Origin: Candidatus Gastranaerophilales bacterium
Lineage (GTDB): Bacteria; Cyanobacteriota; Vampirovibrionia; Gastranaerophilales; Gastranaerophilaceae
Direction of reading: 5' to 3'
Length of the DNA: 32,176 bases
Assembly (NCBI GenBank): GCA_944325655.1
Contig: CALVAW010000022.1
Coordinates: 1-32,176, forward strand
Shown: piece after piece, positions 1-32,176 of the stretch
Layout of the letters: each line of letters starts with the position of its first letter
Numbering within the stretch: position 1 is the stretch's first letter
Made by a program: the position numbers and the translations under genes
The notes under the pieces: model-generated
What the model was told of the DNA's origin: nothing
Databases searched by the model: none
What the model saw: only the letters and a program-made list of their open reading frames with translations

Positions 1-1188
1 GTATTTTTCTATTCTTTTTATATATTGAATAAAAAGAGTTTTGTTAATTTAAAATTTTATTTAACAATTTTGCTTTCATTGTGCATATCGTTAAATCCTG
101 TCATAATTTCTCAGTTTTTTACATTTTATATTGATTCTGTTTTGTGTTGTTTTTTAACAGTTTTGTTGTTGTCGATTATCGATGTAGAAACCAGTGAAAA
201 TAATAAAATAAAAATCCCGTTATTGATTTTTTCTGCAAGCAGTATTTGTTTTTTAGGTATTAAAAGTGGAAGTATATTTTTCATTTTTGTTACATTTTTG
301 AGTTATTTTATATATTTATATTTTCAAAAAAATACTGAAAAAATTCTTCTTTTTAAAAAAATCGTTTTGGTTGTTGCGCTTTTAGGATTGGTTTTAAATA
401 TAAATCCTTATATCGTCAATATGGTTTCTTATAAAAGAAGTCCTTTTTATCCTCTTATGGGAGAAAATAAAAGAGATATTATGACGTCAAATACCCCTGT
501 TGTCATTAAAGAAAAGAATTATATACACAAAATTTTTATTTCAATATATTCAGAATCAGCGTCAGGGGTTTGTGATGTCGAAAATTTTAAATTAAAAATT
601 CCATTTTCTTTTACCAAAAAAGAACTAGGTAATTTATATGTTGATACAAGGTTTGGCGGTTTTGGAGTTTTATTCAGCGGTATATTTACCTTAAGTTTAA
701 TAATGCTGTTTTTTATCCGATATAATTCAAAAGAAGAAAAGAAGCTTGCTTTATTGATTTATACTATTATTACTTTATTAACGTTTTTAAATCCATATTC
801 ATGGTGGGCAAGATATGCACCTCAGGTTTGGTTGTATCCGTTTATTACTTGCATATATTTTGCAAATAGTAATAAAAACAATAAAATAATATCTCAAATA
901 TTGGTTATTTTTATATTTTTGTGTGTGGTTATAAATTCGTTTTTTATTTTTAAAAATTTATATAAATTGAATAAGAAATATGAAAATAATATAAATAGTG
1001 TTTTAAATTCCGTTAAAGAAAAAAATCTTGAATTATATGTAAAGTATGAGACAAGTTTTGTTCAAAAATTAAAAGAAAATAATATAAAATTCAAGCTTGT
1101 TGACTATCGTTATTATGCAGATAATATAGATAGTTTTGAAACAATTCCGTATATACTTTCAGGAATAGATAAATGGAGAATAAAATAA
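1..1188 (+). CDS. Multi-span membrane protein, 5' end outside the window (possible GT-C-type glycosyltransferase)
   Basis: The frame is open from base 1, so the real start lies upstream; the TTG at 25 is only an internal codon. The visible 396 residues hold about eight hydrophobic segments. One long non-membrane loop sits near the middle and contains a DTRFGGFG motif, and a later segment reads WWARYAPQ. This layout resembles GT-C-fold glycosyltransferases or polymerases of surface polysaccharides, but I do not recognise a named family. The C-terminal tail of about 70 residues is charged and probably cytoplasmic. It is followed after one base by a UbiA-family gene, then a GtrA-like protein and an acyltransferase, which supports a role in glycan assembly. 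Function is inferred from context only. Confidence 0.75.
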   Translation, partial: VFFYSFYILNKKSFVNLKFYLTILLSLCISLNPVIISQFFTFYIDSVLCCFLTVLLLSIIDVETSENNKIKIPLLIFSASSICFLGIKSGSIFFIFVTFLSYFIYLYFQKNTEKILLFKKIVLVVALLGLVLNINPYIVNMVSYKRSPFYPLMGENKRDIMTSNTPVVIKEKNYIHKIFISIYSESASGVCDVENFKLKIPFSFTKKELGNLYVDTRFGGFGVLFSGIFTLSLIMLFFIRYNSKEEKKLALLIYTIITLLTFLNPYSWWARYAPQVWLYPFITCIYFANSNKNNKIISQILVIFIFLCVVINSFFIFKNLYKLNKKYENNINSVLNSVKEKNLELYVKYETSFVQKLKENNIKFKLVDYRYYADNIDSFETIPYILSGIDKWRIK

Positions 1189-1189
1189 A

Positions 1190-2062
1190 TTGATTAAAGA
1201 TATATTCAAAACTTTTAAGGTTAATCATTGGGTAAAAAATTTAATTGTAGTTTTTCCTTTGTTTTTTTCCTCAAATTTTTTAAATCCCGATTTATGGTTT
1301 AATTGTGCAATTATTTTTATTGCTTTTTCATTTATATCTTCAGCTGTATATGTTTTTAATGATTTAATTGATATCAAAAAGGATAAATTACATCCGATTA
1401 AAAGAAACAGACCGATTGCAAGCGGTAAAATTTCTAAAGGATTAGCTGCATTTTTGATGATTTTGCTGATTGTTGCTTCTTCTGTTTTATCTTATTTTTT
1501 AAATAAACTTTGTTTTTTAATGATTGTTTTATATTTTATATTGAATATATTTTATTCTTTGATTTTAAAAAATATTGTACTAATTGATGCAGCATGCATT
1601 GCTATCGGTTTCATTTTCAGAATTGTCGCCGGTTGTTTTGCGATTTTTGTTTTGCCTTCGCCTTTGGTAATTTTATTAACATTTTTTCTTTCTATGTTTT
1701 TTACTTTCTCAAAAAGAAAGCTTGAATTGAAATTATTGGATGAAAAAACCGAATGCAGAACATCACTCAAGGATTTAGATTCTTCTTTGGTTGCACAATT
1801 TATATTATTTAATGCTATATTATCTGTTGCATTTTATTTCACTTATGTCTTGGATGTATCTACAATTGAAAGAGCGGGCACAAAATATTTATATTTGACT
1901 ACTATTCCTTTTTCTTTAATTATTTTTAGATTACTGCTATTGGTTAATGTATCAAAAGTGGAAGATGACCCTATATATTTTGTTGAAAAAGATATATATT
2001 TGAAGTGGTTATTTTTGTTTTATATTGTTACTTTAATTTTTGTTTTGTCTGTTTTAAAATAA
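1190..2062 (+). CDS. UbiA-family prenyltransferase, decaprenyl-phosphate phosphoribosyltransferase-like
   Basis: This is an integral membrane prenyltransferase of 290 residues. The aspartate-rich motif NDLIDIKKD (57-65) is followed by HPIKRNRPIASG (68-79), the combination typical of decaprenyl-phosphate 5-phosphoribosyltransferase (the Rv3806c type) rather than quinone or heme UbiA enzymes. Such enzymes move phosphoribose from PRPP to a polyprenyl phosphate, the first step towards the D-arabinofuranose lipid donor. A second basic/acidic stretch, FSKRKLELKLLDE, lies near 174-186. The start is TTG, one base after the previous stop, with GGAG at 1175-1178. The GtrA-like and acyltransferase neighbours fit polysaccharide synthesis. 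The partner epimerase genes (DprE1/DprE2) are not in the window, so the end product is inferred. Confidence 0.85.
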   Translation: MIKDIFKTFKVNHWVKNLIVVFPLFFSSNFLNPDLWFNCAIIFIAFSFISSAVYVFNDLIDIKKDKLHPIKRNRPIASGKISKGLAAFLMILLIVASSVLSYFLNKLCFLMIVLYFILNIFYSLILKNIVLIDAACIAIGFIFRIVAGCFAIFVLPSPLVILLTFFLSMFFTFSKRKLELKLLDEKTECRTSLKDLDSSLVAQFILFNAILSVAFYFTYVLDVSTIERAGTKYLYLTTIPFSLIIFRLLLLVNVSKVEDDPIYFVEKDIYLKWLFLFYIVTLIFVLSVLK

Positions 2063-2071
2063 ATAATTGAA

Positions 2072-2467
2072 ATGATAAGAGTTTGGTTGAGAATGTCGGA
2101 TAAAATCAGATTTATAATAGTTGGTATTATAAATGCTATTTTCGCATATTTTTTATATGCGGTTTCTTTGATTATATTGAAAGAAAATTCTCATCAACTT
2201 TCTTTAGCAATTGCATGGATATTATCATCTTTTACTTCTTTCTATGCCCATCGAATTTTTGTTTTTAGAGGTAAAGGAAATATTGTCAGAGAATATTTAA
2301 AATGTTGTTCAACTTGGGTTATTGCATATTTAATAAATGCAATTTTGCTTGAGGTTTTTGTTGTTTATATGAATATAAATCCTTTTTTAGCGCAGGTTTT
2401 AGCACCTGCGATTGCGGGTGTATTTACATATTTTATGTTTAAAAAGAAATGTTTTAAGAGGAGTTAA
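2072..2467 (+). CDS. GtrA-like membrane protein
   Basis: This protein of 131 residues has four evenly spaced hydrophobic segments and the GtrA/DPMS arrangement: IRFIIVGIINAIFAYFLY near the start, then SFYAHRIFVF after the second segment, and a short basic C-terminus. GtrA-like proteins are thought to help move lipid-linked sugars across the inner membrane during O-antigen or arabinogalactan synthesis. It starts 9 bases after the phosphoribosyltransferase gene and ends 4 bases before the acyltransferase gene, so the three are very likely co-transcribed. A second in-frame ATG seven codons in could be the true start. The family call is firm; the substrate is unknown. Confidence 0.85.
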   Translation: MIRVWLRMSDKIRFIIVGIINAIFAYFLYAVSLIILKENSHQLSLAIAWILSSFTSFYAHRIFVFRGKGNIVREYLKCCSTWVIAYLINAILLEVFVVYMNINPFLAQVLAPAIAGVFTYFMFKKKCFKRS

Positions 2468-2471
2468 ATAG

Positions 2472-3494
2472 GTGGATAATATTAAAACTCGTGACGGATA
2501 CGTTGATACAATGAGGGGACTTGCCATAGTTTCCGTTATTTTAATACACACCGCTTTTTGTTTTAAAAGTAATTCTTATTGTATTGATGTTATAAAAAAT
2601 CTTACTTTATTGTTTGATGTTCCGGTTTTTTTCTTTCTTGCGGGTTTTACCATGTCAATTAAGCCGGATATAGATCCTATTAAGCAGATGGCAAAACTTA
2701 CAGCTCTGTTTTTCTGGGTGGTTTTATTTTGTTTTATAATTTTTGGGGGATTATCTGTTGATAAATTATTGGCACCTTTTGTATTGGCTCGTTTTAAAAT
2801 TGAATATTTACCTGTGGTCGGCTCTTCTTATTGGTTTGTTCCGGTTTATATCGTCAGTTTAATATATTCTGTTATGATTGTCAGATATTTCGGGGTAATT
2901 GCAAAATTTTTCTTTTTGATTTTTATTCCTCTATATTATTTGCATATTTATTTAGGTGACGGAATTACAAAAATAGTGATAATGGGAAGCAGACTTCAGA
3001 CAGTCTTTTATTGTATATGGTTAATGCTTTTGGGTGAAACGTTATATAAAATTAATTCAAAAAAGCTTAAAATTATTGCGTTTACAGTTTTCATTTTAAG
3101 TCTTTTTTATTCTTTGCATGGAATTTTTATAGATAAAATTATCTTACAAGAATATAAGTTTCCTTTTAGAATGCAGTACATAATTGCATCTTTAGCTTCT
3201 GTTGCTCTTGTTTATTTGCTTAGAGGAAAAATAAACAATAAATATTTATCTTATATTGGTCAAAGAGCTTTATATTTTTACCTTTCGCAAGGTATAGGGG
3301 CTTCTGTATTATCTTATATAATGCCTTATATTAAATTGCATTTGATTATAAAATTGCCTTTATGCTTTATTATAAATTTAATTTTATCTGTTTTATCAGG
3401 GATTTTAATAATAAAATTGGAAAAAAATATTAAATGCTTAATTGAAAAAATTATCAATTGGGTTAAGGTTAAATTAGTTATTAAACCTGAATAG
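2472..3494 (+). CDS. Acyltransferase 3 family membrane protein
   Basis: This protein of 340 residues has about ten hydrophobic segments. Near the N-terminus it carries RGLAIVSVILIH (15-26), the arginine and histidine signature of the acyltransferase-3 (OafA/WecH-like) family, which O-acetylates sugars of surface polysaccharides at the inner membrane. The start is GTG, preceded by a strong GAGGAG ribosome binding site that overlaps the end of the GtrA-like gene. It is the last gene of the plus-strand glycan cluster. Its final 21 bases overlap the 3' end of convergent ychF, so the C-terminal basic tail is encoded opposite the YchF stop region. The acceptor cannot be told from sequence. Confidence 0.85.
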   Translation: MDNIKTRDGYVDTMRGLAIVSVILIHTAFCFKSNSYCIDVIKNLTLLFDVPVFFFLAGFTMSIKPDIDPIKQMAKLTALFFWVVLFCFIIFGGLSVDKLLAPFVLARFKIEYLPVVGSSYWFVPVYIVSLIYSVMIVRYFGVIAKFFFLIFIPLYYLHIYLGDGITKIVIMGSRLQTVFYCIWLMLLGETLYKINSKKLKIIAFTVFILSLFYSLHGIFIDKIILQEYKFPFRMQYIIASLASVALVYLLRGKINNKYLSYIGQRALYFYLSQGIGASVLSYIMPYIKLHLIIKLPLCFIINLILSVLSGILIIKLEKNIKCLIEKIINWVKVKLVIKPE

Positions 3495-4565
3495 CATTAT
3501 ATCTCCGTCTTGAACAATATAATCTTTTCCTTCAAGGCGCGCGACCCCTTTTTCTCTTGCTGCTGTCCAAGAACCCGCTTTAATAAAATCATCGTAAGAA
3601 ATAACTTCCGCTTTGATAAAACCTTTTTCAAAGTCGCTGTGAATTACACCTGCTGCAGCAGGTGCTTTTGTGCCTTTTGTAATAGTCCAAGCTTTGACTT
3701 CTTTTTCACCTGCAGTAATATATGTTCTCAGATTTAAAATATCATAAGCTGATTTTATCATTCTTTCGATGCCTGAGTTTTCAATTCCCAGTTCTTTCAG
3801 ATAATTTTTTGCTTCTGTTTCGCCCAAATCAACAAGTTCTTCTTCGAGATTGGCGCATATTAATACAACTTGCGCATCACTTCCCACGTATTCCGTTACT
3901 TTTTTTGTATAATTATTGCCGTTCAATAAGTCGGTCTCCGATACATTGCAGCAATATATTACAGGTTTTGCCATCAGAAGATGAAAGAAATGCAGCGCTT
4001 TTTTTTCATCTTCATTGAAATTATCAGTGTCTATAAATTTGCCTTTTTCAAGATATGTCATACATTTTTTTATAACTTCATCTTGAATGAGAGCTTCTTT
4101 ATCTTTTGATTTGACATTTTTTGCGATTCTTTTAGAAATGTTTTCAAGAGTAGAAATATCCGCAAGAGCAAGCTCCATGTTTATTGTTTCTATGTCGTCA
4201 ATAGGGTCTATTTTTCCGTTTACGTGTATGGTGTTGACATCATCAAAGCATCTTACAACTTGTACAATGGCATCTACTTCTCTTATGTTGTGCAAAAATT
4301 GGTTGCCAAGACCTTCTCCTTTGCTTGCACCCTTCACAAGTCCTGCTATATCTACAAATTCAATGGTAGTAGGTATAACAGTATTTGTTTTTACCAATGG
4401 TTGCAGTTTATACAGACGTTCATCAGGAACGCTCACAACTCCCACATTGGGTTCAATTGTGCAAAAAGGATAGTTTGCGCTTTGAGCGTTTTTAGCGCTT
4501 GTTAGTGCATTAAATAGTGTTGATTTTCCTACGTTTGGCAGTCCGACAATTCCAACTTTTAACAT
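3474..4565 (-). CDS. ychF: Obg-family ribosome-binding ATPase YchF
   Basis: This is a full-length YchF/OLA1 protein of 363 residues. The P-loop GLPNVGKST is at 8-16, followed by YPFCTIEPNVG (switch I). The DIAGLVKGASKGEG switch II segment lacks the catalytic glutamine, as is normal in this family. A central helical insertion and a C-terminal TGS domain (about 281-363, ending DGDIMLFRF) follow. YchF hydrolyses ATP better than GTP, binds ribosomes and is linked to stress responses. The ATG is preceded by AGGAAAAT. The gene follows the PPi-phosphofructokinase gene on the same strand, but a terminator and a promoter lie between them, so it is probably transcribed separately. Confidence 0.97.
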   Translation of the reverse strand: MLKVGIVGLPNVGKSTLFNALTSAKNAQSANYPFCTIEPNVGVVSVPDERLYKLQPLVKTNTVIPTTIEFVDIAGLVKGASKGEGLGNQFLHNIREVDAIVQVVRCFDDVNTIHVNGKIDPIDDIETINMELALADISTLENISKRIAKNVKSKDKEALIQDEVIKKCMTYLEKGKFIDTDNFNEDEKKALHFFHLLMAKPVIYCCNVSETDLLNGNNYTKKVTEYVGSDAQVVLICANLEEELVDLGETEAKNYLKELGIENSGIERMIKSAYDILNLRTYITAGEKEVKAWTITKGTKAPAAAGVIHSDFEKGFIKAEVISYDDFIKAGSWTAAREKGVARLEGKDYIVQDGDIMLFRFNN

Positions 4566-4590
4566 TTGATTTTCCTAACTAAATACTAAA

Positions 4591-4620
4591 ATAATATTAT
4601 TAAATTGAAAGCGTGTTCAA
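4591..4620 (-). promoter_or_regulatory. Predicted promoter of ychF
   Basis: On the minus strand TTGAAC (4620-4615) and TATTAT (4596-4591) are separated by 18 bases. The -35 box lies inside the right arm of the upstream terminator hairpin, so the terminator of the PPi-phosphofructokinase gene and the ychF promoter share bases. Confidence 0.5.
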
Positions 4621-4635
4621 TTATGAACACGCTTT
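4608..4635 (-). terminator. Intrinsic terminator after the PPi-phosphofructokinase gene
   Basis: A 12-bp perfect stem (4608-4619 with 4624-4635) and a 4-base loop sit just past the stop codon at 4643. The core is GCGTGTTCA. Reading in the minus direction the stem is followed by TTTCAATTT, a broken T-run; on the plus strand it is followed by five T's, so it could also stop plus-strand read-through. Confidence 0.75.
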
Positions 4636-4642
4636 TTATATT

Positions 4643-6322
4643 TTATACATTAACAAGTGATTTTTCTTGTTCAAGTTGCAGTGTTATTGTAGTAGCATCG
4701 CAAACACTTGCGGGTCCAAAATATTGAATTGCTCCAGGAAAAATATAGCAATCATTAAGTGCCCATTTTTCTCGATGACTTTCCAGCGCCTTGAAAACAG
4801 GTCCGTTAAGTTCAACGAGCGCTTTTTTGATAACGGGTTTCATTTCTCCGTGTCTTTTTTCCATATTCATCATCATGGTAAGGGGAACTCCGCCTGCAAT
4901 CCATTCAGATGCCGGTTTTGTCGTATTTTTTATTGATGATAAATAGCCTGTTAGCCCTGCTTGAATAAGTGCAAATGCATTGTAGCCAAGTGAATAGCAA
5001 TAGTCGGCATCAAAATTTGACGGCGCTGCACATCTTCCTTCGTATCCGAAGAAATGAGCTTGGTCTGAGAATTTACCTTTGTATAAGCCTTGTTTTTTCA
5101 TTTCGTTTAGTTTTTCTCTAACCATTTCAATTAAAAGTTTTTCGGTTTCGATTTTGGAGACCTGAACATTACCATGGGGGTCTCTGTCCATTAGCAGTTG
5201 TGCTTTTATTTGAGACGGAAGCGAGCTAAATAATTTTGCAGATGAAGTATCAAGTTTTGAAATAATTATTTCGTATTTTTCTTGTTGAGTTGAAGATTGA
5301 TAATTATTGTTTTTTTCAAGCTCTGCAAGCAAATCATTGAGAGAAGAAATCATTGTTTTCATCTCGGGAATAAATTCAATTAATCCTTCGGGAATTAGTG
5401 CAATTCCGAAATTTTTACCTTTGTTTGCTCTTGCTGTTATAATATTTGCCATATAACTTACAATTTCTTCCAGTGATTGTTTTTTTGCTTCCACTTCTTC
5501 TCCGATTAATGTAATATTCGGTTGAGTTTGAAGTGCAGCTTCAAGACAAACATGTGAAGCGCTTCTTCCCATTAATTTGATGAAGTGCCAATATTTTTTA
5601 GCTGAATTAGCGTCTCTTTGAATATTTCCTATGAGTTCCGCGTATGTTTTTGTTGCGGTGTCAAATCCGAATGAAATTTCAATTTGTTCGTTTTTGAGGT
5701 CGCCATCAATTGTTTTAGGACATCCTATAACGGAAATTCCGGTATTTTTTGCTTTCATCCATTCTGCAAGAAGGCAAGCATTGGTATTTGAATCATCGCC
5801 TCCGATTATAACAACAGCTGAGATGTTTAATTTTTTGCATACTTCAAGTGCTTTTTCAAATTGACTTTCTGTTTCGAGTTTTGTTCTGCCTGAGCCTATT
5901 ATGTCAAATCCGCCTGTATTGCGGTATTTGTCCATTAATTCATCTGTAATTTCTACATAGCTGCCATCTACAATTCCTGAAGGACCGCCTAAAAATCCAT
6001 ATAGTTTATTTAATGAATTTTGTGTTTTAAGCGCATCATATAATCCCGCTATGACGTTATGTCCCCCGGGGGCTTGACCGCCTGATAAAATAACACCTAT
6101 ATTTCTTGTTTGTTCAGATAAATCAGTTCCTTTTGAGCTGAATTTTGCGATAGGTTCGCCATATACATGCGGGAATAGTGCTTTTATTTCTTCTTTGTCG
6201 GCAACAGAACTTGTTGCTTCTTTAAGAGTTAATTTTACATTTTTAATGCCTGAAGCCAGAGCTCCTGCCAGTTTTGGTTTGTATGCCATTCTTTCTTTTT
6301 GCAGAGGTGAAATTTCTCTCAT
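4643..6322 (-). CDS. pfp: Pyrophosphate--fructose 6-phosphate 1-phosphotransferase (long, plant-beta-like clade)
   Basis: This enzyme of 559 residues interconverts fructose 6-phosphate and fructose 1,6-bisphosphate with pyrophosphate as phosphoryl donor, a reversible glycolytic step in the cytoplasm. The length fits the long PFP group of spirochaetes, chlamydiae and plants rather than the ~320-residue ATP-PFK. Motifs are GGQAPGGHN (81-89), GGDDSNTNA (174-182), PKTIDGDL (202-209), MGRSASH and the [11 protein letters not shown] segment. The second Asp of GGDD and the Lys of PKTIDGD replace the glycines found in ATP-dependent enzymes, which predicts PPi use. The ATG is preceded by AAGGAG. A terminator follows directly, suggesting a single-gene unit. 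Confidence 0.95.
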
Positions 6323-6427
6323 AGTGTTCTCCTTTTATACTCAGTTAGTTAAATTATCTCACAAAAAATTTGTTTTAAAAATTGTGAAGAAAAGTTACAA
6401 GAAGTTTTGTTTTTGTGTCAATTTTTT

Positions 6428-6456
6428 TTGCTTTTTTATTTTTATTGATATATATA
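6428..6456 (+). promoter_or_regulatory. Predicted promoter of the 153-residue unknown protein gene
   Basis: TTGCTT (6428-6433) and TATATA (6451-6456) are separated by 17 bases and lie about 20 bases before the start codon. The sequence is AT-rich, so chance matches are possible. Confidence 0.4.
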
Positions 6457-6478
6457 ACAGCTTGCAAAGGAGTTTATG

Positions 6479-6940
6479 ATGAGTATTGATTCAGAAATGA
6501 TAAGTTATTTTCATAATCAACGAAATGATTACGGAATATGTGATAAGATTCCAACAACTACTTTAATTCCTAATACTAATCAATTATTGGGTGATGAAGC
6601 TAAGCAAGCGTTGATAGATAGAAGTCTTGCTAAGGATACCGTAAACATCACTGGTGCAAGCGGCATAGTTAATCCTGAAGCAAGTCTTAGTGCTAAATCT
6701 ACTGTTAAAAAGACGGCAAGGAACAAGTTGAAATTTTTTGATAATATAAAGGAGAAAGCTTCATCATTACTCAAATTAGCAAAAAAACATAAAGGTGTAA
6801 CAGCTGCTATCGCAGCAGGAACCGCACTTGTATGTGGTGTTGTTGCGGCCGCTCTTGCAAATAAAAATAAGACAGTTCAAGAAGCGACGACTGTTGTACA
6901 AAATGAACAAGTGGCTGATGCGCAGGTTGTAAATGAATAA
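6479..6940 (+). CDS. Hypothetical protein with one C-terminal membrane segment
   Basis: This protein of 153 residues belongs to no family I recognise. The N-terminal two thirds are polar and probably flexible. A basic helix (KSTVKKTARNKLK, then KEKASSLLKLAKKHKG) leads into one small-residue-rich hydrophobic segment of about 22 residues (VTAAIAAGTALVCGVVAAALA). A short acidic tail follows. This looks like a protein anchored by its C-terminal part, or an amphipathic surface protein. Two ATG codons are adjacent (6476 and 6479); the second is better spaced from AAGGAG at 6467-6472. It stands alone on the plus strand between two minus-strand genes and ends at a shared terminator. Coding is supported by start site, length and terminator. 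Confidence 0.75.
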   Translation: MSIDSEMISYFHNQRNDYGICDKIPTTTLIPNTNQLLGDEAKQALIDRSLAKDTVNITGASGIVNPEASLSAKSTVKKTARNKLKFFDNIKEKASSLLKLAKKHKGVTAAIAAGTALVCGVVAAALANKNKTVQEATTVVQNEQVADAQVVNE

Positions 6941-6961
6941 TTAAATCTTAGAGCAGAATAT

Positions 6962-6987
6962 AAAAGCCCTGATGTTTCAGGGCTTTT
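6962..6987. terminator. Bidirectional intrinsic terminator
   Basis: The 11-bp stem AAAAGCCCTGA/TCAGGGCTTTT with a 4-base loop has A/T runs on both sides. It lies between the stop of the plus-strand unknown gene (6940) and the stop of minus-strand typA (6990), so it can serve both. Confidence 0.9.
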
Positions 6988-6989
6988 AT

Positions 6990-8777
6990 TTATCTCAACT
7001 TAACTAAATCCGCTTTTCTCATTCTTACGTTTTCAGGTGTGATTTCAACCAGTTCGTCATCTTGTATGTATTCAAGAGCATCTTCAAGACCCATAATTTT
7101 CGGAGCTTGCAGTGTCACCATCACATCTGCTGTCGCTGAACGCATGTTTGTCATTTTTTTAGTTTTGCACACATTAACCGCTATATCTTGCGGACGGTTG
7201 CATTCTCCTACTATCATGCCTCTGTATACTTTTGTTTTTGGAGTTATAAAAAAGACGCCTCTGTCTTCAAATTGATGCAGAGCGTATGCAACAGCTTCTC
7301 CGTCTTCATGGGCTATGAGCGAACCTGTTCTTTGACGGGGAATATCTCCTGCGTATTCATCATATTTTTCAAAAGTGTGGTACATGATGCCTTCGCCTTT
7401 GGTCATTCTTATAAACTCAGATCGAAAACCTATAAGTCCTCTTGCCGGAATAATAAAGTCTATGTTTGTTCTTTTTGTACCTGCTTCCATATTTTGCATT
7501 TGAGCTTTTCTTGATGAGAGCTTTTCAATAACAGAACCCACAAATTCTTCAGGTACATCTACAATTAAATTTTCATAAGGTTCAAGAGTAATTCCGTTTT
7601 CTTCTTTGAAAATTACTTCAGGTTTTGAAACTTGAAATTCATAACCTTCTCTTCGCATGGTTTCAATTAAAATTCCAAGATGCAATTCACCTCTTCCCGA
7701 CACTTTAAAAACATCGGTTGAATTTGTATCCTCTACTCTTAGGGAGACATTTTTTTCAAGTTCGAAGTATAATCTTTTTCTAAGTTGTCTTGATGTTACG
7801 TATTTTCCTTCGGTGCCTGCAAAAGGAGAGTCATTAATTGAAAAGTTCATTTGCAGAGTAGGTTCGTCTATTTTAATTAACGGAAGCGCAACCGGATTTG
7901 CTAAACAAGAAATGGTTTCGCCTATTTGTATGTCTGAAAATCCGGCAATTCCGACAATATCTCCTGCTGAAGCTTCTTCAATTTCAACTCTGCCTAAATC
8001 TTTAAAACCGAAAAGCTTAACGATTTTACCCTTTTGAGCTGAGCCGTCTCTTTTTAAAAGAGTTACCTGTTCTTGTGATTTAATTTTACCGTTTTTAATT
8101 CTTCCTATTGCTATACGTCCTACATATTCATTGTAATCAAGGGTTGTGATTTGAAGTTGCAGCGGAAGGTCTATATCTGCTTCCGGACCTTCTATATTTT
8201 CCAATATGCAATCAAGCAGGGGTAAGATATTTTTGTTTTCATCTTCAAGATTTACCTTTGCATATTTATTTAAAGAGCTTGAATAAATGACAGGAAAATC
8301 AATTAAGTCATCTCTGTCTGTCAGTTCCGTAAATAAATCAAAAACTTTATCTAAAGTTCCATCAGGATCTGCTCCGGGTTTGTCGATTTTATTGATTACT
8401 ACAATGATTTTAATGCCCAATTCCAAAGCTTTGGATAAAACAAATCTTGTTTGAGGCATTGGCCCTTCTTGAGCATCAACTATTAATAGTGCTCCATCTA
8501 CCATTCCGAGAACACGTTCAACTTCTCCTCCGAAATCTGCGTGTCCGGGGGTATCTACGACATTTATTTTAACACCTTTATATTCAACAGCAACGTTTTT
8601 GGATAGTATTGTAATGCCTCTTTCTTTTTCTATATCATTGTTGTCAAGAACACATGTTCCCATTTGCTGGTGTTCTTTAAATACATTTGTAGCTTCTAAT
8701 ATGCAATCTACAAGAGTTGTTTTGCCATGGTCAACATGGGCAATAATTGCTATATTTCTTAATTTTTTGTTTTTCAT
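6990..8777 (-). CDS. typA: Translational GTPase TypA/BipA
   Basis: This ribosome-associated GTPase of 595 residues has an EF-G-like architecture. It acts in 50S assembly and growth under stress, especially cold. The GTPase motifs are AHVDHGKT (13-20), ERGITI (52-57), DTPGHADF (75-82) and NKIDKP (129-134). Domain II, domain III and the BipA-specific C-terminal domain follow; RGLIGFRSEF and the GEAVAYALHQFEDRGVFF region are characteristic. The length matches the family. The gene is downstream of the repeat-protein gene on the same strand with a 66-base gap. There is no strong Shine-Dalgarno box (AGAAGAAAG lies about 10 bases before the ATG). Its end abuts a shared terminator. Confidence 0.97.
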   Translation of the reverse strand: MKNKKLRNIAIIAHVDHGKTTLVDCILEATNVFKEHQQMGTCVLDNNDIEKERGITILSKNVAVEYKGVKINVVDTPGHADFGGEVERVLGMVDGALLIVDAQEGPMPQTRFVLSKALELGIKIIVVINKIDKPGADPDGTLDKVFDLFTELTDRDDLIDFPVIYSSSLNKYAKVNLEDENKNILPLLDCILENIEGPEADIDLPLQLQITTLDYNEYVGRIAIGRIKNGKIKSQEQVTLLKRDGSAQKGKIVKLFGFKDLGRVEIEEASAGDIVGIAGFSDIQIGETISCLANPVALPLIKIDEPTLQMNFSINDSPFAGTEGKYVTSRQLRKRLYFELEKNVSLRVEDTNSTDVFKVSGRGELHLGILIETMRREGYEFQVSKPEVIFKEENGITLEPYENLIVDVPEEFVGSVIEKLSSRKAQMQNMEAGTKRTNIDFIIPARGLIGFRSEFIRMTKGEGIMYHTFEKYDEYAGDIPRQRTGSLIAHEDGEAVAYALHQFEDRGVFFITPKTKVYRGMIVGECNRPQDIAVNVCKTKKMTNMRSATADVMVTLQAPKIMGLEDALEYIQDDELVEITPENVRMRKADLVKLR

Positions 8778-8843
8778 TGTTGTTAACTTTCTTCTGCTTA
8801 ATGTTTTTAAAATTTGTGACAGAAATATTTTACAATAAAAATA

Positions 8844-10547
8844 TTATTCGTTAATAATTTTTACTTTGAAATGGTTTTTGCCTGAAATTTCATTTGAAAA
8901 TTCTTCTAAAAATTTAATAAAACTTTGTGTTTGAGGGTGATTAATGATATTAAATGAAATAACTAAATCGGGGTTTTCTTTAAACAATTTTGTATAATAT
9001 TCTGTTATTTTTCTTGCCGATTGATTTTGACCTCTTATTTCAGCAGGTATATTGTTTCTTTCAAATACTTTTTGTTTTAACAATAATAAATACAAATTTC
9101 TGGATGAAAGTGTAAGAAGTTTGTGCTTTGCAACGTTAACCAGTTCATCTCCGCTTGGAGTTTTGTTATGAGTATACAATTTATCAAGTTTAATTAAATG
9201 TTGTATTTTTATGTGCTCACGAACTGTTTCTGCTTTTTGATAAAACAATGACGGTTGTTTTAGCGCTGTTTCAATGTATATGCCGGGAGATAACCCGTTT
9301 TCTTTGAAGAATTCATCATCGACAACCCCTTTAATATTTTCTTTTACAGTTTTTGCTTTCATACAGAATAATTGTGGTTTACTTAGCGCAGCTTCAATAT
9401 ATTCTTTTTCAGATAGTCCGTTTTTTCTAAAGAACTCATCATCGACAACCCCTTTAATATTTTCTTTTATTGTCTTGGCTTTCAGATAGAATAATTGCGG
9501 TTGTCTTAGTGCGGCTTTGATATATCCTTTCGGTGACAGGCCGTTTTTTCTAAAGAACTCATCATTTATTATGTTGTTAATGTTGCTTTTAATTTTTTCT
9601 GCAGTTAAAGTGAATAAATCAATGTGCTTAAATACGGCTTCAAGATAATTTTCTCTTGTAAGACCGTAATTTTTAAATTCATCAACAACATCATCCACCC
9701 TTTTAATAAGCTCTTTTATGTCTTTATTAACCACTGCGGGTGCATTAATTAATCTATTTTCCACATCTTTTAGGTTTTTATTCGGGTAAAAAGTATTTTT
9801 AAAGTCACATACAAATGTTTTAAATTTGTCGGGTAATTTTCCCATGCTTTGTTGTAATTTTAAAATTCCTCTAATTATTATAGTATATATTGTCATTTGA
9901 CTTTTTTGGTCTTCGTCTGATAAATTTTGATATGTTGCACCTTTTATAAATCTTTTAATAATTATCTTTTTTTCTTCTTCGCTTAAATCGGATTTATCTA
10001 ATAAACCTTGAAATTCTTTTCTTTTTTCTTCTTTTTTTTCTTTGCATGAGTCATGAAAGCAACTTATCAAATTGTTTTCAGTCATCGTGTCGATTACATT
10101 TTTTTTATAATTTCTTGATATTCTTCTATCCAAACTTTCTGCAGACATATCCGTTGTATAATCAGTTGCTTTTAATTTAAAATCATTAAAATTCGCAAGA
10201 ATAAATTCTCTGATTTTATCTTTATCGCTTTCAATATTTAAATATTCCAGTATTTCAAGAATTTTTCTTTGAATTAAATCTTCTCTTGCTAATGTTGAAA
10301 CTTTTAATTCTTTAGCTCTTTTTTGGAGTTCTTCGTATAAAAATAATATTAATTCTTCTTGTGAAGAGTTTAATTTTTCATTTAATTTTTGATTAAAATC
10401 CTTATTTTTAAAAGAAATGCCGCTACTTGCAAAACAATCGGTATTATTAGTTTTAAAACCGTTAAATTCGCCGGTTTTGTTAATTTTATTTATTTTGAAG
10501 TAATTAAATTGTTTAAATGGGGTTTTAAATATCGGATAAATTTTCAT
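8844..10547 (-). CDS. Large helical repeat protein with mTERF-like 41-residue repeats, unknown function
   Basis: This protein of 567 residues is rich in Lys, Asn and Glu, has no signal peptide and no membrane segment. The first ~50 residues are low in complexity and end in SGISFKN, an N-terminal signature I associate with Gastranaerophilales proteins. Residues about 55-240 are helical; 189-230 (LSEEEKKIIIKRFIKGATYQ onward) resemble a sigma-70 region 4 helix-turn-helix, weakly. Residues 295-458 are four tandem 41-residue repeats of the form GLS-x4-YIxAALxxPQLF-xxKAxTVKENIKGVVDDEFF. The P-x-LF pattern after a helix recalls mTERF or TALE-like helical repeats that bind nucleic acid. A mixed C-terminal domain follows. 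The ATG lacks a clear ribosome binding site. The nucleic-acid role is inference. Confidence 0.85.
   Translation of the reverse strand: MKIYPIFKTPFKQFNYFKINKINKTGEFNGFKTNNTDCFASSGISFKNKDFNQKLNEKLNSSQEELILFLYEELQKRAKELKVSTLAREDLIQRKILEILEYLNIESDKDKIREFILANFNDFKLKATDYTTDMSAESLDRRISRNYKKNVIDTMTENNLISCFHDSCKEKKEEKRKEFQGLLDKSDLSEEEKKIIIKRFIKGATYQNLSDEDQKSQMTIYTIIIRGILKLQQSMGKLPDKFKTFVCDFKNTFYPNKNLKDVENRLINAPAVVNKDIKELIKRVDDVVDEFKNYGLTRENYLEAVFKHIDLFTLTAEKIKSNINNIINDEFFRKNGLSPKGYIKAALRQPQLFYLKAKTIKENIKGVVDDEFFRKNGLSEKEYIEAALSKPQLFCMKAKTVKENIKGVVDDEFFKENGLSPGIYIETALKQPSLFYQKAETVREHIKIQHLIKLDKLYTHNKTPSGDELVNVAKHKLLTLSSRNLYLLLLKQKVFERNNIPAEIRGQNQSARKITEYYTKLFKENPDLVISFNIINHPQTQSFIKFLEEFSNEISGKNHFKVKIINE
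9174..9665 (-). repeat. Four in-frame 123-bp tandem repeats inside the helical repeat protein gene
   Basis: Units start at residues 295, 336, 377 and 418, exactly 123 bp apart. The middle units keep near-identical DNA over long stretches: a block around 9313-9345 recurs 123 bp later around 9436-9468. This suggests recent unit duplication or gene conversion. The first and last units are more diverged. Confidence 0.9.
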
Positions 10548-10627
10548 ATATTTTTAAAACCCGTAATGAAATAATATTGTTAAGTAAGTTTTTAAATTAT
10601 TTTAATTATTAATTATATTTAACTTTC

Positions 10628-10656
10628 TTTTTTTTGAATTATTTTTAATGTAGAAT
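10628..10656 (+). promoter_or_regulatory. Weak candidate promoter of glyA
   Basis: TAGAAT (10651-10656), directly preceded by TG, makes a fair -10 box. The -35 region 17 bases upstream is a T-run (10628-10633) with little match to consensus. I saw no glycine riboswitch-like structure in the 141-base gap. Confidence 0.3.
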
Positions 10657-10688
10657 GCTTTTATAAAATAATTTTTTGGAGGAGAACA

Positions 10689-11924
10689 ATGGAACTTGAT
10701 GTTATAAAACAAACTGACAGCGAAGTAGCGCATTATATAGAGCTTGAATTAAAAAGACAAAGAGAAACAATTGAGCTTATTGCTTCCGAGAATTTTACTT
10801 CTCCTGCGGTAATGGCAGCTTGCGGAAGCGTATTAACAAATAAATATGCTGAAGGTAAACCCTTTAAAAGGTACTACAACGGTTGTGAATGTGTTGATAA
10901 AATAGAAGAACTTGCTCAAAAAAGGTGTTGCGAGCTTTTTGGATGCGACCATGCCAATGTTCAACCGCATTCGGGTGCTCAAGCTAATATGGCGGTATTC
11001 TTTTATGCACTTAAGACAGGTGATACTATTTTAGGTATGGATTTGTCTAACGGAGGGCATTTGACCCATGGTTCGCCTGTTAATTTTTCAGGCATAAATT
11101 ATAATGCTGTTTCATACGGGGTAAATGAAGATGGTGTTATTGACTATGATGATGTTGAAAAGAAAGCATATGAATTTAAACCCAAAATGATTATTGCAGG
11201 AGCAAGCAATTATTCGAGAATAATTGATTTTGAAAGATTTTCAAATATTGCAAAATCAATAGGGGCTTATTTAATGGTTGATATTGCACATATTGCGGCT
11301 CTGGTTGCTGCGGGTTGTCATCCGAGTCCTGTGCCTTATGCTGATTTTGTAACTACAACAACCCATAAAACTTTAAGAGGGCCAAGAGGCGGTATTATAA
11401 TGTGCAAAAGTGAACATGCTGCAGGAATAGATAAAGCAGTATTTCCCGGCACTCAGGGCGGTCCTTTGGAACATATCATTGCAGGCAAAGCAATTGCTCT
11501 TAAAGAAGCTCAAGGGGAAGAATTTAAAAAATATGCAAGACAAGTGGTTGAGAATTCTAAATGTCTTGCAAATGAACTAATTAAAGAAGGAATTGATATA
11601 GTCGGAGGTAAATCTGAAAATCATGTTATGACTCTTGATTTGAGAAGACTAAATAAGACAGGTAAGGACGTTGCAAATTTATTAGAGGAAGTTGGTATTA
11701 CAGCTAATAAAAATACTGTTCCGAATGATCCCCAAAGTCCTTTTGTTACATCTGGCGTCAGAGTCGGTACCGCAGCTGTAACAACAAGAGGGATGAAAAA
11801 TGATGAGATGAAAGTTATTGCAAAAATTATTGCAGATGCTATTCTTGAAAGAGATGAAATTACAAATTTAAGAAAAAGAAGTTTGGATTTGTGTAAGAAA
11901 TTTCCTCTCTACAGCGAAATATAG
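10689..11924 (+). CDS. glyA: Serine hydroxymethyltransferase
   Basis: This PLP enzyme of 411 residues converts serine and tetrahydrofolate to glycine and methylene-tetrahydrofolate, the main source of one-carbon units. The PLP lysine is K227 in [14 protein letters not shown]. The cofactor-binding aspartate and histidine are in VDIAHIA (D198, H201), and IASENF (31-36) and NKYAEG (51-56) are canonical. The usual YPGKRYYGG stretch reads KPFKRYYNG (57-65), a mild departure near the active-site tyrosines. The ATG follows a near-perfect GGAGGAG at 10678-10684, implying strong translation. A WecA/TagO-type gene starts 12 bases after its stop, so the two probably form one transcript. Confidence 0.97.
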
Positions 11925-11936
11925 GGTTAAGTTAAA

Positions 11937-12983
11937 ATGATTAAATTATCTCAAGCTCATGTATTAGGCACAATAATTGCTTATTTGCTCGGAATTTTCA
12001 TAGTTCCTTTGGTAATTTATTATTCTCAAAAGATGGGTTTAGTTGATGTTCCGAACGAAAGAAAAATTCATCATGGCAAAATTTCAAGGCTTGGCGGAGT
12101 TGCTATATGGATTTCTGTTATGCTTTCGTTTTTATTTTTGATACTTTTAAGTTATTATCCGAAAGGGCAAGGACTTTCCGCTATTATCGTGGGCGGTTCT
12201 TTGATGTTTTTAATGGGTTTAATAGATGATATTTATTGTTTGAATGCAAAATTTAAACTTTTTATTCAGATAGCAATCGCTACGATTGTTATACTTTTGG
12301 GAGTCAGAATAGAAAATTTATTTAATCCATTTGGTAATTGTATTGATTTGGGAGTTTTGTCATATCCTGTTACTTTGCTTTGGATTGTAGGGATTACAAA
12401 TGCTATTAATTTTATTGACGGTATAGATGGTTTAGCGGGTTCTATTGTTAGTATTTCTGCTCTTGCAATAGGTATTGTATCTTTGGTTTTAGAGCCAGAT
12501 ATTCCTATAAATGCATTGATTGCGTTCATTTTAACCGGTGCAATGTGTGCTTTTTTAACTTTTAATTATAATCCGGCTAAAATTTTTATGGGTGATTCCG
12601 GGGCGTTGTATGCCGGCTTTTTGCTTGCTACTTTGTCAATAACCGGAGTAGTTAAACCGAGTCAAGGTGTGTCTATGTATTTGCCTATTGTTATATTGGC
12701 GGTTCCTTTGATGGATGTTGCATATTCTTCAATTAGAAGAATGCTAAAAGGCACAAGCCCTTTTGTAGCCGATTCCGAACATATTCATCATAAGCTTTTA
12801 CATGCAGGTTATTCTCAAGATAAGCTTGTTATGCTTCTTGCCGGATTTTCTATGGTCTGCGCACTTTTGTCCATAATTGTTGTCAGTACAAGGAGCAAGT
12901 TTATAATAATTGCGCTAAGCTTAATAGGCGTTTTGATTGTTTTAAATATCATTTCAAAATTAATTAAGAAAAAAGAAAATTAA
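11937..12983 (+). CDS. Undecaprenyl-phosphate N-acetylglucosamine (or related sugar) 1-phosphate transferase, WecA/TagO type
   Basis: This is a polytopic inner-membrane enzyme of 348 residues with about ten or eleven segments. It transfers a HexNAc 1-phosphate from its UDP form to undecaprenyl phosphate and so starts O-antigen, enterobacterial common antigen or teichoic-acid-like glycans. Hallmarks are RKIHHGKISRLGGVA (42-56), the magnesium-binding DD at 97-98, NFIDGIDGLAG (158-168), FMGDSGA (217-223) and the HIHHKL loop (282-287) that separates the WecA group from MraY. It follows glyA by 12 bases. Its stop overlaps the stop of the convergent 57-residue gene by three bases. The exact sugar cannot be read from sequence. 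Confidence 0.93.
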   Translation: MIKLSQAHVLGTIIAYLLGIFIVPLVIYYSQKMGLVDVPNERKIHHGKISRLGGVAIWISVMLSFLFLILLSYYPKGQGLSAIIVGGSLMFLMGLIDDIYCLNAKFKLFIQIAIATIVILLGVRIENLFNPFGNCIDLGVLSYPVTLLWIVGITNAINFIDGIDGLAGSIVSISALAIGIVSLVLEPDIPINALIAFILTGAMCAFLTFNYNPAKIFMGDSGALYAGFLLATLSITGVVKPSQGVSMYLPIVILAVPLMDVAYSSIRRMLKGTSPFVADSEHIHHKLLHAGYSQDKLVMLLAGFSMVCALLSIIVVSTRSKFIIIALSLIGVLIVLNIISKLIKKKEN

Positions 12984-13153
12984 GATTGTATTGATGCGGA
13001 AACGTTGATTGTTAAAGTATTATTTTCAACTTTAACAATTGACCATCTGATTGAATTTAAACCTCTTTTTGCAATTTCTTCTTCGATGAAATTTAAATTC
13101 GGGGGCATTGTATTTGATTTAATTTTAATTGTTTTGGTGATTAATTTACTCAT
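12980..13153 (-). CDS. Small conserved-looking hypothetical protein, coupled to the CNT transporter gene
   Basis: This is a 57-residue protein of unknown function with no membrane segment. It is basic at the N-terminus (MSKLITKTIKIKS), then has a short acidic helix (FIEEEIAKRG) and a strand-rich end (RWSIVKVENNTLTINVSAS). The ATG overlaps the transporter stop as TAATG at 13153, the classic arrangement for translational coupling. I therefore choose this start over an in-frame codon 18 residues upstream that would lie inside the transporter gene. Its stop overlaps the wecA-type stop on the other strand. Base pattern and coupling favour a real gene; no family is recognised. Confidence 0.7.
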   Translation of the reverse strand: MSKLITKTIKIKSNTMPPNLNFIEEEIAKRGLNSIRWSIVKVENNTLTINVSASIQS

Positions 13154-14445
13154 TATAGTAATATTCCCGCCATTGCTGCAGATATGTAGCTGACCAATGT
13201 ACCGCAAATTAGTGCTTTTATGCTGAGTCTTGCCAGATTTTTTCTTTGGTTTGGTGCCAGTTCGCCGATACCTCCGATTTGTATAGCTATGGTAGACAGA
13301 TTGGCAAAGCCGCAGCAGGCAAATGTTGCAACAGCTATACTTTTTTGACTTAATATACCTGCATCCATATATTTTATTAAATCTATATATGCTATAGTTT
13401 CATTTAATATCAGTTTTTCACCGATTAAAATTCCGACTGCCTCAATATTTCCCCAAGTTGTACCGATTAATGCAGAGAAAAATGCAAATATTTTACCTAC
13501 TATAAGTTGAATGGAAAGATGTTGCAAATCTATACCTATTGCAGACAGATTTAAATGACAATAGTTATATAAGAATATTCCAAATTTTGCTAATATTTCA
13601 TTGCAAAAAGTTATTAGCGCAACAAGTCCCAAAAGGACAGCAATAACGTTAAGGGACACCCTCATACCTTCAGATGCACCTTTTGAAATTGCAGCTAAGA
13701 TATTTACATCTGTTTTTCTGTTGTTAATTTTAAAGTTTTTTATTGTTTGCGGCTCTTGTGTTTCAGGGTACACTATTTTTGATACAACAAATGATCCCGG
13801 TATTGACATAACAGATGCTGCAAGAAGATATTCCGTGCTTATTCCGAAACCGGTGTACATCGCAATGCAGCTTGCAGATATACACGACATTGAACCTGTC
13901 ATAATAGCAAGCATTTCAGAGCGGGTCATATTTGGAAGATAGTGTTTAACCAGCGATTGTGCTGCAACATTTCCGACAAAAGGACTTGCGCAGTTTGATA
14001 GAGCTTCAGCTCCGCTTACGCCTAATATTTTGTTCATAATTTTGCCTAAAATAAGTATAACTCTTTGCATTATTCCATAATAATAAAGTATATTTACCAT
14101 TACCAAAATTAATATCATTGTAGACATAAGGATAAGTGCAAAAATAAAGTCTTTTTGGGGGAATAATTCGCTGATTTTTTCAGGAGAATTGGAAAGCCAT
14201 CCGAATACAAAGTTTGAACCTTCGATTGAAGCATTTAAAATTTTGTCTATTATTATTGCCAGAAAGCCAAAAATCTTTACGCCAATTGGAGTTTTTAGTA
14301 TAAAAACCGCTAATAAGAATTGCAGCAAAAGACCGACGCCAATGGTTTTATAGTTAATTCTTTTCTTATTGTTTGACATTAAAAAACAAATACTAAGAAT
14401 TACAACAATTCCAAAAAGTCCGCTTAATTTTGATAAAATATCCAA
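13153..14445 (-). CDS. Concentrative nucleoside transporter (CNT/NupC) family protein with altered substrate motif
   Basis: This cation-coupled inner-membrane transporter has 430 residues. The C-terminal half is canonical CNT: GEKLILNETIAY and CGFANLSTIAIQIGGIGELAP. The first re-entrant hairpin reads SPFVGNVAAQSLV where CNT proteins have GQTEAP or GQSEN, so the usual nucleobase-contacting Gln and Glu are missing. The following MTRSEMLAIMTGSM segment is normal. I start it at TTG 14445, seven bases after AAGGA. The longer form from 14496 would add 17 residues that overlap the tolC coding end by 38 bases. It lies 13 bases after tolC, so co-transcription is likely. The substrate may not be a standard nucleoside. 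Confidence 0.9.
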   Translation of the reverse strand: MDILSKLSGLFGIVVILSICFLMSNNKKRINYKTIGVGLLLQFLLAVFILKTPIGVKIFGFLAIIIDKILNASIEGSNFVFGWLSNSPEKISELFPQKDFIFALILMSTMILILVMVNILYYYGIMQRVILILGKIMNKILGVSGAEALSNCASPFVGNVAAQSLVKHYLPNMTRSEMLAIMTGSMSCISASCIAMYTGFGISTEYLLAASVMSIPGSFVVSKIVYPETQEPQTIKNFKINNRKTDVNILAAISKGASEGMRVSLNVIAVLLGLVALITFCNEILAKFGIFLYNYCHLNLSAIGIDLQHLSIQLIVGKIFAFFSALIGTTWGNIEAVGILIGEKLILNETIAYIDLIKYMDAGILSQKSIAVATFACCGFANLSTIAIQIGGIGELAPNQRKNLARLSIKALICGTLVSYISAAMAGILL

Positions 14446-14458
14446 AGTTTTTTCCTTT

Positions 14459-15835
14459 TTATAGATTTTCGCTATTGGTAAAATCAACTCCGCCAACAGA
14501 TTTATATAAATTTATAGTTGATATTACATAGTTTATTTTATCATCTACAAGTTTTTGTTGTGCTAAAATTTGTGCTTGTTGATACAAAATGTAATCTAAT
14601 TCATTTGCAAGCCCCAGATTCTTGTTTATGGACTTTAGTCTTAATTTTTGTGATTGTATGTCAAAGACATCCGCTGCAATTTTATAATTTTTCTTTTCTT
14701 TTTTTGTCATAACCAGAGCATCGTTAACTTCCTGAATAGATGCTAAGACTGATTTTTCATATTCCTGTTTTGCTCTTTCGTATTCTAATTTTTTTAATTT
14801 CATTAGGTTATATTTTCTTCCGCCGTCAAATATATCAAAATTGGGTACAATCCAAAGGTCGGCAAGCCCCGAATTAGGAGAAAACAGATGCGTACCATGG
14901 CTGTATCCGTTAAAGCCCAAGGTTCCCATTATCGTAAAACTGGGCAAAATGTCTCTTTTTGCGCTCTTTGCTTCATAGTCTGCTCTAAGAATATTATATG
15001 CCGAACTTTTGACGTCGGGTCTGTTTATTATTATGCTTGAATTTAATTCCGAAGGTACATTATCAATTAAGCTAACATTTTTAAAATCATTTCTTTCAAT
15101 TTTTGAAAATAATTTATCTCCCAATAGATAGCTTAATTGATTTTCAAATATTTCTTTTTTTGCTTCTAAATCATTTATTGTGAGTGTAATTTGTGCTGTT
15201 TTTTCTTGTATTTCAAGTATGTCGTCTTTTGTTGCAAGTCCGTTTTGTTCTTTTGAAATTGTTAATTTGAGAAGTTTTTCATTTAAGTTTAATAATTCAT
15301 TTTGTAGTTCAATGATTTTATCGGTTTTAATCAGATTGTAATAATCTGCTGCAATTGCTGAGCTTAGAGCAATATATACCGCTCTTTCATCTTCTTTAAG
15401 CATTTTTTCGCTTTCTTTGAAGCTTTTGGTTCTTAGTCTGTTTTTTCCCCATATATCTATTTCATAGCTTGCCGTAAGAGGTAAAAGAAATCTTGTTTGA
15501 CTATAATTGTATATCATAAAATTATTTTTGCCTCTGAGCATATCAGAAGAAGCAAATGTTCTTCCGAGCATACCTTCAAAATTTATATGCGGTAATTCCT
15601 CGGCAAGTGATAATTTTACAATTTTTTCACTTTCTTTTATTTTGGTATCCGCTATTTTTAAATCAGGGTTATTTTCATAACCTTTTATTATGTTATTGAT
15701 TAAAATTTCATCATTAAATTTTTGCCAAAAAGACAAATTTAAGTATTGCCTTTTGTCCTGCTCTTGTGCAGAACAAAAGGCAAAAGATTGAGAGATTAGA
15801 AATATTAAAAATATAGTTAAGAGGTTTTTTTTCAT
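14459..15835 (-). CDS. TolC/OprM-like outer-membrane efflux channel
   Basis: This outer-membrane factor of 458 residues provides the exit duct for a tripartite pump. A signal peptide (about 1-20, MKKNLLTIFLIFLISQSFAF) is present. C21 follows but is not in a canonical lipobox, so type I cleavage is more likely than lipoprotein anchoring. Two structural repeats are visible. Each includes a long coiled-coil hairpin and a strand region, with the SYEIDIWGKNR and NFDIFDGGRK motifs typical of the NodT/OprM group. It is divergent from marR-emrA-emrB, which supply the regulator, adaptor and inner-membrane pump. Its promoter overlaps the MarR-type palindrome. Presence of this gene implies a cell with an outer membrane. 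Confidence 0.93.
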   Translation of the reverse strand: MKKNLLTIFLIFLISQSFAFCSAQEQDKRQYLNLSFWQKFNDEILINNIIKGYENNPDLKIADTKIKESEKIVKLSLAEELPHINFEGMLGRTFASSDMLRGKNNFMIYNYSQTRFLLPLTASYEIDIWGKNRLRTKSFKESEKMLKEDERAVYIALSSAIAADYYNLIKTDKIIELQNELLNLNEKLLKLTISKEQNGLATKDDILEIQEKTAQITLTINDLEAKKEIFENQLSYLLGDKLFSKIERNDFKNVSLIDNVPSELNSSIIINRPDVKSSAYNILRADYEAKSAKRDILPSFTIMGTLGFNGYSHGTHLFSPNSGLADLWIVPNFDIFDGGRKYNLMKLKKLEYERAKQEYEKSVLASIQEVNDALVMTKKEKKNYKIAADVFDIQSQKLRLKSINKNLGLANELDYILYQQAQILAQQKLVDDKINYVISTINLYKSVGGVDFTNSENL

Positions 15836-15848
15836 AGTTGTTAAATGC

Positions 15849-15878
15849 TTGCAAAAAAGTTTTTTATGTTATTATGAT
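15849..15878 (+). promoter_or_regulatory. Predicted promoter of marR-emrA-emrB
   Basis: TTGCAA (15849-15854), 18 bases, TATGAT (15873-15878). The -10 box is at the centre of the inverted repeat, so repressor binding would block it. Confidence 0.55.
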
Positions 15879-15889
15879 AACATAAAAAA
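15860..15889. promoter_or_regulatory. Probable MarR operator (13-bp inverted repeat)
   Basis: The arms TTTTTTATGTTAT (15860-15872) and ATAACATAAAAAA (15877-15889) are perfect complements around a 4-base centre. The site sits between divergent tolC and marR and covers the predicted -10 boxes of both. MarR-family dimers bind such palindromes and repress their own gene and linked efflux genes. Binding by this MarR is inference. Confidence 0.7.
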
Positions 15890-15900
15890 ATAAAAGTAAA
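15871..15900 (-). promoter_or_regulatory. Predicted promoter of tolC
   Basis: On the minus strand TTTACT (15900-15895), 18 bases, CATAAT (15876-15871). Its -10 box is within the same inverted repeat, so one repressor could switch both directions off. Confidence 0.45.
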
Positions 15901-15919
15901 GGATTTTTTTGATATAATT

Positions 15920-16384
15920 ATGTTAAATCAAATGAAAAGAACTTCAATTTCAAACGGTATAGTGTCTTGTGCAACCTTGATAAAAGTTTTGACTTTAAGG
16001 TGTTTTCAAGAACATAATTTTGAAATTACTCCGGAACAGTTTATTTTATTGGATACTCTTATTGATAATTCTGATTCCGAAAAATTATATCAAAGACAAT
16101 TGGGTGTGCTTTTAGGTAAGGATAGAGCGAATGTAACAAGATTAATCGGCATTTTGGAAAAAAAAGGATTAGTAAAAAAAGTTGCAGATTCAAACGGGAG
16201 ACAAATAAAAAGAATTATAGTAACCGAAAAAGGTGAAAAAATCAGAAACAAGATTTATCCTGTTATATCCGAGATAAGAGAAAGTTATTTAGTCGGAATG
16301 GAATATAATGAGTTGAAAATATGCTTGGAGATTTTAAATAAAATAAAAGATAATATATCTACAAATACAAAATTAAAAATATAA
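15920..16384 (+). CDS. MarR-family transcriptional regulator
   Basis: This protein of 154 residues has the MarR winged helix-turn-helix layout. N-terminal dimer helices are followed by YQRQLGVLLGKDRANVTRLI (helix-turn-helix, about 55-75), then LEKKGLVKKV and the basic wing NGRQIKRIIVTEKG, and C-terminal dimer helices. It is the first gene of an operon with the EmrA-like adaptor (13-base gap) and EmrB-like pump, and is divergent from tolC. This is the standard arrangement for a ligand-released repressor of drug efflux. The start is uncertain: the ATG at 15920 has AAAGGA 16 bases upstream, too far to be ideal, and a second in-frame ATG at 15932 begins MKRTSIS. Confidence 0.9.
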   Translation: MLNQMKRTSISNGIVSCATLIKVLTLRCFQEHNFEITPEQFILLDTLIDNSDSEKLYQRQLGVLLGKDRANVTRLIGILEKKGLVKKVADSNGRQIKRIIVTEKGEKIRNKIYPVISEIRESYLVGMEYNELKICLEILNKIKDNISTNTKLKI

Positions 16385-16397
16385 AAGGAAAAATATT

Positions 16398-17471
16398 ATG
16401 AATAAAGCTTCTAAATATTATTCAGCAGCAAGAGAAAAGGTTAAAGCAAAAAGAAAATCTTATCAAAAAAAGAGAGTTATCGTTCCTGTTATAACAGCAG
16501 TAGTTTTTGTTGTGTTTGGAATTTTTTCTTTAGTATATTCTTCTTTTTACCAATCCACTGATGATGCTTTCGTTGAAGCACATATTGTTTATTTATCTCC
16601 TAAGGTCTCAGGTGAGATTGTAGAGTTAAATGTAGATGATAATACAATGGTAAAAAAGGGCGAAATCCTAGCTCAAATTGATACTCGTGATTATGAAATT
16701 GCATTAAAAAATGCCGAAGCAAAGCTTGAAAAAGCACAAGCAGAACTTAAGGTTTCTACAAGCGACATTGATAAAATGTCCGCTATGTCAAATCAAAATA
16801 AAAATACAATAGAAAGTGCAAAATCGAAATTGGAATATGCCAATAGTGATTATATAAGGTATAAAAATGCTTATAAAGATGGCGCAGTTACAAAACAAGA
16901 TTTGGATAATGCGGTTAAAAATCTGGATGTGGCAATGGCGCAATATAAAGCCGCACAAGACGGTTTAAGGGCAACAGATAGCGCATTAAAGTCTACAGTC
17001 TCCAAAAAAGCTTCTCAAGTTGCGGAAATTAAGAAATTGGCTGCAGACGTTGATAAAGCAAAGCTAGATCTTTCTTATACAACAATAGTGTCACCTGTGG
17101 ATGGTACCGTAACAAATAAAAATGTGGAATTAGGCAATTTTGTTCAAACGGCTCATCCTATTATGACGATTGTTCCGAAGGAATGTTATATAATCGCAAA
17201 TTTTAAAGAAACTCAATTGACTAATATGAAAAAAGGTCAACCGGTAACAATAAAAGTCGATACATATAAAAATAAAAAGTTTAAAGGTGTGGTTGACAGC
17301 ATACAAAAGGCCTCAGGTGCAAAAGCAAGTTTGTTTCCTCCGGAAAATGCAGTAGGTTCTTATGTAAAGGTTGTTCAGAGGGTGCCTGTTAAAATTTTAT
17401 TTACTGATGATGTATCTGAATATAACATAGTCCCGGGTATGAGTGTTGTGCCAAAAGTTAAAGTAAGATAA
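16398..17471 (+). CDS. HlyD/EmrA-family membrane fusion protein
   Basis: This periplasmic adaptor of 357 residues links the inner-membrane pump to the outer-membrane channel. A basic cytoplasmic tail leads to one membrane segment (about 27-49) and then the EmrA signature YQSTDDAFVEAH (51-62). The first half of the lipoyl-like domain (VSGEIVELNVDDNTMVKKG) comes next, then an alanine/lysine-rich coiled-coil hairpin of about 120 residues. After that come the second lipoyl half (IVSPVDGTVTNK) and a beta-barrel domain (IIANFKETQL). The ATG is well placed after AAAAGGAAA. The gene lies between marR and the emrB-like gene, and TolC is encoded divergently. Confidence 0.94.
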   Translation: MNKASKYYSAAREKVKAKRKSYQKKRVIVPVITAVVFVVFGIFSLVYSSFYQSTDDAFVEAHIVYLSPKVSGEIVELNVDDNTMVKKGEILAQIDTRDYEIALKNAEAKLEKAQAELKVSTSDIDKMSAMSNQNKNTIESAKSKLEYANSDYIRYKNAYKDGAVTKQDLDNAVKNLDVAMAQYKAAQDGLRATDSALKSTVSKKASQVAEIKKLAADVDKAKLDLSYTTIVSPVDGTVTNKNVELGNFVQTAHPIMTIVPKECYIIANFKETQLTNMKKGQPVTIKVDTYKNKKFKGVVDSIQKASGAKASLFPPENAVGSYVKVVQRVPVKILFTDDVSEYNIVPGMSVVPKVKVR

Positions 17472-17496
17472 ATTTTATTGAAGTATTAACACAATA

Positions 17497-19032
17497 ATGC
17501 AACCAAAAACGTTATACGAAAAGTTAAATATACCATTGTGGCTTGTCACAATATCGGTAATGTTGCCGACAGTTTTTTCAATGCTTGCAACGTCTTCCGT
17601 TAATGTTGCCATACCTTATATAGCCGGTCAATTCGGTTCAACAAGAGATGAGGCAAATTGGGTTATTACAAGCTATATGATAGCTCATGCTATGATGCTT
17701 CCAATAACGGGTTGGCTGGAGAATAAATTTTCACGCAGAGATTTATTGAAAGCTATAAGTGTTATTTTTGCCATTGGCTCGGTTATATGCTTTCTTGCGC
17801 CATCATTAAATGTTTTGATTATAGGAAGAATAATACAAGGTATTGGCGGCGGCCCTTTTATGCCTTTAAGTCAGGCTATTTTAATGCAGACTTTTCCTAA
17901 AAAACTTCAAGCGACTGCCATGGGGATATTTGGTTTGGGTATGATGGTTTCTGCTATTATCGGTCCTGCTGTTGGCGGATATTTGGTTGAACATTTGTGT
18001 TGGGAGTGGATTTTTATTATTAATATACCGGTTGTTATAATGTCTGTTGTAATGATTCACTGCAATGTTATGAATAGTACATTAAGACAAAAGGTCGGCA
18101 GTTTTGATGTTGTCGGGTTTAGTGCTTTAATTTTGTGGTTGTTGCCAATGCAGACGATATTAGATAAAGGTGCACAGTACGGATGGTTTGATTGCACTTG
18201 GATTTGTTGGTTGAGCGGCTTTTCAGTTTGCTCAATGATATTTTTTATTGTATGGGAATTGGAATATAAAAATGCAATTACGGATTTTAGGATTTTTAAA
18301 GATTGGAATTTTTGTCTTGGTACAATCCTAGGCTCAGGCGTCAATATGATTGCATATATGACTTTATCGACTTTACCGGGCTTTGTTCAAAGTCTTATGG
18401 GTTATAATGCCGAGCTTGCGGGATTGAGTTTAGCTTCAAGGGCATTGTCGTGTATTATATTTATGGTAATTGTTTCAAAGTTGTGTGAATTAATCGATAA
18501 TAGAATTATTGCCGGTATCGGTTATGTTTTGCTTTTAATAAGCACTTTCAGTTTTACTCAATTAAACTTGCAGGTTTCTTTTTCGTATTTTATACTTCCT
18601 AATATTATATTGGGTGCAGGAATTATGTTTGCTTTTATTCCGATTACAAAACTGGCACTTGCAACTGTTCCAAAAGAAAAACTTGCAGTTGCAGCAGGTT
18701 TGCATTCTCTTTCGAAGTGCGTTGTAACCGCTTTTACGATTTCAGTTACCAATGCTTTAATAATTGCATTTTCTCAAGTTCATCAAAATTATTTAGTGGG
18801 TAATTTGAGTTCTTTAAATAATGTATTTGTTGTAAGATTAGCTTCTTTATCATCAAAATTATCAAATTTTTTGCCTTATTCAATAGCTGTTAAGAAAGCA
18901 AACGGTCTTCTTTATCATAGTTTAATCGGGCAGGCAAAGCTAATGAGTTATGTGGATGTATTTGCGATTTTTTCGCTTTTATGTTTGTTTTTTATTCCTT
19001 TGTGTTTTATGATGCACACTTCTAAGCAATAA
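17497..19032 (+). CDS. EmrB/QacA-type MFS drug efflux transporter (DHA2, 14 segments)
   Basis: This inner-membrane proton/drug antiporter of 511 residues has the length and 14-segment pattern of the DHA2 family. Motif A appears as GWLENKFSRRDLL after the second segment, and the antiporter motif C as GMMVSAIIGPAVGG. The segment-one region carries NVAIPYIAG and is followed by EANWVITSYMI, typical of EmrB. It should act with the EmrA-like adaptor 25 bases upstream and the TolC-type channel. The ribosome binding site is weak (GAAG about 15 bases before the ATG), so translation may depend on coupling. The stop is only 3 bases from the convergent cysE stop, with no visible terminator between. Confidence 0.95.
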   Translation: MQPKTLYEKLNIPLWLVTISVMLPTVFSMLATSSVNVAIPYIAGQFGSTRDEANWVITSYMIAHAMMLPITGWLENKFSRRDLLKAISVIFAIGSVICFLAPSLNVLIIGRIIQGIGGGPFMPLSQAILMQTFPKKLQATAMGIFGLGMMVSAIIGPAVGGYLVEHLCWEWIFIINIPVVIMSVVMIHCNVMNSTLRQKVGSFDVVGFSALILWLLPMQTILDKGAQYGWFDCTWICWLSGFSVCSMIFFIVWELEYKNAITDFRIFKDWNFCLGTILGSGVNMIAYMTLSTLPGFVQSLMGYNAELAGLSLASRALSCIIFMVIVSKLCELIDNRIIAGIGYVLLLISTFSFTQLNLQVSFSYFILPNIILGAGIMFAFIPITKLALATVPKEKLAVAAGLHSLSKCVVTAFTISVTNALIIAFSQVHQNYLVGNLSSLNNVFVVRLASLSSKLSNFLPYSIAVKKANGLLYHSLIGQAKLMSYVDVFAIFSLLCLFFIPLCFMMHTSKQ

Positions 19033-19035
19033 AAT

Positions 19036-19674
19036 TTAGTAGGATATTTTTTCTTTTAATTCTTTTACTTCGTATTTCAGCCTGTTCAGTTCGCAAGATA
19101 TCGGATCAGGTATTCTGTTATGTTGCAGTTGTCCTTGTATGTATTGTTTTTGCTTGACAATTCTTCCCGGAATGCCTACAACCGTACAATGTTCTCCTAC
19201 GTTTTCGATTACGACGGAACCTGCACCTATTAGTGAATAATCTCCTATACTTATGTTGCCCAGAACTTTTGCTCCGGCTCCTACTGTTACAAAATTACCA
19301 AGTGTCGGATGCCTTTTCCCATGGTCTTTTCCGGTTCCGCCCAGCGTAACACCTTGATAAATTAAAACATCATCACCTATAACAGCCGTTTCACCAATTA
19401 CAACTCCCATGCCATGGTCTATAAAAAACCTTTTTCCTATTGTTGCACCGGGGTGGATTTCAATTCCGGTTAAAAATCTTGCAATTTGAGAGATTAATCT
19501 CGGTATAAAAGGTATTCTCCATTTTAGTAGTTTGTGGGCTATTCTATGTGCTAAAAGAACATGGAACCCTTGATATAAAAGAATTACTTCAATAACGCTT
19601 TTTGCTGCCGCGTCTTTTTCTTTTATTGTGTTTATATCTTCAATTATTGTGTTAATCCATCTTATAATTGCCAT
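19036..19674 (-). CDS. cysE: Serine O-acetyltransferase (short CysE/EpsC type)
   Basis: This enzyme of 212 residues transfers acetyl from acetyl-CoA to serine, giving O-acetylserine for cysteine synthesis. An N-terminal helical part is followed by a left-handed parallel beta-helix with hexapeptide repeats. The active-site region [28 protein letters not shown] and the [15 protein letters not shown] loop are all present. The C-terminal tail after [10 protein letters not shown] is about 40 residues long and charged, helical in character. The ATG is preceded by GAGG, and the gene has its own promoter just downstream of the L18 terminator. I saw no T-box or SAM-type leader. Confidence 0.96.
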
Positions 19675-19692
19675 ATTTACCTCGTTTTTTAA

Positions 19693-19721
19693 ATAATAGC
19701 AGTAAAATTTTTCTATATCAA
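19693..19721 (-). promoter_or_regulatory. Strong predicted promoter of cysE
   Basis: On the minus strand TTGATA (19721-19716), 17 bases, TATTAT (19698-19693), with TGC directly before the -10 as an extended -10 element. It lies between the ribosomal-protein terminator and the cysE start. Confidence 0.7.
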
Positions 19722-19738
19722 TTGTTTAAGAGGTGTAT

Positions 19739-19770
19739 AAAAAAACTCGGACAATTGTCCGAGTTTTTTT
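19739..19770 (-). terminator. Intrinsic terminator ending the ribosomal-protein cluster after rplR
   Basis: A perfect 32-bp palindrome has a GC-containing stem core ACTCGGAC, an AATT centre, seven A's on one side and seven T's on the other. It begins 15 bases past the L18 stop. It closes the minus-strand ribosomal transcript. Confidence 0.95.
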
Positions 19771-19784
19771 ATTTCTTGATTTTA

Positions 19785-20147
19785 TTAGAACTGTAAACCT
19801 GCTTCTCTTGCAGCATCGGCAAGTGCAGCAACTCTTCCATGGAATAAAAAGCCGCCTCTGTCAAAAACTACACCTTCAATTCCTTTAGCGAGAGCTTTCT
19901 TTGCTATATCTGCACCAACAACCTTTGCAGATTCAACATTTCCACCATGCTTTAAGTTAAGTTCTTTAACTTTTGATGAAGAAGATACAAGAGTTACCCC
20001 TTTTACATCATCTATTATTTGAGCATAAATATGTTTTGTTGAACGGTACACTGCAAGACGTGGCCATTGAGCATCACCTGAAATTTTAAGACGTACTCTT
20101 TGATGTCTTTTTCTTGCTTGTTCTTTTCTGTTTACTAATTTAATCAT
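19785..20147 (-). CDS. rplR: 50S ribosomal protein L18
   Basis: This 120-residue protein binds 5S rRNA in the central protuberance with L5. It has the basic N-terminus ([18 protein letters not shown]), the [18 protein letters not shown] strand motif, and the C-terminal [28 protein letters not shown]-type ending. Its length is normal. It follows L6 after a 99-base gap that can form a weak AAACCG/CGGTTT hairpin, and it has a good GAAAGGA site. It is the last gene of the cluster here; a strong terminator follows, whereas rpsE normally comes next. Confidence 0.98.
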
Positions 20148-20246
20148 TTTTCTTTCCTTTCACCAAAACCGTTTCCTACTTACATTCGGTCGGTTTATAT
20201 TGGCAATTATTTAAATTACATTGTCTTAATTTTGTTTTATTAAGGT

Positions 20247-20786
20247 CTATTTTTTGCCGGCTTTACCTGCTTTTCTTGCTATATATTCGCCTTCGTATTT
20301 AATACCTTTTCCTTTGTATACTTCAGGTGGACGTTTTGAACGAATTAATGCTGCGACATCGCCAACCATTTGTTTGTTTGAACCTGAAACTGTGATTTTG
20401 GTGTTAGCTTCTACGCTTATTGTTATTCCTTTTGGAGGCTCAACTATAACAGGGTGTGAATAACCTAAAGAAAGATTAATTGCACTTCCTTGCATAGCTG
20501 CACGATAACCTACACCTACAATTTCAAGTTTTTTTTCAAACGGAGTTTTGACACCCGTTACTGCGTTTGAAACCAAAGTTCTGAATAAACCGTGCAAACT
20601 TCTTGATTTTCTATCGTCTGCTTTGCGGTTTACTATAATTTCTTTTTGTTCTATTTTAACTTCGATTTCCTCAGGGAGAGTAACTGACTCTTCGCCTTTG
20701 GGACCTTTTGCAGTTAAAACATTTTCTGTGATTTTTACTTCAACACCATCCGGTATTAAAATTGGTAATTTACCGATTCTTGACAT
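20247..20786 (-). CDS. rplF: 50S ribosomal protein L6
   Basis: This 179-residue protein binds 23S rRNA near the factor-binding site. It opens with MSRIGKLPILIPDGVEV and has two related L6 domains. The conserved GVGYRA motif lies at the domain junction, and the SKRPPEVYKGKGIKY segment with a lysine-rich end closes the protein. AAAGGAGAAAATT precedes the ATG. It follows S8 with a 67-base gap. Confidence 0.98.
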   Translation of the reverse strand: MSRIGKLPILIPDGVEVKITENVLTAKGPKGEESVTLPEEIEVKIEQKEIIVNRKADDRKSRSLHGLFRTLVSNAVTGVKTPFEKKLEIVGVGYRAAMQGSAINLSLGYSHPVIVEPPKGITISVEANTKITVSGSNKQMVGDVAALIRSKRPPEVYKGKGIKYEGEYIARKAGKAGKK

Positions 20787-20853
20787 AATTTTCTCCTTTT
20801 GCTTTCTTTTAAGCGGGAACGCATCGTATTAAACGATTTAACCCTTTAATTAA

Positions 20854-21249
20854 CTACCATACGTAACAAAGAACTTCGCCGCCAAGTTTATTTGTGCGAG
20901 CTTCTTTTTCGGTCATTAAACCTTTGGAAGTTGAAATAACCGCAATACCCATACCGTCGAATACTCTTGGCATGTTTTTAGCTTTTGAGTATACTCTTAA
21001 GCCGGGTTTTGAAATTCTTTGCAGACCTGTTATAACAGGTTGATTATTGTGATATTTAAGTGTTATGTTGATGAATTTAAAATTGTCTTTTTCTTCAACA
21101 ACGTACGATTCAACATAACCTTCTTTTTGAAGAACTTTGATTAATTCTTCTTTTAGGTTTGAGTGTGGCATTGAAACATTTTCATGTTTTACCAAGTTTG
21201 CATTTCTGATACGCGTTAAAGCGTCTGCAATCGGATCGTTGATTGTCAT
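20854..21249 (-). CDS. rpsH: 30S ribosomal protein S8
   Basis: This 131-residue protein binds helix 21 of 16S rRNA and in E. coli represses the spc operon by binding its mRNA. It opens with NDPIADALTRIRNA and contains the ISKPGLRVYSK motif; the conserved STSKGLMT and GGEVLCYVW ending carries the RNA-contacting residues. AAAGGAAAAC precedes the ATG. Unlike its neighbours upstream it has a long 171-base gap before it, with a candidate promoter and a leader hairpin, so it may begin a separate S8-L6-L18 transcript. Confidence 0.98.
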   Translation of the reverse strand: MTINDPIADALTRIRNANLVKHENVSMPHSNLKEELIKVLQKEGYVESYVVEEKDNFKFINITLKYHNNQPVITGLQRISKPGLRVYSKAKNMPRVFDGMGIAVISTSKGLMTEKEARTNKLGGEVLCYVW

Positions 21250-21262
21250 TTTGTTTTCCTTT

Positions 21263-21289
21263 CTACTTGCAAGGACAAAAGCCTTGTAG
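21263..21289 (-). promoter_or_regulatory. RNA hairpin in the rpsH leader (candidate S8 control site)
   Basis: On the minus strand a CAAGG/CCUUG stem with a 7-base loop is extended by CUA/UAG across a one-sided 4-base bulge. It ends just before the AAAGGA site of rpsH. A bulged stem next to the S8 start is a reasonable autoregulatory element, but I cannot match it to the helix 21 core. Confidence 0.4.
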
Positions 21290-21304
21290 TTTAGTGTAAG
21301 CTTA

Positions 21305-21336
21305 ATTATAGTATTTCAAACATATTTTTTTTGCAA
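21305..21336 (-). promoter_or_regulatory. Candidate internal promoter before rpsH
   Basis: On the minus strand a perfect TATAAT (21310-21305) lies 20 bases after TTGCAA (21336-21331). The spacing is longer than ideal. Upstream, 21358-21399 forms a 13-bp all-A/U stem that might weakly interrupt read-through from rpsN. Confidence 0.45.
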
Positions 21337-21420
21337 ATTATTATTAAATTTTATTAATTAAAAAATAAAACACCCTATAAAGAGCATTTTATTTTTTAAA
21401 AAGTCTTATTTTTGCTTGAG

Positions 21421-21627
21421 TTACCAAGATGCTTTTGTAACACCGGGTAGCAAGCCTTGATGTGCCATTTTTCTTAGGCAAATTCTGCAAATACCGAAAT
21501 CACGATGAAAACCGTGTGGTCTTCCGCAGATTGAACAGCGATTGTGAAGTCTGACTTTTGGGTATTTGCCCTTAGCAGCCAAGGCTTCTCTTCTTTGTTC
21601 TTTATTAATCATTGCTTTCTTAGCCAT
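21421..21627 (-). CDS. rpsN: 30S ribosomal protein S14, zinc-binding type
   Basis: This 68-residue short-type S14 has four zinc ligands, C31-x2-C34 (CSIC) and C47-x2-C50 (CRIC), and the [18 protein letters not shown] ending. It is a few residues longer at the N-terminus than the common 61-residue form. The AAGGAG site before the ATG is clear. It lies 20 bases after rplE in the conventional place between L5 and S8. Confidence 0.97.
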
Positions 21628-21647
21628 TTATGTCTATCTCCTTTTTA

Positions 21648-22205
21648 TTATTTTTGTTTAAAGGGCATACCTAAGTGTTTTAATAATGCTCTTGCTTCTT
21701 CGTCTGTTCTTGCTGTTGTGATAATTGAAACATTCATTCCTTTTACTATGTCAACTTCTTCATAATGTATTTCGGGAAATAATGATTGTTCTTTTAAACC
21801 GAATGTATAGTTTCCTCTTCCGTCAAAACTTTTCGGGCTAACACCTCTAAAGTCTCTGATTCTTGGAAGTACTACACAAACCAACTTTTGGAAGAAATCA
21901 TACATTCTGTCGCCTCTGAGAGTTACCATTGCACCAACGGGCATACCTTCTCTTAATTTATATGAAGCGATAGATTTTTTTGCTTTTGTTGAAAGAGCTT
22001 TTTGTCCTGCTATTTTTGTTAATTGATTAACAATGTTTTCAGCTAATTTGGAATTGTGAGAAGCTTCTCCAACACCCATGTTAAGAACAATCTTAACCAT
22101 TTTTGGAATTTGCATATCGTTAGAATATGAAAATTCTTCTTTTAATTTTGCTCTTACATCATTTACATAATGGTCTTTTAAATTACCTGTATGTTTTTCA
22201 GACAT
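21648..22205 (-). CDS. rplE: 50S ribosomal protein L5
   Basis: This 185-residue protein binds 5S rRNA and contacts P-site tRNA. Conserved pieces are [63 protein letters not shown] and the C-terminal [13 protein letters not shown]. It is preceded by AAAAAGGAAAAAG and, 23 bases upstream, by a long nested hairpin in the L24-L5 gap. Confidence 0.98.
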
Positions 22206-22228
22206 TTCTTTTTCCTTTTTCTTAGCCT

Positions 22229-22267
22229 TTGAAATTCTGTATTAATTTAATACCTGTCGAATTTCAA
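22229..22267 (-). promoter_or_regulatory. Nested RNA hairpin upstream of rplE (candidate translational control element)
   Basis: On the minus strand a 9-bp outer stem UUGAAAUUC/GAAUUUCAA encloses an asymmetric internal loop (GACAG against A). Inside it is an inner stem GUAUUAA/UUAAUAC. A second small hairpin CCACA/TGTGG (22272-22285) stands next to it at the rplX stop. In E. coli the S8 repressor site of the spc mRNA lies at this same gene boundary. Equivalence is inference. Confidence 0.5.
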
Positions 22268-22286
22268 TGCCCCACACTTTTGTGGT

Positions 22287-22637
22287 CTACACATCGATTA
22301 CTTCTCCGCATTTAGCACAAATGCGAACTTTTTTTCCGTCTCTTACTTCTTTTTTTACTCTTGTTGCTTTTTCGCAAGACGGACAGCAAATCATAACTTT
22401 TGAAGCATCAACAGGTCTGGCGATTTTATTTAAGCCGCCTTGAACACCTGCCATTGGATTTGCTTTTTGAGCTTTTGTGACAACATTCACACCGTCAACC
22501 AGGACTTTTCCTTCTTTTAAGTCAACTTCCTTTACGTTACCTTGTTTTCCTTTGTCTTTTCCTGAAACAACGATAACTCTGTCGCCAACTTTTGTGTGAA
22601 GTTTTTTATTTGCCAAAGATTTATTATTTTTAGCCAT
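22287..22637 (-). CDS. rplX: 50S ribosomal protein L24 with C-terminal zinc ribbon
   Basis: This assembly-initiator protein of 116 residues has the KOW motif near the N-terminus (VGDRVIVVSGKDKGKQGNV). An additional C-terminal module carries two cysteine pairs, C85-P-S-C88 and C107-A-K-C110, as a probable zinc ribbon that is lost in many L24 proteins. I start at ATG 22637 (MAKNNK), which has AAGGA four to five bases upstream. The ATG four codons earlier sits one base from its only AGGA. It is followed by an 81-base gap containing hairpins. Confidence 0.97.
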   Translation of the reverse strand: MAKNNKSLANKKLHTKVGDRVIVVSGKDKGKQGNVKEVDLKEGKVLVDGVNVVTKAQKANPMAGVQGGLNKIARPVDASKVMICCPSCEKATRVKKEVRDGKKVRICAKCGEVIDV

Positions 22638-22657
22638 TTTTTCCTTCATTCCTATTT

Positions 22658-23026
22658 TTATATTACTTCCGGTGCAAGAGAAATGATTTTCATAAAGTTC
22701 TTTTCTCTTAGCTCTCTAGCAACAGGTCCAAATACACGAGTTCCTCTCGGAGCACCGTCTTTTGAAATTATAACTGCAGCATTGTCGTCAAATCTGATAA
22801 CAGAGCCGTCATTACGTTTAATGTCAGCTTTTGTTCTAACAACCACTGCAGTAACGACATCAGACTTTTTAACTGTCATATTTGGGGTTGCATCTTTAAC
22901 GGTAGCAACTATTACGTCGCCAACGCTAGCATATTTTTTATTGCTTGAACCCATAACACGAATGCAAAGAAGTTCTTTTGCACCTGTATTATCAGCAACT
23001 TGTAATCTGGTTTCTTGTTGTATCAT
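22658..23026 (-). CDS. rplN: 50S ribosomal protein L14
   Basis: This 122-residue protein sits at the subunit interface, where it contacts 16S rRNA and receives the silencing factor RsfS. It opens [18 protein letters not shown] and contains the [16 protein letters not shown] and [13 protein letters not shown] segments. Its length is canonical. It lies between S17 and L24 with gaps of about 20 bases. Confidence 0.98.
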
Positions 23027-23046
23027 TTTTCGTTACCTTTTCTTTA

Positions 23047-23292
23047 CTACTTAGCAACGCTCACAATTTTGTCTAAAGTCCATCTGATGGAACCCGATAG
23101 AGGTTTAGATTCAACTATCGTAACAATGTCACCTACACGACATTGATTTTCAGCATCGCGAACCTTAAAGTTCTTTGTGAAAGTCATTGTTTTTTTATAT
23201 TTTTTGTGAGCTTTATGTTCAGCAACCTCAACTACGATTGCTTTTTCCATTTTGTCACTTACGACTGTTCCTTGTTTTACTTTTTTAGGCAT
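23047..23292 (-). CDS. rpsQ: 30S ribosomal protein S17
   Basis: This 81-residue OB-fold primary binder of 16S rRNA contains the signature GTVVSDKMEKAIVV and HKKYKKTMTFTKNFKVRDAE, followed by GDIVTIVESKPLS. It is immediately downstream of L29, with a 12-base gap. Confidence 0.97.
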   Translation of the reverse strand: MPKKVKQGTVVSDKMEKAIVVEVAEHKAHKKYKKTMTFTKNFKVRDAENQCRVGDIVTIVESKPLSGSIRWTLDKIVSVAK

Positions 23293-23304
23293 TTTATAGT
23301 CCCT

Positions 23305-23502
23305 TTACACATTTAGTTCTTTTTGTCTTAAAACAGTTTTCAAACGAGCAATTTCTCTTTTTTTGTTTTTAATTGATGCTGTGTTTTCCAATTGTTTTAA
23401 TTTATTGTGTCCCATTCTTAAAGCAAATAATTCTTTTTTTGATTCTAGAATTATATCCTTTAATTCTTCTATTGTTTTTTCTTTTATTTCTTGAAGTTTC
23501 AT
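23305..23502 (-). CDS. rpmC: 50S ribosomal protein L29
   Basis: This 65-residue two-helix protein at the peptide exit contacts SRP and trigger factor. It reads MKLQEIKEKTIEEL at the start and has the typical FALRMGHNKLKQLENTASIK turn with KKREIARLKTVL after it. It lies 7 bases downstream of L16. Confidence 0.97.
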   Translation of the reverse strand: MKLQEIKEKTIEELKDIILESKKELFALRMGHNKLKQLENTASIKNKKREIARLKTVLRQKELNV

Positions 23503-23509
23503 TTGCTAC

Positions 23510-23914
23510 CTACTTTTCTACTACTCTTAATTTAATAGGCAATTTTTGAGCAGCTAAATTCAAAGCCTCAATTGCTTCTTCTTTAACATCAAAGGTTACT
23601 TCAAATAATATTCTTCCCGGTTTAACAACTGCAACCCAGTATTCAGGATTGCCTTTACCTTTTCCCATACGTGTTTCTGCCGGTTTTGCAGTTATGGGTT
23701 TATCGGGGAATATTTTAATCCAAACATTACCGCCACGTTTAATTTTTCTTGTGATTACACGACGTGCAGCTTCTATTTGTCTTGAAGTTATCCAAGCGGG
23801 CTCAAGTGCTTGAAGCCCGAATTGTCCGAATTCAAGAGAACATCCTCTTGTTTCGGTTCCCTTCATATTGCCCTTCATTTTTTTACGAAACTTTGTCTTT
23901 TTAGGCATTAACAT
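23510..23914 (-). CDS. rplP: 50S ribosomal protein L16
   Basis: This 134-residue protein organises the A-site region of 23S rRNA. It has the standard [11 protein letters not shown] opening, [20 protein letters not shown], the [11 protein letters not shown] helix and [14 protein letters not shown]. The start at MLMP matches the family. AGGAGAAA precedes it. Confidence 0.98.
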
Positions 23915-23943
23915 TTTTATATTTCTCCTAGTTTACTTTCGAG

Positions 23944-24696
23944 TTATGCTTGCTCTTCTGTTTGAGCTTCTTGCGCTTGTTCACCGCGTTTTGAACGACG
24001 TTGAAAACGTACGTTTTCTTTAGCGGAAGATTTTTTGATTTTTATATTTTGGTCAGCTTTTTCGCCGGGCATTAAATCACCTTTAAATACCCAAACCTTA
24101 ACGCCGATTTTTCCCATAATTGTGTCTGCTTCTGCAAAGCCGTATTGAACGTCGGCTCTCAGGGTTTGTAGAGGTATTCTTCCTTCTTTTGCCCATTCGC
24201 TACGTGCTATTTCAGCTCCGCCCAAGCGTCCTGATACCATAACTTTTATACCTTGAACACCTGCGCGCATTGTTCTTTGCATTGCTTGTTTCATTGCGCG
24301 TCTGAAAGCAATACGTTTTTCAAGTTGAAGAGCTATGTTTTCAGCTACCAGTTGTGCGTCAACATCAATTCTTGCAACTTCTACAACATCTATTGTAACT
24401 GTATTGTTTTTAATTAATTTTTGTACTGCATTACGTAAATCATCGATACCTTGTCCGCCTCTACCTACTACAATACCGGGTTTTGCTGTTACAACAGTTA
24501 TATTAACGTTGTTTGCTTTTCTTGCAATATTTATTCTTGATACACCGGCGGTGTACAATTTCTTTTTAATGAATTTTCTTATAACTGCATCTTGAGCAAT
24601 GTTTAATGCGTATTGACCTTTTTTTGCAAACCATGTTGAAACCCATGGTTCAATTATGCCTACTCTAAATCCGGTTGGATGTGTTTTTTGTCCCAT
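23944..24696 (-). CDS. rpsC: 30S ribosomal protein S3
   Basis: This 250-residue mRNA-entry protein opens [15 protein letters not shown] type II KH domain has its GRGG loop at 78-81, and the C-terminal domain includes [13 protein letters not shown] and [10 protein letters not shown]. After the folded part there is a charged tail ending [13 protein letters not shown], longer and more Gln/Glu-rich than in E. coli S3. It follows L22 with a 9-base gap. Confidence 0.98.
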
Positions 24697-24705
24697 GTTT
24701 TTCTC

Positions 24706-25041
24706 CTAGTCCTTTGCTACTTTCACTGTTAAATGCGATGTTCTTTTTAATCTTTTATACATTCTGCCTTGTGCACGCGGTCTTACTCTTCTGTATGTCG
24801 GTGCTTCATCGGCATAGATTTCGGAAATTTTAAGTACATCTGCAGTTGCTCCGAATTTCTCCGATGCATTTGCAATAGCAGCATTTAAGTTCTTTTCGAC
24901 TATACGGGCTGCAAAGTACGGCATAAACTTAAGCATTCTTTGTGCTTCAGTTGCTTTTTTGCCACGAATCAGATTGATAACTCTGCGTATCTTTCTGACC
25001 GTCATTTTAATATCCGTTTGTTTTGATATAGCTTCTTGCAT
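24706..25041 (-). CDS. rplV: 50S ribosomal protein L22
   Basis: This 111-residue protein has the globular domain (VINLIRGKKATEAQRMLKFM) and the long exit-tunnel hairpin RRVRPRAQGRMYKRLKRTSHL near the C-terminus, the site of macrolide resistance changes in other bacteria. The hairpin has no insertion. Confidence 0.98.
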   Translation of the reverse strand: MQEAISKQTDIKMTVRKIRRVINLIRGKKATEAQRMLKFMPYFAARIVEKNLNAAIANASEKFGATADVLKISEIYADEAPTYRRVRPRAQGRMYKRLKRTSHLTVKVAKD

Positions 25042-25071
25042 TTTAATGTTTCCTTAAAGTTATTTCTATAA

Positions 25072-25350
25072 TTATTTCTTCTTGGCTGTCTTATCAGCTG
25101 CGTGACCTCTGTATGTTCTTGTTAATGCAAATTCACCCAGTTTATGTCCTACCATTTGTTCTGTTATATATACGGGGACATGATTTCTTCCGTTGTGAAC
25201 CGCAATTGTGTGACCCAGCATGTCAGGCACAATCATAGAAGCTCTCGACCAAGTTTTGATAACTTTTTTTTCGTTTTTTTCATTCATTGCTAAAATCTTT
25301 TTTTCTAAAGATTCGTGAATGTATGGACCTTTTTTTAATGAACGAGCCAT
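25072..25350 (-). CDS. rpsS: 30S ribosomal protein S19
   Basis: This 92-residue head protein contacts S13 and A-site tRNA. It opens [15 protein letters not shown] and contains [22 protein letters not shown] and [17 protein letters not shown]. It ends in a lysine-rich tail. AAAAGGAGAACA precedes the ATG. Confidence 0.98.
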
Positions 25351-25367
25351 CTACTTATGTTCTCCTT

Positions 25368-26195
25368 TTATTTTTTTCTTCTTCTTACTATCAACTTACT
25401 TGAAGCTTTCTTTGTGTTACGTGTTTTGTAACCAAGAGCGGGTTTGCCCCAAGGAGTTTTCGGATTACCACCGGGGCCTGTTTTACCTTCACCACCACCG
25501 TGAGGATGGTCAACAGGGTTCATTGTAACGCCACGAACCGTAGGTTTAATTCCTAAGTAGCGAGTGCGTCCGGCTTTTCCGGTTGATAGATTTTTATATT
25601 CTGAGTTACCTAAAACTCCGATTGTTGCATAACAATCTTTTCTCACCATTCTCATTTCTGATGAGGGAAGTTTTAATGTAACATAGTTGCCTTCTTTAGC
25701 CATTACTTGAGCGGAATTTCCGGCACTTCTTGCCATTTTGCCGCCTCTTCCCGGTCTTAATTCAATATTGTGAACAAGAGCACCTAAAGGAATCGAATCT
25801 AAAGGAAGTGCGTTTCCGGTTTTAATTTCAGCATCCGGTCCTGAAATTATTTTATCGCCTACATTTAAGCCTTCGGGGCATAAAATGTATCTTTTTTCGC
25901 CGTCAATATAATTAACAAGACAAATTCTTACATTTCTGTTCGGATCATATTCAACGGTCATAACGGTGCCTTCGATGCCGATTTTATCTCTCTTAAAATC
26001 AACCAGACGATAAGCTCTTTTGTGACCGCCGCCTATGTGTCTTGTGGTTATTCTTCCGGTATTATTTCTTCCGCCTGTTTTAGTTAATGATTTAACCAAA
26101 GATTTTTCAGGAGTAGAAGTAGTAATTTCAGAATAATCAGGTCTTGTCATACCTCTTTGACCGGGCGATGTAGGATTAATTTTTCTTGTTGCCAT
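25368..26195 (-). CDS. rplB: 50S ribosomal protein L2
   Basis: This 275-residue primary binder of 23S rRNA is needed for subunit association and peptidyl transfer. Conserved elements are [23 protein letters not shown]-type core strands, [11 protein letters not shown], and the C-terminal [16 protein letters not shown], which carries the histidine near the peptidyl-transferase centre. Its length is canonical. It starts 4 bases after the rplW stop. Confidence 0.98.
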
Positions 26196-26199
26196 AATC

Positions 26200-26508
26200 T
26201 TATACTCCTGTCAATTCTTCAATCGGATCTCCAACTATTGTTACAATAGCCTTCTTTCCGCTTTGAGTTCTGCCAAATTTCATGCCCATTCTCTTTTGGT
26301 GAGAAGGCATATAAACCGTTCTAACTTTCTTAACTTTGCGGTTAGGATATGCAAGCTCTACTGCTTGAGCTATCTCTACTTTTGAAGCATCTTTTTTAAC
26401 TTCAAATGTATATGTATTATTAGCTGTTGCCATCATTGATTTTTCGGTAATGATGGGTTTTTTAATAACGTCATACAGCTTTTCTTTGTTGGTATTTGTG
26501 TTTGCCAT
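26200..26508 (-). CDS. rplW: 50S ribosomal protein L23
   Basis: This 102-residue protein docks trigger factor and SRP at the tunnel exit. It contains [31 protein letters not shown], and the [16 protein letters not shown] extended loop. Its ATG overlaps the rplD stop as TAATG at 26508, indicating translational coupling. Confidence 0.97.
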
Positions 26509-27164
26509 TATTTTGCCAACCTTTCAGTAATAGAATTGATTGCAGCTTCTGTTGCAATAATTGTGTCTGCTTCAACCAAATCTTTAACATTTAAGTTTGT
26601 AGGTAATAATAATTTAACGCTTGGAATGTTTCTTGCAGATAATACAAGGTTTTTATTTTCTTCCGCGGTTAAATCTGCAATTATTAAAATTTTACCTTTA
26701 GCATTTAAATCTTTTAAGATTTTTGCCATAACTTTTGTTTTTGCTTCTTTTATTTCGGAAAAATCTTTAACAATTGTTATTATGTCAAGCTTAGCGCTTA
26801 ATGCTGATTTTAGAGCTAATTTTCTTGCTTTTTGAGGAAGGCTTGTTTCGTAGCTTCTTGGTTTTGGTCCAAATATTACACCGCCCCCTCTGAATAACGG
26901 GCTTCTTAATGACCCAGCACGAGCTCTGCCTGTACCTTTTTGTTTCCAAGGTTTCTTTCCGCCGCCTGAAACTTCTGCTCTGGTTTTAGCACATGCACTT
27001 CCTGCTCTGCCGTTGTTTAATTGTCTTTTAAGAGCAAGATACATAACATGCATATTTGGTTCAACGCCAAAAACTGAACTTTCAAGATTCATTTGACCAA
27101 GTTCTGAGCCTTGCGCTGATAATATTTTTACTGTTTTGTTTTCTGTATTTGTTTTCTTTGTCAT
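26508..27164 (-). CDS. rplD: 50S ribosomal protein L4
   Basis: This 218-residue protein has the tunnel-lining loop KTRAEVSGGGKKPWKQKGTG and the following RSPLFRGGGVIFGPKPRSY segment. The C-terminal half is a Rossmann-like fold. In E. coli L4 represses the S10 operon at the leader; I see no comparable long leader here beyond the 28262-28415 region. Confidence 0.98.
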   Translation of the reverse strand: MTKKTNTENKTVKILSAQGSELGQMNLESSVFGVEPNMHVMYLALKRQLNNGRAGSACAKTRAEVSGGGKKPWKQKGTGRARAGSLRSPLFRGGGVIFGPKPRSYETSLPQKARKLALKSALSAKLDIITIVKDFSEIKEAKTKVMAKILKDLNAKGKILIIADLTAEENKNLVLSARNIPSVKLLLPTNLNVKDLVEADTIIATEAAINSITERLAK

Positions 27165-27173
27165 AATGCACCT

Positions 27174-27809
27174 CTAGTTCCATTTAGTCCTGGTAGGTTT
27201 TATAGTAACTAATCTGCCTTCCGGACCGGGAATAGCACCTTTGATTAGCAATAATTTTTTATCGGCAATAACTTTTGCAAGAGTTAATTTGGTAACCGTA
27301 ACTTTTTCGTTACCCATATTTCCTGCCATTCTTTTGCCTTTAACAACTCGGCTTGGAGTTGTACCTGCTCCGATTGAACCGGGAGCTCTGTGGTTTTTTG
27401 AACCGTGACCCATTGGTCCTCTTGAGAAGTTATGTCTTTTTACGGTACCTTGAAAACCTTTACCTATTGAACGTCCGGTTACATCAACTTTTTGTACGTT
27501 TTCTAAAACTTCTAAAGAAATTTTTTGACCTACTGTGTATTTTGATGCATCATCAACCCTGAATTCTTGTAAATGTCTAAAGTTTTCAAGATTATTTTTT
27601 TTGAAATGACCGATTTGAGCTTTTGTTAAATGTTTTTCTTTTACAGCCACAACACCGACTTGTATAGCATTATAGCCGTCAGTTTCAGTTGTTTTTACTT
27701 GAGTTACAACAGCTTCTTCAACCGCAACGACTGTAACAGGTATGCATAAACCTGCTTCATCGTATATTTGTGTCATTCCGAGTTTCTTTCCAATAACACC
27801 TAATGTCAT
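27174..27809 (-). CDS. rplC: 50S ribosomal protein L3
   Basis: This 211-residue protein has its extended loop reaching the peptidyl-transferase centre: VTGRSIGKGFQGTVKRHNFSRG, then GPMGHGSKNHRAPGSIG and GKRMAGNMGNEKVTV. The ATG follows AGAAAGG. It is separated from rpsJ by 134 bases, a longer gap than between most genes of this cluster. Confidence 0.98.
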   Translation of the reverse strand: MTLGVIGKKLGMTQIYDEAGLCIPVTVVAVEEAVVTQVKTTETDGYNAIQVGVVAVKEKHLTKAQIGHFKKNNLENFRHLQEFRVDDASKYTVGQKISLEVLENVQKVDVTGRSIGKGFQGTVKRHNFSRGPMGHGSKNHRAPGSIGAGTTPSRVVKGKRMAGNMGNEKVTVTKLTLAKVIADKKLLLIKGAIPGPEGRLVTIKPTRTKWN

Positions 27810-27943
27810 GTTAAACCTTTCTGTTGTGAGAGCTACTTTTTAAAGTTTTTCTCTTTGTTTGTACTTACTGACTTTGTTTCTTTTGAAACTCCGTCTTTTA
27901 ATAGATCACATTAATATTAAATTGTCATGTGTCTTTGAAGTAA

Positions 27944-28261
27944 TTATAGTTTTACTTCTATATCAACTCCCGAAGGAAGATCCATTCTGGATAATTCTTC
28001 AGTTGTTTGTTGAGTTGGTTCATAAATGTCGATAATTCTTTTATGAGTTCTCATTTCAAAATGTTCACGAGATTTTTTATCTACGTGAGGTGAACGAAGA
28101 ACGCAATATACTCTGCGTTTTGTAGGCATTGGGATTGGACCTGCTACAGATGCGCCGGTTCTTTTTCCTGTTTCTACAATTTTTTGAGCAGAACTATCAA
28201 TCAATTGATGATCGTATGCTTTTAAACATACTCTGATTCTTTGTCTTTTTGCTGTGCTCAT
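27944..28261 (-). CDS. rpsJ: 30S ribosomal protein S10 (NusE)
   Basis: This 105-residue protein is both a 30S head protein and the NusE antitermination factor. It reads [20 protein letters not shown] at the start, with the [19 protein letters not shown] loop and the [14 protein letters not shown] ending. It heads the cluster; tufA, which often precedes S10 in cyanobacteria and others, is not upstream. Instead tsaB ends 154 bases earlier on the same strand. Confidence 0.98.
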
Positions 28262-28313
28262 TTTACTTTTATTACCTTTTCTTTATTTGCTTATACGTGT
28301 AGCATATTTTAGC

Positions 28314-28342
28314 GTATAATAAACAAAATTCGTCGTCAACAA
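28314..28342 (-). promoter_or_regulatory. Candidate promoter of the S10 cluster
   Basis: On the minus strand TTGTTG (28342-28337), 17 bases, TTATAC (28319-28314), about 50 bases before rpsJ. A TTGACG overlapping the -35 is at only 14-base spacing. I see no hairpin resembling the E. coli L4-controlled leader in this 154-base gap. Confidence 0.4.
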
Positions 28343-28415
28343 GTTTTTTAAAAATTTTATTTATTATATTTACATATCTTTAAAATTGGTGAATAAAAAA
28401 ATTTGTCAATCAAAA

Positions 28416-29036
28416 TTAATTTATGGGAGGTGTTTGAATATAGTTTGCAGTTAGATTTATACAATTAAAAATTTCTTTATCTTTTGTATTGTTCCATTTC
28501 TCTTCTGCCAATTTTATCATGGTTTCACCAAGGTTTATATTTTGGTTTTCGTAACAAAAAGTATTTGAAAACATTTCGCAGCATTTTTTGTCTGCAATAA
28601 TTTTTATACTTTTATTTAATTTTAAAAGTTCTTCATTAATTTTGTTTTTATATATTAATTTTATTTCTTTTTGGTTGCCAAAATAGAACATATCTCTTCT
28701 TGCGTCAGATAAAAATATGCCGCAGTTGAAAGCGTCTAAAAGAATTTCTGCTGTATTAAGAGGAATTATGGGCTTGTTAAGTTCGGATGCCATTATTTTT
28801 GATATAGTAAGAGCAACTCTAATTCCCGTAAAACTTCCCGGACCGCAGTTTGTGCAAATAGCATCCAATTCATTTAATTTAATTGAGTTGTTTTCTGTTA
28901 ATTTTTTAATTTCGGATATTATGTATAAACTGTGATAATTTTCATCACTTTTTATAATTTTTGAAATAATTTTATCATCGTATTTTATTGCTATGTATGA
29001 ATTATCGAGTGCGCAACAAATAGCGAGAATGTTCAT
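28416..29036 (-). CDS. tsaB: tRNA threonylcarbamoyladenosine biosynthesis protein TsaB
   Basis: This actin-fold scaffold protein of 206 residues partners TsaD and TsaE in making t6A37 in ANN-decoding tRNAs. The hallmark GPGSFTGIR (65-73) is intact and followed by VALTISKIMA. The N-terminal strand ILAICCALDNSYIAI corresponds to the usual ILAIDTS stretch but lacks the IDTS wording. The C-terminal half is diverged and AT-rich, as is common in TsaB. Its ATG overlaps the tsaE stop by four bases (ATGA), so the pair is translationally coupled. TsaD is not in the window. Confidence 0.92.
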   Translation of the reverse strand: MNILAICCALDNSYIAIKYDDKIISKIIKSDENYHSLYIISEIKKLTENNSIKLNELDAICTNCGPGSFTGIRVALTISKIMASELNKPIIPLNTAEILLDAFNCGIFLSDARRDMFYFGNQKEIKLIYKNKINEELLKLNKSIKIIADKKCCEMFSNTFCYENQNINLGETMIKLAEEKWNNTKDKEIFNCINLTANYIQTPPIN

Positions 29037-29512
29037 TTATTCACCTCATTTATGAATTTTTTCATGAAATTTTTATTTTCGATGTTGTTATCGTCAAATT
29101 CAAATATTCTTATATCTACATCGTTTTCATCATATTTAACATTGATTTTAAGAGAATTGTCGGGTATTTCATTATGAGCAAATTCTGCCCATTCTATAAA
29201 AGTTAATATACCTGTTTTTGAATATTCCCTCAGTTCTGATACAACTGATTTTAAGCCTTTTTCTTCCAATCTGTATAAATCAAAATGATATACAGGGCAA
29301 AGATTAGATTTGTATTCATTTAAAATTACAAAACTCGGACTTGTTATTTTGTCTTTAATGCCCTGAAATTCCAGAATATATCTTATAAATTGTGTTTTAC
29401 CGGCACCTATGTCTCCGGTTAATGTTACAAAGAGTCCGTTTTTATCTAATGCGGAAGCAAAAGCTCTCGCAAGGTTTTTTGTTTCTTCTAATGATTTTAC
29501 TTTGAATTTCAT
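29033..29512 (-). CDS. tsaE: tRNA threonylcarbamoyladenosine biosynthesis ATPase TsaE
   Basis: This P-loop ATPase of 159 residues drives the turnover of the TsaBD complex in t6A synthesis. It has GDIGAGKT (33-40), TSPSFVILNEY, HFDLYR (76-81) and IEWAE (106-110), the standard TsaE set. I start it at ATG 29512 (MKFKVKSLEE). A longer frame from 29581 adds 23 residues (MKSLNFFLIVYKYSYFF and so on) that look like translated intergenic DNA. No strong ribosome binding site is visible for either. The C-terminal ~25 residues are rich in Asn and Lys. Confidence 0.93.
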   Translation of the reverse strand: MKFKVKSLEETKNLARAFASALDKNGLFVTLTGDIGAGKTQFIRYILEFQGIKDKITSPSFVILNEYKSNLCPVYHFDLYRLEEKGLKSVVSELREYSKTGILTFIEWAEFAHNEIPDNSLKINVKYDENDVDIRIFEFDDNNIENKNFMKKFINEVNK

Positions 29513-29630
29513 ACGTTTAAATTTTACATTAAAAAAATATGAATATTTGTAAACAATTAGAAAAAAATTTAAAGATTTCAAAAATTCATGTCGTTATACA
29601 TATTGAGGTTAGTATAATAAGGATGACACA

Positions 29631-29792
29631 ATGGATTACGAAAAAGATTTAGAATTATGCGAATACAATCCGGTAAGTGTTGAGTATGAAAATGAGCTCA
29701 GAATGCTTGCTAAAATTGTTGAACCGCCGGCAATGAGCTTCTTTCAAAGATTGATGAAAAAAATAGTTTGTACTAAAGCAGTCGAAGCATAA
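29631..29792 (+). CDS. Small hypothetical protein (53 residues)
   Basis: This is an unrecognised small protein. The N-terminal half is acidic (MDYEKDLELCEYNPVSVEYE); the second half is an amphipathic basic helix (MSFFQRLMKKIVCTKAVEA). AAGGA at 29619-29623 is seven bases from the ATG, a good site, and a GC-rich hairpin follows the stop. A TATAAT lies at 29613-29618. No membrane segment or signal peptide is visible. It is divergent from tsaE-tsaB and convergent with the 215-residue unknown. Start site and hairpin support a real gene; codon content is consistent with its neighbours by eye. Confidence 0.6.
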   Translation: MDYEKDLELCEYNPVSVEYENELRMLAKIVEPPAMSFFQRLMKKIVCTKAVEA

Positions 29793-29803
29793 CAAAACAT
29801 ACG

Positions 29804-29827
29804 GGTCGGATTAATGTTAGTCCGACC
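29804..29827. terminator. Hairpin between convergent genes, terminator-like
   Basis: A 7-bp stem GGTCGGA/TCCGACC with a 10-base loop lies between the stops of the 53-residue gene and the minus-strand 215-residue gene. The T-run after it is poor in both directions, so termination may be weak or factor-assisted. Confidence 0.5.
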
Positions 29828-29837
29828 TTGTCGTGTG

Positions 29838-30485
29838 TTAGAATATAAACCCTGTTTTTTTGGTATTTTGTTTGTGGAATTCGCCGCCGGCGCACACTAT
29901 TTCTATAACTTTAAGTAAGAATTCTCTGGGTGCATCGGGTTGGCTTATGTATAATTCCTGATTATCTTTATGACGTATAGTCATAACAGTTCCTTGGGTC
30001 TTTTCTGCAGGAACATATAAAGAAGCAATTTCATTTGCCAATAAAATATCCATTTGTTTTTCGTAGTCATCTTTTTCGTTTATAAGTTTTGTGAAATCGC
30101 CGTTAATTGCAAATATTCTTCCGCAAAACATAGGTGATCCGTTTTTTGTGGGCAGCGCTTTGGGTGAGTTATTAAAGCGGCAGGTAAAGCTGATTTTGTG
30201 CCACAAAACATTAACTATTGCAAGTGTTTTTGTTGAATCAACCGTACAGGTGACATTTTGGACGGGCACGTTTCTTATATTGAGTGATTGTTTTAAATAT
30301 TCCAATACCGTAACAAGATTTTCTAACATTTTAGAAAACATATCGTTAGTGTTAACCGTTGCTTGATGAAATTCTATAAATTGTTTGTACATATACACTG
30401 CTACAAGACCTGCTCTTTCTTGTACAACAGAGGATTTTTGTACTCCTAATTCTAAATTATCAAGACTGTCAAAATTGTTCTGCAA
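29838..30485 (-). CDS. Hypothetical protein (215 residues)
   Basis: This soluble protein has no signal peptide, no membrane segment and no motif I recognise. The first ~70 residues are helical with a possible short coiled coil (TVNTNDMFSKMLENLVTVLEYLKQSL). The remainder alternates strands and turns (VTCTVDSTKTLAIVNVLW, ISFTCRFNNSPKALP, MFCGRIFAINGDF, GTVMTIRHKDNQELYIS). This suggests an N-terminal helical bundle and a beta-rich domain. The start is TTG at 30485, 11 bases after AAGGA; a stop codon lies three codons upstream, so no longer form is possible. The upstream region carries two AAAGGGG repeats. The gene is monocistronic. Confidence 0.85.
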   Translation of the reverse strand: MQNNFDSLDNLELGVQKSSVVQERAGLVAVYMYKQFIEFHQATVNTNDMFSKMLENLVTVLEYLKQSLNIRNVPVQNVTCTVDSTKTLAIVNVLWHKISFTCRFNNSPKALPTKNGSPMFCGRIFAINGDFTKLINEKDDYEKQMDILLANEIASLYVPAEKTQGTVMTIRHKDNQELYISQPDAPREFLLKVIEIVCAGGEFHKQNTKKTGFIF

Positions 30486-30503
30486 TTTAAACTAATTCCT
30501 TAT

Positions 30504-30546
30504 AAAGGGGATATCCTAAAAAAATAATATAACAAAGGGGAAATAT
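30504..30546. promoter_or_regulatory. Paired AAAGGGG repeats upstream of the 215-residue gene
   Basis: AAAGGGGATAT (30504-30514) and AAAGGGGAAATAT (30534-30546) are in direct orientation exactly 30 bp apart, about three helical turns. They are the only G-rich blocks in an otherwise A/T region and could bind a regulator. Function unknown. Confidence 0.35.
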
Positions 30547-30635
30547 TTTATATAATAATATAATTTTTCTTTACATTTTTACATACTGGAAAATATTTAA
30601 TTTTTTTTTATAAAATGTGTATAATTATTTTAAGT

Positions 30636-31532
30636 ATGAATTTAAAACAAGAATATTTGGAAGATTTTAAAATATATTTAAAAAGCGAAAAGAATTTTTC
30701 TGCGCACACAATTCGTGCTTATTATAATGATGTTTATACTTTTTTATTGTGGATTGGCGAGCTTAAACCTGAGGATATAGAACCTCAAAAATTTAGTGAA
30801 TATTTATATTTTATTCAACGTATTAATTATACAAAAACTACTATAGCAAGAAAAATAGCTTCCATTAAAGCTTTTTATAAATTTTTATACAGAGAAGAAA
30901 TTATTGAATATAATCCTATTGATAACATTCATTCTCCGAAGCAAAATAAGACTTTACCTGATTTTTTGTATGAAGATGAAGTTGAAAATATTCTAAGAAA
31001 TATAAAAATAGATACGCCGGCAGGATATAGAAACAGGATAATTCTCGAGCTTTTATGGGTTTCCGGCATGCGAATTTCAGAACTTTCGAGTTTAAATTAT
31101 GAAAATTTAAACCTTGACCAAAATGAAATCAGGGTTTTTGGAAAAGGCTCTAAAGAAAGAATTGTTTTAATTCCGGACAAAACCAAAGACGGACTTATAA
31201 ATTATATAGAAAATGTTTCTGATTTAATTTGTAAAACCGAAAAAAATCCTTCAAGCCCGCTTTTTATTAATTATAACGGCTACAGACTTCAAAATCAAAG
31301 CATTAGAAAGGCGCTAAAACAAGCTGTAGAAGCTATACAATTTACAAAAAAGGTTACTCCGCACGTTTTTAGGCATAGTTTTGCAACAAAATTATTGGAG
31401 CATGGTGCTGATTTGAGAATAGTTCAAGAGTTATTAGGGCATGCCAGCATAAAAAATACTCAAATATACACACACGTTTCAATTCAAAGATTAAAGGATG
31501 TTTATAATGTTGCACATCCGCACAGTGTTTAG
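30636..31532 (+). CDS. Tyrosine recombinase, XerC/XerD type
   Basis: This site-specific recombinase of 298 residues is of the size used for chromosome dimer resolution. An N-terminal SAM-like core-binding domain (FSAHTIRAYYNDVYTF) precedes the catalytic domain with R146 (GMRISEL), K170 (GKGSKER), H243 and R246 (HVFRH), H269 (LLGHAS) and the nucleophile Y278 (IYTHV). All are intact. The C-terminal AHPHSV resembles XerC/XerD tails. I prefer ATG 30636 because the family starts with this residue pattern; ATG 30615 adds seven hydrophobic residues. Neither has a clear ribosome binding site. It lies just before tRNA-Leu, so a role as an element integrase cannot be fully excluded, but size and sequence favour the housekeeping form. 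Confidence 0.92.
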   Translation: MNLKQEYLEDFKIYLKSEKNFSAHTIRAYYNDVYTFLLWIGELKPEDIEPQKFSEYLYFIQRINYTKTTIARKIASIKAFYKFLYREEIIEYNPIDNIHSPKQNKTLPDFLYEDEVENILRNIKIDTPAGYRNRIILELLWVSGMRISELSSLNYENLNLDQNEIRVFGKGSKERIVLIPDKTKDGLINYIENVSDLICKTEKNPSSPLFINYNGYRLQNQSIRKALKQAVEAIQFTKKVTPHVFRHSFATKLLEHGADLRIVQELLGHASIKNTQIYTHVSIQRLKDVYNVAHPHSV

Positions 31533-31540
31533 TGTATAAT
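31510..31540 (+). promoter_or_regulatory. Predicted promoter of tRNA-Leu
   Basis: A perfect TATAAT (31535-31540) lies ten bases before the tRNA 5' end. A weak TTGCAC -35 is inside the end of the recombinase gene at 19-base spacing. Confidence 0.5.
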
Positions 31541-31550
31541 ATTTATACAT

Positions 31551-31632
31551 GTCGATGTGGTGGAACTGGTAGACACGCATGATTCAGGTTCATGTGGAGA
31601 AATCCTTGGGGGTTCGATTCCCCCCATCGACA
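31551..31632 (+). tRNA. tRNA-Leu (anticodon CAG)
   Basis: The acceptor arms GTCGATG (31551-31557) and CATCGAC (31625-31631) pair fully, with discriminator A at 31632. The anticodon stem CATGA/TCATG encloses loop TTCAGGT, giving anticodon CAG at 31585-31587, which reads CUG. The T arm is GGGGG-TTCGATT-CCCCC. A long variable arm (TGGAGAAATCCTT) marks a class II tRNA, consistent with leucine. CCA is not encoded. Confidence 0.97.
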
Positions 31633-31718
31633 TTTTATTTAAGATTTTATAAAAAGGTTGTTAGTGTGGATAATATGATTTTTAGACAATGAGACAGCCT
31701 ATTTTAGTCCAGCGTAAG

Positions 31719-31749
31719 AAATTGCAAAAATGTGGCAATTTTATTTTGC
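31719..31749 (+). terminator. Candidate weak terminator downstream of tRNA-Leu
   Basis: A 7-bp stem AAATTGC/GCAATTT with a 9-base loop is followed by TTATTTTG. It lies in the 163-base gap between the tRNA and the XRE gene. Its TTGC...GCAA ends resemble the operator half-sites further on, so it might instead be a variant binding site. Confidence 0.35.
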
Positions 31750-31795
31750 TTATAAATTGAGATACCCTAAATTATCAATGAGATTTGGATTCTAA

Positions 31796-32008
31796 CTAAA
31801 AATTTAAAAATTCAGCTAATGTTAGATTAAAAGCGTTCGCAATATTTAATAATGTAAGATATTTGGGTTCTACTAATCCTTTCTCTATTCTGCTTATTGT
31901 GGATGGTTCAAGACCATTTTTATAACATAAAGTACTAATAGTAAGCTTTCGTTCTTTTCTTAATGTTTTTATATGGTTGCCTAATTTTATTAATTCAATA
32001 TCTTGCAT
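31796..32008 (-). CDS. XRE-family helix-turn-helix transcriptional regulator
   Basis: This small DNA-binding protein of 70 residues consists almost only of a Cro/C1-type helix-turn-helix. LGNHIKTLRKERKLTISTLC gives helices 1-2, GLEPSTISRIEKG the recognition helix, and PKYLTLLNIANAFNLTLAEFL the closing helices. I start it at ATG 32008. A TTG at 32056 would add 16 residues of no XRE character. Neither has a Shine-Dalgarno box. The ATG sits inside one TTGCA-N4-TGCAA palindrome and another lies 40 bp upstream, which suggests autoregulation. It is divergent from the partial gene at 32085. Such small XRE proteins are common in mobile elements, restriction-modification and toxin-antitoxin loci. Confidence 0.88.
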   Translation of the reverse strand: MQDIELIKLGNHIKTLRKERKLTISTLCYKNGLEPSTISRIEKGLVEPKYLTLLNIANAFNLTLAEFLNF

Positions 32009-32056
32009 ATATGCAATTTTAATGCTATTGTGATATTTAATTTTGCACGCATGCAA
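32003..32056. promoter_or_regulatory. Two matching palindromic operators (TTGCA-N4-TGCAA), 40 bp apart
   Basis: Site A, TTGCA-TATA-TGCAA (32003-32016), covers the XRE start codon. Site B, TTGCA-CGCA-TGCAA (32043-32056), lies in the divergent gap and is flanked by further matching T/A bases. The identical half-sites and spacing of about four helical turns are what a cooperative dimeric repressor would use. Confidence 0.65.
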
Positions 32057-32084
32057 AACAAAAATTTAAGAGGTTTTATAAGCG

Positions 32085-32176
32085 ATGTTCACTAAAAAGA
32101 TACTTATAGATTTAGATGGTGTACTAAATGAGTATGGAAAAGAAAAATTTAATGAAAATCACATCCCTGAAATTAA
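32085..32176 (+). CDS. Partial gene, HAD-like hydrolase N-terminus
   Basis: Only 30 codons are visible before the window ends. The translation MFTKKILIDLDGVLNEYGKE contains DLDGVLN at 9-15, which fits HAD motif I (DxDG-V/T-L), so a phosphatase or nucleotidase of the HAD superfamily is likely. AAGAGG lies about 12 bases before the ATG. It is divergent from the XRE regulator and downstream of two palindromic operators, so it may be under that regulator's control. The 3' part lies outside the window. Confidence 0.6.
   Translation, partial: MFTKKILIDLDGVLNEYGKEKFNENHIPEI

Follow-up and report, generated by a model that had tools for sequence, protein, structure and literature searches.

mTERF proteins are generally regarded as eukaryotic organelle factors with an unclear origin, and their repeats are of the DNA-binding kind used by eukaryotes to control mitochondrial transcription. 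In MTERF1 the central helix of the repeat is capped by the conserved proline, which forms the S-loop next to the DNA, and Arg350 (R350) reads a guanine (PMC4705650). DNA-binding prokaryotic proteins with mTERF-like repeats, termed pTERF, have been reported from rumen MAGs (Hu et al., 2024, Nucleic Acids Res.; PMC11417379). Most of the pTERF members were placed in Bacillota, pTERF1 binds DNA with nM affinity, sequence-specific dsDNA binding was described for pTERF1 and pTERF2, and the conserved proline/leucine features of mTERF were said to be absent from pTERF1 (PMC11417379).

The window, meaning the whole stretch of DNA that was analysed (32,176 nucleotides), corresponds to positions 1-32,176 of contig CALVAW010000022.1 of Candidatus Gastranaerophilales bacterium (GCA_944325655.1), a gut-dwelling relative of the cyanobacteria, numbered from its first letter. 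It contains, on the minus strand at 8844..10547, an ORF for a 567-aa protein that combines a leader, a sigma-70-like N-terminus, mTERF-like repeats and a C-terminal domain; the gene is present once in its genome. The repeat array comprises four tandem units, each of 41 aa (123 bp), at 9174-9665 of the minus strand (residues 295-458) and amounts to approximately 30% of the protein, further parts being the N-terminal 237 residues and the conserved C-terminal domain. These coordinates and the exact period of the four units, already proposed in a first-pass annotation of this DNA, were confirmed by unit mapping, by Tandem Repeats Finder as an independent method (period 123, 2.3 copies) and by autocorrelation. 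At a lag of 41 residues 69 matches were counted in 123 positions, whereas none of 2000 shuffles exceeded 24, a periodicity far above chance. The annotation had missed a degenerate fifth unit that precedes the other four (residues 256-294; 9666..9782, minus strand), which was detected with a repeat scoring matrix (score 20), has helices in the model and shows a period of 39 to the next unit.

Taking the conserved proline of a unit as position 0, the residues at -1, +1 and +4 form a triad that differs along the array. Unit 1 (residues 295-335; 9543..9665, minus strand) has the triad H308/D310/T313 with Ile309 in place of the proline, unit 2 (residues 336-376; 9420..9542, minus strand) has Q349/Q351/Y354 with Pro350, unit 3 (residues 377-417; 9297..9419, minus strand) has K390/Q392/C395 with Pro391 and unit 4 (residues 418-458; 9174..9296, minus strand) has Q431/S433/Y436 with Pro432. 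The full GLS-x4-YIxAAL..PQLF..DDEFF pattern, which had been attributed to all four units, holds for units 2 and 3 only; unit 1 (GLTRENYLEAVFKHIDLF) is devoid of the proline and unit 4 has PSLF followed by a divergent tail (KIQHLIKLDKLY). To call the DNA of the middle units near-identical was also too strong, units 2 and 3 being 80.5% identical in DNA and 75.6% in protein; all other unit pairs share 42-61% identity, and the units other than 2 and 3 are older. Downstream of the array, the C-terminal domain (residues 459-567; 8847..9173, minus strand) is modelled as helices followed by a strand-helix-strand, and its family HMM, applied to 42 Gastranaerophilales repeat proteins, matches 38 of them (E 6e-8 to 4e-31).

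The repeats are mTERF-like, a conclusion supported by a Pfam match, by the comparison of a family profile with the PDB and by the predicted fold. PF02536 (mTERF) reached 29.1 bits in the window protein, versus a curated cut-off of 23.1, and is above the cut-off in most relatives (35-77 bits, down to E=1e-21). When a profile of 14 family members was compared with all PDB sequences, human MTERF1 crystal chains were retrieved at E 6e-6 to 1.6e-4 and MTERF3 weakly, the best match being the Tetrahymena mitoribosomal protein mS93. Structure prediction and comparison, which the first-pass annotation had proposed as a check, yielded a confident solenoid whose best PDB matches were all mTERF proteins: in an AlphaFold model built from 34 relatives the repeats have a pLDDT of 95-98, the units consist of three helices with a conserved capping proline according to the model and its fold matches, and Foldseek ranks 1-14 were occupied by mTERF proteins or mTERF-type mitoribosome chains (ranks 1-13 by MTERF1/3/4, with a probability of 1.00). 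MTERF4 and algal mitoribosome chains were among the fold matches and MTERF1 had the highest fold scores, with a VIA-align Z of 14.1 over 272 aligned residues; a Z of about 14 may arise by chance for helical repeats and, for this reason, the evidence from sequence is of value as a separate line of support. The mTERF-like solenoid anticipated from the 41-residue units was in this way upheld. The TALE-like alternative offered along with it found no such support: TALE is absent from the reported Pfam and PDB matches and from the fold-match rows listed, absence from such a list being no proof. The likeness to TALE and TALE-like repeats is confined to the principle of tandem helical copies that are near-identical and vary chiefly at a few positions, whereas the window unit is three-helical and carries the mTERF proline. 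Pfam matched no catalytic domain in the window protein, and an enzyme role was dropped for this reason.

Compared with the eukaryotic mTERF family (MTERF1, MTERF3; PF02536), the window family shares the Pfam match, the proline-capped three-helix units and the solenoid fold, but its units are tandem, often near-identical and of nearly one fixed period per protein, and they occur on a bacterial chromosome in fusion with a sigma-like part. The family was set beside pTERF1 and pTERF2 by published description; on this basis the origin in bacterial gut MAGs, the tandem three-helix mTERF-like units and a proposed reprogrammability are common to both, with 3-11 units in pTERF (PMC11417379) and five (one degenerate) in the window protein. 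In contrast to pTERF1, the proline occupies position 0 in 85% of the 326 units collected across the window family, and a sigma-like domain, present in the window protein, is not reported for pTERF, the term sigma being absent from the published description (PMC11417379).

This sigma-70-like N-terminus, detected by PF04545, profiles, hhalign and TIGR02937, had been overlooked when the protein was first described as one of unknown function. Its best preserved portion is the region 4 helix-turn-helix (residues 168-237; 9837..10046, minus strand), assigned by PF04545 (24.6 bits versus a cut-off of 24.1 in the window protein, 28.2 bits in relative L004) and by structural superposition on region 4 of SigD, SigF and Taq SigA (Z 8.5-9.4, rmsd 1.5-2.5 A). 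The linker (residues 125-167; 10047..10175, minus strand), with a near-invariant Ser138 (SLD..I), can be aligned to the linker preceding sigma region 4, and hhalign aligned linker plus region 4 with sigma factors encoded by the window's genome (probability 97.2, E 2.8e-11). The preceding helical domain (residues 49-124; 10176..10403, minus strand), which includes Gln93 (EDLIQ), is region-2-like as judged from TIGR02937, the hhalign register and a fold search. TIGR02937, the NCBI ECF sigma model, aligned residues 64-234 with model positions 4-164 of 165 at E 2.6e-4, the score of 20.7 bits being below the curated cut-off of 42.9, as is that of relative L076, which has 10 repeat units (36.4 bits, E 3.8e-9). 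In addition, residues 52-237 of the model superimposed on SigB with a Z of 9.6, and SigA chains in the PDB were matched by two family profiles.

Taken alone, region 2 gave weaker results: PF04542 (region 2) had no match in the window protein at E up to 1, nor among the own-genome hits, hhalign returned a probability of 20%, and the best rows for the domain modelled by itself, SigC and sigma-E region 2 (Z 6.8), were tied with SRP N domains (Z 6.6-6.8). Gln93, which falls where region 2.2 has its core-binding motif, is near-invariant in 21 sigma-containing members, and a region 2.3 melting motif was not seen upon inspection of the hhalign alignment. Because region 2 is weak alone and the melting motif was not seen, the N-terminus is termed sigma-derived rather than a sigma factor, with a region 4 above the Pfam cut-off and a diverged, colinear region 2. 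Thus, the protein resembles sigma-70 factors (ECF/SigB-type) in its region 4, linker and colinear region 2, and departs from them in the missing PF04542 match and 2.3 motif, the score below the curated ECF cut-off and the addition of a large repeat domain.

The profile search for homologues, also suggested in the first-pass annotation, was carried out across the order and gave matches in 46 of the 286 genomes. Forty-five of these belong to the family of the window and contain relatives; the match in the 46th genome, outside the family, was discarded as an ordinary sigma factor. Within the phylum, PF02536 occurred in 19/386 genomes, all in the window's family, and in 0/14 control genomes. The gene is an accessory one with a patchy distribution within a single family of Candidatus Gastranaerophilales. 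When 84,980 species were scanned with a profile of close relatives, repeat arrays were detected in MAGs labelled Alphaproteobacteria and a few others, up to 64% identical and, wherever the N-terminus was present, without the sigma-like part, bearing in mind that taxonomic labels of MAGs may be wrong, as for one called Aenigmatarchaeota. In the latter (L128, record JAHLMR010000014.1, labelled Aenigmatarchaeota archaeon) near-identical mTERF-like units were observed, and mis-binning is possible. IMG/VR scans with two alignments and tblastn of phage and plasmid collections found no relative, and a viral origin was rejected on these grounds.

Across the family, the 326 units belong to 50 proteins with 2-12 units each and nearly one period per protein (36, 39, 40, 41 or 45 residues). 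Both sigma regions are present in 24 of the 42 Gastranaerophilales repeat proteins examined, 23 of which also carry the C-terminal domain. The other 18, three of them cut by contig ends, are without one or both sigma regions, and therefore members of the family can do without the sigma part; region 4 without region 2 was found in a single member, whose sequence is cut off where its contig ends. In G138, an open frame of 23,026 aa was dismissed as an artefact of masked N runs, and so were Pfam matches in relatives (NikA-like, RuvA_C, PAH_ZNF598 and others), for which no stretch passes alone, as chance scores summed over repeats. Clustering of the neighbourhoods of 38 loci revealed just synteny between close genomes and no conserved partner gene, an idea that was rejected. 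Individual neighbours deserve mention. A tandem neighbour of two family members (L075:10911-12692) keeps the C-terminal domain and has repeated helix-turn-helix-like segments (KORA match) in place of the mTERF units, which are absent. Directly downstream of another member lies L095:1463-5923, whose 1487-aa product joins the sigma-region-2-like N-terminus of the family (E 2e-27) to an HD phosphohydrolase domain. A further member is flanked on both sides by paralogues of about 660 aa with CPxCG motifs (L079:6901-8889 and 10813-12780), one of which matches HNH endonuclease.

In four sister-species records (L150, L152, L153 and L154), whose typA is 97% identical to that of the window, typA and glyA are divergent neighbours separated by 148-169 bp. 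The corresponding gap in the window measures 1.9 kb and its sole gene is the 567-aa one; comparison of the gaps places the DNA absent from the sister species at 8842..10620 (no strand assigned), with breakpoints resolved roughly. The gene is inserted as an accessory gene, and no transposase was seen at the insertion. It begins with a disordered leader ending in ISFK (residues 1-48; 10404..10547, minus strand; pLDDT ~40), the DNA of which matches at 72-73% over 110-140 bp the leader DNA of other genes that probably occupy this site in another sister species, G218. There, a contig starting in the typA-glyA gap bears a leader of this type, and another small contig encodes an orthologue, likewise with four units of period 41, whose identity is 61% over the repeats and 54% over the C-terminus; we infer that the two contigs join. 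At this probable typA-glyA site (L151:1-400; L097:1420-4007; window 10390-10640) G218 has several tandem genes that have in common about 170 bp of upstream DNA and the leader codons, followed by unrelated bodies, namely an mTERF-type gene, a 760-aa protein without Pfam domain and a third one running off the contig, an arrangement suggestive of cassettes being swapped behind an unchanged 5' end. In other sister species (L158:7976-10141, L160, L165:7905-9297) the gap is occupied by other accessory genes, several with a similar N-terminal 'SF..' leader and some with HExxHA motifs (HEFQHA, HELEHA) and no Pfam match. A [ST]F.[GAS]-like motif occurs in the first 65 residues of 128 of 727 ORFs (L061-L097, L150-L167) versus 64 in shuffled N-termini, a count inflated by glyA orthologues and by the window family, and a lineage-specific N-terminal signal is possible.

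Regarding how such arrays might select their sites, the variable starts of the units (TREN/SPKG/SEKE/SPGI), suggested in the first-pass annotation, are not the best candidates, as replacements between the closest pairs concentrate at -1, +1 and +4. In the 17 closest within-protein unit pairs, defined by at most 12 base differences, 22/57 replacements (39%) fell at these positions vs 8% expected if uniform, an excess measured under the assumption of equal freedom of all positions and not against equally exposed ones; just 2/33 silent changes of the same pairs fell there. The excess holds at looser cut-offs. Position +1 aligns with F243 and R350 of MTERF1 in the profile alignment, and between the window protein and its same-locus orthologue in G218 the +4 residues of units 2-4 (Y/C/Y) are kept, though they differ between units. 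These sequence patterns support, short of showing it, a role of the residues at -1, +1 and +4 in base reading.

Altogether, the window protein is probably an RNA-polymerase-associated, sequence-specific DNA-binding transcription regulator made of two modules. Binding to DNA is likely, and contact with the polymerase, considered on its own and suggested by the conserved Gln93, stands at about an even chance. In the mechanism proposed, the C-terminal half would form an mTERF-type solenoid wrapping double-stranded DNA and would choose its site through the residues at -1, +1 and +4, next to the proline that caps the helix in every unit. The N-terminal half would descend from a sigma-70 (ECF/SigB-like) factor; it may have kept region 4 together with the part of region 2 that binds the core (2.2 Gln) and lost the promoter-melting part, so that it would dock on RNA polymerase or retain just the region-4 DNA contact. 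The polymerase could then be brought to, or held at, the DNA sites picked by the repeat array, with activation or a roadblock as the outcome. A bolder version, in which the protein is a naturally modular sigma-derived specificity factor whose sigma-70 remnant tethers RNA polymerase to solenoid-chosen sites, with a three-residue code per repeat and with unit duplication diversifying the arrays in gut Gastranaerophilales, is put forward tentatively, as something we would sooner doubt than assume.

The two-module regulator has to be weighed against a stand-alone pTERF-like repressor or roadblock, in which the sigma part would be a second DNA-binding helix-turn-helix making no contact with the polymerase. 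Region 4 is indeed the best-kept sigma part, region 2 is eroded and without the 2.3 motif, many family members are without the sigma part, and MTERF1 itself has been described as a roadblock (PMC4705650). Nevertheless, the region 2.2 Gln93 would hardly be expected to be near-invariant in 21 sigma-containing members under this reading, nor regions 2 and 4 to be lost together instead of region 2 alone, and we consider it rather unlikely. As the mTERF family includes RNA and ribosome binders (mS93, MTERF4), the ligand could also be RNA, with a post-transcriptional role like that of the mitoribosome or splicing members; mS93 is the best PDB sequence match, and MTERF4 and algal mitoribosome chains appear among the fold matches. 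Such a role is improbable in view of the fusion to a sigma-like module, which points to transcription, of the top fold scores obtained for the dsDNA binder MTERF1 and of the dsDNA binding of the published prokaryotic relatives (PMC11417379). Finally, an accessory, repeat-rich protein with a disordered leader might be an exported effector acting in another cell by TALE-like logic, and the insertion of a single gene of a patchy family, as well as leader DNA common to a gene with an unrelated body, would fit this idea; a bacterial sigma-like module, however, would be useful only with a bacterial RNA polymerase, and the search of the window's genome for a VirB4-type secretion ATPase found none, which leaves export as a very improbable explanation.

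A literature search of open-access reports retrieved no account of mTERF from this lineage and none of sigma fused to mTERF. DNA-binding prokaryotic mTERF-like repeats have been known since 2024; as far as could be found, the sigma fusion, the distribution and the triad are new. A repeat of this type joined to a sigma-like module provides a tie to bacterial transcription and a function that is testable. If the triad reads DNA, the family would offer many natural arrays, with periods of 36-45 residues and as many as 12 units, from which an mTERF recognition code could be deduced, and its presence in these bacteria bears on the origin of mTERF repeats.
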